Notes: a model not told the origin generated them from the letters alone. Positions 1 to 64,000 are shown, numbered from the stretch's first letter. The stretch is DNA of 64,000 nucleotides from an uncultured Pelagibacteraceae bacterium (GCA_902538495.1 CACBFJ010000005.1:20169-84168); one strand, 5' to 3'. A program made the numbers and translations.

Positions 1-252
1 AAGCAATTAGAAATGAAGGAAATTTTAAATAATCCAATGATTTATAATGAAAAATATTTTGATAAATCGAAATTTCAGGCTGTTGAATTAAACAAAGAAG
101 AAAAAATGAAAGCTCTAGAAATATTTTTAGAGTGTTTTGAAAAAAATAAATTTGAACTTAATTATGTAAGCAATCAAAAATTACGAAACGAGATTGACTA
201 TCATTTTAACTTTGTTACTAATCATAACTTCAATAAAATATATTTTGATTAA
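1..252 (+). CDS. hypothetical protein, probably the 3' part of a gene truncated by the window edge
   Basis: Reading frame stays open upstream of the listed ATG to base 1 (KQLEMKEIL...); no recognised domain. Confidence 0.4.
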   Translation, partial: KQLEMKEILNNPMIYNEKYFDKSKFQAVELNKEEKMKALEIFLECFEKNKFELNYVSNQKLRNEIDYHFNFVTNHNFNKIYFD

Positions 253-287
253 AAATAATAGTTCGATATAATTAATCATAAGCAAAA

Positions 288-1991
288 ATGAAAGCCTCAG
301 ATTTTATAGCACAAAAATTATCGAAAGTTACTAACCATATTTTTTGTGGTCAAGGAGGCTCAGTAGTTCATGTACTTGATAGCTTGAGCAAAAATAAAAA
401 TGTAAAAATTGTTCCATCTCAAAATGAACAAGGAGCTTCGCTTGCTGCAGATGCATACACAAGAGTTTCAAATAAGATTGGTGTTGTAGTTGCAACGAGT
501 GGTCCTGGTATTATTAATTGTCTACAAGGTATGGCATGCTCATATTACGATTCTATTCCAAGTCTTTACATATCGGGTGCACCAATTAGAAGACAGCTAA
601 AAAAAAATCCTAAATTAAGACAATTAGGATTTCAAGAAATGGATGTAGTGACAACTGTTAAAGATATTACCAAATATTCAAAAAGAATTTTAAATCCAGA
701 TGAGATTGAGTATGAAATAGATAAATGTTTAAAAATAGCCACATCTGGTAGACCTGGCCCATGTTTATTAGACATTCCTGATGATATTCAAAGAGCAATA
801 ATAAATAAAAAAACACAAAAAAAATTTATTTTAAAAAAAAAAAAAATTGAAACTATAAGTATAAAAAAAATCAAACGGGTTACTAATTTATTAAACAAAT
901 CAGAAAGACCAATTGTAGTTATTGGAAACGGAATTAAAATTCATAGCACAAAAAATAAATTAATAAATTTTTTGAAGAAATATAAATATCCATATGCACC
1001 AACATGGGGAGCTATAGATTTATTTGATAAAGATGATAAGTGTAATATTGGGAGTTTTGGTGTTTATGCAACCGAGTATGGTAATAAACTAATTCAAGAA
1101 GCTGACTTACTTTTAATATTGGGTAGTAGAATGAATGCTACACTTACAGGAAGCAACCCTAAATTATTTTCTCCAAATTCAAAAAAAATTCATGTAGACA
1201 TCGATAAAAGTGAGCAAAAAAAGGAAAATGGTATTAAAATTGATATTTCACTAAACACTTCTATTGATAATTTTTTAGGTAATATTCAAAAATACTCTTT
1301 AAAAAAAAATAAAAATATTAAATGGAAACAAACAATTGATTTAATAAAATCAAAATTTCCAATTGTAAAAAAAAAATATTATAAAAATTCAAAATATGTT
1401 AATCCATATGTTTTCTTCGATAAATTATCTAAATTTGTTAAATCTAAAGACATTTTGATTCCAGACGCTAGTGCTAATCTCGTATGGGCATATCAATCCT
1501 TTAAATTTAGAAAAAATTTAAGAGTATTTACATCACTTAATCATTCTCCAATGGGCTATTCGGTTGCAGCAGGAATTGGAGCATCATTTGCAAATAAAAA
1601 CAAAAGTAATATTTTTACTATAATTGGAGATGGTTCAATGCAAATGAATATTCAAGAAATACAAAATATCGAATTTTTTAATTTACCAATAAAAATTATC
1701 ATAATCAATAATAATGGATATGGGATGGTTAAACAAACTATAGACACTTGGCTCAAAAAAAATTATGTAGGATGTGATTTGAAAAGTGGTTTGTCATTAC
1801 CAGACTATAATAAAGTATTCAAAGCTTATTCAATAAAAACGTTTGATATAAAAAATAATAATTCAATAGATAAAATCTTAAGAGAATTTACATCTTTCAA
1901 AGGACCCTCGATGTGTAATATTTCTGTGCACCCAAACCAACAAATTACACCTAAAGTAAAGTTTGGAAATTCGATTGACATAATGGAGTAA
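288..1991 (+). CDS. thiamine pyrophosphate-dependent enzyme, acetolactate synthase large subunit-like
   Basis: N-terminal SQNEQGASLAADAYTR with the cofactor-activating Glu; SGPG motif; C-terminal TPP motif GDGSMQMN...NNNGYGM. Confidence 0.88.
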   Translation: MKASDFIAQKLSKVTNHIFCGQGGSVVHVLDSLSKNKNVKIVPSQNEQGASLAADAYTRVSNKIGVVVATSGPGIINCLQGMACSYYDSIPSLYISGAPIRRQLKKNPKLRQLGFQEMDVVTTVKDITKYSKRILNPDEIEYEIDKCLKIATSGRPGPCLLDIPDDIQRAIINKKTQKKFILKKKKIETISIKKIKRVTNLLNKSERPIVVIGNGIKIHSTKNKLINFLKKYKYPYAPTWGAIDLFDKDDKCNIGSFGVYATEYGNKLIQEADLLLILGSRMNATLTGSNPKLFSPNSKKIHVDIDKSEQKKENGIKIDISLNTSIDNFLGNIQKYSLKKNKNIKWKQTIDLIKSKFPIVKKKYYKNSKYVNPYVFFDKLSKFVKSKDILIPDASANLVWAYQSFKFRKNLRVFTSLNHSPMGYSVAAGIGASFANKNKSNIFTIIGDGSMQMNIQEIQNIEFFNLPIKIIIINNNGYGMVKQTIDTWLKKNYVGCDLKSGLSLPDYNKVFKAYSIKTFDIKNNNSIDKILREFTSFKGPSMCNISVHPNQQITPKVKFGNSIDIME

Positions 1992-2872
1992 TGTCAAAGA
2001 TCCCTGAAACTATATTAATTACAGGTATTGGAACAGGAGTAGGTTGGAATATAGCCAAATTTTTTTCAAAAAAAAATTATAGAGTTTTTGGTACATTTAA
2101 TAAATCAAGACCAGCAAAATTAAAGATACATAAAAAAATCAAAATAGACTTATCTAATCCAATTTTAAAAAAATTTAACTTTGATTATTTGGTACATTGT
2201 GCATCCAAAGTTCCAAAAGATGGTCAAACCTCAAAAAATTATAACATTAATAAAAGAATTGTAAAAAATTTAATAAATTTTGCTAAAAAAGCTAATTGTA
2301 AAAAAATTATTTTTCTGTCAGCAGTATCCGTATATGGAAAGCCACAAGATAAATTTATAAATGAGAGAACAAAAGTAAATCATAAGAAATTTTATAGTAA
2401 ATCAAAACTTTATGCTGAAAAGCATTTAATTGATTTCTCTAAAAAAGAAAACGTTACAACTGTTATACTTAGATGCCCTGGAATTTTGGGAAATAAAATA
2501 AGTAATAATTTTATAGCAAATTTAGTTCATAAAGCTTATAAAAATTTACCTGTTACTATCTACAATTTTAATCAATATTTTAATAATATAATTCATATTG
2601 AAACACTAAGTAAAATTATTTTCAAATCTATCAAACTTGAAAAAAAAAATGTTATTTATTTAGTGGGTTCTACAAGACCGATTAAAATCAAATCATTAAT
2701 AAATTTAATATCTAATTATCTAAAAAAAAAAATAAGATTGATGGAAACAAAAAAAAAAAACAAAAATTTTTTGCTAAGAACAGAAAAAATTAGAAAAAGA
2801 GGATATGAAATTATTAGTACACAAGATACATTATTAAAATATTTATTAAACTTTAAAAATTTTAGAAAGTGA
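1991..2872 (+). CDS. NAD(P)-dependent SDR epimerase/reductase
   Basis: TGIGTGVGWNIA nucleotide-binding motif and YSKSK active site; start overlaps the preceding stop. Confidence 0.8.
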   Translation: MSKIPETILITGIGTGVGWNIAKFFSKKNYRVFGTFNKSRPAKLKIHKKIKIDLSNPILKKFNFDYLVHCASKVPKDGQTSKNYNINKRIVKNLINFAKKANCKKIIFLSAVSVYGKPQDKFINERTKVNHKKFYSKSKLYAEKHLIDFSKKENVTTVILRCPGILGNKISNNFIANLVHKAYKNLPVTIYNFNQYFNNIIHIETLSKIIFKSIKLEKKNVIYLVGSTRPIKIKSLINLISNYLKKKIRLMETKKKNKNFLLRTEKIRKRGYEIISTQDTLLKYLLNFKNFRK

Positions 2873-3289
2873 TTCGTCGATTTGATTTTTAATTATAGCT
2901 CTATTTTCGAGAGAGTCTCTAGATTTTTTTAAATTTATAATTATTTCCTTTTTATTTTTTCCCTTAATAGATTTTGCAAGTTTATTGTCAGCAGTACCAA
3001 TATTTAAATCTTCATTTGTTAATTTTGAAAAAAGTTTAACAAGTAATACTGAATTATAATTAAAAGTTCTATTTTCTTTTAAATATTTGTATCCTTTGTT
3101 TTTTTTGATTTGTAATAAAGTAAATATGATTTCTTTATTAATAGCAGAAATTATTATTTTTTGCTTATTAATCAGTTTTTTTTGATTATTTTGTGAAAAA
3201 AAATATTCTTTTATTTTTTCAGTTATTAGTCGATCAAGCAATGCAGAGAATGTATTGATATTAGTAATAAAATTCTTTTTTTTTGTCAT
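2846..3289 (-). CDS. hypothetical protein, unknown function
   Basis: 147-aa ORF filling an otherwise empty interval; overlaps the upstream gene's 3' end by 27 nt. Confidence 0.55.
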   Translation of the reverse strand: MTKKKNFITNINTFSALLDRLITEKIKEYFFSQNNQKKLINKQKIIISAINKEIIFTLLQIKKNKGYKYLKENRTFNYNSVLLVKLFSKLTNEDLNIGTADNKLAKSIKGKNKKEIIINLKKSRDSLENRAIIKNQIDESLSKIFKV

Positions 3290-3299
3290 ATTTGCAGTT

Positions 3300-4775
3300 A
3301 TGGATTATAATCTTACCAAAATGCCTTCAAATCATTTAGTATCTTTATCTAAATTTAAAGTCAACTTCTTACTTTGGGTAAATTTTATTTTTTCTTTAAT
3401 AAAATATAAAAAACAAAATAAAATTTTACTTTACTCTCAATTAGGATGGCATTTAGGAAGCCAACAAAATTTAAGAAAAAAAATCTATAAAAAATGGATC
3501 AATGAAAATTACAATTATTGTATAATTGATATTAATTTCGACGATAAAATTATGGTTAAATGCTTAATTTTATTTTTAAACAAAATATTTAAAAAAAATA
3601 AAATCAAATTAAAGAAATTATTTGAAAATAAGATTCCACATAAAGTTTTATCTACTAAAGAGACTATTATATCAGCTAATTGGGATATTTATTTAAGAGA
3701 TTTACATAAAAATAATGATATTGAATTTTTACCAATTAATTCTCATGAAATAAAAAATTCATTTTTAAAATTTTTTAAAGATTTTAAAATAGATAAAAAA
3801 AAATATAGACAATTAATTGAACTATGTCTTTTTGAAAATTTAGAAATTGTTTATACGGAAGAAGCATACGAAGAATGGAGTAATATAATAATTTTTTATA
3901 AATTTAAAAAAAAAATATATAACTTTGAAAATATTTATGGATTTATTGAAATTTCAGGTAATAAAAATATTTCTTTTAATGAAAGAATAAATAATTTTTT
4001 CTTAATAAAAACGTCCCAAATTGAAAATAGATTCTTAGAAATCGCTAAAAAAAACTTAGCTGCAAGAACTAAAGGCAATTTTAACTCATCAAGTCTTTTT
4101 CATACAAGAAAACCAAATCATAAATTAAGAGATAAATATTATATCAAACAAATTAGAGATAATGCGATTTTCCTTTTCAATCATGCCTTTGCTGATGCTA
4201 GTAATAAAAGAGTTTTTAAAAATAATTTATTCTCCTCTTATTATGCAATGACTATTTTTGTGATAGAATTTGCTGCAAAAAATAATTTTCCTATATATAT
4301 AAAGCCACATCCCACAAGATACACTTTCATTTCTGAGCAAAAATACAATTTTTCACTTAAGAATGCATTGATTGAAAATAAGAAAAATTACCCAAATTTT
4401 TATTATGAAATTATTGATGGTGAGTTTAATAATGAGGAACTACTTAAATTTAATAACCTTATTGCTATAACCGGCAGAGGATCAGTTTCAATAGAGTGTG
4501 GTTATTTAGGTATACCGATAATAAATATGTATGAAAGTTTTGGAAATTATGCTTTTTGTAATAGTTATGAACATAATATAAACCTTTATAACCTAATTAA
4601 GGATGTTAAAAAGAATTATAATAAAACTAAATCCCAAGATGACGCAATAAAAATTGAGGCTGTGTTAGAGAAATTAAACACTGAGAGATTAATTGAGTTT
4701 ACAAATATTTCAAAAGAAACAGGAAAAATTAAGAATTTAGAAAAACCTTTTTTTTCTTACTCTAGTAAAATATAG
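3300..4775 (+). CDS. surface carbohydrate biosynthesis protein (transferase-like)
   Basis: ITGRGSVSIECGYLGIPIINM motif like polysaccharide transferases; start moved from 3255 to ATG 3300 to limit overlap. Confidence 0.6.
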   Translation: MDYNLTKMPSNHLVSLSKFKVNFLLWVNFIFSLIKYKKQNKILLYSQLGWHLGSQQNLRKKIYKKWINENYNYCIIDINFDDKIMVKCLILFLNKIFKKNKIKLKKLFENKIPHKVLSTKETIISANWDIYLRDLHKNNDIEFLPINSHEIKNSFLKFFKDFKIDKKKYRQLIELCLFENLEIVYTEEAYEEWSNIIIFYKFKKKIYNFENIYGFIEISGNKNISFNERINNFFLIKTSQIENRFLEIAKKNLAARTKGNFNSSSLFHTRKPNHKLRDKYYIKQIRDNAIFLFNHAFADASNKRVFKNNLFSSYYAMTIFVIEFAAKNNFPIYIKPHPTRYTFISEQKYNFSLKNALIENKKNYPNFYYEIIDGEFNNEELLKFNNLIAITGRGSVSIECGYLGIPIINMYESFGNYAFCNSYEHNINLYNLIKDVKKNYNKTKSQDDAIKIEAVLEKLNTERLIEFTNISKETGKIKNLEKPFFSYSSKI

Positions 4776-4797
4776 CCATAAATTGTTTAAATTTTAA

Positions 4798-6477
4798 ATG
4801 AGCATATATCAAAAAATAAAAAATCTTTTAGGTCTTTTAAACGATGAAAATTTAAAAAATTTTAAAAATTTAACTTTGTTATCTTTATTATCTATCCCAA
4901 TTGAAATTTTAGGTTTAGGATTAATTGTTCCAATATTCGTGTTTTTAGCAGGAGGGAAATTTTTATTTTCGCCATTTTTTGAGTCTTTTTTTTTAAATTT
5001 AAATATAGATAACATTTTAATAATTCTTATATGTGCTTTCTTAATCTTAAATATTTTTCGATTTATATTTTTAGTTTATCTTAACAACGAACAGCTTAAA
5101 TTTAGAAATCATGTTACCGAAAGTCTTTCAACTTTTTTATTTAGTAAATATTTATTTGAAAAATTTCAAAAATTTAAAAAATCAAATATTGAAGTTTTAA
5201 CGAAAAATTTGATATTAGAAGTATCTGAGATTGCCAACAATGGTATTTATCAAATTATAATAATTGTAACTGACTTAATTATAGCAATAACTATAGTATG
5301 TTTTTTGTTTTTTCAAAATCCTGGAACAACTTTGATTTTAATAATTATATTAGCAATACTTTTTATTTTTTATGTTAGCTTTTTTAGAAAAATAATTGAG
5401 TTTTTATCAGAAAAAAAGTTTACATTAATGAGCGAGAGGTTCTCTCGAGCTTATGAAGGTTTGCAGTCATATATTGATATTAGATTAAACAGAAATGAAA
5501 ACAATTTTTTAAGCAATTATTCTAAAGAGTCTATTAACTTTTTTAATATAACTAGAAAACTCACTTTGGCTCAATTAATGCCTAGATATTTTATAGAATT
5601 AATATTAATTTTTTTCGCAACAGTCGTAATAATTTTTAGTTTAAATTTTGACATTCCGTCAGAAGAATTGTTTGGTCTTCTTGCTTTATATGGATTTGCT
5701 GCTTTAAGATTAGTACCAATTGCAAGTAGATTAATTTTTAGTATAAATACAATAAGCATTGCTCATGTTGCATACATTAAATTAAAAAATAATTTTAAAA
5801 TAAAGAAAATAAAAAATTTAAAAAAAATAAAATATAAAAATAAGTTATTTTCAAATGTTATATTTAAAGATGTTAGTTTTTCATATGGACAGAAAAAAAT
5901 ACTCAAAAAATTTAATTATACTTTCAAAGTAGGAAAAGTTTATAGAATTAATGGTGCTAATGGGTCAGGAAAGTCAACATTATTATATCTTTTAATGGGT
6001 TTAGTAAATCCTGATAAAGGAAAAATCTTATTTGACAATAATGACTTACAGAAAAATATATCACAAATTCAAAATAATATGAGTTACTTAGGTACAAATT
6101 CATTTTTGCTGAACAAAACAATTGTTAACAATATTAACTTTAATAATGATGTTATTTACAAAAAAAATGAAATTATCAAGCTTGCTAACGAACTTGGTTT
6201 TAATGAAGTTAAAAAAAAAATTAAAAATAACTATATTATATCAGGTTATGGATCTAATTTATCTAGTGGACAAAAACAACAAATTTCAATATTAAAAGCA
6301 TTGTTTTCTAATAAAAAGATTATAATTTTAGACGAAGCGATTAATTCAATGGACGTGATTTTAAAAGAAAAGTTGTTTAAATATTTAACCAAAATTAGAC
6401 ATAACAAATTAATTATATTCGTTTTACATGGCAATAATTTAAACAAATATGCACATAAAAATATTCTTCTTAAGTAA
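4798..6477 (+). CDS. ABC transporter, fused permease/ATPase (MsbA/PglK-like flippase)
   Basis: N-terminal TM segments; Walker A GANGSGKST, signature LSSGQKQQ, Walker B IIILDE. Confidence 0.88.
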   Translation: MSIYQKIKNLLGLLNDENLKNFKNLTLLSLLSIPIEILGLGLIVPIFVFLAGGKFLFSPFFESFFLNLNIDNILIILICAFLILNIFRFIFLVYLNNEQLKFRNHVTESLSTFLFSKYLFEKFQKFKKSNIEVLTKNLILEVSEIANNGIYQIIIIVTDLIIAITIVCFLFFQNPGTTLILIIILAILFIFYVSFFRKIIEFLSEKKFTLMSERFSRAYEGLQSYIDIRLNRNENNFLSNYSKESINFFNITRKLTLAQLMPRYFIELILIFFATVVIIFSLNFDIPSEELFGLLALYGFAALRLVPIASRLIFSINTISIAHVAYIKLKNNFKIKKIKNLKKIKYKNKLFSNVIFKDVSFSYGQKKILKKFNYTFKVGKVYRINGANGSGKSTLLYLLMGLVNPDKGKILFDNNDLQKNISQIQNNMSYLGTNSFLLNKTIVNNINFNNDVIYKKNEIIKLANELGFNEVKKKIKNNYIISGYGSNLSSGQKQQISILKALFSNKKIIILDEAINSMDVILKEKLFKYLTKIRHNKLIIFVLHGNNLNKYAHKNILLK

Positions 6478-6480
6478 TTC

Positions 6481-7515
6481 ATGAAAAAAAAAGCATTAAT
6501 ATTTGGTGTAACTGGTCAAGATGGATCACTATTAGCAAGACTTTTAATAAAAAAAAATTATGTTGTTCATGGAATTAAAAGACGTTCATCATCATTTAAT
6601 ACAAGTAGAATAGATGATATTTATCAAAAATATGGAGATAAAAGTTTTTTTCTACATTATGGAGATGTAACAGATTCTTTAAACATTTACTCATTAGTTG
6701 AAAAAATTTTACCTGACGAAATTTACAATTTAGCAGCACAATCACATGTCAAAGTAAGCTTTGAAACACCCGAATATACAGCTAATGCTGATGCTTTAGG
6801 CCCTTTAAGAATTTTAGAGGCGATCAAAAATTTAAAAAAAAGAAAAAAAATTAAATTTTATCAGGCATCAACATCAGAGATGTTTGGTAACTCTTCACCC
6901 CCACAAACTGAAAATACAAAATTGGAACCTGAAAGTCCTTATGGAACAGCAAAAGTATTTGGGTACTGGATAACAAGAAACTATAGAAATGCTTACAATT
7001 TATTTGCCTCAAATGGAATTTTATTTAACCATGAAGGAATATATAGAGGCGAGACATTTGTATCAAAAAAAATTACTAGTGCGGTTGCAAAAATATATTT
7101 AAAAAAACAAAAACATATTACCTTAGGCAATCTTAACGCAAAAAGAGATTGGGGTGATGCACAGGATTATGTTGATGCCATGTATTTGATGATGCAACAA
7201 AAAAAACCTGATGATTTTGTAATTTCAACCGGACAAAGCTACACAGTAAAAAAATTTGTCGAATTAGCATTCAAAGCAATTAATATTAAAATTAGATGGC
7301 AAGGCAAAGGTCTTTCTGAAATAGGTTGTGATGCACAAAACCCAAAAAGAATATATGTGAAGGTTTCATCAAAATACTTTAGACCTAATGAGGTAAATTT
7401 TTTAAAAGGTAGTTCATCCAAGGCAAAAAAACTTCTTGGATGGAAGCCAAAAAAAAAATTTCATGTTATGGTCGAAGAAATGGTGAAATATGATATTAAA
7501 CAACTAAAACTTTAA
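6481..7515 (+). CDS. gmd: GDP-mannose 4,6-dehydratase
   Basis: ALIFGVTGQDGSLLARLL, HGIKRRSSSFNTSRIDDIY, SPYGTAK, RDWGDAQDYVDAM. Confidence 0.95.
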   Translation: MKKKALIFGVTGQDGSLLARLLIKKNYVVHGIKRRSSSFNTSRIDDIYQKYGDKSFFLHYGDVTDSLNIYSLVEKILPDEIYNLAAQSHVKVSFETPEYTANADALGPLRILEAIKNLKKRKKIKFYQASTSEMFGNSSPPQTENTKLEPESPYGTAKVFGYWITRNYRNAYNLFASNGILFNHEGIYRGETFVSKKITSAVAKIYLKKQKHITLGNLNAKRDWGDAQDYVDAMYLMMQQKKPDDFVISTGQSYTVKKFVELAFKAINIKIRWQGKGLSEIGCDAQNPKRIYVKVSSKYFRPNEVNFLKGSSSKAKKLLGWKPKKKFHVMVEEMVKYDIKQLKL

Positions 7516-7549
7516 AATTAAATTACAAATTTAATTTTGAGGTTCTTTT

Positions 7550-8290
7550 ATGTCAAAAAATATTTTTATCGAACTAAAGGGGGGGTTAGGCAACCAATTA
7601 TTTCAATATTCATTCTTTAATTTTTTAAAACTGAAAAAGAATTTCAATGTTAACTTAAATTTAAGGTGGTTTGACCTTAATAAAAGATCTTTTCTATTAG
7701 ATAAATTTTTAAAAAATTTTGATAGTTTTAATATTGATAAAAAAAAACGATTTTTTTTTGGAAATGAAAAATTAATTTCATTTCTTTTAGACAATAACCT
7801 TTATATCCCAAGTAATTTGACTGGATATTGGCAAAGCATAAAGTATGCCAAATATTTAAAATTAACTGATTTTAAAGATGAGTTAGTAAAAGATTCTTAT
7901 GAGGAAGATTATTATATTTTTCATATTAGAAGGGGAGATTTTTATAAAAGCAGAGACCACTCAGTAATTCCATTTGAATTTTATAAAAGAAATATTGAAA
8001 TTTTTAAACACAAAAAAATTTTTTTAGTTTCAGAAGAAAATAAAGATGCCGATATACTAAAGGATTTTCTTAATGAAAAAAATGTTGAAATTTTTCAAGG
8101 TGATGAATTGACAACTTTTAAATTTATTTTAAATGCAAAGGGTGGTATTATTTCGAATAGTACATTTTGTTGGTGGCCAGTTTTTCTATCCGAAGGTAAA
8201 GACTGGATATCGTCTAACTATTGGAGAAAAAATCAAAGTTTCATTAATTCGAAGGCATTAATTGACAAAGTTTTGATATCTAATGTTTAA
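7550..8290 (+). CDS. alpha-1,2-fucosyltransferase-like (GT11)
   Basis: KGGLGNQLFQYSFF, FHIRRGDF, SNSTFCWWPVF. Confidence 0.88.
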   Translation: MSKNIFIELKGGLGNQLFQYSFFNFLKLKKNFNVNLNLRWFDLNKRSFLLDKFLKNFDSFNIDKKKRFFFGNEKLISFLLDNNLYIPSNLTGYWQSIKYAKYLKLTDFKDELVKDSYEEDYYIFHIRRGDFYKSRDHSVIPFEFYKRNIEIFKHKKIFLVSEENKDADILKDFLNEKNVEIFQGDELTTFKFILNAKGGIISNSTFCWWPVFLSEGKDWISSNYWRKNQSFINSKALIDKVLISNV

Positions 8291-8305
8291 TAAAAATTTA
8301 AATTA

Positions 8306-9373
8306 ATGAAGATTATTTTATTTTCAACTCAATGGAATGATACAATAATTACAGGTCTAGGCACATGTACTTTAAAACATTTAGAATTGCTGAAAGAGAA
8401 AAATGAAGTAGTTACAGCTGGTAGTAGTAAAAACTGTGATTATTACATTAATAAAAAATTTGATATACTAAAAATTTTCAAACTTCTAAAAAAAGAAAAA
8501 CCAAACGTAATATTTGTTGAGTCATTGCAAACAATAAGTTCCGAGTTATTTGTAATTATCGGTAGACAAATGGGAATTAAAACATGTGTTGTGAGCCATG
8601 GAATATCTCTAATACCATATAATCTAAATTCTTTATATCTTATTAAAATTATTTTAAATGTTTTATATTTTCCGTTTTTAGTAATCACCTTGTTGTGTAC
8701 AGATTATTTTATGACTTTGAGTAAATCATTTAATTATCATAGATTTTTGGATGCTAAAATTTTCAATTTTTTTAAAGAAAATAAATTAGTTTCTTATAAT
8801 AATTTTTCGAAATTCGAAAAAAAAGATAAAAAAATTATTAGAAATACTTTTGGACGCTATATCCTTTCCATAGGATATTTAAATTCCTTAAAAAATCAAA
8901 TTGACCAAATAAAATTGATTACGAATTTAGATAAGTCAATAAAACTAATAATAATATATTCTTATTATGACAAAGATTATTTGAGGAAGATAAAAAAAAT
9001 GATTCAAAAGGAAAAAAATAATCGTATAATTTTATTTCATCAAAATGATATTAATTTAATTAGTATGATCTCAAATTGTGAATTTATAGTTAATACATCA
9101 AAGACAGAAGTTATGCCCTTGACTTTAATAGAGGGAATTTCACTAAAAAAAACGTTCTTATCTTATGATGTAGGAATTATAAAGATGATTAAAGGAGGAA
9201 TTGTAAATAGATCATTCCATGAACTTCTACATAATTCAAATATATTATTAAATAACAATGATTTAAAAAAAAAATTTGAGGATATAGCATTTAAATATTA
9301 TGAAAATAACTTCTCATGTAAAAAACTGAAATTAACTTTGGATGAAGTTTTAAACAAAATTAAAAATAATTAA
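8306..9373 (+). CDS. glycosyltransferase (GT4-like)
   Basis: Gly-rich N-terminus; C-terminal CEFIVNTSKTEVMPLTLIEGISL typical of GT-B enzymes. Confidence 0.72.
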   Translation: MKIILFSTQWNDTIITGLGTCTLKHLELLKEKNEVVTAGSSKNCDYYINKKFDILKIFKLLKKEKPNVIFVESLQTISSELFVIIGRQMGIKTCVVSHGISLIPYNLNSLYLIKIILNVLYFPFLVITLLCTDYFMTLSKSFNYHRFLDAKIFNFFKENKLVSYNNFSKFEKKDKKIIRNTFGRYILSIGYLNSLKNQIDQIKLITNLDKSIKLIIIYSYYDKDYLRKIKKMIQKEKNNRIILFHQNDINLISMISNCEFIVNTSKTEVMPLTLIEGISLKKTFLSYDVGIIKMIKGGIVNRSFHELLHNSNILLNNNDLKKKFEDIAFKYYENNFSCKKLKLTLDEVLNKIKNN

Positions 9374-9380
9374 TCATATT

Positions 9381-10277
9381 ATGAAAAAAAAAGCTGTATC
9401 CTGTATAATTTCTTTGTATAGGTGTGAAAAATATTTAAATAAGTTTTTAGAGAATGTTCTTTCTCAAAAAAATTTTGAGCAAAATGAATATATTTTGTTT
9501 CATGTTTGCCCAAATATAAATGAAAAAAAAATTATTCTTAAATATAAAAAAAAATATCCTAAAAATTTTATATATTTAATTTCAAAAAAAAAAGTAAGTT
9601 TACCAAAAGCTTGGAATGAATGTATTAAAAATTCAACAAAAAATTTTATAGCTATATGGAATGTAGATGATCTTAGAACATCTGACTCATTATTCCTACA
9701 ATTAAGCAAATTTAAAAGAAATATAGATTTTGTTTACGGAAATTTCACAATTGTAAATAAGTTTGGGAATAGTAATGGTCAATTAGTAAAACATCATCAA
9801 ATATCGAAAGATGAATTACAAAAAAGTATGCTATTAGGACCTTTTTTTATGTTTAGAAAAAAAATTATAAAAAAAGTTGGATATTTTGACGAACAGCTAA
9901 AATCTAGTTCAGATTTTGATTTTGCGCTGAGACTTGCTAGTTTTTTTAGGGGTTTTTGTATTAAAGAGAATATAGGTTTTTATTTAAATGAGGGCAGGGG
10001 ACTCAGTACTAAAATAAATTCAGAACAAGGTCATGAAAATAACGTCATTTATATGAGATATTGTATTTTTGAAAAAATAGATTTTACTGAGATATCAAAC
10101 TTAAACAAATTCAGCATAAATTTACTTTATTTTAATACCACATATCACAAAGTAGAATCTTTTTTTAAAAATTATAAAAAAGTAATTAATAAAAGAACAG
10201 AAAATTTTGAAAAAACTATAAAATATAAAAAAAATATTAAAAGAATTAGCCGCTATATTTACTCTAAATTTCAATGA
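9381..10277 (+). CDS. glycosyltransferase family 2
   Basis: SCIISLYRCEKYL, IAIWNVDDLR, SSDFDFALRLA. Confidence 0.82.
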   Translation: MKKKAVSCIISLYRCEKYLNKFLENVLSQKNFEQNEYILFHVCPNINEKKIILKYKKKYPKNFIYLISKKKVSLPKAWNECIKNSTKNFIAIWNVDDLRTSDSLFLQLSKFKRNIDFVYGNFTIVNKFGNSNGQLVKHHQISKDELQKSMLLGPFFMFRKKIIKKVGYFDEQLKSSSDFDFALRLASFFRGFCIKENIGFYLNEGRGLSTKINSEQGHENNVIYMRYCIFEKIDFTEISNLNKFSINLLYFNTTYHKVESFFKNYKKVINKRTENFEKTIKYKKNIKRISRYIYSKFQ

Positions 10278-11179
10278 TATATTCAATTGTTTACAAAAAA
10301 AAAGGACTATTATCTTCATTAAAGAGTCTTGTCTTAACTGGGAATAATAAACTTGGCCCTGATCTTGTTGCAAAAAACTTAATTTATGGATTAAAGTTAT
10401 TAAAAAAGAAAATTTATAATAATCATATAAAAAACATCAACATTGATACCTATATTGTTTTAAGTGATTTAAAAAAACTTAAAAATATAATTCAATTAAA
10501 AAAAAAGAATAAAAAGATAAAGATTGTAGCTGGCCCCAATCTTTTAATACTCCCAGAGAATGAAAAGAGTATTTTATTCTCAAACTATGTCGATTTAATT
10601 TTAGTTCCCAGCAAATGGGTCAAAGAAAAATATTTATTGAAAACCTCCAAAAAATTTAAAAAGAAAATTTTTACCTGGTTTTCAGGTATTGATCATAATT
10701 TATGGAAGCCAAAATTAAAAAAAAAAAAAATTGATTTTTTAATTTATAAAAAGTTTGTATATGATAAAAAAATTTTTAACAAATGTGTAAATTATCTAGA
10801 TAAAAAAAACTATAATTACAGAATTATAGAATACGGAAATTATAATAAAAAAGAATTCTCAAAATATTTAAATCAAGCAAAAAAATTAATTTTTTTTAGT
10901 CAATCTGAGTCACAAGGTCTTTGTTTATTTGAGACGTGGTCATCCGATATCCCAACTTTTGTATACGATCAAGGCTATTGGATTTATAATTCCAAAAAGT
11001 TTAAATCATCATCTGCACCATATTTAACAACACAAACTGGATTAACATTCAATAGTTTTGAAAAATTTAAAAAAAAATTACCTATTTTTTTGAAAAAAAA
11101 ATTTTATCCAAGAAAATGGATAGTTGAGAATGCAACTATAAAAAAGACAACTTTAAATCTTTTAAAAATTATTAATTAA
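10274..11179 (+). CDS. glycosyltransferase (GT4-like)
   Basis: WFSGIDHNLWKP and FFSQSESQGLCLFETWSSDIPTFVYD. Confidence 0.7.
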   Translation: MIYSIVYKKKGLLSSLKSLVLTGNNKLGPDLVAKNLIYGLKLLKKKIYNNHIKNINIDTYIVLSDLKKLKNIIQLKKKNKKIKIVAGPNLLILPENEKSILFSNYVDLILVPSKWVKEKYLLKTSKKFKKKIFTWFSGIDHNLWKPKLKKKKIDFLIYKKFVYDKKIFNKCVNYLDKKNYNYRIIEYGNYNKKEFSKYLNQAKKLIFFSQSESQGLCLFETWSSDIPTFVYDQGYWIYNSKKFKSSSAPYLTTQTGLTFNSFEKFKKKLPIFLKKKFYPRKWIVENATIKKTTLNLLKIIN

Positions 11180-11906
11180 TAACATCCATAGAAAACTGAT
11201 TTATAAATTTTTCTAATTCTTTATCTCTTTTTCGTTTCTGATTTACTTTAATTAAACTTGTCAAATTTTTAAAATCTTTTTTATTATAATTTTTAGGGAT
11301 CAATTTTTTTAAATGTAAAAAATTTTTATCAGTAACTAGTTTTTCAAAGTATATTTTTGTAATTTTATAATTTTTCAGTTTATTCAACATATCATCTATA
11401 ATTAATTTTGAAAAATAAACGTTCCAACAACTATAGATTATATTTTTTTCATGATTTCTGCGAATTATAGAGAGAATGCAGTCATTAAAACCTCTATTTA
11501 AATGAAATATTTTTATTTTAAATTTTCTTTTATAAAAAAAATTAATGATCTTAGGATAATTAGGAATGTTAATCTGTCTATAGATGTTGCTTCGTATCAA
11601 GCCATACGGAATAGAGGTATGAAAAATAAAAGATTCATTAAAATTTGTATTTTCTAAATTTTTTAGATCATTATTTTTATTTTCTAAAAATTTTGAAGTT
11701 TGTTTATTTGAACTTAAATAATTGAAAAAAAAATAATTTCTTTTTTTAAAATCTTCAAAATGATAACTTCTATAGTTTAATAAATTTTTGTAAATTTTTG
11801 CATCATCATTGATTATTTTATAACCGTGAGATTTTTTAATCAAATCTGCACATAAATAATGACCAGACCCTTCTATACCGATTAAAAATACTGCAGTTTT
11901 AGTCAT
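11172..11906 (-). CDS. putative P-loop sulfotransferase-like protein
   Basis: N-terminal FLIGIEGSGHYLCADLI resembles sulfotransferase PAPS-binding loops; weak. Confidence 0.45.
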   Translation of the reverse strand: MTKTAVFLIGIEGSGHYLCADLIKKSHGYKIINDDAKIYKNLLNYRSYHFEDFKKRNYFFFNYLSSNKQTSKFLENKNNDLKNLENTNFNESFIFHTSIPYGLIRSNIYRQINIPNYPKIINFFYKRKFKIKIFHLNRGFNDCILSIIRRNHEKNIIYSCWNVYFSKLIIDDMLNKLKNYKITKIYFEKLVTDKNFLHLKKLIPKNYNKKDFKNLTSLIKVNQKRKRDKELEKFINQFSMDVIN

Positions 11907-11915
11907 GATTGATTT

Positions 11916-12923
11916 TTGCGGTCATATAACATAAATAATTTTATATTGAAAATAATATCATTAGTACCAGTTGGTTATAAAGAAAGTTTTTCTCTACATG
12001 CTTGTTTAGAGAGTTTAAAACCTATATCTGATGAAATAATAGTCTTATATGATGGCGATATTAATAAGGATGACATTTCAGTTAAATATTCTGAAAAATT
12101 TACAGACAAAATTTACTTTAATAATCATAATATTTATAATTTTAATTCGAGTAAATTGAGAAATAAGTTACTTTCATTAGGCAGAAAGCACGACGGTACT
12201 CATTATATTTTTCTTGATGCAGATGAGGCGTTTTCTAACAATTTTATAAAATATGGTAGAGAATTAATATCTAAATTAAAAAGAGGTCAAAAGTATTTTA
12301 TGAAATGGGTATCGATGTGGAAGAGTTATAATTATTATAGATCAGATAATAAAAGTATATGGTCTCCAAAATTTAAAGATTTTATTGTTTGTGATGATTT
12401 TATAAGCAAATTTAATGAAGATATAAAATTTCATGAGTCTAGAACTTTTGGATCAAATGACTTAGCTAAATATATAAATGAAGATAAAGGATATGTTTTG
12501 CATTATCAATTCTCTAATTGGGATAATTTTTTAAATAAACAATCTTATTATATGTTAAGAGAAATATATAACATAAAAAAAGAAACAATTAGTCAAATTA
12601 ATAGAAAGTATTTCTTTTCATTTTTCGAGTTTAATCCGCATGTAAAGGAAGTTTCTAAAAATGATTATGAGCATTTGAATTTAGACAATCTAAAAAAAAT
12701 TGTAAGCTATAATCATGATAGTTATTGGAAAAAAGTACTTTATGATTTTCTTAAAAATAAGGATTTAAAAAAAATTTCAAATTTAAATATTTGGAATAGT
12801 AAAATATGTTTTGAATTTTATTTAAAACAAGAAAAAAAAAAACCAAATTTAAATTTTTTTGAAAAAATAAAATTAATTTTGTATTTTATAAAATTTAATA
12901 TAATTAATATATTTAAAAAATGA
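11916..12923 (+). CDS. glycosyltransferase family 2-like
   Basis: IISLVPVGYKESFSLHACLESL, FLDADEAFSNNF; a TTG start near 11946 is plausible. Confidence 0.72.
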   Translation: MRSYNINNFILKIISLVPVGYKESFSLHACLESLKPISDEIIVLYDGDINKDDISVKYSEKFTDKIYFNNHNIYNFNSSKLRNKLLSLGRKHDGTHYIFLDADEAFSNNFIKYGRELISKLKRGQKYFMKWVSMWKSYNYYRSDNKSIWSPKFKDFIVCDDFISKFNEDIKFHESRTFGSNDLAKYINEDKGYVLHYQFSNWDNFLNKQSYYMLREIYNIKKETISQINRKYFFSFFEFNPHVKEVSKNDYEHLNLDNLKKIVSYNHDSYWKKVLYDFLKNKDLKKISNLNIWNSKICFEFYLKQEKKKPNLNFFEKIKLILYFIKFNIINIFKK

Positions 12924-13966
12924 AAAAAATAATCATAACAGGATCATCTGGTCTGGTGGGAGCAGAATGTGTCAAATTCTTTATTAAAAAAAATTTTAAG
13001 GTTATTGGAATTGACAATAATATGAGAAAATTTTTTTTTGGCAAATCTGGCAGTATTCATAAAAATACAATACAGTTTAAAAAAGATTCTAGTTATGAAC
13101 ATCATAATATTGATATAAGAGATCACAAAAAAATAGAAAAAATATTTAAAAATAATTCAAAAGATATTTATGCTATAATTCACGCTGCAGCACAACCATC
13201 ACATGATTGGGCTTATCAAAATCCATTGTTAGACTTTGATATTAATGCCAGATCAACACTTATTCTACTAAATTATTTTAAAAAATATTGTAAAAAAAGT
13301 TCTTTTATATTTTTAAGTACCAACAAAGTTTATGGAGATAATCCAAATAAAATAAAATTAAAATCAATTAATGGAAGATATTATCCAAAAAATAAAAATC
13401 ATTATGCAAAAGGTTTTAATGAAGAACTTTCAACTGATAAATGTTTACACAGCTTTTTTGGATCTTCAAAATTATACGCGGATATTATCGTCCAAGAATT
13501 TGGTAAGAATTTTAATTTAAACACAGTTTGTTTTAGAGCAGGTTGTATTACGGGCCCAATGCATGCGGGAGCAGAGTTACATGGATTTTTATCCTATTTG
13601 GTAAAAAGTACAATCAAGAAAAATAAGTATAATATAATTGGATTTAATGGCAATCAGGTGAGAGATAATATTCATAGTAGCGATCTAGTAAATTGTTTCT
13701 GGAATTATTTGAAAAGTCCTACAAAGGGTGAAGTTTATAATATAGGTGGTGGGTTGAAGAATAGTATTTCGATTAATGAGGCTCTAACATATATTGAGAG
13801 TAAACTTAATATAAAAATTAAAAAAAAATATTTCAGCAAACCTAGATCAGGTGATCACGCATGGTATGTGACTGATTATTTGAAATTTAAAAAAAAATAT
13901 CCAAAATGGGTTCAAAAATATTCGATTAAAAAAATTTTAGACGAATTAATCAATCTTTACAATTAA
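12920..13966 (+). CDS. NAD-dependent epimerase, CDP-paratose 2-epimerase-like
   Basis: ITGSSGLVGAE, STNKVYGD, QVRDNIHSSDLV, EVYNIGGG; SFFGSSK in place of YxxxK. Confidence 0.8.
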   Translation: MKKIIITGSSGLVGAECVKFFIKKNFKVIGIDNNMRKFFFGKSGSIHKNTIQFKKDSSYEHHNIDIRDHKKIEKIFKNNSKDIYAIIHAAAQPSHDWAYQNPLLDFDINARSTLILLNYFKKYCKKSSFIFLSTNKVYGDNPNKIKLKSINGRYYPKNKNHYAKGFNEELSTDKCLHSFFGSSKLYADIIVQEFGKNFNLNTVCFRAGCITGPMHAGAELHGFLSYLVKSTIKKNKYNIIGFNGNQVRDNIHSSDLVNCFWNYLKSPTKGEVYNIGGGLKNSISINEALTYIESKLNIKIKKKYFSKPRSGDHAWYVTDYLKFKKKYPKWVQKYSIKKILDELINLYN

Positions 13967-13968
13967 AA

Positions 13969-14814
13969 TTAAAAAGAGTTATTTATAATTTTCCATTTTT
14001 TTGGGATAAATGGTTGAACATTTAAATGTGAAATGTATGTTTTTGGAAACCATAATTTAGGACAACAAATCTTACTATTATCAAAACCTGCCACAGCTCT
14101 AATGTTAGCTGCCCACCAGCTAAAACTCGAATTAGCTATTACTAAATTTTTTGAATTAATAAGGTTCGTAAAATCATTTATAGATTTATCTTGAATATTT
14201 GATTTATTCTTTAATACTTCTGAATTATATCCCATTTTTTTCAGTTTATATGAAAACAAATTAGCAAATTCAATATCTTCAGACACAATCTTGATTTTAT
14301 TTTTTTTATTTATTTTAAGTTTTTTTAATGACTCAAAATAATAAGATAAATTTAAAGACCAACCAAGTTTCACAAAATCAGATCTTCTGATCGCTAAACT
14401 ACAATAATTAGCAATTTTAGATGAAATTATTTTCTTTATATTATTTTCATAAATTTCTTTAGATAATTTTTCATAATATCTGTTATGACAATTTTTAGAT
14501 TGAAAGTATCCATTAATAAATACTCTACTAAAATTTTTTTTAATATCTTTATAATTAAGATCATTGATTTCTTTAAAAATAATCTTTTTTTGTAAAAGGT
14601 TAAAAGCTTTAGATTGAAAATTATTTTTTAGCTTATTTATTTTAATATTTAAAAATTTGTCAATATTTGAATTGTCTTTTTTTAACCAGTGATCGTTGTT
14701 AGACAAAAATTTTATTTTGTGATCCTTGTAAAAAAAATTTTGTTTGTAAAAACAATACTGAAATAATTGATTTCCTAAGCCACCATGAAATAAAAGTTGA
14801 ATTACTGGTTTCAT
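13969..14814 (-). CDS. alpha-1,2-fucosyltransferase-like (GT11), second copy
   Basis: HGGLGNQLFQYCFYK, AIRRSDFV, ANSSFSWWAA. Confidence 0.85.
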   Translation of the reverse strand: MKPVIQLLFHGGLGNQLFQYCFYKQNFFYKDHKIKFLSNNDHWLKKDNSNIDKFLNIKINKLKNNFQSKAFNLLQKKIIFKEINDLNYKDIKKNFSRVFINGYFQSKNCHNRYYEKLSKEIYENNIKKIISSKIANYCSLAIRRSDFVKLGWSLNLSYYFESLKKLKINKKNKIKIVSEDIEFANLFSYKLKKMGYNSEVLKNKSNIQDKSINDFTNLINSKNLVIANSSFSWWAANIRAVAGFDNSKICCPKLWFPKTYISHLNVQPFIPKKWKIINNSF

Positions 14815-14830
14815 AAATTCGTATTATACT

Positions 14831-15823
14831 CTATTTATAACTTCTAAAATAATTAATTAAAATCAAAGAAGCAATTAAACTCAAAATATATAGCATTTTT
14901 ATTTCATATATTATTTGAGTTAAAATTATCATAAGGTTTATTACATTAAATATTAAGTTTGAATTAAAAACCAATTTATGATTTTTATTTTTTTTAATCG
15001 GTAATAGAAAATAGTAATCAAACATCCTTGCCCAAGGATAATTTCCATTTAAAGTTTTTTTAATTAAGGTATAAGTACAATCAATTAAAGGGTAAGCGAG
15101 GAGCGAAATAACAATATTATAATGTCCATTTAAAATTGTCTCTAATGAGATATAGCCTATGAAAAAACCTAAAAAAATACTTCCTGAGTCTCCCATAAAT
15201 ATTTTTGCAGGCGGTTTATTAAAAATTAAATAACCCAGAATTGATGGTAGAATGAAAAAGCAAAAAAAAAATGATGCAGTTAATTCAGTATTTATTTGTA
15301 ATAAAATTATTGATAAAAAAAATATTATTGAGTTTGTGGCTAAAAAACCATCACTACCATCAGTAAAGTTGACTACATTTATCAAATATACCCAAAAGTA
15401 AACAAATAAAAATATTGTTAATTTTAAAGGTAAAAAAAATTTATCCAAATATAGAGTAGAAATACATAACATTATTATTGTTATTTGAATTGATAATCTT
15501 ATTACTGGATGAATTTTTTTTAGATCATCATAAAAAGAGACAATAGATAAAACTGATATTCCAAAAATTATCAAAAAATAATTTTTTGGAAGTATTTTTA
15601 AAAATAAATCGTTATTCAAAAAAAATACAACAAAAGAAACCAGAAAGATTAAGAAAAAAATTATCCCACTTCCAGTAGGAACAACGTGTTCATGTACATT
15701 TTCAGGTGTAGGATGATCAGTCAATTTAAGTTTTTTGGCTATTATTTTAAAATACGAAAAAAATAATATTGAAAAAAAAAATATTAAAGAGGATAAGATT
15801 ATTAATTGAATATGAAAATTCAT
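14831..15823 (-). CDS. glycosyltransferase family 4, WecA/MraY-like polyprenyl-phosphate sugar-1-phosphate transferase
   Basis: Multi-TM; SFYDDLKKIHPVIRL, VNFTDGSDG, FMGDSGS. Confidence 0.88.
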   Translation of the reverse strand: MNFHIQLIILSSLIFFFSILFFSYFKIIAKKLKLTDHPTPENVHEHVVPTGSGIIFFLIFLVSFVVFFLNNDLFLKILPKNYFLIIFGISVLSIVSFYDDLKKIHPVIRLSIQITIIMLCISTLYLDKFFLPLKLTIFLFVYFWVYLINVVNFTDGSDGFLATNSIIFFLSIILLQINTELTASFFFCFFILPSILGYLIFNKPPAKIFMGDSGSIFLGFFIGYISLETILNGHYNIVISLLAYPLIDCTYTLIKKTLNGNYPWARMFDYYFLLPIKKNKNHKLVFNSNLIFNVINLMIILTQIIYEIKMLYILSLIASLILINYFRSYK

Positions 15824-15866
15824 AATAAATACTTAAATTGTTTTTTATAAATTTAAAGAAAATTAT

Positions 15867-17021
15867 ATGAAAAAAACAATTAATTTCTACATCATATCTT
15901 TACTAACATTAATTTTTCAATTTCTTTTTTTATCTATCATTAAAGAATTTGAGAATGAATTTATCTTCTACATTCAAATAGTTACTTTAAATCAAATTTT
16001 AATCAGTTTTTTGGGATCTATTCAATTTTATTTGAGTGAAAATACCAAAAAAGCAGATTTGAAAATAAATAGATTTGCTCTTCTTTTTTTAACAACAATT
16101 GTTTTAATCCTCTCAATTTATTATTTTTACAAAGATTACAAATTGTTTCTTTTTTATTTGTCGTCAATATTGTCTGTATTCTTTTTAACATTAGGCACAG
16201 CTTATTGTTCTAGATTTAATAAATTTTATGAAAATACTAAAATTTTATTTTTTTATGCTTCAATTAAAACAATTTTTGTATTTTTTTCATATAAATATAA
16301 TTTTGATGTAATTTTTATGATTATATTTTCAAATATATTAGTAAGTATTTATAATTTTAAATTCGTTTATAATTTAAATCTTAAAGTCAGCAAAAAAAAT
16401 AGCTTTTCTCTTTTCAGTATATTTAATAATATTTTAGGAACAAGCAATACTACTTTAGATAAATTATATTGTTCAAAATTTGTATTATCGATTGCTAGTA
16501 ATTATTTTTTAATTTTTAAAGTTGCTTCTATTTTTCAATATTTCACCGAGGTTATTTTTAGGAAGGAAAGATTTATTATTACTGAAGGAAAGAAAAAAGT
16601 AAATAATTCTATTATTAATTTAAAAATATTAATTTTATTTTTATCTATAATAATCGGTAACATATTTTTAAAGTTTTTGGATGATTATATTTTAGCTCTT
16701 TTTTACGATAGTTATGAATTTATTTACTCATTTATTGAAATAATTATTATATATATTGATGAAATAAGCATAATCTCTATATCATTTTTAATTAACAGTA
16801 TTTCAGGTTTAGATTATGATAAAATCTACAGAAATTTTGGAAATAAGAACTTATTTTTTGCAAACCTTCTAAACACTTTTCTTTTTGTTACTCTTTTGTT
16901 GACCTTTGGAAAAACAATTACTTCCTTGACATTTATATTTTTAATTATTCATATTTTTAATTTTTTTTATGTTAAGATATTAAAATATTTGTTATTTAAA
17001 AATGTCCAATTTAAAAATTAG
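15867..17021 (+). CDS. polytopic membrane protein, putative polysaccharide flippase (Wzx-like)
   Basis: Many predicted TM segments, position in polysaccharide cluster; no specific motif. Confidence 0.5.
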   Translation: MKKTINFYIISLLTLIFQFLFLSIIKEFENEFIFYIQIVTLNQILISFLGSIQFYLSENTKKADLKINRFALLFLTTIVLILSIYYFYKDYKLFLFYLSSILSVFFLTLGTAYCSRFNKFYENTKILFFYASIKTIFVFFSYKYNFDVIFMIIFSNILVSIYNFKFVYNLNLKVSKKNSFSLFSIFNNILGTSNTTLDKLYCSKFVLSIASNYFLIFKVASIFQYFTEVIFRKERFIITEGKKKVNNSIINLKILILFLSIIIGNIFLKFLDDYILALFYDSYEFIYSFIEIIIIYIDEISIISISFLINSISGLDYDKIYRNFGNKNLFFANLLNTFLFVTLLLTFGKTITSLTFIFLIIHIFNFFYVKILKYLLFKNVQFKN

Positions 17022-18108
17022 ATACTCTTTAATTTTTTTTTTATTATTTGGTGGATATTTCATATTACCCCTTATAATAGATTTCTCATTTTATCAGACA
17101 AACTTTATTAGAAATTATTACATTTTATATAATGAATATGCAATTAATTTACCTAAATATAATATTTATAAATCTTTTTTATTATATGATTTATTTACAA
17201 TTTTAATTTCATTTCTAGTTTATTTTTTTTATTTATTTTTTTTAAAGTCAAAAAATGAAGCTAACCACAAAAATAATAAAATATTATATTTTTTTTTATT
17301 ATTTTTGTTACCTTTACTAATATTAGATATTTATAAAATACTTGAATATAGATTTGATCAGTCTCATATCAACAGATCATTTCTATATGAGGAAATTCTT
17401 TCAGGCCGAAGAACTCATGTGAATATTGTATTAATTTTGTCTGTAGCAATTTATAGAGAAAACAGGATATTATCGTTATTAACTTATTCACTTTTGTTAG
17501 CTTATGACTATCTCTCATACTCAAGAGTAGAGGTTATTTGGTTAGTTTTAATGCATTTTATAGTTAATATTGATTTAAATAAAAGAGAAGCAAATAAGAT
17601 TATAATTTTAATAATTATTTTACTTATATTTCTAACTTATAGGGGATTATTTTTTTCAGCTAGTTGGCAAAATATTATTATAGATCCTCTCCATTTAAAG
17701 TTAAGCTCTTTTAGACTTTTTGATGAATTAAATAATATTAATTTAGGGCTTCAATTTTTTCTCATAGATAATTTATCTTTTTTGTTAAATGATATCTTTT
17801 ATTTTAATTTTTCGATACATGATTATTTTCAGTCTAATTCTTATGAAAGAGTGTATTCAATCCGAGGAGTTGATACTGTAATTATTTATTGTATACCTTT
17901 TTTTATTTATACATCGATTTTTCTTTTGTTACAAAAAAAAATAAATTTTGATCAAAATCTGATTAACAGTTGTGGAGCTTATTTGTTATGCATATTTTTT
18001 AGGGGCCATTTTATTCACAATCTAGGTTTTATAATAAAATTATTAATCTTAATTTTTTTAATGACATTTTTATATAATAAATTAATCACTATTATTAAAA
18101 AGAATTAA
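17002..18108 (+). CDS. polytopic membrane protein, putative polysaccharide polymerase (Wzy-like)
   Basis: Many TM segments next to the Wzx-like gene; no diagnostic motif. Confidence 0.45.
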   Translation: MSNLKIRYSLIFFLLFGGYFILPLIIDFSFYQTNFIRNYYILYNEYAINLPKYNIYKSFLLYDLFTILISFLVYFFYLFFLKSKNEANHKNNKILYFFLLFLLPLLILDIYKILEYRFDQSHINRSFLYEEILSGRRTHVNIVLILSVAIYRENRILSLLTYSLLLAYDYLSYSRVEVIWLVLMHFIVNIDLNKREANKIIILIIILLIFLTYRGLFFSASWQNIIIDPLHLKLSSFRLFDELNNINLGLQFFLIDNLSFLLNDIFYFNFSIHDYFQSNSYERVYSIRGVDTVIIYCIPFFIYTSIFLLLQKKINFDQNLINSCGAYLLCIFFRGHFIHNLGFIIKLLILIFLMTFLYNKLITIIKKN

Positions 18109-18118
18109 AAGTTAGTAT

Positions 18119-18868
18119 ATGTTGAAAAATAAAAACTTTTCAGTTTTATCGTCGTCTAATTCAAATAATTTTTTATTTTATAAATCATATATAAATTCAA
18201 TAAATATCCAAAAGTATCTTCCAACTGAATTAGTCTTTGTTAGTGATGGTATAAAAAATAGAAATTTAATTCATTATTTGAAGTTAAAAATTAATAAAAA
18301 GATTAAAATTAAAATCATAAATAATTATTTAAATTTAGGAATCTCAAAATCTCTTAATAGGGGTCTTAATTCATGTAAAAATGATTTAATAATGAGGTTA
18401 GATATAGATGATACTTGGAATAAAGATCATTGTGAAAATTTAATTAAAGAATATAAAAAAAATAAAAATTATTTAATTTATTCAAATGTCGTTAGGAATA
18501 AAAATAGATATTTGAATGATTTTTTAATTTTAGATAATCCAACAATACACAGTTCATGGCTAATAAATCGTAATATTTGTAAAAATTTTAAATATGAAAA
18601 TCTTTACCCAGAGGATTACGCAACAATTTCGAGATATTATAGAAATAACTTTAAATTTAATTTTTTAACAACGAATACCATGAATTATAATAGACATAAT
18701 AAATCATTTTCAAAGAGTAAAATAGCAAATAAAGATTTAAATAAAATAAGAAAACTTAATTTTGAATATTTTAAAAAAAAAAAAGTAAATTTTATAAATA
18801 TAATTATGTTATTTTCATTAAGAGATTTTTTAAGGTTTTTAAAAAATAAATTATTAATGAGGTATTAA
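18119..18868 (+). CDS. glycosyltransferase family 2
   Basis: LPTELVFVSDG, NLGISKSLNRGL, LIMRLDIDDTW. Confidence 0.82.
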   Translation: MLKNKNFSVLSSSNSNNFLFYKSYINSINIQKYLPTELVFVSDGIKNRNLIHYLKLKINKKIKIKIINNYLNLGISKSLNRGLNSCKNDLIMRLDIDDTWNKDHCENLIKEYKKNKNYLIYSNVVRNKNRYLNDFLILDNPTIHSSWLINRNICKNFKYENLYPEDYATISRYYRNNFKFNFLTTNTMNYNRHNKSFSKSKIANKDLNKIRKLNFEYFKKKKVNFINIIMLFSLRDFLRFLKNKLLMRY

Positions 18869-18895
18869 ATTTTTTTAGTCTAGGTCTATAAAATT

Positions 18896-19690
18896 ATGAA
18901 ATTTACTGTTTTAATGCCCATTCATGATGGAGTTAAGCTTTTTGAATTGAAACGATCTATCAAATCTATAATTAACTCAACTTTATTACCTAATGAATTT
19001 CTTATTTTGGTAGACGGTGATATTCAAAGTCTAAAAAAAAATTTTTTAATTAACACGAAAAAAAAATACAAATTTATAAATTTAATATTTAAAAAAAAAA
19101 TGGGTTTAACAAAAATATTAAATTTTGGTTTAAATATTTCAAAATTTTCTCTTGTTGCAAGAGCAGATTCTGACGACGTTAATGATAAATTTCGCTTCGA
19201 AAAACAAATAAATTATTTACAAAATAATGATGTCGATATTTTAGGGAGTAACATTTTTGAGGTAACAAATAAAACTAAAAAATTAAAAAAAATGCCTAGC
19301 AATCCTAGTTTTTTTAACTTCTTATTATTTAACCCCTTAAATCACATGACCGTAATTTTTAAGAAAAAATTGATATTAAATTTAGGCGGATATCCCAACA
19401 TAAAATTTAAAGAAGATTTTGCATTGTGGTTTTTGGCAAAAAATGCAAATTATAAGATTCGTAATTTAAGTTATCCCCTAGTAAAAAGTTTTGTTGATAA
19501 AAAAACTTTTTTAAGAAGAAGAAACTTTCAATCAATAAAGTCTGAATATGATTTATTCAAATTTATAGTTTCAATAAATTACATTTATGCACCATTTTCT
19601 TTGTTAATTTTAATTTTAAGAGTGATATTTTTAATTTTTCCATTACCCTTATATTTGTTAATAAAAAAAACTTTATTTAAACAAATATGA
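18896..19690 (+). CDS. glycosyltransferase family 2
   Basis: TVLMPIHDG, LPNEFLILVDG, SLVARADSDDVN, RFEKQI. Confidence 0.88.
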   Translation: MKFTVLMPIHDGVKLFELKRSIKSIINSTLLPNEFLILVDGDIQSLKKNFLINTKKKYKFINLIFKKKMGLTKILNFGLNISKFSLVARADSDDVNDKFRFEKQINYLQNNDVDILGSNIFEVTNKTKKLKKMPSNPSFFNFLLFNPLNHMTVIFKKKLILNLGGYPNIKFKEDFALWFLAKNANYKIRNLSYPLVKSFVDKKTFLRRRNFQSIKSEYDLFKFIVSINYIYAPFSLLILILRVIFLIFPLPLYLLIKKTLFKQI

Positions 19691-21366
19691 ATGAATTCAC
19701 GACCAAAATTAAAAATTTAAGTACATTTAATTACTATTTTTTAATATTTATAATTGGTTATTTTCCTGTAATTTTATTTGGCACGTTTATTGAGGATGAT
19801 TGGGGCATACTTAATTTAGGAAATAAAAATATACCTCTAGCTATAGAACATATGTGTACTGTTAACAATAACAGACCTTTATCATGCTTATATTTTGGTT
19901 TATTAACTAGACTCTTTCCAAACTTTCAAATTTATTTTTTATTTATCTATTTAATTTACTCATTATTTATTTATGTAACTCTAAAAGTATTTGATTTTTT
20001 AATATTAGATGACGTAGTTAGAAAGATTTTTATAACGTTTTCAATTTTTCCGTTTTTTTCTTATACAATACTTTATTCACCAGCAATGCAAGGTATAGGT
20101 GCTTTATCTTTATTACTTTGGTCTATATCAATTCTTTATTTGAAGAAATACCTAATAGAGCAAAAAAAAATTAATCTTTTTTTGAGTTTTGTTTTCATAA
20201 TTTTACTTTTTTTAGTTTATGAAAGCTCTGCGCCACTTCTTGGTATAAATTTTTTTTTCCCTTTACTATTTAATAAAATAAGAGCATTTATTATAAATTT
20301 TGTTGTAATTATTTTGTTGTTAATATTTGTGTATTACTTGCAGAAATTTATTTTTCCGATAATATTTGAAATTGATTTATCAAGGATTAAGCTTTCTATT
20401 TCTGATTTTAAACAAATATTTTTGTTAATTCTAATCAATACAGCATTATTATTTAATACAATTTTCTATTCTTTAGAAATTTTTGTTAGAAATATATATT
20501 TTAACACTTTATCATTTAATATTAATTTTTATATTCAATTAATACCATTGTTGTTTATTGTTTTTTTGTCTTTCACAGCAAAACCTTCGAATAAAATAAC
20601 TTTTAAAAAACAGAATAGCATAATGCAGAATTATACGTTTGTATTAATGATTCTAGCTGTTTGTTTTTTAACAATATTGATGCACGTTTTAGCAAATACG
20701 GGTATTGAATTTTTAAAGTATAATAATAGAGCATTAACTTCATTATCTTTCTTATTTGCCTTTATATCATTAATTTCTTTTTACATCTTTGGTCAAAAGA
20801 AAAGAAATTTAATAATAGCAATAAATTTCATTATTTTTTTTATATTTATCTTTAATTTTTTAACTTTTCAGAACAACATAATAAGAGAAAACTTTGAAAC
20901 AAAAAAAATATTGTATCAATCATATTCACATGAAAGTATTGATCCAAAAAAAATGGTTATGGTTATATTAGAACGCGAATACACTAGAGAAGTTCTTTCT
21001 TACAATAGTTTAAGTATGTTTACCAAGTTAAAAGAGGATAATGTATACTTAAAAAATTATATTTATCGTAATATAAATATATACAAATTTTGTAACAAAG
21101 ATTATTGGAATGAATATATAAAAAATGGTTTCTTAAATAAGAGATATATTTTTGATATTTTGCATTTTAATTCTAACAATGTACTGATACATCATTTAAA
21201 AAATTTAAGTCCTAATGAGGTGGAGAATTTTTTTGAAAATCATTTTAAGTGTAAACCAACAGAAAAAATTTCAAAGCTTTTGAAAAGAGAGACTTATTTA
21301 GATAAAAGATATGAAGGTATTTTTCTATCTTTCGCAAAATTTATTTTTTTTAGTTTTTATGAATAA
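19687..21366 (+). CDS. polytopic membrane protein, possible GT-C glycosyltransferase
   Basis: Multi-TM with acidic EDDWG motif in the first loop, as in GT-C enzymes. Confidence 0.5.
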   Translation: MNEFTTKIKNLSTFNYYFLIFIIGYFPVILFGTFIEDDWGILNLGNKNIPLAIEHMCTVNNNRPLSCLYFGLLTRLFPNFQIYFLFIYLIYSLFIYVTLKVFDFLILDDVVRKIFITFSIFPFFSYTILYSPAMQGIGALSLLLWSISILYLKKYLIEQKKINLFLSFVFIILLFLVYESSAPLLGINFFFPLLFNKIRAFIINFVVIILLLIFVYYLQKFIFPIIFEIDLSRIKLSISDFKQIFLLILINTALLFNTIFYSLEIFVRNIYFNTLSFNINFYIQLIPLLFIVFLSFTAKPSNKITFKKQNSIMQNYTFVLMILAVCFLTILMHVLANTGIEFLKYNNRALTSLSFLFAFISLISFYIFGQKKRNLIIAINFIIFFIFIFNFLTFQNNIIRENFETKKILYQSYSHESIDPKKMVMVILEREYTREVLSYNSLSMFTKLKEDNVYLKNYIYRNINIYKFCNKDYWNEYIKNGFLNKRYIFDILHFNSNNVLIHHLKNLSPNEVENFFENHFKCKPTEKISKLLKRETYLDKRYEGIFLSFAKFIFFSFYE

Positions 21367-22291
21367 AAAAAAAATATTAATTCTTGGATCATCTGGAATG
21401 GTTGGTTCTTCAATTGTTCGAAATATAAATAAAAAAAAATATCAACTTTTAACCCCTAGAAGAAAAGAGCTTAATTTATTTTATAGCGAAAAAGTAATCA
21501 AATATTTTTTAAAAAAAAAACCTGATACAGTGATTTTAGCTGCTGCAAAAGTTGGAGGCATATATGCTAATAGCAATTTTCCAGCAGATTTTATTCATGA
21601 AAACTTAAAAATCCAAAATAATATTATCGAAGCATGTAACCAAATCAAAAATATAAAATTAATATTTTTAGGATCGTCTTGCATATATCCAAGAAATTGC
21701 AAACAACCAATAAAGGAGGAATATTTACTTAATGGATCCCTTGAAAAAACAAACGAACCATATGCAATTGCAAAAATTGCAGGAATAAAAATGATACAAG
21801 CATATAGATCTCAATATAAGAAAAACTATATTGCTTTGATGCCAACAAATATTTATGGACCCAATGATAACTTTGATGAGATGAATAGCCATGTTATTGC
21901 AGGGTTAATTAAAAAAATATCAGATGCTAAGATAAAAAAAAAAAAAACAGTTAAATTGTGGGGGTCTGGAAAACCACTAAGGGATTTCTTATATGTAGAT
22001 GATCTAGCAAAGGCAATAATTTTGCTTATGGAGAGATATAATGGTGAAGGGATAATTAATATAGGTAGTGGAGAAGAAATATCAATAAATAAACTTGCGT
22101 TAAAAATAAAAAAAAAATTAAATTATAATGGAAAAATATTATTTGATAGAAATTTTCCCGACGGTACACCAAGAAAAATTTTAGATATAAATAAAATCAA
22201 AAAGTTCAGATGGCGTCCAACAATTTCTATAGATGAAGGACTAAGTTTGGCAATCAATGATTATAAGAAAAATTTTAGGAATGATGATTGA
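21359..22291 (+). CDS. fcl: GDP-L-fucose synthase
   Basis: ILGSSGMVGSSIVR, AAAKVGGIYANSNFPADFIHENL, SSCIYP, YAIAK; start moved to ATG 21359. Confidence 0.93.
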   Translation: MNKKKILILGSSGMVGSSIVRNINKKKYQLLTPRRKELNLFYSEKVIKYFLKKKPDTVILAAAKVGGIYANSNFPADFIHENLKIQNNIIEACNQIKNIKLIFLGSSCIYPRNCKQPIKEEYLLNGSLEKTNEPYAIAKIAGIKMIQAYRSQYKKNYIALMPTNIYGPNDNFDEMNSHVIAGLIKKISDAKIKKKKTVKLWGSGKPLRDFLYVDDLAKAIILLMERYNGEGIINIGSGEEISINKLALKIKKKLNYNGKILFDRNFPDGTPRKILDINKIKKFRWRPTISIDEGLSLAINDYKKNFRNDD

Positions 22292-23273
22292 TAAAAAATT
22301 AAATTTTCTTCTCACTGGAGGCGCTGGTTATATAGGTAGTCATGTTGCCAATTTACTTTTGGATAAGGGACATGAAGTAACAATTTTAGATAACCTCATA
22401 ACTGGTGACCAAAGATTAATACCTAAGCCTGCCGTATTTGAGAATATAGATATCTCAAATAAGAAAGATTTAAATAAGGTTTTAAAAAAAAACACTTTTG
22501 ATGTTGTTTTACACTTTGCAGGCTTAATAAGAGTAGATGAGTCAGTTTTATATCCAGAAAAATACTTTGAATTTAATTTTACAAAAGCAAAAATTTTTAT
22601 TGATACGTGCATTGAAAATAATTTGAATAATATAGTATTTTCCTCAACAGCCTCAGTTTATGGAAATCCAAATAAAGATAGAGTTTCAGAAAATGACAAT
22701 TTAAACCCTTTAAATCCTTATGCTAAATCTAAGCTAAATTTTGAAAATTATCTTATTGAAAAAAAAAATCAGAATAAAATAAATTATGTTATCTTAAGAT
22801 ATTTTAATGTTGCGGGAGCCGATAAGAAACTTAGAACTGGATTAATTAGTAAAAATTCAACTCATTTAATCAAAATTGCTTGTGAAGTTGCAACCGGTAA
22901 AAAGAAAAAATTAATCATAAATGGCACTGATTACAATACAAAAGATGGAACTCCGATAAGAGACTTTATTCATGTCTCAGATTTATCAGAGATACATTTA
23001 ATTTGTGCTATGGATTTGATAAAAAATGGAAATTCTCAGATTTATAATTGTGGTTATGGTAAAGGTTATTCAGTTAAAGATGTTATTTCAGAAATGAATA
23101 AATTAATACCAAAAAATTTAAATGTAGAAAATGGTCAAAGGAGAAATGGAGACTCCGAAAAGATTGTAGCTAATACACAAAAATTTTGTAAACATTTTAA
23201 TTGGAAACCAAAATTTGACCAGCTCGATTATATTTTAAACACTGCTCTTGAATGGGAAAAAAAATTAAAATAA
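22281..23273 (+). CDS. galE: UDP-glucose 4-epimerase
   Basis: LLTGGAGYIGSHVA, HFAGLIRVDESV, YAKSK, RYFNVAGAD, DGTPIRDFIHVSDL. Confidence 0.92.
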   Translation: MMIDKKLNFLLTGGAGYIGSHVANLLLDKGHEVTILDNLITGDQRLIPKPAVFENIDISNKKDLNKVLKKNTFDVVLHFAGLIRVDESVLYPEKYFEFNFTKAKIFIDTCIENNLNNIVFSSTASVYGNPNKDRVSENDNLNPLNPYAKSKLNFENYLIEKKNQNKINYVILRYFNVAGADKKLRTGLISKNSTHLIKIACEVATGKKKKLIINGTDYNTKDGTPIRDFIHVSDLSEIHLICAMDLIKNGNSQIYNCGYGKGYSVKDVISEMNKLIPKNLNVENGQRRNGDSEKIVANTQKFCKHFNWKPKFDQLDYILNTALEWEKKLK

Positions 23274-23280
23274 TCAAAAA

Positions 23281-23522
23281 TTAATTTATGTACAATAATT
23301 TATCTATTAATGTTTCTGCAAAATAAGAAGGTGAAAATTTAAAAATTTTATGCCAAAAATTGTAAACTTTATTATATATATCTTTAAATCTAAAAAAACA
23401 ACGTTAGTAACAAATAATATTAAATTAACTAAATTAGTTTGGAAACCGTAATTTGGAATTTTTTCTACTTTAAGAAAATATTATCAAAATATCTATTTAA
23501 ACAAAACATAGAAATTATTTAT
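23281..23522 (-). pseudogene. decayed gene fragment (C-terminal remnant)
   Basis: Minus-strand frame reads FFRFKDIYNKVYNFWHKIFKFSPSYFAETLIDKLLYIN*; upstream KKIPNYGFQTNLVNLILFVTNVV continues after a frameshift at a T-run and is preceded by a TAG. Confidence 0.4.
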
Positions 23523-24734
23523 TTATATTAATTTTGTTTTTGATGAAATAAATTGATCAATTTTATTGCATATATATTTAAGCTCTTTTTCTTTCATACC
23601 ATGATGACATCCAATTAAAATACCGTTCTCCATTACATAATTACTTTCAACTTCACAATTTTTTGTTTTTATATATTTTTTACTTTTCATAAGAGGTTGC
23701 TTTAAAATATTTCCAGAAAATATAACTCTAGTTTGAATATTATTCTCCTCTAAAAAAATTTGAAGTTCATTTCTCTTAAAAAATTTATTTGGTTTAATTA
23801 TAAATGGATATGCTAACCAGCAAGTTTTAATATATTTTTCTTGCTTTGGAATTTCTATTAGTTCTTTATATCTTTTTAAGTAACTTGATAATATTTTAAA
23901 ATTTTTATTCCTTTTTAAAAAATTTTTTCTTAATTTCTTTATTTGCTCAATTGCAAATGCAGCTGAAAATTCTGATGGAATAAAATTATATCCAAATTCT
24001 AAAAAAACGTATTTTTTATCATAATTAATTTTTAATTTTTCTTTTTTAAATCTATTTTTAATGCTTTCATTTTCATTATATATTGCTGAAGATCTTCCCC
24101 AAGCTCTTAAAACTTTCGCTTTTTCATAAAATTTTTTATCATTAAAACAAACCATACCACCAAAACCTGCACCTGTAACAATATGTGATGCATAAAAACT
24201 TGTTGTAACAATATCCGAATAATAACCTGTTGTTTTGCCTCTAATTCTATATCCAATGGTATCTGCAGAATCTTCAATTAAAAAAATTTTTTTTTTTTTA
24301 CATAATCTTTTAATTTTGTCCCAGTCAGGAATATTTCCAAGTAGGTTAGGAATAAACATAGCTTTTGTTTTTTTATTTATAGCTTTTTTTATTTGATTTA
24401 AATCAGCAATATATTTGTCTTTTTCTACATCAACAAATTTAGGTATCAAACCAAGTTGATAAATTGGTGCAATTGTGGTTGAAAAAGTAAGTGTTGGTGT
24501 AATTATCTCAGAACCTTTTTTTAAGTTTAATGAAGCTAATGCTAGTAAATTTGCTGAAGATCCAGAATTTACCATCAAGGCAAATTTTTTGCCAAAAATT
24601 TTTGCTACAATATTTTCTAATTTTTTAACATTTTTTCCATCCATTAAACTTAATGGATTTTTTCTTAAAACATTAGTTGCTGCTGCAATTTCATTTTTAC
24701 CATATACTGCTTTTGCATAGAATATTTTTTTCAT
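23523..24734 (-). CDS. DegT/DnrJ/EryC1-fold PLP enzyme, ColD-like sugar 3-dehydrase
   Basis: Aspartate-aminotransferase-fold motifs (NSGSSANLLAL, EDSADTIG); SFYASH has His at the usual Lys position; no Fe-S Cys cluster after AWGR. Confidence 0.82.
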   Translation of the reverse strand: MKKIFYAKAVYGKNEIAAATNVLRKNPLSLMDGKNVKKLENIVAKIFGKKFALMVNSGSSANLLALASLNLKKGSEIITPTLTFSTTIAPIYQLGLIPKFVDVEKDKYIADLNQIKKAINKKTKAMFIPNLLGNIPDWDKIKRLCKKKKIFLIEDSADTIGYRIRGKTTGYYSDIVTTSFYASHIVTGAGFGGMVCFNDKKFYEKAKVLRAWGRSSAIYNENESIKNRFKKEKLKINYDKKYVFLEFGYNFIPSEFSAAFAIEQIKKLRKNFLKRNKNFKILSSYLKRYKELIEIPKQEKYIKTCWLAYPFIIKPNKFFKRNELQIFLEENNIQTRVIFSGNILKQPLMKSKKYIKTKNCEVESNYVMENGILIGCHHGMKEKELKYICNKIDQFISSKTKLI

Positions 24735-25264
24735 AAGTATTTATATTTTTTCAAAAAACTATTTAAACTTAAATTTTTTTTATCTTTACTTGATATAATA
24801 AATTTTTTTTTATTCAATTTTAGATTTAACTTATTGTCAAAAAAATCTATACCCATTTCATCCTTTTCAGACCTCATGGAAGTATTTTTGTATAATACGA
24901 TATTCTCTTTTCCTTTAGCTATAAAGCCATGAGCAAAGCCTGCCGGGACATAAAGCGACATGCCATTTTCAGTAGATAAGGTTTTTTTATAAATCTTTAA
25001 AAAAGTTTTTGAATTATTTCTTAAATCTAAGCAATAGTCAATTATTTCACCTTTTAACACAATTATTAATTTATCTTGTTGATTATTTTTTTGAAAATGA
25101 AGTCCTCTAAGGGTATTTTTTTTTGATAAAGAATAATACTCAAATATAAATTTTTTATTTAAAATTTTTTTTTTAAATATTTCTCTTAAGTAACCTCTAT
25201 TATCAAAAAATTTTTTTGATTTTAAAATAAATAAATCTTTAAATTTAGTTTTAATTTTTTCCAT
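24731..25264 (-). CDS. RmlC-like dTDP-4-keto-6-deoxyhexose 3,5- or 5-epimerase
   Basis: DNRGYLREIF, TLRGLHFQ, VLKGEIIDYCLDLR, VPAGFAHGF. Confidence 0.87.
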   Translation of the reverse strand: MEKIKTKFKDLFILKSKKFFDNRGYLREIFKKKILNKKFIFEYYSLSKKNTLRGLHFQKNNQQDKLIIVLKGEIIDYCLDLRNNSKTFLKIYKKTLSTENGMSLYVPAGFAHGFIAKGKENIVLYKNTSMRSEKDEMGIDFFDNKLNLKLNKKKFIISSKDKKNLSLNSFLKKYKYL

Positions 25265-26111
25265 TTATTATTCTTTCAAAATCTTTTTCTATAAAATTTT
25301 TTTGTTTCCAAAAGGGAAGTTTTTTAATTTTAAAATTAATTATAGTATATCTATTTCTCATTTGTTTTATCTTAATTTTTTTTGATTTTTTTTTATTAAA
25401 TTTGATAATTAAATTTTTTATATTTGAAAAATTTTTTGACTTAATCTGATACGAGTTTGGTTTAATTTTTTTTGTTAAAATTATATTAATTGCTTCTAAA
25501 ATATCATCAACATGAAGAAAGTTTAATCTAAGATTTGAAAAAGATAAAAACACTCTCTTATTCTGGTGGTAATTTTTTTTTATAATTGGTATAATTTTAT
25601 TTCTTTCATCATTATCAGAATAGCTTTCATAAAATTTAAGATTATAAAATGAAATATTTAAATACTTTTTTTTAAAATATTCCAATAATGTCTCAAGTGA
25701 CCTTTTGCTACCTGCATATAAGTTATAAGGAAAAAATTCATTGTTATTATAGTGCTCATGCATAGTACCTATTGTAATAACTTTTTTAACATAAAGTTTA
25801 TTTAGCCCATTTAATAGTATTAATGGAAATTTAATATTTGATTCTATTATTTTTTCTAAGTTTTTATTATCATTTAGTTTTGTATAATGTGTTGCTAAAT
25901 TTATAAAAAAATCAAACTTTATTTTAAATAAATTTTTATTAAATTTATCATCTTCAAAGAAATAGTATTTTATATTATTATGTTTTATTAAATTTTTTCT
26001 ATTTTTTTTTTTATTTCTTAATATTACAAAAAAAAAGTAAAAATTCTTATATTTATCTAGAAAATTTTTTCCAATAAATCCTGTGCCACCTGTTAACAAT
26101 ATTTTTTTCAC
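25251..26111 (-). CDS. NAD(P)-dependent SDR, putative 4-ketoreductase/epimerase
   Basis: LLTGGTGFIGKNF, YAGSK, LRLNFLHVDDILEA. Confidence 0.82.
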   Translation of the reverse strand: MKKILLTGGTGFIGKNFLDKYKNFYFFFVILRNKKKNRKNLIKHNNIKYYFFEDDKFNKNLFKIKFDFFINLATHYTKLNDNKNLEKIIESNIKFPLILLNGLNKLYVKKVITIGTMHEHYNNNEFFPYNLYAGSKRSLETLLEYFKKKYLNISFYNLKFYESYSDNDERNKIIPIIKKNYHQNKRVFLSFSNLRLNFLHVDDILEAINIILTKKIKPNSYQIKSKNFSNIKNLIIKFNKKKSKKIKIKQMRNRYTIINFKIKKLPFWKQKNFIEKDFERIINGKN

Positions 26112-26974
26112 GTTATTAAACTTTGCAAGTATTTACTGTATGGAGAATTCCCATAAAATTTAATTGACTTTTTTAGTTGTATTTTGTTTATCCAATTCTT
26201 TGAAAAAGAGATTTCTTCGAGACATGCTATTTTAAATCCTTGTCTTTTCTCTAGATTGTAAACAAAACTCCCCGCTTCAAATACTCCTTCTGGAGTTCCA
26301 GTATCTAGCCACGCAGCTCCTCTGCCTAATATATGATAATTAAGTTTATTTTTTTTTAGATATATATTTAAAAGATCAATTATTTCAGTTTCATTTCTTT
26401 TTGATTTTATGAGTTTATTTGAAAATTTTGATACAGATTTATCAAAAAAATATAAACCACTTATTGCTAAATCTGATTTAGTTTTTTTAGGTTTTTCTTT
26501 TAAGGATACTATTTTTTTATTTTTCATTACTGCAACACCAAAATCATTTGGATTTTTAACTTTGTAACAAAATATTTTCGCACCCTTAAATTTTTTTTTA
26601 GAAGTTATAAGTAGTTCAGAAAGTCCTTGTCCATAAAAAAAATTATCACCAAGAATTAAAGCAACATTTGAATTTTTAATAAAATCTTTACCAATACTAA
26701 AAGCTTCTGGTATCCCTGATGGTTTGTCTTGAATTTTGTAAGTTAATTTAATACCAAATCTACTACCATTACCTAATAACTTTTTATAAAGATTTATATC
26801 ATCTTTATTAACTATTATTAATATATCAGTAATCTCAGATAACATTAAAATTGATAATGGGTAAAAAATCAAAGGTTTATCGAATATTGGTAATAAATGT
26901 TTATTAACAGATTTTGTCATTGGGTTTAATCTTGAACCAAGCCCTCCAGCTAGAATAATTCCTTTAAACTTCAT
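26108..26974 (-). CDS. rfbA: glucose-1-phosphate thymidylyltransferase
   Basis: GIILAGGLGSRLNPMT, KHLLPIFDKPLIFYPLS, LILGDNFFYG, WLDTGTPEGVFEAGSFV. Confidence 0.93.
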   Translation of the reverse strand: MKFKGIILAGGLGSRLNPMTKSVNKHLLPIFDKPLIFYPLSILMLSEITDILIIVNKDDINLYKKLLGNGSRFGIKLTYKIQDKPSGIPEAFSIGKDFIKNSNVALILGDNFFYGQGLSELLITSKKKFKGAKIFCYKVKNPNDFGVAVMKNKKIVSLKEKPKKTKSDLAISGLYFFDKSVSKFSNKLIKSKRNETEIIDLLNIYLKKNKLNYHILGRGAAWLDTGTPEGVFEAGSFVYNLEKRQGFKIACLEEISFSKNWINKIQLKKSIKFYGNSPYSKYLQSLIT

Positions 26975-27972
26975 AAAGATCCAAGCCTTTTATCTTTATA
27001 TTTCTTTTTAATTTCACTAAGCCAACTTTTATTATTTTTATACCAACTAATTGTTTTTTTAATTCCTTTATTAAAACTATGTTTATTTCTCCATTTATAT
27101 CGTTTTCTAAAACTTGTTGAGTTTAAAGCATACCTCAAATCATGACCTGGGCGATCTTTTACAAAAATTAAATTTTTATTCGAGTATTTTAGTTGTTTTA
27201 ATATAATTTTTGATACCATTAAATTATCTAACCTTATATTACTCCCAATATTAAAAACTTCCTTATTTTGAAAATTTTTTATAATTAAATATATTGCTTC
27301 ACAGGTATCTTCAACATAGATCCATTCTCTTATATTTTTCCCTTTTCCATAAATTGGTATTTTTTTTTTATCAAACGCTCTCAAAATTATTTTGGGTATA
27401 AGCTTTTCTGGAAATTGAAAGGGCCCAAAATTATTTGTAATTCTTAAAATACAAATATTTAAACCATACGTTTCTAAATAGAATTGAGCAATATTTTCAC
27501 TAGATGCTTTTGAGGCTGAATATGGTGAGCTTGTAAAAATTTTTGAATTTTCTTTTGTATTACCTTTTTTTACTGAACCGTAAACTTCATCTGTAGAAAT
27601 ATGAATTATATTTGGTTTTTTTATTTTATTTTTTTTTACTAAATTATTTATTTCATTATAAAAATTTATTGTAGAATTAATATTCCCCAGATAAAAATTT
27701 TTTGGGTTGTCAATAGATCTATCCACATGACTTTCCGCAGCTAAGTGAATAATTGTATTATAATTTTTCAGCAAAATTGGTCTTATCTTTTTTATATTAT
27801 CTATGTTTACTTTGTAGAATTTATATTTAGTTGTTTCTTGTTTAAATTTTTCAGGCGTAGAAACAATTGATTGCTTATCTAAATTTGTTATGGAAAAGTT
27901 TTTTCTATTTAGGTAATTAACTAGGTTTGTTCCAATAAAACCCGATCCTCCTGTTATAAGAATATTTTTCAT
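26971..27972 (-). CDS. rfbB: dTDP-glucose 4,6-dehydratase
   Basis: ITGGSGFIGTNLV, HLAAESHVDRSIDNP, STDEVYGS, YSASK, DRPGHDLRYA. Confidence 0.94.
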   Translation of the reverse strand: MKNILITGGSGFIGTNLVNYLNRKNFSITNLDKQSIVSTPEKFKQETTKYKFYKVNIDNIKKIRPILLKNYNTIIHLAAESHVDRSIDNPKNFYLGNINSTINFYNEINNLVKKNKIKKPNIIHISTDEVYGSVKKGNTKENSKIFTSSPYSASKASSENIAQFYLETYGLNICILRITNNFGPFQFPEKLIPKIILRAFDKKKIPIYGKGKNIREWIYVEDTCEAIYLIIKNFQNKEVFNIGSNIRLDNLMVSKIILKQLKYSNKNLIFVKDRPGHDLRYALNSTSFRKRYKWRNKHSFNKGIKKTISWYKNNKSWLSEIKKKYKDKRLGSL

Positions 27973-28670
27973 TTAAATTTAAGTATATCGATAATAAATT
28001 TTATTGCATAAATTAAATGAAATGATGATTTTTCGTTTCTGTAGTAAGTTTTAATTGGAAATTCTACAATTTTTTTTTTTGCTTTTATCAACTTAATTCT
28101 TAACTGATTATCAAAATTAAAATTATTATCTATTTTTTTTAAATTAATTTTTTTAAGGGCACTCAAATTATAAAGCCAGAAACCGTTATGAGCATCAGTA
28201 AAATTTGTTTTAAATGCCAAGTTGAAGACTCTGGTTAATATCAAATTTCCTAAAATTTTATAGATAGGCATTTTACCAATTAGAGCATTATTCAAGTTTT
28301 TCATTCTAGTACCAGTTACAGCATCAGCATTATTTAATAACATATGTTTATAGAATTTTTCTAGATATCTGCAATCATATTGATTATCCCCATGGACCAT
28401 TAAACTATGTGAGTAACCTTTTTTTATTGCAAAATTTAGACATTTTTTTACATTCCCACCATAACCTAGATTTCTTTTATTAATTTTTAAAATATAACCA
28501 CTATTATTTTTTGGAAAATAATATTTAGTATTGTCAGTAGAACAATCGTCACTTATTAAAATATCAAATTTAATTTTTCTTCTTAGAGTTTTTAGTTTTT
28601 TTAATATTAATCCTAATCTAAATGATGAATTATAAGTTACCACAAATACTAAGATTTTACTTTTTGGCAT
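27969..28670 (-). CDS. glycosyltransferase family 2 (DPMS/DPG-synthase-like)
   Basis: VFVVTYNSSFRL, ILISDDCSTDNT, MVHGDNQYD, TDAHNGFWLY. Confidence 0.87.
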   Translation of the reverse strand: MPKSKILVFVVTYNSSFRLGLILKKLKTLRRKIKFDILISDDCSTDNTKYYFPKNNSGYILKINKRNLGYGGNVKKCLNFAIKKGYSHSLMVHGDNQYDCRYLEKFYKHMLLNNADAVTGTRMKNLNNALIGKMPIYKILGNLILTRVFNLAFKTNFTDAHNGFWLYNLSALKKINLKKIDNNFNFDNQLRIKLIKAKKKIVEFPIKTYYRNEKSSFHLIYAIKFIIDILKFK

Positions 28671-28695
28671 AAATAAGTATTTATACTACTTAATA

Positions 28696-29943
28696 ATGAT
28701 TTTAGCTCAATATAAAAAATTTAAAACTCTTTCAACTAACGAACTCATAATTATATCATATCCATTATTTGTTTTAACTGGATCATTCGCAATTAATTTT
28801 TATTTAATTTTAGTTAGTTTAATTTTTTTAGGCTCTTTAATTTTAAAAAAAATAAAAGTAAAATTCTTAAATCAATTTTGGATTTTTGTGTATTTAATAT
28901 TTATTGTATACAATATATTAAATTCTTTTTTCTCTGTAGATCAATTCAATGCATTTAGGTCGTCAATTGGACAATTTCGGTTTTTGTTTTTCTCGTTTTT
29001 TTTAATGTATTTTATTCAAAATTTTAAAAATTTAGAATTTATATTCAAAGCATGGCTTTTAATAATTATATTTATTTCTTTAGATTTAATTTATCAAAAT
29101 TTTTTCTTATTTAATATTTTTGGTATACCAATTTCTATTTCAGGAAGGCCATCAAGTTTTTTTGAAGAGGAAGTCGTTGCTGGTGCTTTTTTAACTTTCT
29201 TGAGTTTACCTTTATTTTTTTATTTTATGAGTGAATTTAAAAATTTAACAATTGTTAATAAAATAATTTATTTTCTTATATATTTTTTAGTGTTAACAGC
29301 AGTTACATTGACTGGAGAGAGAATAAGTTTGTTAACTTTTTTAGTAATTTCAATAATTATTTTTTATATTTTTTTTACTTTAAAAAAAAATCTGATAATT
29401 TTATCTTCTTTTCTTCTGTTTTTTTTAATAAATTTTAAAAATAATATTATCTTTCAAAACAGAATAATCGATATGCTAAATATAATTAAAGATATTTATC
29501 ATTCTAGTTGGGGTAGGCTGTGGGAATCTAGCTATATGCTTTTTAAGGATAATTTTTTTTTCGGTGTAGGCCTTAAAAATTATCGAGTTGTATGTGATTT
29601 TCAAATTGATCCAAGGCCAGATCATGCTGCACAATTTTGCTCCACACATCCACATAATATTTTATTAGAGATTTTAAGTGAAACAGGATTTGTAGGGTTT
29701 ATTTTATTTTATTTGTTTTTTATAAGTTTAATTTTAAAGCTGAGTAAATATTATCAAAAAAATTTTAAAAAAAATAAATTTTTACTTCTTACTTTTGGTC
29801 ACGTGTTAATTTTAACAAGTTATGTATGGCCTTTAAAAACTGCTGGTAGTTTTTTTACTACCTACAATGGTTCATTTTTTTGGCTAAGCTTAGGTATTGT
29901 ATTATTTTGTTATAAAAATTTAAAAAATAGAAAAATAAATTAA
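28696..29943 (+). CDS. O-antigen ligase/polymerase-like membrane protein
   Basis: Multi-TM; LTGERISLLTFL and STHPHNILLEILSETGFVGF typical of the Wzy_C/O-antigen ligase family. Confidence 0.83.
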   Translation: MILAQYKKFKTLSTNELIIISYPLFVLTGSFAINFYLILVSLIFLGSLILKKIKVKFLNQFWIFVYLIFIVYNILNSFFSVDQFNAFRSSIGQFRFLFFSFFLMYFIQNFKNLEFIFKAWLLIIIFISLDLIYQNFFLFNIFGIPISISGRPSSFFEEEVVAGAFLTFLSLPLFFYFMSEFKNLTIVNKIIYFLIYFLVLTAVTLTGERISLLTFLVISIIIFYIFFTLKKNLIILSSFLLFFLINFKNNIIFQNRIIDMLNIIKDIYHSSWGRLWESSYMLFKDNFFFGVGLKNYRVVCDFQIDPRPDHAAQFCSTHPHNILLEILSETGFVGFILFYLFFISLILKLSKYYQKNFKKNKFLLLTFGHVLILTSYVWPLKTAGSFFTTYNGSFFWLSLGIVLFCYKNLKNRKIN

Positions 29944-29982
29944 TTTTTGTTTACAAATGATGCTTTATATTTTAAAAGACTG

Positions 29983-30100
29983 TGTCTGGTGATTATAGCG
30001 CAAGTGTTATACCCGATCCCATTCCGAACTCGGAAGTCAAGCCTTGCTGCGCCGATGGTACTTCGTCTTAAGATGTGGAAGAGTAGGTCGTTGCCAGGCA
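29983..30100 (+). rRNA. rrf: 5S ribosomal RNA
   Basis: CCCGATCCCATTCCGAACTCGGAAGTCAAGCC core and ATGGTACTTCGTC...GGAAGAGTAGGTCGTTGCCAGGCA; paired termini TGTCTGGTG/TGCCAGGCA. Confidence 0.96.
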
Positions 30101-30120
30101 TAATTTTTTGTTAAATTTTG

Positions 30121-31323
30121 CTAAATTTTCAATCTTTTTAAAAATATTTTAGAAGATATAAAGATTAAACTGATATTTAAAATCCAGTATATTATATTCT
30201 TGATTATAATAGAAGTTCCATAAACTATATTATTAAAATTAAATCCAGGGAATAATTTAGGGTGAGAATTGTTTATATTCAAAATATTCTCTACTAAAAA
30301 TGATATATATTCAATCCACATTGCTGTAAAAGAAACAGTTAAAAGAAACAAATATAATTTAACATAACCTTTTTTTTTATATTCAAAAATTAATGGTAAA
30401 ATAAATATCAAAAATACTAGTTTATAAACAAAACCTTCGTTTAGAAAAAAACTTGATACAACAATTGAGGATCCAATTAAAAAAGATAACTCATTTTTAA
30501 AACTTAAAATTGGTACTGTAATCTTTAAGTAAAAAGATATAAAAATTAAAATCACCAATGCCACGACACTCAAAACTTTATAATTTATATTTATTTCTGT
30601 TATAAAAGTAAAAATTTTAAAAATGAGTGCTGAGCTAAATGAAAGTGTAGCACCGGATCTATTATATATGCTTGATAATTTAAAATACTCTGAAAAATAT
30701 ATTAAAAAAATAGTTAAGAAAAATAAAAATAATATATAAACAAAAAAATTAATTTTTTTTAAATTTTTTTTTAAAAGCATATAAATTGGCAATAAAGACA
30801 ATGGATATATCTTTGCCTTTATTGCGATAATCAAAGGAACTAGAGATATAAATTTAAAATTTCTTTTCTGCTTTGTAAGCAAAACATTAAAAATGAAAAT
30901 TAAAGATAATATTATTAGATCGTTATTTCCTCTATGAATAATTAAAATTGAAACTGGTGATAGTAAAAATAAAAGATTTATAAAAAATGGAAAATCTTTT
31001 AAGTAAAATGTTATAATAAATATATAGATAAATAATATTATAAAAATAATATTTTTAAAATCTGATCTAGAATCAGTCAGCTTTGCAACATTTTCCCAAA
31101 TCGCAGGATAAACAAAGTTATTTCCAATTATATTTAAACATTGATTTTTTGGAATTATTAATGAGTATTTACAATACTTATAATCATGAATATAAAGCCA
31201 ATCTACAAATAATTCATTGGAGTATATTGGATAGAATTTAAAAAAATTAAAATAAATAAAAACTGTTATTATTGTAAGGTTTATTAATAAAATTTTAATT
31301 AGCTTTATTTTTTGCGATGACAT
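30121..31323 (-). CDS. polytopic membrane protein, possible GT-C/GT87-like glycosyltransferase
   Basis: Multi-TM, HRGNNDLIILSLIFIFN and AIKAKIYPLSLLPIYML resemble GT87-type proteins. Confidence 0.55.
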   Translation of the reverse strand: MSSQKIKLIKILLINLTIITVFIYFNFFKFYPIYSNELFVDWLYIHDYKYCKYSLIIPKNQCLNIIGNNFVYPAIWENVAKLTDSRSDFKNIIFIILFIYIFIITFYLKDFPFFINLLFLLSPVSILIIHRGNNDLIILSLIFIFNVLLTKQKRNFKFISLVPLIIAIKAKIYPLSLLPIYMLLKKNLKKINFFVYILFLFFLTIFLIYFSEYFKLSSIYNRSGATLSFSSALIFKIFTFITEININYKVLSVVALVILIFISFYLKITVPILSFKNELSFLIGSSIVVSSFFLNEGFVYKLVFLIFILPLIFEYKKKGYVKLYLFLLTVSFTAMWIEYISFLVENILNINNSHPKLFPGFNFNNIVYGTSIIIKNIIYWILNISLIFISSKIFLKRLKI

Positions 31324-31457
31324 AATTTAACATTAATATAATCTTTAGAACTTTGATAATATTTAAATAATATCATTTTTTTCAATAAAATTATTCATTA
31401 AATAACTTTTAAACTTTAAACTTGCTATATTCATGGTAATAAATCAAAAGTAATCTT

Positions 31458-32351
31458 ATGAAAAAGTACATTGTTGTAACAGGTGGAGCGGGTTTTATTG
31501 GATCAAATTTAATTCAATTGTTGTTAAACAAAACTAATTATATGATCATTTCATTAGATAATTACTCATCGGGCTCAAAAAAAAATCATTTGTTATCAAA
31601 AAGAGTAAGATATATCAAATGTAATACAAATCAAATTTCTAAAATACTTAATAGGTATTCAAAAAAAATAGAGAGCTTATTTCATTTTGGAGAATTTGCT
31701 AGAATATTTCAAAGTTTCCAAAACTTTGACACTTGTATTCAATCTAATACTGAGGGTTCAAAAGCTGTATTTAAATTTTGTTTAGATAATAAAATAAAAC
31801 TAATTTATTCAGCAACATCTGCCAGTCTAGGTAATAAAGGAAATGACGAAAATTTGTCTCCTTATGCTTTTACGAAATCAAAAAACTTGGAGTTACTTGA
31901 AAATTTAAAAAAATGGTTCAATTTAAAGTACGAAATAATATATTTTTATAACGTTTATGGACCAAAGCAGATATCAGAAGGTTCAATGGCAACAGTAATA
32001 GGAATTTTTGAGAGAAAATTTAAGAAAAAAAAGCCTCTAACCATAGTAAGACCAGGTACCCAGTCAAGACGATTTACTCATGTTTTTGACACTGTCGAAG
32101 TATGTTATGAAGCTTGGAAAAAAAATAAATGCAAACATTACAGTATTACTAACAGGAAAGCATACACAATAAAGGATGTTGCTAAAATGTTTGGTAGTAA
32201 AATTAAATATCTAAATGCTCGTCCTGGAGAAAGATACTCTTCATCTTTGACAAATATGTCGCTAAATAACAAGGTAATTCGAAAATATGGAAAAATAAAT
32301 TTGAAAGATTACATATCTTCGTTTATTAAAGGTCATTCTTATGAAAATTAA
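31458..32351 (+). CDS. NAD-dependent epimerase/dehydratase (UDP-glucose 4-epimerase-like)
   Basis: [38 protein letters not shown]. Confidence 0.87.
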
Positions 32352-32466
32352 AAGCTCACTCAAATTGATCAAAAAAAGAGACTTAAACTCCAAGCTTGTA
32401 AGAAGAAGAGGAAGAGTTTACGTAATTAATAAAACTAATCCAAAATTTAAAGCAAGACAGAAGTAA
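32341..32466 (+). CDS. rpmJ: 50S ribosomal protein L36
   Basis: Translated by eye: [41 protein letters not shown]; absent from the supplied ORF track. Confidence 0.93.
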
Positions 32467-32470
32467 ATTT

Positions 32471-32581
32471 ATGAACAATGAAAACCATAAAAGTACCTGG
32501 AATAATTTTACAAAATTTGTTCTGTGGGGAACTGTCGCTGTTATATGTGTTTTAGTTTTAATGGCTATTTTCTTATTGTAA
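32471..32581 (+). CDS. short single-TM protein, aa3-type cytochrome c oxidase subunit IV-like
   Basis: MNNENHKSTWNNFTKFVLWGTVAVICVLVLMAIFLL*; resembles the alphaproteobacterial aa3 subunit IV family; absent from ORF track. Confidence 0.65.
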   Translation: MNNENHKSTWNNFTKFVLWGTVAVICVLVLMAIFLL

Positions 32582-32590
32582 AGTTCCTAT

Positions 32591-33679
32591 ATGAAAATAG
32601 GATCTATTTTAGAAAATCAAAATCTTGAAAAAAGAATTGCTATAACACCTGGTTTGGTAAAAAAATATATTACTCTTGGATTTGAAATAAATTTAATTGA
32701 AAATTATGGAACTCATCTTGGTGTAACAGATGAGCAATTTAAAGGCATGGGTGTTAAAATTTCTAAAGATGAATCAGAAATTTTAAGTTCTTCTGACATA
32801 ATTGTTCAGCTAGGAATGTTGTCTGATGATAAAATTTCAAAAATGAGAGAAAACCAAACATTAATTGGAGTTTTAAACCCATACAAAAATAAAGAACAAT
32901 TAGTAAATTTAGCTAAAAAAAAAATCAATCTTTTTTCTTTAGAATTGCTTCCAAGAATTACGAGGGCTCAATCAATGGATATATTATCTTCACAAGCAAA
33001 CCTTGCGGGATACAAGGCAGTAATAGAGTCTTTTGCTAATTTTGAGAAAGCAATACCCATGATGATGACAGCTGCAGGGACAGTTCCGGCTGCAAAGGTT
33101 TTAGTTGTTGGAGCAGGTGTTGCTGGGTTACAAGCAGTTGCAACTGCAAAGAGGATGGGTGCAATAGTTTTTGGCACAGATGTAAGAATGGCATCTAAAG
33201 AACAGGTAGAAAGTTTAGGAGGCAAATTCTTAACTGTGGATGGCTCAGAAAATATGGAGACCGAAGGCGGTTATGCAAAAGAGGCTTCTGAAGAATTTAA
33301 AAAAAAACAAGAGGAATTGTTAGCAGATACATTGAAAAAAATTGATATAGTAGTATGCACAGCATTAATACCTGGAAAAAAAGCCCCGATAATTATCAAG
33401 GATCATATGATTAGCAATATGCAATCTGGGTCTGTAATTTATGATTTAGCAGCGGTTCAAGGTGGAAATACGGCATTCACGGAGGCAGACAAAATTATTG
33501 AAAAAAATGGTGTAAAAATTATGGGTGAAAGTAATATTTTGAACAAATTACCAATCTCTGCATCAAATTTATATGCAAAAAATGTATTTAACTTTATAGA
33601 AAATTTATATGATAAAGATCAAAAAAAAATTAACATCAATCTAGAAGATGAGATAATAAGTAAAACTTTAATTAAATAA
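32591..33679 (+). CDS. pntA: NAD(P) transhydrogenase subunit alpha part 1
   Basis: MKIGSILENQNLEKRIAITP, RAQSMDILSSQANLAGYKAV, VVGAGVAGLQAVATAKRMGA. Confidence 0.95.
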   Translation: MKIGSILENQNLEKRIAITPGLVKKYITLGFEINLIENYGTHLGVTDEQFKGMGVKISKDESEILSSSDIIVQLGMLSDDKISKMRENQTLIGVLNPYKNKEQLVNLAKKKINLFSLELLPRITRAQSMDILSSQANLAGYKAVIESFANFEKAIPMMMTAAGTVPAAKVLVVGAGVAGLQAVATAKRMGAIVFGTDVRMASKEQVESLGGKFLTVDGSENMETEGGYAKEASEEFKKKQEELLADTLKKIDIVVCTALIPGKKAPIIIKDHMISNMQSGSVIYDLAAVQGGNTAFTEADKIIEKNGVKIMGESNILNKLPISASNLYAKNVFNFIENLYDKDQKKININLEDEIISKTLIK

Positions 33680-33683
33680 AATT

Positions 33684-33995
33684 ATGGAAATTGATCCTTT
33701 AATATTTAGACTAAGCATTTTTATCCTTTCTATTTTTGTTGGGTATTATGTTGTTTGGAGTGTTACACCTTCATTACATACTCCCTTAATGTCTGTTACA
33801 AACGCTATTTCCTCTGTAATTATAGTTGGAGCAATTATTGCAGGATTATCTGGAGATCCGCAGAGCGTTTTCAATAAATCGAGTATATTTGGTTTTTTAG
33901 CAATTGCACTTGCAGCAATAAATATTTTTGGTGGGTTCTTAGTAACACAAAGAATGTTGGCAATGTATAAAAAAAAGAAAAAAGAAAAAAAATGA
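33684..33995 (+). CDS. pntAB: NAD(P) transhydrogenase subunit alpha part 2 (membrane)
   Basis: VTPSLHTPLMSVTNAISSVIIVGA, GGFLVTQRML. Confidence 0.93.
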   Translation: MEIDPLIFRLSIFILSIFVGYYVVWSVTPSLHTPLMSVTNAISSVIIVGAIIAGLSGDPQSVFNKSSIFGFLAIALAAINIFGGFLVTQRMLAMYKKKKKEKK

Positions 33996-35389
33996 TTTCA
34001 GCAAATTTATCAGCAATTTTCTATTTAGTTTCGGGGGTATTATTTATTCTTGCTTTAAGAGGTCTGTCGTCACCAGAAACATCTAGACAAGGAAATTTAT
34101 TTGGAATTTTTGGAATGATTATAGCTGTAACTGTAACTTTTTTATCAATAGGATCTTTTTCAAGTGGATTTATTTTTGTTATAATTTTTATAGTTGCTGG
34201 GGGTTCAATTGGAGCCTTTATTGCTTATAGAATTCCAATGACAGCTATGCCAGAATTGGTAGCAGGCTTCCATAGTTTAGTTGGACTTGCTGCAGTCTTT
34301 GTAGCTATTTCAGCATTTTTAAATCCTATAGCATTCAATCTTGGTTTACCTGGAAATATTAAACTTGGAAGCTTAATTGAAATGTCAATTGGGGCTGCAG
34401 TTGGAGCTATAACATTTTCAGGATCTGTAATTGCTTTTTTAAAATTGCAAGGAATTATGTCTGGTTCACCAATTACTTTTAAAGGTCAACATCCACTTAA
34501 TGCAATTATTTTAATCTCAATAATTATTTTGATTTACCTATTGTGTTCAACTCAATCATCAAATTTTTTTTGGATATTATTATTTGTTTCCTTTTTAATT
34601 GGCTTCCTCTTAATAATTCCAATTGGTGGAGCAGATATGCCAGTTGTAATTTCAATGCTAAATTCTTATTCTGGTTGGGCAGCAGCAGGAATTGGTTTTA
34701 CTCTCGAAAATACAGCTTTAATAATCACAGGTGCTTTGGTGGGCTCATCAGGTGCAATATTGTCCTACATCATGTGCAAAGGTATGAACCGTTCATTCTT
34801 CAATGTAATCATGGGAGGGTTTGGAGCTACTGATGATACATCAAGCAAATCATCTAAAGAGCAAAGACCAGTTAAAAGTGGCAATGCTGATGATGCAGCA
34901 TTTCTCATGAAAAACGCTTCCTCAGTTATAATTGTTCCTGGGTATGGTATGGCAGTGGCTCAAGCTCAGCATGCTTTAAGGGAAATGGTCGATACATTAA
35001 AGAAAAACGATATAAAAGTTTCATACGCTATTCATCCAGTGGCTGGCAGAATGCCTGGACATATGAATGTTTTATTAGCTGAGGCAAATGTACCATACGA
35101 TGAAGTATTTGAGTTAGAGGAAATAAATAACGATTTTGCTAATGCAGATGTTGCTTTTGTTATTGGTGCAAATGACGTAACTAATCCAGTTGCAAAAACT
35201 GATCCTCAAAGTCCAATTTATGGGATGCCCGTTCTTGATGTAGAAAAATGTAAATCTGTATTGTTCGTAAAAAGAAGTCTTTCACCCGGCTACGCTGGAA
35301 TTGATAACGACTTATTTTATAAAGAAAATACTTTGATGTTATTTGCAGACGCAAAAAAAATGACTGAGGATATTACAAAAAATTTATAA
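33992..35389 (+). CDS. pntB: NAD(P) transhydrogenase subunit beta
   Basis: LRGLSSPETSRQGN, IVPGYGMAVAQAQHALREM, IHPVAGRMPGHMNVLLAEA, VIGANDVTNPVA. Confidence 0.96.
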   Translation: MISANLSAIFYLVSGVLFILALRGLSSPETSRQGNLFGIFGMIIAVTVTFLSIGSFSSGFIFVIIFIVAGGSIGAFIAYRIPMTAMPELVAGFHSLVGLAAVFVAISAFLNPIAFNLGLPGNIKLGSLIEMSIGAAVGAITFSGSVIAFLKLQGIMSGSPITFKGQHPLNAIILISIIILIYLLCSTQSSNFFWILLFVSFLIGFLLIIPIGGADMPVVISMLNSYSGWAAAGIGFTLENTALIITGALVGSSGAILSYIMCKGMNRSFFNVIMGGFGATDDTSSKSSKEQRPVKSGNADDAAFLMKNASSVIIVPGYGMAVAQAQHALREMVDTLKKNDIKVSYAIHPVAGRMPGHMNVLLAEANVPYDEVFELEEINNDFANADVAFVIGANDVTNPVAKTDPQSPIYGMPVLDVEKCKSVLFVKRSLSPGYAGIDNDLFYKENTLMLFADAKKMTEDITKNL

Positions 35390-35395
35390 AATTAA

Positions 35396-36094
35396 ATGAG
35401 TATAAAAATTTTTTGTGATATTGCAGATTTAAATTTAATTAAAAAATTTCATAAATTAAAAATTATAAAAGGTTTCACGACGAATCCAAGCTTGATGAGA
35501 AAAGCTGGTGCAAAAGATTACAAATTATACTCAAAAAAGATTCTAAAAGTTTGTAAAACTAAACCAATTTCATTTGAGGTTTTTGCAGATGACCACAAAT
35601 CTATGATTAATCAAGGATTAAAAATAAATAAATGGGGTAAAAACATTTATGTTAAAGTACCTGTAGTTAATTCTAAAAATAAATTTTCTGGTAAAGTTAT
35701 AAAAGAATTAAATAATCGAAATATTAAGTTAAACATTACAGCTGTTTATACCTCAAAACAAACAAAAAAAATTTTACATAAAATTAATAAAAAAACAAAA
35801 GTGATAATTTCTATTTTTGCTGGAAGAGCTGGTGATGCAGGGAAGGATCCTGTCCCTGAGTTTGTAAAAAGTATTAAGATGGCAAAAAAATTTAAAAATG
35901 TAGAAATTTTATGGGCTAGTGTAAGAGAGCCATACAATTTTATACAGGCAAAACAATTAGGTTGTCATATAATAACGATACCACCTAGTATTATTGAAAA
36001 AATTCAAAAATTTGGCAGCTCATACAAGCAGCTAACTACAGAAACTGTAAAAACTTTTTTAGTTGATAGTAAAAAATCAAGATTTAAAATATAA
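35396..36094 (+). CDS. transaldolase family protein
   Basis: KGFTTNPSLMRKAG, ISFEVFAD, IYVKVPV, SIFAGRAGDAGKDP. Confidence 0.85.
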   Translation: MSIKIFCDIADLNLIKKFHKLKIIKGFTTNPSLMRKAGAKDYKLYSKKILKVCKTKPISFEVFADDHKSMINQGLKINKWGKNIYVKVPVVNSKNKFSGKVIKELNNRNIKLNITAVYTSKQTKKILHKINKKTKVIISIFAGRAGDAGKDPVPEFVKSIKMAKKFKNVEILWASVREPYNFIQAKQLGCHIITIPPSIIEKIQKFGSSYKQLTTETVKTFLVDSKKSRFKI

Positions 36095-36100
36095 ATAGAT

Positions 36101-36177
<77 letters not shown>

Positions 36178-36183
36178 ATAAAG

Positions 36184-36390
36184 TTAAATTCTATTTCTTA
36201 ATTTATTTAATTTTTTTACTCTTTTAATATTTTCTTGTAATATTCGCTTTTTTTTTTCAGATGGTTTTTCATAAGTGTTTTTTAATTTGATTACTTTAAA
36301 AAAACCATCTCTCTGAAGTTTTCTTTTTAAAACTCTTAGAGCTTGTTCAACGTTATTATCTTTAACTTCTATTTTAATAAATCCCTCCAA
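36184..36390 (-). CDS. rpsU: 30S ribosomal protein S21
   Basis: IEVKDNNVEQALRVLKRKLQRDG...YEKPSEKKKR; true start may be slightly downstream. Confidence 0.9.
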   Translation of the reverse strand: MEGFIKIEVKDNNVEQALRVLKRKLQRDGFFKVIKLKNTYEKPSEKKKRILQENIKRVKKLNKLRNRI

Positions 36391-36453
36391 AAAAATGTGT
36401 GAATAACATTTTTATAATTTTATGTCTATGAATTTTATACATAATTTAAACAT

Positions 36454-37020
36454 TTACTTTAATTTTGCTTTTTCTTTCTCCTTTTTTTCTCTTTTTATTC
36501 TTCTTTCTGCCTTTGCTATCGCTTCTGTTAGATCTTTTTGTGAAAAAAGATTAAGCGCTACAGGATCTTTAGGGCTTAAGTTATTATAGTTCCAATAACT
36601 CTTATTTCTTATTGAAGTAACAGAATTTTTTGTTATTCCAATTAATCTTGAAATTTGTGAGTCTTTTAAAATGTTATGTTGTTTAATTAACCATAATGCT
36701 GAGTCGGGTTTGTCCTGTCTTTTTGACAAAGGAATGTATTTTTTAATTTTTTTTTCGTCATTTGATATTTCGACGTCGGTATTTTTTATATTTAAAGGTC
36801 TATTGTTATCTTTAGAGGATAACTCAATTTCCTCTCTTGAAAGCTGACCCGTTATTATGGGATTGTATGCTTTAATACCTTTAGCAACTTCACCATCAGC
36901 AATACCTTGAACCTCTACCTCATGTAAATGGCAAAATTCAGCTATTTGTTTAAAAGTGAGTGTAGTATTCTCAACGAGCCACAAAGCTGTAGCCATCGGC
37001 ATTAAGGGAGCTTTTGACAT
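36454..37020 (-). CDS. DUF1013 family cell-cycle regulator (TrcR-like)
   Basis: PLMPMATALWLVENTTLTFKQIAEFCHLHEVEVQGIADGEVA motif. Confidence 0.88.
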   Translation of the reverse strand: MSKAPLMPMATALWLVENTTLTFKQIAEFCHLHEVEVQGIADGEVAKGIKAYNPIITGQLSREEIELSSKDNNRPLNIKNTDVEISNDEKKIKKYIPLSKRQDKPDSALWLIKQHNILKDSQISRLIGITKNSVTSIRNKSYWNYNNLSPKDPVALNLFSQKDLTEAIAKAERRIKREKKEKEKAKLK

Positions 37021-37251
37021 TTAGTTTTTTTTTTCTGATTTAAAATTTTGAAATTTCTTATTAAATTTACTAATTCTTCCTTTATCCATAAGTTTTTGTT
37101 TACCCCCTGTCCAGGCAGAATGAGACTTTGGATCAATTTCTAATTTTAATAAGTCTCCCTCAGTGCCCCAAGTTGATTTAGTTTCAAACTGAGTTCCATC
37201 TGTCATCTCAACTTTAATTTTATGGTATTTAGGGTGTATATTTTTTTTCAT
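37021..37251 (-). CDS. rpmE: 50S ribosomal protein L31
   Basis: [26 protein letters not shown]...[12 protein letters not shown]. Confidence 0.94.
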
Positions 37252-37285
37252 CGGTGTCTTATAGCAAAAGTTTCTTTTAAAACAA

Positions 37286-38026
37286 TTAAAAGTTGCTTAT
37301 TTTTTTCTTTAATTTTTCATTAATATCCGGACTTGAAGCAATTATTTTAAGGTCTTTACTGTTATTAAGGTTAATTTTGTTAATCACACCTCCTGCCTCC
37401 TCAACAAGAACTAATCCTGCTGCGATATCCCACAAGTGTAAATTTTTTTGAAAGTATCCATCATATCTTCCACAAGCTATATAAGCCATATCTAATGCTG
37501 CTGAGCCTGATTTTCTAAAAGAAAAATCAATTTTTTTTTCAATTGCTCCACTTGTAGCAAATAAGCATTCTCGTATATTATTTTTTTTTGATACTCTAAT
37601 TCTTTTATTATTTAAGTAAGCTCCATTATTTTTTTCAGCATAAAACATTTCATCTTTTATTGGATCAAAAATCAAACCAGATACAATTTCATTCTCATAT
37701 TTTAAAGCAATTGAAGTTGCAAAATGTGGGATACCATGTAAAAAATTTACTGTCCCATCTATTGGATCTATTATCCATGTATTTTTGTTATCTTTATTTT
37801 TCTTTTCACCATTCTCTTCACTTAAAATTGAATAATCTGGTCTCCCTCTGGATAATTCCTCAATTATAATTTTTTCAGTTTTTAGATCAGAATTTGTGAC
37901 AAAATCCAAAGGTCCTTTTTTAGATACTTGAAGTTTTTCAATTTCTCCAAAATCTCTTATAAGTACTTTAGATGCTTTCTCACAAGCTTTTATCATTAAA
38001 TTCAAATTTGCTGAAATTGAGTTCAT
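37286..38026 (-). CDS. suhB: inositol monophosphatase family protein
   Basis: [57 protein letters not shown]. Confidence 0.93.
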
Positions 38027-38029
38027 TTT

Positions 38030-38590
38030 TTAAATTTTTTTGACATATTCTAAATTTCTTGTATCAACTATTATTTCATCACCAACTTCAATAAACGGTG
38101 GAACTTGAATGCTTAAACCGTTATCTAATGTTGCTGGTTTGTATGAGGAAGAAACAGTTTGACCTTTTAAAGCTACATCTGTTGTATCGATTTTGCATTT
38201 GACTTGACTAGGTAAATCTATTGTAACTGGTTTTTCATTATGAAAACTAATTGTTACGTTAAGGTTTTCTGTTAAAAGCTTCCCCTTTTGTCCAACCACA
38301 TTTTTTTTTATTTGAATTTGTTCGAAAGATTTAGGATTCATGAAAAAAAAATCACTTTCATCCTCATAAGAATAATTAAAGCTAATTTCTTCTAAAGATG
38401 CTTTTTCTACAGACTCATTTGATCTAAATCTCTCATTTAGTTTTGTATTTTTATTCACACTTTTCATTTCTACCTGTGCGAAAGCTCCGCCTTTTCCAGG
38501 TTTCACATGTTGTGTTTTTAAGACTTGCCATAAATCATCTTTATACTCAAGCAACATACCCACTCTTATTTCACTAGCATTTATTTTCAT
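38030..38590 (-). CDS. efp: elongation factor P
   Basis: VLKTQHVKPGKGGAFAQVEMK, NLNVTISFHNEKPVTIDLP. Confidence 0.95.
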   Translation of the reverse strand: MKINASEIRVGMLLEYKDDLWQVLKTQHVKPGKGGAFAQVEMKSVNKNTKLNERFRSNESVEKASLEEISFNYSYEDESDFFFMNPKSFEQIQIKKNVVGQKGKLLTENLNVTISFHNEKPVTIDLPSQVKCKIDTTDVALKGQTVSSSYKPATLDNGLSIQVPPFIEVGDEIIVDTRNLEYVKKI

Positions 38591-39201
38591 TTAAATCTTT
38601 TAATTGCTTCAAAAGGTTCAAGTTTTCTATTTTTCCAAATGTAGCCTGAGATAGCCAATAAGTTAGCTTTATTCAACAAAAGTTTTTTATAATTTTTAGA
38701 ATTTATACCACCTATAGCCACAATAGGTTTTTTTGTTATCTTTCTAGCTTTTTTCAATATATCTAGTGATGGTTTGTATTTTGTTTTTTTTGTTTTTGTT
38801 GAATAAAAAGCTCCAAAAGCTAAATAATCAGCTTTGTTTTCTAAAGCAACTTTTGCTAATTTAATTGAGTTATGACATGTTATCCCAATTATTTTATTTC
38901 CAATCAATTTTCTCGCTTTATGTATATTTATATCACTCTGACCTAGATGACAACCGTCGGCATTTAACTTTTTGGCTAAGTAAACATCGTCATTAATCAA
39001 AAATTTAACTTTAAATTTTTTACAGATTTTTTTTATTTTTTTTCCTATTATTAATTTTTTTTTAAATTTTTCTTTTTTAAGTCTTAGCTGAAAAAAGCTC
39101 ACTTTTTTCTGTTTCAAAACATATCTAAGATTATTATAAAAATTACTATCAATTTTTAATGGTGATATTAAATAAATAATTTTTCGTTTATTAAATCTCA
39201 A
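38587..39201 (-). CDS. thiE: thiamine phosphate synthase
   Basis: FLINDDVYLAKKLNADGCHLGQSD, IIGITCHN, KPIVAIGGI. Confidence 0.88.
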   Translation of the reverse strand: MRFNKRKIIYLISPLKIDSNFYNNLRYVLKQKKVSFFQLRLKKEKFKKKLIIGKKIKKICKKFKVKFLINDDVYLAKKLNADGCHLGQSDINIHKARKLIGNKIIGITCHNSIKLAKVALENKADYLAFGAFYSTKTKKTKYKPSLDILKKARKITKKPIVAIGGINSKNYKKLLLNKANLLAISGYIWKNRKLEPFEAIKRFK

Positions 39202-40198
39202 GATCTTTAGACCACTTTCCTTGAGCAGCTAATGTATTCATTTTTACGCGATGGTTAAAAATTTTTTGAGTACCTTCAATATCTTTTATATCTTTTGACC
39301 AAAATTTTAAGGCACTTTGTTGAAGTGCTCGTCCATAAGAAAAAGTCATTATAAAATTTGTATCGTTGTACTTATTTATTAAATTTAGATTTTCTGTTGC
39401 CTCTATTTCTGATTGTCCTCCAGACAAAAAAGCAATTCCAGGCACTTCTGATGGAACACAGTTTTTTAAACATTTTAAAGTTAATCTTGCAACCTCATCA
39501 TTTGAAATTTTATTTTTTGATTTATTTCCAGCTAAAATCATATTTGGTTTTAATATGATTCCTTTTAAATCTACTTTGTGTAAAATTAATTCCTCAAAAC
39601 ATTTTTCAATTACTTTGGAAGTTTTTTCGTAACAATCTTCAGCAGAATGATCACCATCCATTAAAACTTCTGGCTCTACTATTGGCACCATATTACATTC
39701 TTGAACTAATGCTGAATATCTTGCTAATGCATGAGCATTTGAACTTATCGAAAGCTTACTCGGATAATCCTCAGATATTAAATAAACTCCTCTCCATTTT
39801 GTAAATTTCGCACCAATTTTATAATACTCTTTTAGTCTTTCTCTTAATCCGTCTAGTCCCTCTGTAATTTTCTCATCCGATGAACCTGCTAAAACTTTGG
39901 CACCTGTGTCTACTTTAATACCTGGTAAAGAACCCATTTCAGAAATTAACTCAGTAATTTTTTTTTTTTTCGATGAGCTTTGTTTTATAGTCTCATCATA
40001 CAAAATGACACCTCCAATACAATCAGTCATACTTGATGAAGTAAAAAGAGTTTCTCTAAACATCAACCTGTTTTCTGAAGTCGAGGGCACCTTGACGCTA
40101 TCAAGTCTTTTTGTCATAGTGCCTGTGCTTTCATCAGCAGCTAAGATACCTTTTCCGTTTTCAATAATTTTTAAAGCAATATTATTTAATTCAGACAT
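39191..40198 (-). CDS. fructose-bisphosphate aldolase class I
   Basis: GILAADESTGTMTKRL, FTKWRGVY, VPIVEPEVLMDGDH, GIILKPNMI, FLSGGQSE. Confidence 0.95.
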   Translation of the reverse strand: MSELNNIALKIIENGKGILAADESTGTMTKRLDSVKVPSTSENRLMFRETLFTSSSMTDCIGGVILYDETIKQSSSKKKKITELISEMGSLPGIKVDTGAKVLAGSSDEKITEGLDGLRERLKEYYKIGAKFTKWRGVYLISEDYPSKLSISSNAHALARYSALVQECNMVPIVEPEVLMDGDHSAEDCYEKTSKVIEKCFEELILHKVDLKGIILKPNMILAGNKSKNKISNDEVARLTLKCLKNCVPSEVPGIAFLSGGQSEIEATENLNLINKYNDTNFIMTFSYGRALQQSALKFWSKDIKDIEGTQKIFNHRVKMNTLAAQGKWSKDLEI

Positions 40199-40199
40199 T

Positions 40200-41378
40200 T
40201 TAATTTAAAGCTTTTATACCAGGAAGGTCTTTTCCTTCAAGATATTCTAAAAAAGCTCCACCAGCAGTTGAAACAAAATTGAAATTATCTATTGCGTTCA
40301 TTTGATTTAAAACTGCTATTGTATCTCCTCCTCCAGCAATAGAATAAATTTGATTTTTTTTATTTTTTTCAATGATTTTTTTTGTAATTTCATAACAACC
40401 ATTTGCGAAGTTTGGATTTTCAAAATATCCTGCCGGTCCATTCCATAAGATTGTTTCACTTTCCTCGATTATATCTTTAATTTTTTTTATTGTTTTTGGT
40501 CCTATATCTAAAATTAAGTCATCATTAGAAACTTCATTAAGTTCTTTGATTATTGCTATGTCATCCATACTTTTTCCCACTACAACATCTTCTGGATAAC
40601 TGATTAAACAAGAATTTTTTTTTGCTGTTTCAAAAATCTCATCTATTGCTGATTTACAGTTCTTCTCTTTTAATGATTTTCCAATTGGATTACCCACGTA
40701 ATTTAAAATATTGTTTGCCATCGCTCCAACAATTACAATATTATCAAACTTAGGTATTAAGTTTCTAATTAGACCTATTTTTGTAGATATTTTAGCTCCA
40801 CCAATAATACAAGTAACTGGTTTTTTTATTTCTGTAGTTATCTTTTTTAGTGCACTTATTTCTGTTTCAAGTTGTAAGCCTGCAAATGAGGGTAAAAATT
40901 TGGTTATTTTGCTAATAGAAGCGTGAGCTCTATGTGAGCAAGAAAAAGCATCGTTAACAAATATATCTGCTAGTTCTGCTAAATTTTTTGAGAAATTCGT
41001 ATCATTATTTTCCTCCTCTTTATAAAATCTTATGTTTTCTAAAAAAATTATCTTATCATTAGAGTTTTTAAACAATTCATCTTTCTTTATTTTATAAATA
41101 TTTTCCTTAACTAATTTAATTTTTTGATCAGTCTTTTCCTCTAAATTTTTGCAAATTGGTTTTAAAGATAGATCACTATTTATTTTTCCTTTGGGTCGTC
41201 CGACATGTGAGATTATTAAAATTTTGGATTTTTTTTTAATGAGGAAATTTATGACAGGCAAGATCTTGTTAATTCTTGTCTCATCGGTAATCACTTGATT
41301 TTTGAGGGGCACATTTAAGTCTAGTCTTAACAATACAACTTTGCCTTCGAGATTTTCTTGATCTTTTATATATCTCAT
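40200..41378 (-). CDS. pgk: phosphoglycerate kinase
   Basis: LLRLDLNVPLKN, SHVGRPKG, VNDAFSCSHRAHAS, WNGPAGYFE. Confidence 0.96.
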   Translation of the reverse strand: MRYIKDQENLEGKVVLLRLDLNVPLKNQVITDETRINKILPVINFLIKKKSKILIISHVGRPKGKINSDLSLKPICKNLEEKTDQKIKLVKENIYKIKKDELFKNSNDKIIFLENIRFYKEEENNDTNFSKNLAELADIFVNDAFSCSHRAHASISKITKFLPSFAGLQLETEISALKKITTEIKKPVTCIIGGAKISTKIGLIRNLIPKFDNIVIVGAMANNILNYVGNPIGKSLKEKNCKSAIDEIFETAKKNSCLISYPEDVVVGKSMDDIAIIKELNEVSNDDLILDIGPKTIKKIKDIIEESETILWNGPAGYFENPNFANGCYEITKKIIEKNKKNQIYSIAGGGDTIAVLNQMNAIDNFNFVSTAGGAFLEYLEGKDLPGIKALN

Positions 41379-42379
41379 TAAGAAATTTTACGAAGGTGTT
41401 CCGCAATATCACACATCCTATTAGAAAAACCCCACTCGTTATCATACCAAGCTGAAATTTTACCCATGTTTTTTCCTATTACGTTCGTTAAACTACCATC
41501 AATAATCGACGAAGCAGGATTATGATTGAAATCTATAGATACAAGCTTTTCTTTTGTAAATTCAAGAACTTTATTTTTTTTACTAAAACTTTGAAATACT
41601 GAATTTATTTTTTTGATACTCAAATCTTTTTTCGTACAAAATACAAGTTCAATTAAAGAAACATTTGGTGTTGGCACCCTCATTGCCACTCCTTCTAATT
41701 TACCTTTAAGAGAAGGAATTATTTCGCCGATTGTCTTTGAAGCACCAGTTGAAGTTGGAACAATAGACTGGCTAGCAGATCTTGCTCTTCTTGGATCTTT
41801 ATGAGAATTGTCTAAAATTCTTTGATCACTTGTGAATGAGTGAATAGTAGTCATAAAACCTTTTTCAATTTCAAAATTTTTATTTAAAATAAAAGCTACA
41901 GGGGCAAGACAATTAGTTGTGCATGATGCAGCAGAAATTATTTTATCATTTTTTCTCAATTCTAACTCATTTACTCCGAAAACAATTGTTTTATCTGCAT
42001 TTTTACATGGCGCAGAAACAATAACTTTTTTTGCCCCATTTTTTAGATGAGGTTCCAATTTATCCTTAGAGTTAAATTTACCAGTGCATTCAAAAACATA
42101 CTCCACACCATATTTTTTCCAATCAATATTATTTAAATTGGTTTCTTGGGTAAAAGAAATTTTATTATTATTAATAATTAAGTTTCTTTCATCAAAATTT
42201 ATCTCTGCATTAAATTTTCCATGAATGGAGTCATGTTTTAAAAGTTTTGAGCTGGCTTCTGAGTCTGTTCTATTATTTATATGTTTGATCTCTATATTTT
42301 TGTAATTATTTTCAATAATTGAACGAATAATCATTCTTCCTATTCTACCTAATCCATTTATTCCAACTTTTATTCTCAT
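41378..42379 (-). CDS. gap: glyceraldehyde-3-phosphate dehydrogenase
   Basis: [43 protein letters not shown]. Confidence 0.97.
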
Positions 42380-44379
42380 AACTTCTCTTTAATTTTTTTA
42401 ATTATATTTTCACTGCTTATACCGAAATGGTTATAAATATCTTTATATGGAGCGCTTTTTCCAAAATCATCAATTCCAAAATTTAAACCATTGTAGCTTG
42501 TATATTTCTTCCAATAACTTGTTTCAGAGGCCTCTATAGACACAACAAGGTTTGTTTCTGATAAAATTTCATTTTTGTAGCCTTCGCTTTGTTGATCAAA
42601 TAATTCGTGAGAAGGCATTGATATTATTTTTGAATAGATACCATCTGTGGCTAATTTATGACCAACTTCACTTGCCAAACTAGTTTCTGATCCCGTTGCT
42701 ATAATTGTAACTTGTATATCATCATTTGTTCTAAAAATTTCATAAGCACCTAATGCAGACATATTTTTTGTTGAATTTTTAATTCGTACGGGTTTTATTG
42801 CCTGTCTTGTTAGAGCAATCACACTCGGTGTATTTTTACTTTCTAATGCTAATTGCCAACATTCAAAAGTTTCAATAAGGTCAGATGGCCTAAAAACATT
42901 TAAATTAGGAATGGACCTTAAACTTGCTAATTGTTCAACAGGCTGATGAGTCGGACCATCTTCACCAAGCCCAATAGAATCATGGGTAAAAACATATATG
43001 ACTTTTTGTTTCATCATAGCCGCAAGTCTAATTGATGGCTTACAATAATCGCTAAATATTAAAAAAGTCCCACCATATGGTATTAGACCACTATGAAGCG
43101 AAATACCATTCATGACTCCACACATGGCATGCTCCCTTACTCCGTAATGAATATAGTTTCCAGAGAAATCACCTGACTTTATAATTTTATGATTTTTAGT
43201 TTTTGTGTTGTTTGAACCAGCTAAGTCAGCTGACCCGCCTATTAAATCTGGAAGTTTTGATACAATCTCCAAGAATTTTTCAGAGCACTTTCTTGTTGCC
43301 ATTGGCTCTAGACTTTTTAAATATTCTGTTTTTGCTTTTTCTATAGATTCGATGATACTATTTTTTTTTAGATTATATTCTGTTGGATAATTTTTTTTAA
43401 ATTTATTAGATATTGACCATCCTGACCAAACTAATTTTTTAAGCTTCTTACTTAAAATTTTTTCGTTTTTTTCTGCTTTTTTAAATGCTCTTTTACCGAT
43501 TAATTTCCACTCATTTAATAATTTTTTTGGAATTTCAAAAGGATTGTGACTCCAGTTTAATTTTTTTCTTACTAATTTTATTTCATCATCACCCAGCGGA
43601 CTGCCATGTGAAGATGCTTTACCACCTTTGTTTGGAGATCCATAACCAATTATAGTTTTGCATGAAATAGCTATAGGTCTTTTTGATTTTTGAGCCTTTT
43701 TAAGGGCTTTCGATATTTCTTTATAATCATGCCCATTAATTTTAATATAATCCCAACCATAACTTTGAAATCTTTTTTCATGATTGTCAGAAACTGCTAA
43801 GTTTGTGGGACCATCAATTGAAATAGAATTATTATCGAAAAGCATAATAAGATTCTTTAATTTGAGGTGTCCAGCTAAACTCAAAGCCTCATGGCTAATC
43901 CCTTCCATTAAACACCCATCACCTGCAATTACATAAGTTTTATGGTCAATAATTTTTTTTCCAATTTTTTTTTTTAAAATTTCTTCTGAAATAGCAAATC
44001 CAACTGCATTAGATATCCCTTGACCCAAAGGACCTGTGGTCGTCTCAATGCCAGTATTAGGGTGATATTCGGGATGACCTGCACAAATTGAATTTAATTG
44101 ACGAAAATTTTTTATATCATTTAAAGAAACACTTTTATAACCAGTGAGATAAAGAAGTGAATAAAGCAACATTGATCCATGACCAGCAGAGAGAACAAAT
44201 CTGTCTCTATTTACCCAACTAGGGTTATTTGGGTTAAAATTTAAAAAATCTTTAAATAAAACTGTTACCACATCGGCCATACCCATAGGCATTCCTGGAT
44301 GACCCGAGTTGGCTTTTTGTACAGCATCAATTGATAAAAATCGAATGCAATTAGCTAATTCCCTGTATTGTTTACTCAA
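42376..44379 (-). CDS. tkt: transketolase
   Basis: [54 protein letters not shown]. Confidence 0.97.
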
Positions 44380-44432
44380 AATTATCCTGTCTAGACTAAG
44401 AAGATTCTATTTAATAATATAAGTATATATAT

Positions 44433-44756
44433 ATGAATTTTTTTAGTGAAAAAGAAAAAAAGTTAAATGAGGCCTTAACAAAATTAAAAAATTTAAATCT
44501 CAATGATCCAAATATAAATAAAAATATTGAAAATCTTAAGGATCAAAAAAATCAATTAGAAATTGAAAAAAAAGAACTGGAGAAAAAATACACTTCTTTA
44601 GTTGATGAGCATAATGAATTATCGAGGAAATTATATGAATTTGAGAGACAAGAAAAAATTGAAAAACAAAAACAATTAAATTTTTCAGAAAAAATTGATG
44701 AATTAAATCAAGAAACAGATATTTTGTTAAACGAAATAGATGAATGGCAAACGTAA
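44433..44756 (+). CDS. coiled-coil hypothetical protein (DUF4164-like)
   Basis: Heptad-rich 107-aa ORF directly upstream of zapA. Confidence 0.6.
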   Translation: MNFFSEKEKKLNEALTKLKNLNLNDPNINKNIENLKDQKNQLEIEKKELEKKYTSLVDEHNELSRKLYEFERQEKIEKQKQLNFSEKIDELNQETDILLNEIDEWQT

Positions 44757-45187
44757 GTATTAAATTTAACGGTAAAGAATTTCTACTCTCTTGTGAAGAT
44801 GGACAAGAAGAACAATTGGAAGAATTATTAATCCAATTAAATCAAAAGTTTAACAAACTTAAAAACAACCTTGGTAATTTAGGCGAAAATAAACTTTTAA
44901 TTATTACCGCCGTTAAAATTATGGATGAATACTATGAGACACAAAAAAAAGTAGAGCAAAAAAAAAAGGAGCTTAATGATTTGTCGAATAAGTTTAAAGA
45001 ACTTAAATCCTTAATATATGAATATAGAGATAAGAAGGAAAATGAAATTAGTAAGTTAAATACAAAGCATATTCATTTAAAAAACGAAATTGAGCTGAGT
45101 CAACAAAGTTATGAAAAATTAATTGATGAGGCCACGAATGAAATTTCAAATTTTGTAAAAAAAGCAAACTTAGAAAATTTGTCTTAA
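44744..45187 (+). CDS. zapA: cell division protein ZapA
   Basis: NVSIKFNGKEFLLSCEDGQEEQLEEL...LLIITAVKIMDEY. Confidence 0.82.
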   Translation: MANVSIKFNGKEFLLSCEDGQEEQLEELLIQLNQKFNKLKNNLGNLGENKLLIITAVKIMDEYYETQKKVEQKKKELNDLSNKFKELKSLIYEYRDKKENEISKLNTKHIHLKNEIELSQQSYEKLIDEATNEISNFVKKANLENLS

Positions 45188-45192
45188 ATTTT

Positions 45193-45738
45193 GTGAAAAA
45201 ATCTCAAATTAGAAAAAAATTTTTAAAACTTAGAGAAAATAAGTTACAAAAAGTTAAATCAATTAATCATAATGTTATTATCAAGCTTTTAAAAAAAAAA
45301 GGAATAAAAGGAAAAATAGTTGGAGGATATTACCCTTACAATAACGAGTTGGATTGTATTCAAATTTTGGAAAAATTAGAAAAGAAAAATTACATTATTT
45401 CTTTACCAAAAATAAAAAAAAACTTTCAAATGGATTTTATTCAATGGAGCTCCAAAGAGCCATTGGTTATAAATAAATTTGGTATACCAGAGCCAAGTAA
45501 TGGCAAAATAAAATTTCCAGATATATTGTTAATACCCTTATTGAGTTTTGATAAAAAATTAAACAGAGTAGGTTATGGGGGCGGTTTTTACGATAGATAT
45601 ATCCACAGAATAAAAAGAAAAAAAAAAACACTTCTTATTGGACTGGCGTACTCTTTTCAAAAAGTTAAAAGTATTCCTCTTAACAGATATGACAAAAAAC
45701 TTGATTTTGTAGTGACAGAAAAAAAAATTATAGAATGA
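45193..45738 (+). CDS. fthC: 5-formyltetrahydrofolate cyclo-ligase
   Basis: YYPYNNELDCIQIL, NRVGYGGGFYDRYI; GTG start, downstream of zapA as expected. Confidence 0.88.
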   Translation: MKKSQIRKKFLKLRENKLQKVKSINHNVIIKLLKKKGIKGKIVGGYYPYNNELDCIQILEKLEKKNYIISLPKIKKNFQMDFIQWSSKEPLVINKFGIPEPSNGKIKFPDILLIPLLSFDKKLNRVGYGGGFYDRYIHRIKRKKKTLLIGLAYSFQKVKSIPLNRYDKKLDFVVTEKKIIE

Positions 45739-46538
45739 GAATATTATTTTTAGGTGATGTTGTAGGTAGTTCAGGATGTTCAAAATTAGTTGAAAATCTT
45801 CCTTCTCAAAAAAAACAAAGAGAGATCGATTTCGTAATTGTAAATGGGGAAAATGCAGACGAAAGTGGGGTTGGTCTAACACAAAAAATTTGTGAAAAAT
45901 TCTTCTCAAGTGGAGTTGACGTAATTACGAGTGGGAATCATATTTGGGATCAAAAAGATATAATGAAATTCATTGAAAATGAAAAAAGAATACTGAGACC
46001 AAAAAATTTTTTTGAACCCTCTCCAGGAAAAGGGTTTGAAATTTTTATGACCGTTAATAATTTTAAAATTGGAGTTTTAAATTTAATTGGAAATGTTTTT
46101 ATGAAAAAAAGTAATGATGTTTTTGAAGCAGCAAATCAATTTATTAATAAGTTTAAACTGAAAGAGGATTTTGATTTTTTAGTCGTTGATTTTCATGGAG
46201 AAATTACAAGTGAGAAAAATGCAATTGGACATTTTTTCGATGGTAAGGCTTCGCTTGTGGTAGGCACACACACTCATATACCAACTAATGATGCAAGAAT
46301 TTTACAAAACGGTACTGCATATCAAACTGATGCAGGGATGTGTGGTGATTATGATTCAGTAATTGGGATGAACAAAAATAACTCATTAAACAGATTTACG
46401 AAAAAAGACTCTGTAAAACATTTTCCAGCAAATGGAGATTCTACTTTATGCGGAGTAATTGTTGAGTGTAACACAGAAACTGGTTTAGCTAATAAAGTTG
46501 AAAGTTATATTTTTGGAGAGCAATTAAAAAATAATTGA
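45735..46538 (+). CDS. YmdB-family metallophosphoesterase
   Basis: RILFLGDVVGSSG, IVNGENADESGVGLT, TSGNHIWDQKD, VGTHTHIPTND. Confidence 0.93.
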   Translation: MRILFLGDVVGSSGCSKLVENLPSQKKQREIDFVIVNGENADESGVGLTQKICEKFFSSGVDVITSGNHIWDQKDIMKFIENEKRILRPKNFFEPSPGKGFEIFMTVNNFKIGVLNLIGNVFMKKSNDVFEAANQFINKFKLKEDFDFLVVDFHGEITSEKNAIGHFFDGKASLVVGTHTHIPTNDARILQNGTAYQTDAGMCGDYDSVIGMNKNNSLNRFTKKDSVKHFPANGDSTLCGVIVECNTETGLANKVESYIFGEQLKNN

Positions 46539-46541
46539 TTT

Positions 46542-47264
46542 ATGGCCGGACATTCACATTGGGCAGGTATTAAACATAAAAAAGGGAAGGCAGATAAGGA
46601 AAGATCTAAATTATTCTCTAAGTTATCAAAAGAAATCACTGTTGCTGCAAAACTGGGAGATAAAGATCCAAATATGAATCCAAGATTAAGATCAGCCATA
46701 CAAGCAGCAAGATCTGCCAATATGCCTAAAGATAATATTGAGCGAGCTATTAATAAATCATCATTAAATAATAGTTCGAATTTTGAAAATTTAAGATATG
46801 AGGGTTTTGGACCAAATAAAGTTGCTGTTATTGTAGAAACATTAACAGATAACAAAAATAGGACAGCGTCAAATATAAGAACTATTTTTCAAAAATCTGG
46901 AGGTAGTCTTGGAACACAAGGCTCAGCATCTCATAATTTTACTCAACTGGGTGTCATAAAAATTGATAAAAATGAAATTTCAGAAGAAAAAATTTTAGAT
47001 TTAGCTATTGAAGCAGGTGCGGATGAATGTAAATCAAATACAGAATTACATGAAATTCAATGTTCAGTAGTCAATATATATAATATTAAAAAAGAGTTAG
47101 AGAAAAAAATTAGTAATTTTATATCTACTGGAATAGAATGGGTTCCACTAAACAATGTACAAATTCCAAAAGAAGATCATGAAATTTTAATAAATTTTTT
47201 TGTTTCATTGGAGGATGATGATGATGTTCAAAACGTATATTCAAATGCTGAATTTTTAAACTAA
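46542..47264 (+). CDS. YebC/PmpR family transcriptional regulator
   Basis: MAGHSHWAGIKHKKGKADKERSKLFSKLSKEI, MPKDNIERAI. Confidence 0.96.
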   Translation: MAGHSHWAGIKHKKGKADKERSKLFSKLSKEITVAAKLGDKDPNMNPRLRSAIQAARSANMPKDNIERAINKSSLNNSSNFENLRYEGFGPNKVAVIVETLTDNKNRTASNIRTIFQKSGGSLGTQGSASHNFTQLGVIKIDKNEISEEKILDLAIEAGADECKSNTELHEIQCSVVNIYNIKKELEKKISNFISTGIEWVPLNNVQIPKEDHEILINFFVSLEDDDDVQNVYSNAEFLN

Positions 47265-47267
47265 GTT

Positions 47268-47762
47268 ATGTTAATAATTGGTATAGATCCCGGTGTCTCT
47301 GGTTCGATTTGCTTTCTTAAAGATGGAAAAATTTTAGATGTAATTGAAATGCCAGTCATGAATGAAGGAAAAAAAAACAAAAAGCAGGTTAATGGAGCTC
47401 AAATTTATAATGAAATTACTAAAAAGATTAATAGCAATCCTGAAACTAACACAAGAGTTGTGATAGAGCATGTTACAGCTATGCCAGGGCAAGGAGTAAC
47501 AAGTATGTTTAATTTCGGTCAGTCTTTTGGAGTTTTAAAGGGTATTTGTTCTGCAATGAGGTTACCCATGTTTTTTGTTAGACCAGCAAAATGGAAAAGA
47601 TATTTTAATCTGATCAATTCCGAAAAAGATGCTAGTCGAACAAGGGCTATTGAGATATTTCCAGATTTCTCATCACAGTTATCAAAAAAGAAAGATTCAA
47701 ATAAGGCTGATGCTATATTAATCGCCAGTTTTTATTATGAAACTTATAAAATTGAGGAATAA
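47268..47762 (+). CDS. RuvC-like Holliday junction resolvase, atypical
   Basis: IIGIDPGVSGSICFL, VVIEHVTAMPGQGVTSMFNFGQSFGVLKGI; position after yebC. Confidence 0.75.
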   Translation: MLIIGIDPGVSGSICFLKDGKILDVIEMPVMNEGKKNKKQVNGAQIYNEITKKINSNPETNTRVVIEHVTAMPGQGVTSMFNFGQSFGVLKGICSAMRLPMFFVRPAKWKRYFNLINSEKDASRTRAIEIFPDFSSQLSKKKDSNKADAILIASFYYETYKIEE

Positions 47763-47798
47763 ATCTCAAAAAATAAGTCAAAATCATGACACATTTAA

Positions 47799-48488
47799 GT
47801 GAAAGAAGCTGGTATGGAAGCTGATATATCATCTCAAGCAGTTGGACTAGCCTCAAGTGCTGATTTTTCATTAATGAATTTGTTCATTAGAGCAGATATT
47901 GTGGTTAAGTCAGTCATTTTAATACTTATCGCCTGCTCAATTTATTCATGGGCTGTAATATTCGAAAAATTTAAGCTTTTCAAAAAAATTAATAAATCTA
48001 CAGAAGAATTTGAAAATAAGTTTTGGAACTCTAAGTCTGCAGAAACTTTTTATAATAATCTACCTGCAACCACTGAAGATCCAATGGCTTTACTTTTTAG
48101 GGATGCGATGCAAAATTTACTAAAAAGAAGATCAAAAACTGATTTGAACATTCGAATGACAACATTGCTAGAGACTGGAATTGAAAAACAAGTCACCAAA
48201 ATTAGTAAAGGCTTTACTTTTTTAGCTACAGTTGGATCAACAGCTCCGTTTATAGGTCTTTTTGGAACTGTTTGGGGAATTATGAATTCATTTCAGTCTA
48301 TTGCGATTTCTCGAAACACAAGCTTAGCAATAGTTGCACCTGGAATAGCAGAAGCTCTTTTTGCGACTGCTTTAGGTTTATTGGCTGCTATACCAGCAGT
48401 AGTCGCCTATAATAAATTTAATAATGACTCAATTAAATATTCTCAGAGATTAGAAAATTTTTCTAAAAGATTTTTAACAATTATTTAA
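47799..48488 (+). CDS. tolQ: Tol-Pal system protein TolQ
   Basis: FTFLATVGSTAPFIGLFGTVWGIMNSF, VAPGIAEALFATALGLLAAIPAV. Confidence 0.95.
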   Translation: MKEAGMEADISSQAVGLASSADFSLMNLFIRADIVVKSVILILIACSIYSWAVIFEKFKLFKKINKSTEEFENKFWNSKSAETFYNNLPATTEDPMALLFRDAMQNLLKRRSKTDLNIRMTTLLETGIEKQVTKISKGFTFLATVGSTAPFIGLFGTVWGIMNSFQSIAISRNTSLAIVAPGIAEALFATALGLLAAIPAVVAYNKFNNDSIKYSQRLENFSKRFLTII

Positions 48489-48491
48489 TTA

Positions 48492-48908
48492 ATGGCTTTT
48501 AAATTTAATCGATCATCAAAAGAACCTATGAGTGAAATAAATGTTACACCGTTTGTAGATGTAATGCTTGTTCTTTTAATAATTTTTATGGTTACGGCTC
48601 CATTACTGACGGTTGGAGTGCAAGTTGATTTACCTGAAAGTTCTGCAGACTCACTTCCAGAGGAAGTTGAACCGTTGACGTTATCAATTAATTCTAAAGG
48701 AGAAATTTTCATACAAGAGTCGAAAGTAGAATATGAAAAAATCATCGCGAAGGTCTTAGCTGTCTCAAAAAATAGAACTGATACTCGAATTTATGTAAGG
48801 GGGGATAAAACTATAAATTATGGCAGAGTGCTTGAAATTATGGGTCTTTTATCTGGATCAGGTTTTACAAAAGTAGCTTTGATTTCAGAGCCATATAAGG
48901 AAAGGTAA
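48492..48908 (+). CDS. tolR: Tol-Pal system protein TolR
   Basis: MSEINVTPFVDVMLVLLIIFMVTAPLLTVGVQVDLP. Confidence 0.96.
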   Translation: MAFKFNRSSKEPMSEINVTPFVDVMLVLLIIFMVTAPLLTVGVQVDLPESSADSLPEEVEPLTLSINSKGEIFIQESKVEYEKIIAKVLAVSKNRTDTRIYVRGDKTINYGRVLEIMGLLSGSGFTKVALISEPYKER

Positions 48909-48912
48909 GAAA

Positions 48913-49722
48913 TTGAATAGGAGTGTAATAATATCCTCTGTTTTACATGCAGTATTTATATTTTTAACCGCAATGAGTTTGCCATTCTTAACAAAAAAAC
49001 CAATTGATCTTCCCCCAATTGTATCCATTGAGTTAATACAAATTACAGATAAAACAAATATTCCTTTTGCTCCTAAAGCAAAAAAGATTATTGAAGAGGT
49101 AAAAAAAAAAGAGGAAAAATTAGTATCTGAGCAAGCGCCACCTAAAAAAGTAAAAAAAATAAAACCTGACTCTGTTCCAATGCCTGATAATCTTGTGAAA
49201 AATGAAAAAGAAATTAAAGAGGATAAGCAAAATCCTGAGGTGGTAGACAATGAAGTTAAGCAAGTTTCAGAGTTTGAAAAGGATGAGCTTTTTGATCCGA
49301 ATAATATAGCAGCATTAATTGATAAATCAAAAGAGGAGACAGCTGAAACAACTAAGAAAGATGATAAAGTTACTCAAGATCAAAAAAGGAATGTTGAAAA
49401 TTCAAGTCTATCTCTAAGCGAGGAGGATGCTCTGAAGGCACAAATATTTGGATGCTGGAGTATACCTTTGGGTTTACCTTACAATGAGAATTTATTAGTA
49501 AGAATTAAATTGCAATTAAAGCGAGATGGTACAGTAGTTAAATCAGAGATTTTAGATCATGCAAGAATGAACAAACCTGGACAAGGTTTTTATAAAGTAT
49601 TAGCTGAAAGTGCACTTAGAGCTGTGAAATTATGTCAGCCACTAAGAGTTCCAACTACAGGTTATGAAAGATGGAAAGAATTACAACTAAACTTTGATGC
49701 GAGAGAAATGTTAGAAGGATAA
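48913..49722 (+). CDS. tolA: Tol-Pal system protein TolA
   Basis: N-terminal TM, Lys/Glu-rich linker, C-terminal CWSIPLG...VRIKLQLKRDG; TTG start; between tolR and tolB. Confidence 0.87.
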   Translation: MNRSVIISSVLHAVFIFLTAMSLPFLTKKPIDLPPIVSIELIQITDKTNIPFAPKAKKIIEEVKKKEEKLVSEQAPPKKVKKIKPDSVPMPDNLVKNEKEIKEDKQNPEVVDNEVKQVSEFEKDELFDPNNIAALIDKSKEETAETTKKDDKVTQDQKRNVENSSLSLSEEDALKAQIFGCWSIPLGLPYNENLLVRIKLQLKRDGTVVKSEILDHARMNKPGQGFYKVLAESALRAVKLCQPLRVPTTGYERWKELQLNFDAREMLEG

Positions 49723-49731
49723 TATATATTT

Positions 49732-51075
49732 ATGAGAATTTTAATACATATTATAATCTATTTAGTTTTAATTCCCTCTAAGAGTTTTGGGCTGATTGAA
49801 GTTGATATTACTAGAGGGAATCTAGACCCACTCCCAATTGCAGTTTCACCTTTATCGATTGATGAAAATTCAAGGCAAAATTTCGAAAAAATTTTAAAAA
49901 AAAGAAATATTGGTGAAGAAATCTCAAAGATAATTGAGATAAATTTAAAAACATCTGGACTTTTTAATCCACTAAATAAAGATGCATTTTTACAAGCACC
50001 TGACATCGCAAATTTAAAACCAAGATTTGAAGATTGGAATTTAATTAAGGCTCAGGCATTAATTACAGGAAAAGTTAGCTACATAGATGAAAAGTTACGA
50101 GTTGAATTTAGACTTTGGGACGTACTTGCTGGAAAAGAAATGGTTGCACTGGCTTTTACAACTGTACCAACAAATTGGAGAAGAGTTGGACACATTATAA
50201 CTGATAAAATTTATCAGAGATTGACAGGAGAAAAAGGCTATTTTGATACAAGAATAATTTATGTTGCAGAAGAAGGTCCAAAAACAAAACGTATTAAAAA
50301 ATTAGCCATAATGGATCAAGATGGGGCAAATAATAAATTTTTAACTTTGGGTAATGAACTTGTTTTGACACCTAGATTTAACCCAACTAGCCAAATGGTG
50401 ACTTATCTTTCTTATTTCAGAAATTTACCTAGAGTATATCTTTTAGATATTGAGACAGGTACGCAGGAAGTTGTGGGTGATTTTCCTGGAATGACTTTTG
50501 CTCCACGATTTTCTCCGGATGGAAAAAAAATTATCATGAGTTTTGCGAAAGATGGTAATTCGGAAATTTATACTATGGATTTAGAAAATCGTATTGTAGA
50601 AAAAATTACAAATCATCCTTCAATTGATACTTCTCCTTCTTTTTCTCCAGACGGAAAATTTATTTGTTTTAATTCTGATAGAAGTGGTTATCAGCAAATC
50701 TATGTGATGAAAAGCGATGGGAGCAATGTTAAAAGAATTTCATTTGGCAAAGGTCTATACGGAACCCCTGTTTGGTCACCTAGAGGTGACTTAATAGCAT
50801 TTACAAAACTTCATAAGGGTAAATTTTATATTGGCGTTATGAGAGTAGATGGAAGCGGGGAAAGACTTTTGACTGAAAATTTTTATCAAGAAGCACCATC
50901 TTGGTCGCCTAATGGAAGAGTTTTAATATTTTATAGAGAGACTAAAACCGATGCTAAAGGGGAGGGATTTTCTGCCAAATTATGGTCCATTGATTTGACG
51001 GGCTATAATGAGAGAATGGTAAAAACCCCTACAGATGCTTCTGACCCATCATGGTCATCATTATTAAGCAATTAA
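49732..51075 (+). CDS. tolB: Tol-Pal system beta-propeller protein TolB
   Basis: Repeated FSPDGK/WSPRGD/WSPNGR propeller motifs, [14 protein letters not shown]. Confidence 0.95.
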
Positions 51076-51160
51076 TCCAATTTAGCTTGATTTTTTAACT
51101 TGAAACCTCTAATTAGTTGTGAAAAAGTCATGAATAAGAAATATTGATCAAGGAGCAATA

Positions 51161-51640
51161 ATGAAATTAAACAAAATTCTTAGAAACACTTTATTAATAG
51201 TTTTTGCATGTTTTGCATTGTCTGCATGTGCAACATCTAAAAAAACTTCAGGTCAAATGCAAGGAGATGTTTATACTGGGACAGATACTGTTGAGTATTT
51301 AGCATCTGGAGTTCCTGATAGAGTATTTTTTGCAACCAATGAGTCAGTTTTGACAACAGCATCAAGAGAGACTTTAAGAAAACAAGCTGCCTACTTAAGA
51401 AAAAATTCAAAAATCACAATTGTGCTTGAAGGTCACGCAGATGAAAGGGGCACAAGAGAGTACAACTTAGCTCTTGGTGAAAGAAGAGCAAATGCTGCTA
51501 AAGATTATTTGATGACATATGGAATTTCTTCTAACAGAATTTCAGTCTTAAGCTATGGAAAAGAAAGACCAGTTGACTCAGGTTCTAACCCCTTAGCATG
51601 GTCGAAAAATAGAAGATCAGTAACAGTAAAAGCAAACTAG
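51161..51640 (+). CDS. pal: peptidoglycan-associated lipoprotein Pal
   Basis: Lipobox LSACAT; OmpA-type LEGHADERGTREYNLALGERRANAAKDYL. Confidence 0.96.
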   Translation: MKLNKILRNTLLIVFACFALSACATSKKTSGQMQGDVYTGTDTVEYLASGVPDRVFFATNESVLTTASRETLRKQAAYLRKNSKITIVLEGHADERGTREYNLALGERRANAAKDYLMTYGISSNRISVLSYGKERPVDSGSNPLAWSKNRRSVTVKAN

Positions 51641-51652
51641 TTTTTTAATTTA

Positions 51653-51690
51653 AGACCTTTGAACACAACATGTTCAAGGGTCTTTTTTTT
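51653..51690 (+). terminator. Rho-independent terminator downstream of pal
   Basis: AGACCTTTGAACA...TGTTCAAGGGTCT inverted repeat followed by T8. Confidence 0.88.
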
Positions 51691-51718
51691 GCCATTATTT
51701 TAATAATAACCTTTACTA

Positions 51719-52702
51719 ATGAAAATGTTTGTTAAAAAATTTAACCTTGGGGTTATATTTATAATTTATTTTTTTCTATCTACATATTTAAATGCTGAAA
51801 ATCATAATATTTATGAAACTATAGAACAGTTGCAAAAAGATATTAAAACACTTGAGAGAGCAGTTTATTCAGGATCAACAAATTTAAATATTGAAAATAG
51901 TAACATTGATACGTCCTTAGACCCTAATTCAGAAGATGTATTAACAAGACATTTATTAAAACTTACAGAAATTGAAACTCAATTTCAAAATTTAACGAAT
52001 AGATTTGAAGAAATAAACTTTAAACTTGATAAATTATCAAATAGATTATCAAAGGTCCAAGCCGATAATCAAATAAGATTTCAAGATTTAGAGAATGCTT
52101 CGGTTCGTAATGATGATCAAAAGACTTTAACTCAAAATTCCAAAGATAAAATTTTACCTGGCAGCTCACAACCACAAGATCTCGGTTCAATATCTTATAA
52201 AGATACGAACACTAATGAAACAATTCAACAAACTCAATCAATAGATACAACTGCAACAGTAATTACAGAGTCTTTTCAAGCTGATGAAAAAATTCTTCCG
52301 AGCGAGCCGCCAGAAAATCAATACGAATTTGCAACAAGTTTTTTAAAGGTTGGTGATTACTCTACAGCAGAAAGAGCTTTTAGAGAATTTGTACAAACAA
52401 ACCCAGAGCACAAACTTGCTGGCAATGCACAATATTGGTATGCCGAAACTTTTAGAATTAGACAGTTATATACAGATGCAGCATCTGCGTATTTAGAAGG
52501 ATATCAAAAATATCCTAAGGGCGAAAAAGCTCCTGTCAATTTGTTAAAGTTAGGTGTATCTATGGTGCAAATAGGAGAGAAAGATCAAGGTTGTAAAATG
52601 ATCAATGGCGTCGAAAAACAGTATCCTGAGGCAAATCAGTCTGTGATACAAAAAGCTAAATATGAGTCCAAGAAATTTGAGTGTAAAAATCAAAATTCCT
52701 AA
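51719..52702 (+). CDS. cpoB: Tol-Pal associated TPR protein (CpoB/YbgF)
   Basis: N-terminal coiled coil, C-terminal TPR NQYEFATSFLKVGDYSTAERAFREFVQTNPEH. Confidence 0.87.
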   Translation: MKMFVKKFNLGVIFIIYFFLSTYLNAENHNIYETIEQLQKDIKTLERAVYSGSTNLNIENSNIDTSLDPNSEDVLTRHLLKLTEIETQFQNLTNRFEEINFKLDKLSNRLSKVQADNQIRFQDLENASVRNDDQKTLTQNSKDKILPGSSQPQDLGSISYKDTNTNETIQQTQSIDTTATVITESFQADEKILPSEPPENQYEFATSFLKVGDYSTAERAFREFVQTNPEHKLAGNAQYWYAETFRIRQLYTDAASAYLEGYQKYPKGEKAPVNLLKLGVSMVQIGEKDQGCKMINGVEKQYPEANQSVIQKAKYESKKFECKNQNS

Positions 52703-53690
52703 ATTTTTAAAAAATAAATTAAACAATAAAAAAATTGGTCAAATTTATAAGAAATTTGAGAAGTCAATAACTATTAATGAAAATTTTATAGTTGCGGTAT
52801 CTGGGGGCCCAGACAGTCTTGCGTTAGCTTTTCTTTGTAAAATTTATTCAATACAAAAAAAACTCAAAGTTAAATTTTTTATTATTGATCATAAACTAAG
52901 AGCAGATTCTACAATCGAGGCAAAAAACGTTAAAAAAATACTCAATAAATTTCAAATAAATACTGAGATTTTGTATTGGCGAGGAAAAAAGCCTACAAAT
53001 AATATTCAATCAGTGGCAAGAACAAAAAGGTTTGAATTTTTGATCTCAAAATGCAAAAAACTTCGGATAAAACATATAATACTGGGACATCATCAAGATG
53101 ACTTATTTGAAAATTTTTTTATAAGAATTCTTAGGGGTAGTGGATTAAAAGGTTTAATTTCATTTAGTAAAAAAACTAAATTACAAAACGTTACAATTCT
53201 AAGACCTTTGTTAGATCAAAAAAAAAAGGATTTAGTTTTTATTTCTAAAAAAGTTTTTGGTTTTTATGTTAAAGATCCATCTAATGATGATGAAAAATTT
53301 CAAAGAGTGAGAGTAAGAAAACTTTTGAAGGGTCTTAAAAATGACGGTTTAGATCGAAAAAAATTTAAAAAAACAATTGAAAATTTAAAATCATCAAATG
53401 ATGTTGTAAATTACTATGTTAAAAAAAATTTAGAAAATAATTCCTTTTTTTCACACACAAAAAAACATTTGATTTTAAATAACAAATTTTTTAAACAACC
53501 TCACGAAATAGTATTTAGATCGTTGTCTGATTCTTTAAATTTCGTGAGTAAAAATTATTATTCTGTCAGAGGAAAAAAAATTGATAAAATGATCAAAGAT
53601 ATTCAGAAAAGCTCGTTTTATAGGACCACATTAGGCAGTTGTTTGATCGAAAAGGTCAACCAAACGGTCATTATTTCAAAAGAACATTAA
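52662..53690 (+). CDS. tilS: tRNA(Ile)-lysidine synthase
   Basis: VAVSGGPDSLALAFLC PP-loop, IDHKLRADS, LGHHQDDLFENFFIRILRGSGLKGL. Confidence 0.93.
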   Translation: MSPRNLSVKIKIPKFLKNKLNNKKIGQIYKKFEKSITINENFIVAVSGGPDSLALAFLCKIYSIQKKLKVKFFIIDHKLRADSTIEAKNVKKILNKFQINTEILYWRGKKPTNNIQSVARTKRFEFLISKCKKLRIKHIILGHHQDDLFENFFIRILRGSGLKGLISFSKKTKLQNVTILRPLLDQKKKDLVFISKKVFGFYVKDPSNDDEKFQRVRVRKLLKGLKNDGLDRKKFKKTIENLKSSNDVVNYYVKKNLENNSFFSHTKKHLILNNKFFKQPHEIVFRSLSDSLNFVSKNYYSVRGKKIDKMIKDIQKSSFYRTTLGSCLIEKVNQTVIISKEH

Positions 53691-53755
53691 TTTTCATCCA
53701 CATTAACCAAAATTGCCACTTGTTTAATCTCAAATAATTCTTATTTTACAATATT

Positions 53756-55663
53756 ATGAATTTCAAAAATATAGCTATGTGGGCTGTTATAGTCTTTTTG
53801 ACAATTGGTTTGTACAACATGTTCAAAAATCCTCAGTCAAACATCCGAGGTAACAACAAAGTAATATTCTCAGAATTTTTAACAGCTGTTGATAATGGAG
53901 AAGTTGTTAAAGTAGAAATTCAAGGAAACAATATTAAAGGAACTTATTCAAACGGGAATAATTTTACCACATACTCGCCAAATGATCCAAATTTGATTGA
54001 AAAACTATCTGAGAAGGGAGTTAGTATTTCTGCAGCTCCGTTAGAAGAAAAAATGCCATCATTGTTTGGAGTACTACTTTCTTGGTTTCCAATGCTGTTG
54101 TTAATTGCTGTATGGATTTTCTTTATGAGACAAATGCAAGGGGGCAAAGGTGGAGCCATGGGTTTCGGTAGATCAAAAGCAAAAATGATGAACGAGCTCA
54201 AAGGAAAAGTAACATTTAATGATGTAGCAGGAGTAGAAGAGGCAAAAGAGGAAGTTGAAGAGATAGTTGAATTTTTAAAAGATCCAAAAAAGTTCAGTAG
54301 ACTTGGTGGAAAAATTCCTAGAGGAGCTTTACTGGTTGGACCTCCTGGAACTGGAAAAACTTTACTTGCTAGAGCTATAGCAGGAGAGGCTGGAGTTCCA
54401 TTTTTTACAATATCAGGTTCAGATTTCGTAGAAATGTTTGTTGGTGTTGGAGCATCAAGAGTTAGAGATATGTTTGACCAAGGAAAAAAAAATTCCCCGT
54501 GCATAATTTTCATTGATGAAATTGATGCTGTTGGTAGAAGTCGAGGAGCAGGTTTGGGTGGTGGAAACGATGAGAGAGAGCAAACACTTAATCAGCTTTT
54601 GGTCGAGATGGATGGTTTCGATACTAATGAAGGTGTAATTATAATCGCTGCAACTAATAGACCAGATGTTTTAGACCCTGCTTTGCTAAGACCAGGAAGA
54701 TTTGACAGACAAGTTGTTGTATCGAATCCAGATATTATAGGTAGAGAAAAAATATTAAAAGTACACGTGAAAAAAATTAAAATGGCTCCAGATGTAAATT
54801 TAAGAACTATCGCACGTGGTACTCCAGGTTTTTCAGGTGCAGATTTAGCTAATCTTGTTAATGAGGCAGCGTTATTAGCTGCAAGAAAAAATAAAAGAAT
54901 TGTTACTTTAATGGAATTTGAAGAAGCAAAAGATAAAGTAATGATGGGAGCCGAGAGAAGATCTATGGTCATGACCGAAGATGAAAAAAAACTCACAGCT
55001 TATCATGAAGGTGGACATGCACTGGTTTCATTTAACATGCCTAGTTACGATCCAATTCATAAAGCAACAATAATTCCTAGAGGAAGAGCTTTAGGTATGG
55101 TGATGAATTTGCCAGAGAGAGATAAGCATGGTTATTCTATAAAATATCTTAAAGCTAGGTTAGCTGTGTGCTTTGGTGGTAGAGTGGCAGAAGAACTTAT
55201 TTTTGGTAAAGATGATATTACCACAGGTGCTGGTGGAGGGACAGGATCAGATATAAATCAAGCAACTCAACTTGCAAGAGCCATGGTAACTAAGTATGGC
55301 ATGAGTGAGGAAATGGGACCCGTTGAATATGGTGAAAATCAAGAGGAAGTGTTTCTAGGTAGATCAGTCACACAGACTCAATCTGTATCTGAAGCAGTTG
55401 CGCAAAAAATTGACAAAGAAATACGAAAGCTTGTAGATGAGGGCTATAATCAAGCAAAAAAAATATTAACAGAAAAAATAGATGATTTACATAAAATCGC
55501 TAAAGCCCTAATAACATACGAAACATTAACTGGTGAAGAAATAGAGAATATAATCAATAAAAATTTATATCCTAAAGATAAAGTTTTAGATAATCCAGAA
55601 ACAAAAGATAATCAAGACTCAGCCTTGGGTGCTATGGGTTTAAAACCTAAAATTGTTCATTAA
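53756..55663 (+). CDS. ftsH: ATP-dependent zinc metalloprotease FtsH
   Basis: [46 protein letters not shown]. Confidence 0.97.
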
Positions 55664-55669
55664 TAAATA

Positions 55670-56722
55670 ATGCAAAGATATTACACAAGAGCGTGTAATT
55701 TCTACTTTGGCAATCAATCAAAAATTCTAGTAAATAAAAAAAAATCGGTTCCGCTACATCAGATTAATGAAATATCTTTTGACCATGTTGAGATTATTAC
55801 AAGAAAAAAGATCAGAAAAATTTCTATAAATCAAGTCAAGAAATTACCAATTAACTTAAAAAAAAAAATAAATGCAGATATTAAAAGAATAAATTCAAAA
55901 AAAATAAATTTTTCTAATTTTAATTTTAAAAAAATTCCAAATATTTTAGGAGTATTAAATCTTACACCTGACAGTTTTTCTGATGGAGGAAAATTTAATA
56001 AAAAAAATAAGGGTGTTAATCATGCTATCAGTTTATATAAAAGTGGCGCATCTATAATTGATGTTGGTGGGGAGTCTACAAGACCAGGATCGAAAGCTGT
56101 AAATGAAAAGCAAGAATGGAATAGAATAAAGAGGATATTAAAATTAATTGTAAAAAAAATACCAATTTCTTTAGATACAAGAAAGTCCAGAATTATGGAA
56201 AATGGGATTAGAATGGGAGTTAAACTTATTAATGATGTTTCAGGATTAAGTTACGATCCTGAAACAATAAATATTTTAAAAAAGTATAAAATTCCATTTG
56301 TAATACAGCATTCAGTAGGGATACCAGAAAATATGCAAAAGAAAGCAAAATATAAAAATGAATTATTAGATATATACGATTATTTTGAGGATAAGATTAA
56401 GTTAATAAGGTCAAAGGGTATTAAACATAATAATATAATTTTGGATCCTGGAATTGGATTTGGAAAAAATTTGAAACATAATATGAATCTTATAAGAGGT
56501 GTTTCTATTTTTCATTCATTAGGTTTTCCTATACTAGTAGGGAATTCAAGAAAAAGATTTATTAAAGATATATCAAAAAAAAATGATAGCAAAACAAGGA
56601 TCGGTGGAACTATGACTTCTTCAATATTTCTTTTAATGCAAGGAATCCAGATTTTGAGAATTCATGATGTTAATGAAGTTAAGCAAGGTATTAAAGTTTT
56701 TAACGAGATAGTCAAAAATTAA
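55670..56722 (+). CDS. folP: dihydropteroate synthase
   Basis: ILGVLNLTPDSFSDGG, IIDVGGESTRPGS, LINDVSGL, ILDPGIGFGKN. Confidence 0.94.
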   Translation: MQRYYTRACNFYFGNQSKILVNKKKSVPLHQINEISFDHVEIITRKKIRKISINQVKKLPINLKKKINADIKRINSKKINFSNFNFKKIPNILGVLNLTPDSFSDGGKFNKKNKGVNHAISLYKSGASIIDVGGESTRPGSKAVNEKQEWNRIKRILKLIVKKIPISLDTRKSRIMENGIRMGVKLINDVSGLSYDPETINILKKYKIPFVIQHSVGIPENMQKKAKYKNELLDIYDYFEDKIKLIRSKGIKHNNIILDPGIGFGKNLKHNMNLIRGVSIFHSLGFPILVGNSRKRFIKDISKKNDSKTRIGGTMTSSIFLLMQGIQILRIHDVNEVKQGIKVFNEIVKN

Positions 56723-58065
56723 TGACAAAAAAATATTTTGGAACAGATGGAATAAGGGGAGCAGTTAATAGTAAATTTATAAATGGAGATATGTTTTTTA
56801 AATTTGGACTTGCAAGTGGAACATACTTTAAGTCACAAAAAAAAAGAAAACAAACAGCAATAATTGCAAAAGATACTAGATTATCAGGATATACACTTGA
56901 GCCAGCTCTTGTTTCAGGTTTAGCTTCAGCTGGTATGCATGTTTATACTTTAGGACCCTTACCAACTAATGGGCTGGCTATGCTAACAAAAGAAATGAGG
57001 GCTAATATGGGTATAATGATCACCGCCTCTCACAATCCACATTTTGACAATGGTTTAAAATTGTTTGGTCCTGATGGAATGAAATTATCAGATAAAATAG
57101 AAAAAAAAATTGAGGGACTTATAGATAAAAAAATCTCAAAAAACCTTTCGCATTCTGAAAAATTAGGAAGAGTTAAAAGATTAGAAACAGGTACCAAAAA
57201 ATATATTAAAATATTAAAAAAAAATTTCACAAAAGAGTTTAATTTAAGAGGACTAAGAATAGTAATAGATTGTGCAAATGGCGCTGGTTATAAGGCGGGT
57301 CCTGAATTATTGAAATCATTAGGAGCTAAAGTCATAGCAATAGGTGTTAAGCCAAATGGTCTAAATATTAATAAAAAATGTGGGTCAACTTTTCCAAGAA
57401 ACATTAGATCTGCTGTGAAAAAATATAAAGCACATATTGGAATATCTTTAGATGGAGATGCTGACAGGATTATAATGTGTGATGAAAAAAGTAACATAAT
57501 AGATGGAGACCAAATTATAGCTGCTTTAGCAACAAGATGGAAAAATAAAAAAATGTTAAAAGGGGGAGTTGTTGGAACATTAATGTCAAATTATGGGTTA
57601 GAAAAATATTTTAAATCAAAAGAAATTAAATTTTTAAGGGCAAATGTTGGAGATAGATATGTAAAAGAAAAAATGCAAAAATATAATTTTAATTTAGGTG
57701 GTGAGCAGTCGGGACATATTATTTTAGGTAAATTCGCAACTACCGGAGATGGTTTGCTAGTAGCTTTAGAAGCTCTTTTTGCTTTAAGAAAAGGAAAAAA
57801 GGCAAGTGAATTTTTTGAACAATTTAAGAAAACACCTCAGCTTTTAGAAAATATCGAAGTAAAAGATAAAAATATTGTTAACAAAACAGAGATAAGAAAA
57901 ATTATAAAAAATGCGGATAAATTAATTAAAGGCAAGGGAAGAATTTTAGTAAGAAAATCAGGAACAGAATCTAAAATAAGAGTAATGGGAGAAAGTGAAA
58001 ACAAAGCTCTTCTATATAAATGCGTGAACATGATTACAAAAAAAATTAAACAAATTGAAACCTAA
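56722..58065 (+). CDS. glmM: phosphoglucosamine mutase
   Basis: KYFGTDGIRGAVN, MITASHNPHFDNGLKLFGPDG, LDGDADRII, RKSGTESKIRVMGE. Confidence 0.96.
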   Translation: MTKKYFGTDGIRGAVNSKFINGDMFFKFGLASGTYFKSQKKRKQTAIIAKDTRLSGYTLEPALVSGLASAGMHVYTLGPLPTNGLAMLTKEMRANMGIMITASHNPHFDNGLKLFGPDGMKLSDKIEKKIEGLIDKKISKNLSHSEKLGRVKRLETGTKKYIKILKKNFTKEFNLRGLRIVIDCANGAGYKAGPELLKSLGAKVIAIGVKPNGLNINKKCGSTFPRNIRSAVKKYKAHIGISLDGDADRIIMCDEKSNIIDGDQIIAALATRWKNKKMLKGGVVGTLMSNYGLEKYFKSKEIKFLRANVGDRYVKEKMQKYNFNLGGEQSGHIILGKFATTGDGLLVALEALFALRKGKKASEFFEQFKKTPQLLENIEVKDKNIVNKTEIRKIIKNADKLIKGKGRILVRKSGTESKIRVMGESENKALLYKCVNMITKKIKQIET

Positions 58066-58867
58066 TTCTAAAATTTTAATTATTGCAGGATCTGACTCAT
58101 CTGGTGGAGCAGGTATTCAAGCTGATATAAAAACTATCACTGCTCTTGGTTCTTATGCAATGACAGCAATAACTGCAATTACATCACAAAATACCACAGG
58201 TGTAAAATCAATTGTTGGGATTAATCCAAAAGAAATTCTTAATCAAATTATTCATAGTTGTAAAGACATAAGACCTGATGCAATAAAAATTGGTATGCTA
58301 CATTCTTCAGAGGTTATTAGAATGGTACTAAAAGCTTTGGATGTAATTAAAGTTAAAAAAATTGTATTAGATCCTGTGATGGTTGCCAAAGGAGGAGCTA
58401 AACTGATAGATGGTAAAGCTATTCAATTGTTAAAATTTAAATTAATAAAAAAAGTATCGCTTATTACACCCAATATTCCTGAGGCAGAAATCTTGACAAA
58501 AACAAAAATTATAACAAAAGAGGATATGATTTTTGCTGCTAATAAACTTATAGGTTTAGGAGCTAAAAATGTACTTATAAAAGGTGGCCATTTAAAACAT
58601 AAAGATGTAATAGATATTTTAATAAACCTAAAAGATATAAAAATCTTTAAAAGCGAGCGTTACAAAACAAAGAATACTCATGGTACAGGTTGTACATTAT
58701 CTAGCTCAGTTACAACTTTTTTATCATGTGGAAAAACAGTAAAGAAATCTTGTGAGCTTGGAATTAAGTATGTAAATTCTGCAATTAAATCAAACCCGAA
58801 ATATGGAAAAGGTCATGGCCCAATCAACCATCTCACATCTCTTAAAATAAAAACAAAGTTTAAATAA
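58055..58867 (+). CDS. thiD: hydroxymethylpyrimidine (phosphate) kinase
   Basis: [50 protein letters not shown] start. Confidence 0.94.
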
Positions 58868-60159
58868 TGAAAAATATAGTCGTTGTTGGATCTCAATGGG
58901 GTGACGAGGGTAAAGGAAAAATTGTTGATTGGTTATCAGAACAAGCTGATGTGGTAATAAGATTTCAAGGAGGTCACAATGCTGGACACACTCTTGTAAT
59001 AGATGGTGTAACTTATAAGTTAAGATTATTACCATCTGGGATAGTTAGAAAGGGTAAAATATCAATAATTGGTAATGGTGTTGTAGTAGATCCTTGGGCT
59101 TTATTAGAGGAAATTAAAGAAATAAAATCTAAAGGTGTGGAAGTAAATACAAATAATTTTATTATTTCTGAATCTGCAAATTTGATTTTGCCTTTTCATA
59201 GGGAAATGGATGAAATTAGAGAGGATGCAGCGGGTAGAAGCAAAATCGGAACAACCAGACGAGGAATTGGACCTGCATATGAAGATAAAGTTGGCAGAAG
59301 ATCAATAAGAGTTATGGATTTGAGGTCTGAAAAAAATTTAGATCAAAGACTTGAGTCAGTATTAATTCACCACAATGCAATAAGAAAAGGTCTAGGAAAA
59401 AAAATTTTTGAAAAAGACCAGTTAAAGACTGATTTACTTAAAATTGCGCCTAAAATATTAGAATTTTCAAAACCTGTATGGCTTAAAATTGATGAATTCA
59501 AAAAACAAAAAAAGAAAATTTTGTTTGAAGGTGCTCAAGGTATTTTGCTTGATGTTGACCATGGAACTTATCCTTTTGTAACTTCCTCAAATACTGTTGC
59601 ATCAAGTGCAGCCACAGGAACAGGTTGTGGACTTGATACGATAAATTATGTTCTAGGGATTACAAAAGCTTACACAACAAGAGTTGGAGAAGGTCCGTTT
59701 CCAACAGAACTAACAGATAGTATTGGCGAGCTGTTAGGTACGCGAGGAAAAGAATTTGGAACTGTCACAAGCAGAAAAAGAAGATGTGGATGGTTTGATG
59801 GTGTTTTAGTTAGACAAACGATTAAAGTTTCAGGCATTAATTCTATTGCTTTGACTAAATTAGATGTTTTAGACGAATTAGATGAAATTAAAATGTGTGT
59901 TGCTTACGAGCTTGATGGTAAAAAATTAGATTATTTGCCTGCTGCTGTCGAGGATCAAATTAAAATAAAACCTATTTATAAAACATTTCAAGGATGGAAA
60001 GTTTCAACTAGTGGTATCAAAAATATTGAGTCACTTCCCGAAAATGCAAAAAAATACATCTTTGCAGTGGAAGATTTTATTGGTGCAAAAGTTTCTAGTA
60101 TTTCTACTAGTCCAGAAAGGGATGATACAATTTTAATTGAGGATCCTTTTGATATTTAA
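58867..60159 (+). CDS. purA: adenylosuccinate synthase
   Basis: [52 protein letters not shown]. Confidence 0.97.
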
Positions 60160-61049
60160 TTTGTGGAAAGTAAATTTTTTGATTTAGCTAAAAGCAACAT
60201 GTGCTTTTGAAGTTTTTCAAATGCTCTATTTTCTATCTGTCTAACTCTCTCTCTGCTAATTTTGTATTTCTGGCTTAAATCTTCCAAGGTAGTTGGATCA
60301 TCATTTAGTCTTCTTGAATATAAAATTTCTCTCTCCCTATCATTTAGAACTTTAATAGAATCTTTTAATAAATCTCTTCTTTGTTCCATTTCCTCGTGAT
60401 GAGCATATTTTAAATCGTGATCAAGTTCCTTGTCCTCTAACCAGTCCTGCCATTCATCTCCATCTTCACCAACTTGAGCGTTAAGAGAAAACTCTTTACC
60501 TGAGAGCCTTCTATTCATTGAAACCACTTCATCTTTGCTTACATCAAGTTTATTAGCAATATGGTTTACGTGCTCATCTTTTAAATCACCCTCAGTCTCT
60601 GGTGAAATTTGGTTTTTAATTTTTTTTAAATTAAAAAATAATTTTTTTTGTGCAGTCGTAGTACCGATTTTAACAAGACTCCATGATCTTAAAATATATT
60701 CCTGAATTGAAGCTTTGATCCACCACATCGCATAAGTTGCTAATCTAAAACCTTTCTCTGGTTCAAATTTTTTGACCGCTTGCATCAAACCTACATTTCC
60801 TTCTGAAATCATCTCATTAACAGGTAATCCGTATCCTCTATATCCCATTGCTATCTTTGCAACTAATCTTAAGTGGCTAGTAACTAATTTTTCTGCAGCT
60901 TTAATATTCCCAGTTGCTTTCCAATTTTTTGCGAGCATATACTCTTCCTCAGCCGCTAACATTGGAAATTTTTTTATCTGCTCTAAGTACGCGGCTAGAC
61001 CACCCTCATTAGACAAAGTTGGTAAATTATTACTAATTGTAGTGTTCAT
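60156..61049 (-). CDS. rpoH: RNA polymerase sigma-32 factor
   Basis: [80 protein letters not shown]. Confidence 0.96.
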
Positions 61050-61090
61050 AGAAATGTTTATTTAATAAATTATAATTAATTTTCAATAAT

Positions 61091-62071
61091 TTATTTTTCA
61101 GTATTTCTTAGCTTTTTTAAAATATTATTAAGGTCTTTTGGCAAAAGTGAGGAAAAAATCATTGGTTTTTTAGTACTAGGATGCCTAAAGCCTAAGGTTT
61201 TGGCATGAAGAAATTGTCTTTTTAATTTTGAAATTGAACTTTGTAGTCCTAGATCAATATTTTTCAATTTTTTATATTTTTTCTTATATTTATCATCTCC
61301 CAATATACTGTTACCCTTGTAGTTCATGTGTACTCTGATTTGATGCGTTCTTCCAGTTTCTAATTTACATTCTACTAAACTTAAGGTCGGTATGCTTTCA
61401 TTTTCAAAAACTTCAATAGTTTTATAATTAGTTATTGCTTTTTTACCTTTAAAAGTACTAACCGTCATTAATTGTCTATTTTTTGAACTACGAGTAATAA
61501 AAGTTTCTATTCTTCCATAAGATGGCCTAAGTTTTCCCCATATTAAAAGCTGGTAGATTCTTGTAATTGTGTGTTCATTAAATTGTTTTGATAAATTTTT
61601 ATGTGCTTCATTGTTCTTTGCGATTACAACCAAACCAGACGTATTTTTATCAATTCTATGAACAATACCAGGTCTTAATTCATCACCGATATTTGATAAA
61701 GAGTTTTTGTTATAACTAATTAAGGCATTTACAATTGTCTTATCATAATTTCCAGCTCCTGGATGCATTATAATCCCAGCAGGTTTATCAATAACTAACA
61801 AATCTTTATCTTCATAAACTATTTCTAATTTAAATTTATAAGGCTTAAGAGATGCCATCTTTAGCTCTGGGATTTGAAGATCTATAAAGTCTCCAACAGA
61901 GACTTTTTTTGAGGGACTTTTAATAATTTTGTTATTTAGTTTTAATTTTTCTTTAAGTATTAAATTTTTTATCCTAGTTCTGCTAATAAATTCGTCTCTT
62001 TTATTAATTAAAACATCAACTCTTAAATTCTTCTCTTTCTCTTTAACTATAAAACTAATGTTTTTTTCCAT
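61091..62071 (-). CDS. rluD: 23S rRNA pseudouridine synthase, RluD family
   Basis: S4-like N-terminus; GIVHRIDKNTSGLVVIAKN, CKLETGRTHQIRVHM, FLHAKTLGF. Confidence 0.92.
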   Translation of the reverse strand: MEKNISFIVKEKEKNLRVDVLINKRDEFISRTRIKNLILKEKLKLNNKIIKSPSKKVSVGDFIDLQIPELKMASLKPYKFKLEIVYEDKDLLVIDKPAGIIMHPGAGNYDKTIVNALISYNKNSLSNIGDELRPGIVHRIDKNTSGLVVIAKNNEAHKNLSKQFNEHTITRIYQLLIWGKLRPSYGRIETFITRSSKNRQLMTVSTFKGKKAITNYKTIEVFENESIPTLSLVECKLETGRTHQIRVHMNYKGNSILGDDKYKKKYKKLKNIDLGLQSSISKLKRQFLHAKTLGFRHPSTKKPMIFSSLLPKDLNNILKKLRNTEK

Positions 62072-62094
62072 AAAATATAATATTAATACTATAT

Positions 62095-62171
62095 GCGTCT
62101 GTAGCTCAATTGGATAGAGCGCCTGACTTCGGATCAGGAGGTTCTGGGTTCAACTCCTAGCAGGCGCACCA
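62095..62171 (+). tRNA. tRNA-Arg (TCG)
   Basis: GCGTCTGTAGCTCAATTGGATAGAGCGCCTGACTTCGGATCAGGAGGTTCTGGGTTCAACTCCTAGCAGGCGCACCA; anticodon loop CTTCGGA, encoded CCA. Confidence 0.94.
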
Positions 62172-62172
62172 A

Positions 62173-62964
62173 TTATTCTCCCATATTTATTAAAGTCCCT
62201 TTAGTTCGAGCTCTTAAAAAAGATAAATAGAATAGGACTATTCCAACAACTAAATAGATCAAGTTCAACAAATATGCTTGTTTTAAATTTACATAATCTA
62301 TTGATCCATTTAGGAGTATATTTCTAGTTTCATCAAAAATATAAACAAGCGGTAAACATTTTGCTATGAATTGAAATAGATCTGGTAGAATTTCTATTGG
62401 ATAGTAAATGCACCCCAGAGGAGCTAATAAAAATAATGATGACCATGCAATATTTTCAAAAGATGGACCAAATCTAATTAATCCTGAACTCACAAATAAT
62501 CCAAGTGTTATTCCAAATAGATATAAACTTATGAATAAGAATAAAAGCGGCAAACCCAATTTTAAAATCGATACACCAAATAGGGGAGAGGTTAACATGA
62601 TTGCAGGAACCAATCCTATCAAAGTCCTTATCAAAGCAGTAAAAATTAATGAACAAATAATTTCTTTAAGCTTTAGGGGAGCAATAAACAAATTTGTGAA
62701 ATTTCTACTCCAGATTTCTTCTAAAAAAAGCATGTTAAAACTAATGCTTGATCTAAAAAGAATATCGTAAAGTATTGCACATGTTAAAATTACTCCCAAA
62801 GTATTGCTATAGTAGTCACTATGTATTGAGAAGAATTTTGAGATAAAACCCCACAAAATTATTTGAATTGTAGGCCAATAAATTAAATCCAAAATTCTTG
62901 GCAAAGAACTTTTAATTAAATAAAAATGTCTAAGGAAAAGACCATACATTTTATTAAAATTCAT
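62173..62964 (-). CDS. ABC-2 type transporter permease
   Basis: Multi-TM with PRILDLIYWPTIQIILWGF, SSGLIRFGPSFENIAWS; coupled to ATPase gene. Confidence 0.88.
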   Translation of the reverse strand: MNFNKMYGLFLRHFYLIKSSLPRILDLIYWPTIQIILWGFISKFFSIHSDYYSNTLGVILTCAILYDILFRSSISFNMLFLEEIWSRNFTNLFIAPLKLKEIICSLIFTALIRTLIGLVPAIMLTSPLFGVSILKLGLPLLFLFISLYLFGITLGLFVSSGLIRFGPSFENIAWSSLFLLAPLGCIYYPIEILPDLFQFIAKCLPLVYIFDETRNILLNGSIDYVNLKQAYLLNLIYLVVGIVLFYLSFLRARTKGTLINMGE

Positions 62965-63689
62965 ACATTTTCCCTTGTAAGTTTTAAAAAAACTTCTTCC
63001 ATATTTTTTCTTCCATGTTTTTTAATTAATTCCTCAGGTCTACCCTCATCAATAATCGACCCTTTATTCATCATTAAAACTGAGGAACATAGTCTCTCTA
63101 CCTCTGCCATATTGTGTGATGCTAATAAAATTGATGTTTTATTTTCCTTTTGATATTCCTCTAAAAAACTTCTAACAAAATCACCTGTTTCAGGATCAAG
63201 TGATGCTGTAGGTTCATCAAGAAGTAAAACTTTTGGATTATTAATTATTGATTTTGCAAGACTAACCCTATTTTTTTGACCAGATGACAACTCCCCGGTT
63301 AATTTATCTATAAATTCGTAGAGTCTTAATTTTTCACACAGATAATCAATTTTTGCCTTATGTTTGTTCACATCATAAAGCCTCCCATAAACTTCTAAAT
63401 TTTGTCTAACTGTCAATTTTTTTGGCAACTCTATATAAGGTGATATAAAATTTAATTGATTTAATAGATCTACACGTTGGTTTTCAATTTCGACACCATT
63501 TATTAAAACCTTTCCTTTTGATGGCTTTAACAAACCTAAAATCATACCGATTGTAGTAGTTTTTCCACAACCATTAGGACCAAGTATCCCAATGATTTCA
63601 TTTTGATTGACTTTAAAAGAAACGTTTTTTACTGCTTCTTTTGTATTATAAGTTTTTGATAATCCTATTACTTCAAGTGGTTTTTTCAT
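62961..63689 (-). CDS. ABC transporter ATP-binding protein
   Basis: Walker A GPNGCGKTTT, LSSGQKNRVSLA, VLLLDEPTASLDPETG. Confidence 0.95.
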   Translation of the reverse strand: MKKPLEVIGLSKTYNTKEAVKNVSFKVNQNEIIGILGPNGCGKTTTIGMILGLLKPSKGKVLINGVEIENQRVDLLNQLNFISPYIELPKKLTVRQNLEVYGRLYDVNKHKAKIDYLCEKLRLYEFIDKLTGELSSGQKNRVSLAKSIINNPKVLLLDEPTASLDPETGDFVRSFLEEYQKENKTSILLASHNMAEVERLCSSVLMMNKGSIIDEGRPEELIKKHGRKNMEEVFLKLTRENV

Positions 63690-64000
63690 TGAATCTTGAT
63701 GCTCTTAATAACCTATCATTAATAGTTTTACCATATCCTCTATTGGGAATTTTACATACTGCAATTGATCTATATTTCTTTTTTTTAATTTTTCTCAAAG
63801 TAGAATATAAATTTTTTGCGGCTTCTTTTAAATTTCCTTTTTGTGACAAAAAATAATAATTTGATTTACTTACTTTTTTCCTTCTAATCAACAAGTATGC
63901 TTCATCTTTATGAATATTTTTTGCATTCAGTCTGATGGGCAAACCTGGTGAATAATGAACCTTAAATTGACCTGGTGAAACGATTTTTGAAGGTTTGTTA
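63673..64000 (-). CDS. threonylcarbamoyl-AMP synthase, C-terminal part (truncated by window edge)
   Basis: Frame open to window end: NKPSKIVSPGQFKVHYSPGLPIRLNAKNIHKDEAYLL, similar to the Sua5 C-terminal SPGMxxxHYAP...LRL region. Confidence 0.72.
   Translation of the reverse strand, partial: NKPSKIVSPGQFKVHYSPGLPIRLNAKNIHKDEAYLLIRRKKVSKSNYYFLSQKGNLKEAAKNLYSTLRKIKKKKYRSIAVCKIPNRGYGKTINDRLLRASRFNEKTT

Follow-up and report, generated by a model that had tools for sequence, protein, structure and literature searches.

Genes at the Locus

Within the analyzed window, a 64,000-nucleotide stretch of DNA from an uncultured Pelagibacteraceae (SAR11) bacterium, six genes lie on the minus strand from position 28670 down to 23523 and overlap one another, in that order, by 4, 4, 4, 14, and 4 nt. 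The genes and the codons of an active-site motif are as follows:

27969-28670, minus strand: family-2 glycosyltransferase, encoded at the head of the operon and a candidate for sugar transfer (PF00535, 49.6 bits)
26971-27972, minus strand: RmlB/RfbB dTDP-glucose 4,6-dehydratase (TIGR01181, PDB matches)
26108-26974, minus strand: RmlA/RfbA glucose-1-phosphate thymidylyltransferase (TIGR01207, PDB match)
25251-26111, minus strand: extended SDR with a GTG start, predicted 4-ketoreductase (PF01370, motif alignment)
24731-25264, minus strand: RmlC-family cupin, predicted 5- (or 3,5-) epimerase (PF00908, TIGR01221, alignments)
23523-24734, minus strand: DegT/AHBA-fold PMP/PLP enzyme, predicted Fe-S-independent dTDP-4-keto-6-deoxyglucose 3-dehydrase (PF01041, RfbH model, PDB, AlphaFold, His184)
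24183-24200, minus strand: SFYASH codons, Ser179-His184 (His184 is CAT, 24183-24185)

An earlier, sequence-only reading of this DNA had described five overlapping minus-strand open reading frames. All five are present, with overlaps of 4, 14, 4, and 4 nt, and NCBIfam, Pfam, and PDB searches bear out the identities proposed for RmlA, RmlB, RmlC, and DegT. That reading stopped one gene short, however, leaving out the glycosyltransferase upstream (27969-28670), which overlaps rmlB by 4 nt and keeps its position in two other loci (L046 and L106). The host assembly is 966 kb long and 86.5% complete, and the window lies in its contig C5.

The nearest match to the window is the single-cell genome AG-916-L11 (L106), also from an uncultured Pelagibacteraceae bacterium, in which the gene order is identical. 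The DegT, RmlC, SDR, and RmlA proteins are 85-92% identical between the two, and the four genes have dN/dS ratios of about 0.10-0.16. Such conservation in an independent genome argues that the operon is neither a chance arrangement nor an assembly artifact. Identity falls to 63% for RmlB and 59% for the glycosyltransferase, and this drop relative to the other four genes suggests cassette exchange.

Active Site and Family of the DegT Enzyme

The DegT enzyme belongs to the PF01041 fold (258 bits against a Pfam cut-off of 19.8) and scores 316.6 bits with the NCBIfam RfbH model NF011936, under the curated cut-off of 423. Its best match in a PDB sequence search is E1, followed by ColD; PDB entry 9wvy, a putative NDP-4-keto-6-deoxyglucose-3-dehydratase, is matched more weakly (109 bits). 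The enzymes E1, ColD, and SpnQ all act through PMP and a histidine; E1 and SpnQ need an Fe-S cluster and reductants, and ColD hydrolyzes the intermediate and uses glutamate (PMC8987622).

The SFYASH motif singled out by the sequence-only reading is found in the protein and ends in His184. Pairwise HMMER alignment places His184 on His220 of E1, while in the alignment with ColD it is Ser183 that falls on His188, in an ambiguous register. That Ser183 is the counterpart of ColD His188 was rejected once K-type aminotransferases and E1 were aligned with the enzyme and the spacing to the Gly-Gly motif was taken into account. In the family alignment, which includes the K-type aminotransferases, His184 occupies the lysine column of the SFxxxK motif, opposite the active-site histidine of E1/RfbH; the His-His pair of ColD is shifted by one in this alignment, and its His188 was placed at this site by its distance from the Gly-Gly motif. 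Alignment with ColD (placed by spacing), RfbH, and the aminotransferases therefore agrees with the earlier reading in putting a histidine, and no lysine, at the PLP-lysine site. His184 is invariant in 99 family members, comprising 61/61 of the window's clade and 38/38 of the CDP-linked relatives.

The cysteine cluster that binds Fe-S in RfbH had been described as missing from this enzyme, and in the family alignment it is absent from every clade member: the four columns that hold the Fe-S cysteines of E1 contain Ser, Ala, Ile/Thr/Val, or a gap, and no Cys. Since the window enzyme has no Fe-S ligands, it should work like ColD. An AlphaFold model built from 48 sequences (pLDDT 93.0, pTM 0.91) was compared with known structures by Foldseek, and the closest folds are the E1 dehydrase (TM 0.90, 30% identity) and then ColD (TM 0.85), followed by aminotransferases.

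The resemblance to aminotransferases raises the question of whether the enzyme could be one of them, with an unusual active site and an amino sugar as product. The fold is identical in kind, and SpnQ, itself of the His type, can transaminate when its reductase is absent (PMC8987622). Nevertheless, a histidine stands in the lysine column of all members, and in the tree the enzyme groups with the dehydrases and not with the SFxxxK aminotransferases, which makes this explanation scarcely credible. The prediction of a His-type NDP-sugar 3-dehydrase that lacks Fe-S is supported by the alignments and the model.

In a 130-row tree, the window's family (119 rows on a starred branch of their own) stands apart from both E1/RfbH and ColD, the ColD branch being long. 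With the RfbH model, members of the family in Bacteroidetes, Rhodospirillales, and Sinorhizobium reach 317-332 bits, and NCBIfam holds no dedicated model for the Fe-S-less dehydrase family. Judged by the tree, the DegT enzyme is a member of a third family of predicted Fe-S-less His-type 3-dehydrases, neither ColD nor RfbH. The description "ColD-like" in the sequence-only reading accordingly holds for the predicted chemistry, but not for clade membership as judged by sequence, fold, and tree; by score the enzyme is slightly nearer to E1.

With E1/RfbH (the CDP-4-keto-6-deoxyglucose 3-dehydrase of Yersinia; PDB 3bcx, 3bb8) it shares the fold, about 30% identity, the active-site histidine, and, by prediction, a gluco-configured 4-keto-6-deoxy substrate. 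It differs in lacking the [2Fe-2S] cysteines, in being accompanied by RmlA/RmlB instead of RfbF/RfbG, in scoring below the RfbH cut-off, and in belonging to a separate clade. With ColD (GDP-4-keto-6-deoxymannose 3-dehydrase; PDB 2gms, 3b8x) it has in common the active-site histidine, the absence of Fe-S, about 31% identity, and a predicted hydrolytic mechanism. Unlike ColD, it lies in a dTDP context and a clade of its own, needs no GMD, and is paired with two proteins, RmlC and an SDR, where ColD has a ColC-type epimerase-reductase.

The Nucleotide Carrier

The sole nucleotidyltransferase of the operon is a thymidylyltransferase. RmlA is full length and scores 352.8 bits with TIGR01207, 8 below the cut-off of 360.65; its best PDB match is 1lvw (E=1.5e-88), all of its best PDB matches are RmlA enzymes, and a cytidylyltransferase appears only at E=4e-4. 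RmlB scores 340.7 bits with TIGR01181 against 87 bits with the CDP-glucose 4,6-dehydratase model, and its top PDB matches are dTDP-glucose 4,6-dehydratases. This RmlA is the single one found in the window's genome assembly. Profile searches of the same genome found none of RfbF, RfbG, and RmlD: the highest RfbF score was 22 bits, the 87-bit top hit for RfbG is RmlB, and RmlD stayed below its cut-off at 52 bits.

Gene neighbors were scored for the 119 family members; the counts include near-copies, since the two collections share some single-cell genomes. Beside 38 of the 119 lie rfbF and/or rfbG without rmlA, beside 29 rmlA without rfbF/rfbG, and beside the remaining 52 neither. When these labels are placed on the 130-row tree, one group of 61 rows (SH-aLRT 96) holds 29 dTDP and no CDP labels, the rest of the family holds 38 CDP and no dTDP labels, and one change accounts for the pattern. 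A smaller careful tree of 73 rows again recovers the dTDP-linked group as single, with one label change and weaker support (67/89). The group's members are Pelagibacteraceae, four further loci of marine Alphaproteobacteria (L135, L136, L138, L145), and two from another family of the order. The association with dTDP proposed by the sequence-only reading is strengthened by this single dTDP-linked group within an otherwise CDP-linked family.

Several residues separate the dTDP-linked clade from the CDP-linked members. There is a three-residue insertion around positions 30-32, and near the active-site motifs Tyr162 is found in 58/61 clade members (Ala in 34/38 CDP-linked) and Ala182 in 61/61 (Gly in 38/38 CDP-linked).

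Could the dehydrase instead share the CDP-4-keto-6-deoxyglucose substrate of its nearest relatives, the rml genes being mere neighbors? The 38 family members linked to rfbF/rfbG elsewhere speak for this, as do the four that carry an RfbF-like gene among seven clade genomes in which RmlA was not found. On the other hand, rfbF/rfbG lie beside DegT in none of the 61 clade members, and neither RfbF nor RfbG is present in the window's genome or in six other genomes (G258, G048, G244, G096, G208, G195), so that a CDP substrate is very unlikely. One relative, G048, is 97% complete, has the cluster rmlB-rmlA-SDR-DegT-rmlC, and contains no RfbF, RfbG, or GMD, which leaves dTDP-4-keto-6-deoxyglucose as its only recognized precursor.

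A GDP-linked substrate must be weighed as well, since the window's genome encodes GMD (510 bits, at about window 6487-7503) and a GDP-fucose-synthase (Fcl) homologue (window 21311-22291), and GDP-4-keto-6-deoxymannose should therefore be present. In a GDP-colitose pathway, DegT would act on this compound in the manner of ColD and the Fcl homologue would be a ColC-like synthase. Both genes do fall within the window, yet DegT lies in the rml operon on the opposite strand and outside the ColD clade, and GMD is absent from six genomes that have the clade DegT (G048, G062, G119, G195, G208, G244). Such a pathway is highly improbable on these grounds. From the neighboring genes we infer dTDP-4-keto-6-deoxyglucose as the predicted substrate of the dehydrase.

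The Predicted Pathway and Its Product

Taken together, these genes probably make a dTDP-activated 3,6-dideoxyhexose for a surface polysaccharide of this SAR11 bacterium. By strong homology, RmlA would form dTDP-glucose and RmlB dTDP-4-keto-6-deoxyglucose. The DegT enzyme in its PMP form would then condense with the 4-keto group of the substrate, His184 would remove a proton from C4' of PMP, and the C3 hydroxyl would be expelled. Without Fe-S, the intermediate would be hydrolyzed as in ColD to dTDP-4-keto-3,6-dideoxyglucose and ammonia, and PMP may be regenerated by glutamate, by analogy with ColD. The RmlC homologue would invert C5 and the SDR reduce C4, in a presumed order and stereochemistry. 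Depending on the face of reduction, the predicted product is dTDP-L-ascarylose (3,6-dideoxy-L-arabino-hexose) or its C4 epimer, 3,6-dideoxy-L-lyxo-hexose; by stereochemical reasoning, colitose would need an additional inversion at C2. The adjoining family-2 glycosyltransferase may transfer the sugar.

The activity of the RmlC homologue is the weakest link in this pathway. It matches PF00908 with 147.5 bits and TIGR01221 with 139.8 bits (cut-off 155.75), and alignments show that the base His56 is kept while Arg131 stands in place of the catalytic Tyr, which makes its reaction less certain. This Arg is common to most Pelagibacteraceae RmlC homologues, including those of loci without this DegT (L096, L098), and for that reason the idea that it marks a 3-deoxy substrate was dropped.

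The SDR matches PF01370 (78 bits) and keeps GxxGFIG and YxxxK in the motif alignment; it does not match the RmlD profile and is not RmlD. At E<=1e-25 it occurs in 19/297 genomes of the order and is enriched where the clade DegT is present (13/28 genomes against 6/269 others, Fisher p=4e-11). It is not an exclusive DegT partner, a notion abandoned in view of six other SDR loci, in which rmlA, rmlC, or both are present and the clade DegT is not. Given these loci, the SDR is most plausibly a 4-ketoreductase that can work for more than one sugar, and it may serve a 6-deoxyhexose. Other loci have an RmlD-like SDR of about 235 residues instead of the window type. Of the epimerase and ketoreductase from which the sequence-only reading derived an ascarylose-like L-sugar, both are encoded, but the former has Arg131 for Tyr and the latter is not dedicated to 3-deoxy sugars.

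These features bear on the remaining alternative, namely that an ordinary dTDP-6-deoxy-L-hexose, rhamnose or 6-deoxytalose, is the product of RmlA, RmlB, the RmlC homologue, and the SDR, and that DegT is either a passenger or an optional branch, both sugars then being made. The operon does share RmlA, RmlB, and an RmlC homologue with the RmlABCD pathway to dTDP-L-rhamnose; it differs in that another SDR replaces RmlD, a 3-dehydrase is added, and RmlC has Arg for Tyr. The rmlA-SDR-rmlC set occurs without DegT in four loci (L195, L197-L199), and a search of the 99%-complete genome G007, which also contains the set, found no match to DegT. Against this, purifying selection acts on DegT, whose gene shares 4 nt with rmlC; in many loci, differing in gene order, it stands next to the SDR, rmlC, or both; and the SDR is enriched alongside it as noted above. 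An ordinary 6-deoxyhexose is accordingly unlikely, although it deserves some weight.

3,6-Dideoxyhexoses, rare hexoses short of two oxygens, are strong surface antigens, SAR11 is a very common ocean bacterium, and in this group the hypervariable surface genes are important for recognition by phages. dTDP is the carrier used by natural-product glycosyltransferases. To our knowledge, the described polysaccharide routes to 3,6-dideoxyhexoses use CDP or GDP, and to this extent the precedent cited in the sequence-only reading stands. It does not hold for C3 deoxygenation as such, since a His-type enzyme, SpnQ, is already known to perform it on dTDP-linked sugars in the formation of 2,3,6-trideoxyhexoses (PMC8987622). 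Compared by description, SpnQ (dTDP-4-keto-2,6-dideoxyglucose 3-dehydrase of the spinosyn pathway) shares with the window enzyme the His-type DegT fold and the dTDP-linked C3 deoxygenation predicted here, but it has Fe-S, a 2,6-dideoxy substrate, and a 2,3,6-trideoxyhexose product (PMC8987622). This precedent limits the new element to the pairing of dTDP and a 3,6-dideoxyhexose in the absence of Fe-S. A literature search of incomplete coverage did not name dTDP-ascarylose, -paratose, -abequose, -colitose, or -tyvelose, an absence that, given the coverage, is no proof of novelty; within the same limits it found no iron-sulfur 3-dehydratase acting on a dTDP-4-keto-6-deoxy sugar. Paulomycin was set aside as a precedent because it involves a 2,3-dehydratase with different chemistry (PMC4802897).

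If the pathway is as predicted, deoxysugar biosynthesis would gain a new branch in the dTDP route, a rare sugar would be expected on the SAR11 surface, and an Fe-S-free enzyme for deoxysugars on dTDP would be at hand. It would also show a change of nucleotide specificity inside one dehydrase family, with candidate residues. We lean toward the view that this Fe-S-free His-type family switched from CDP to dTDP once, and that SAR11 and some other marine Alphaproteobacteria so gained a pathway to a dTDP-3,6-dideoxyhexose (dTDP-ascarylose or the C4 epimer) in which the rhamnose and dideoxyhexose routes are combined.

Compared by scheme, and not by enzyme sequences, the predicted order of 3-deoxygenation, 5-epimerization, and 4-reduction resembles the CDP-ascarylose pathway of Yersinia pseudotuberculosis, from which it differs in using dTDP for CDP and in having no Fe-S dehydrase. 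A parallel for this ascarylose-type order of 3-deoxygenation, epimerization, and reduction is found in two Bacteroidetes loci (L141 and L177), whose CDP clusters contain a dehydrase of the window enzyme's family together with rmlC and a gene for a short RmlD-like reductase.

Divergence within the operon

RmlB and the glycosyltransferase share 63% and 59% identity, respectively, with their counterparts in the closest relative, a single-cell genome, whereas the other four operon genes share 85–92%. Because these two genes are far more diverged than the remaining four, sequence comparison suggests a cassette exchange at the following position:

26971–28670, minus strand, RmlB and glycosyltransferase genes

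In the same relative, another His-type DegT adjoins the operon on the opposite strand (L046, ORF 6; L106, at about 9091); its active-site motif reads SFYYSHQIT, and it clusters with ColD in the tree.

RmlC and SDR variants in Pelagibacteraceae

The catalytic Tyr is replaced by Arg in most Pelagibacteraceae RmlC homologues, whether or not a DegT lies nearby, including those at L096, L098, and L100 and that of the window:

24731–25264, minus strand, RmlC homologue

In many Pelagibacteraceae, rmlA/rmlC are adjoined by a short RmlD-like SDR (~235 aa), possibly a reduced RmlD, found at L092, L094, L098, and:

L055, 9166–9867, short RmlD-like SDR

At L195, L197, L198, and L199, the operon-type SDR is accompanied by rmlA and rmlC without any DegT nearby.

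Homologues in other settings

A Rhodococcus plasmid homologue (L040, 8992–10215) has SFAMAH at the active site and a long branch, with no sugar-nucleotide genes annotated near it. A module of rfbF, rfbG, DegT (His, no Fe-S), SAM methyltransferase, SDR, and glycosyltransferase is conserved across rhizobia, roseobacters, and sphingomonads (L038, L039, L042, L143, L144, L155, L161, L168, and similar loci), and this composition predicts a methylated CDP-dideoxy sugar as its product. Several Pelagibacteraceae carry an RfbF-like nucleotidyltransferase shortened to ~237 aa (L186–L191), usually adjoined by an RfbG-like gene; some of them lack RmlA.
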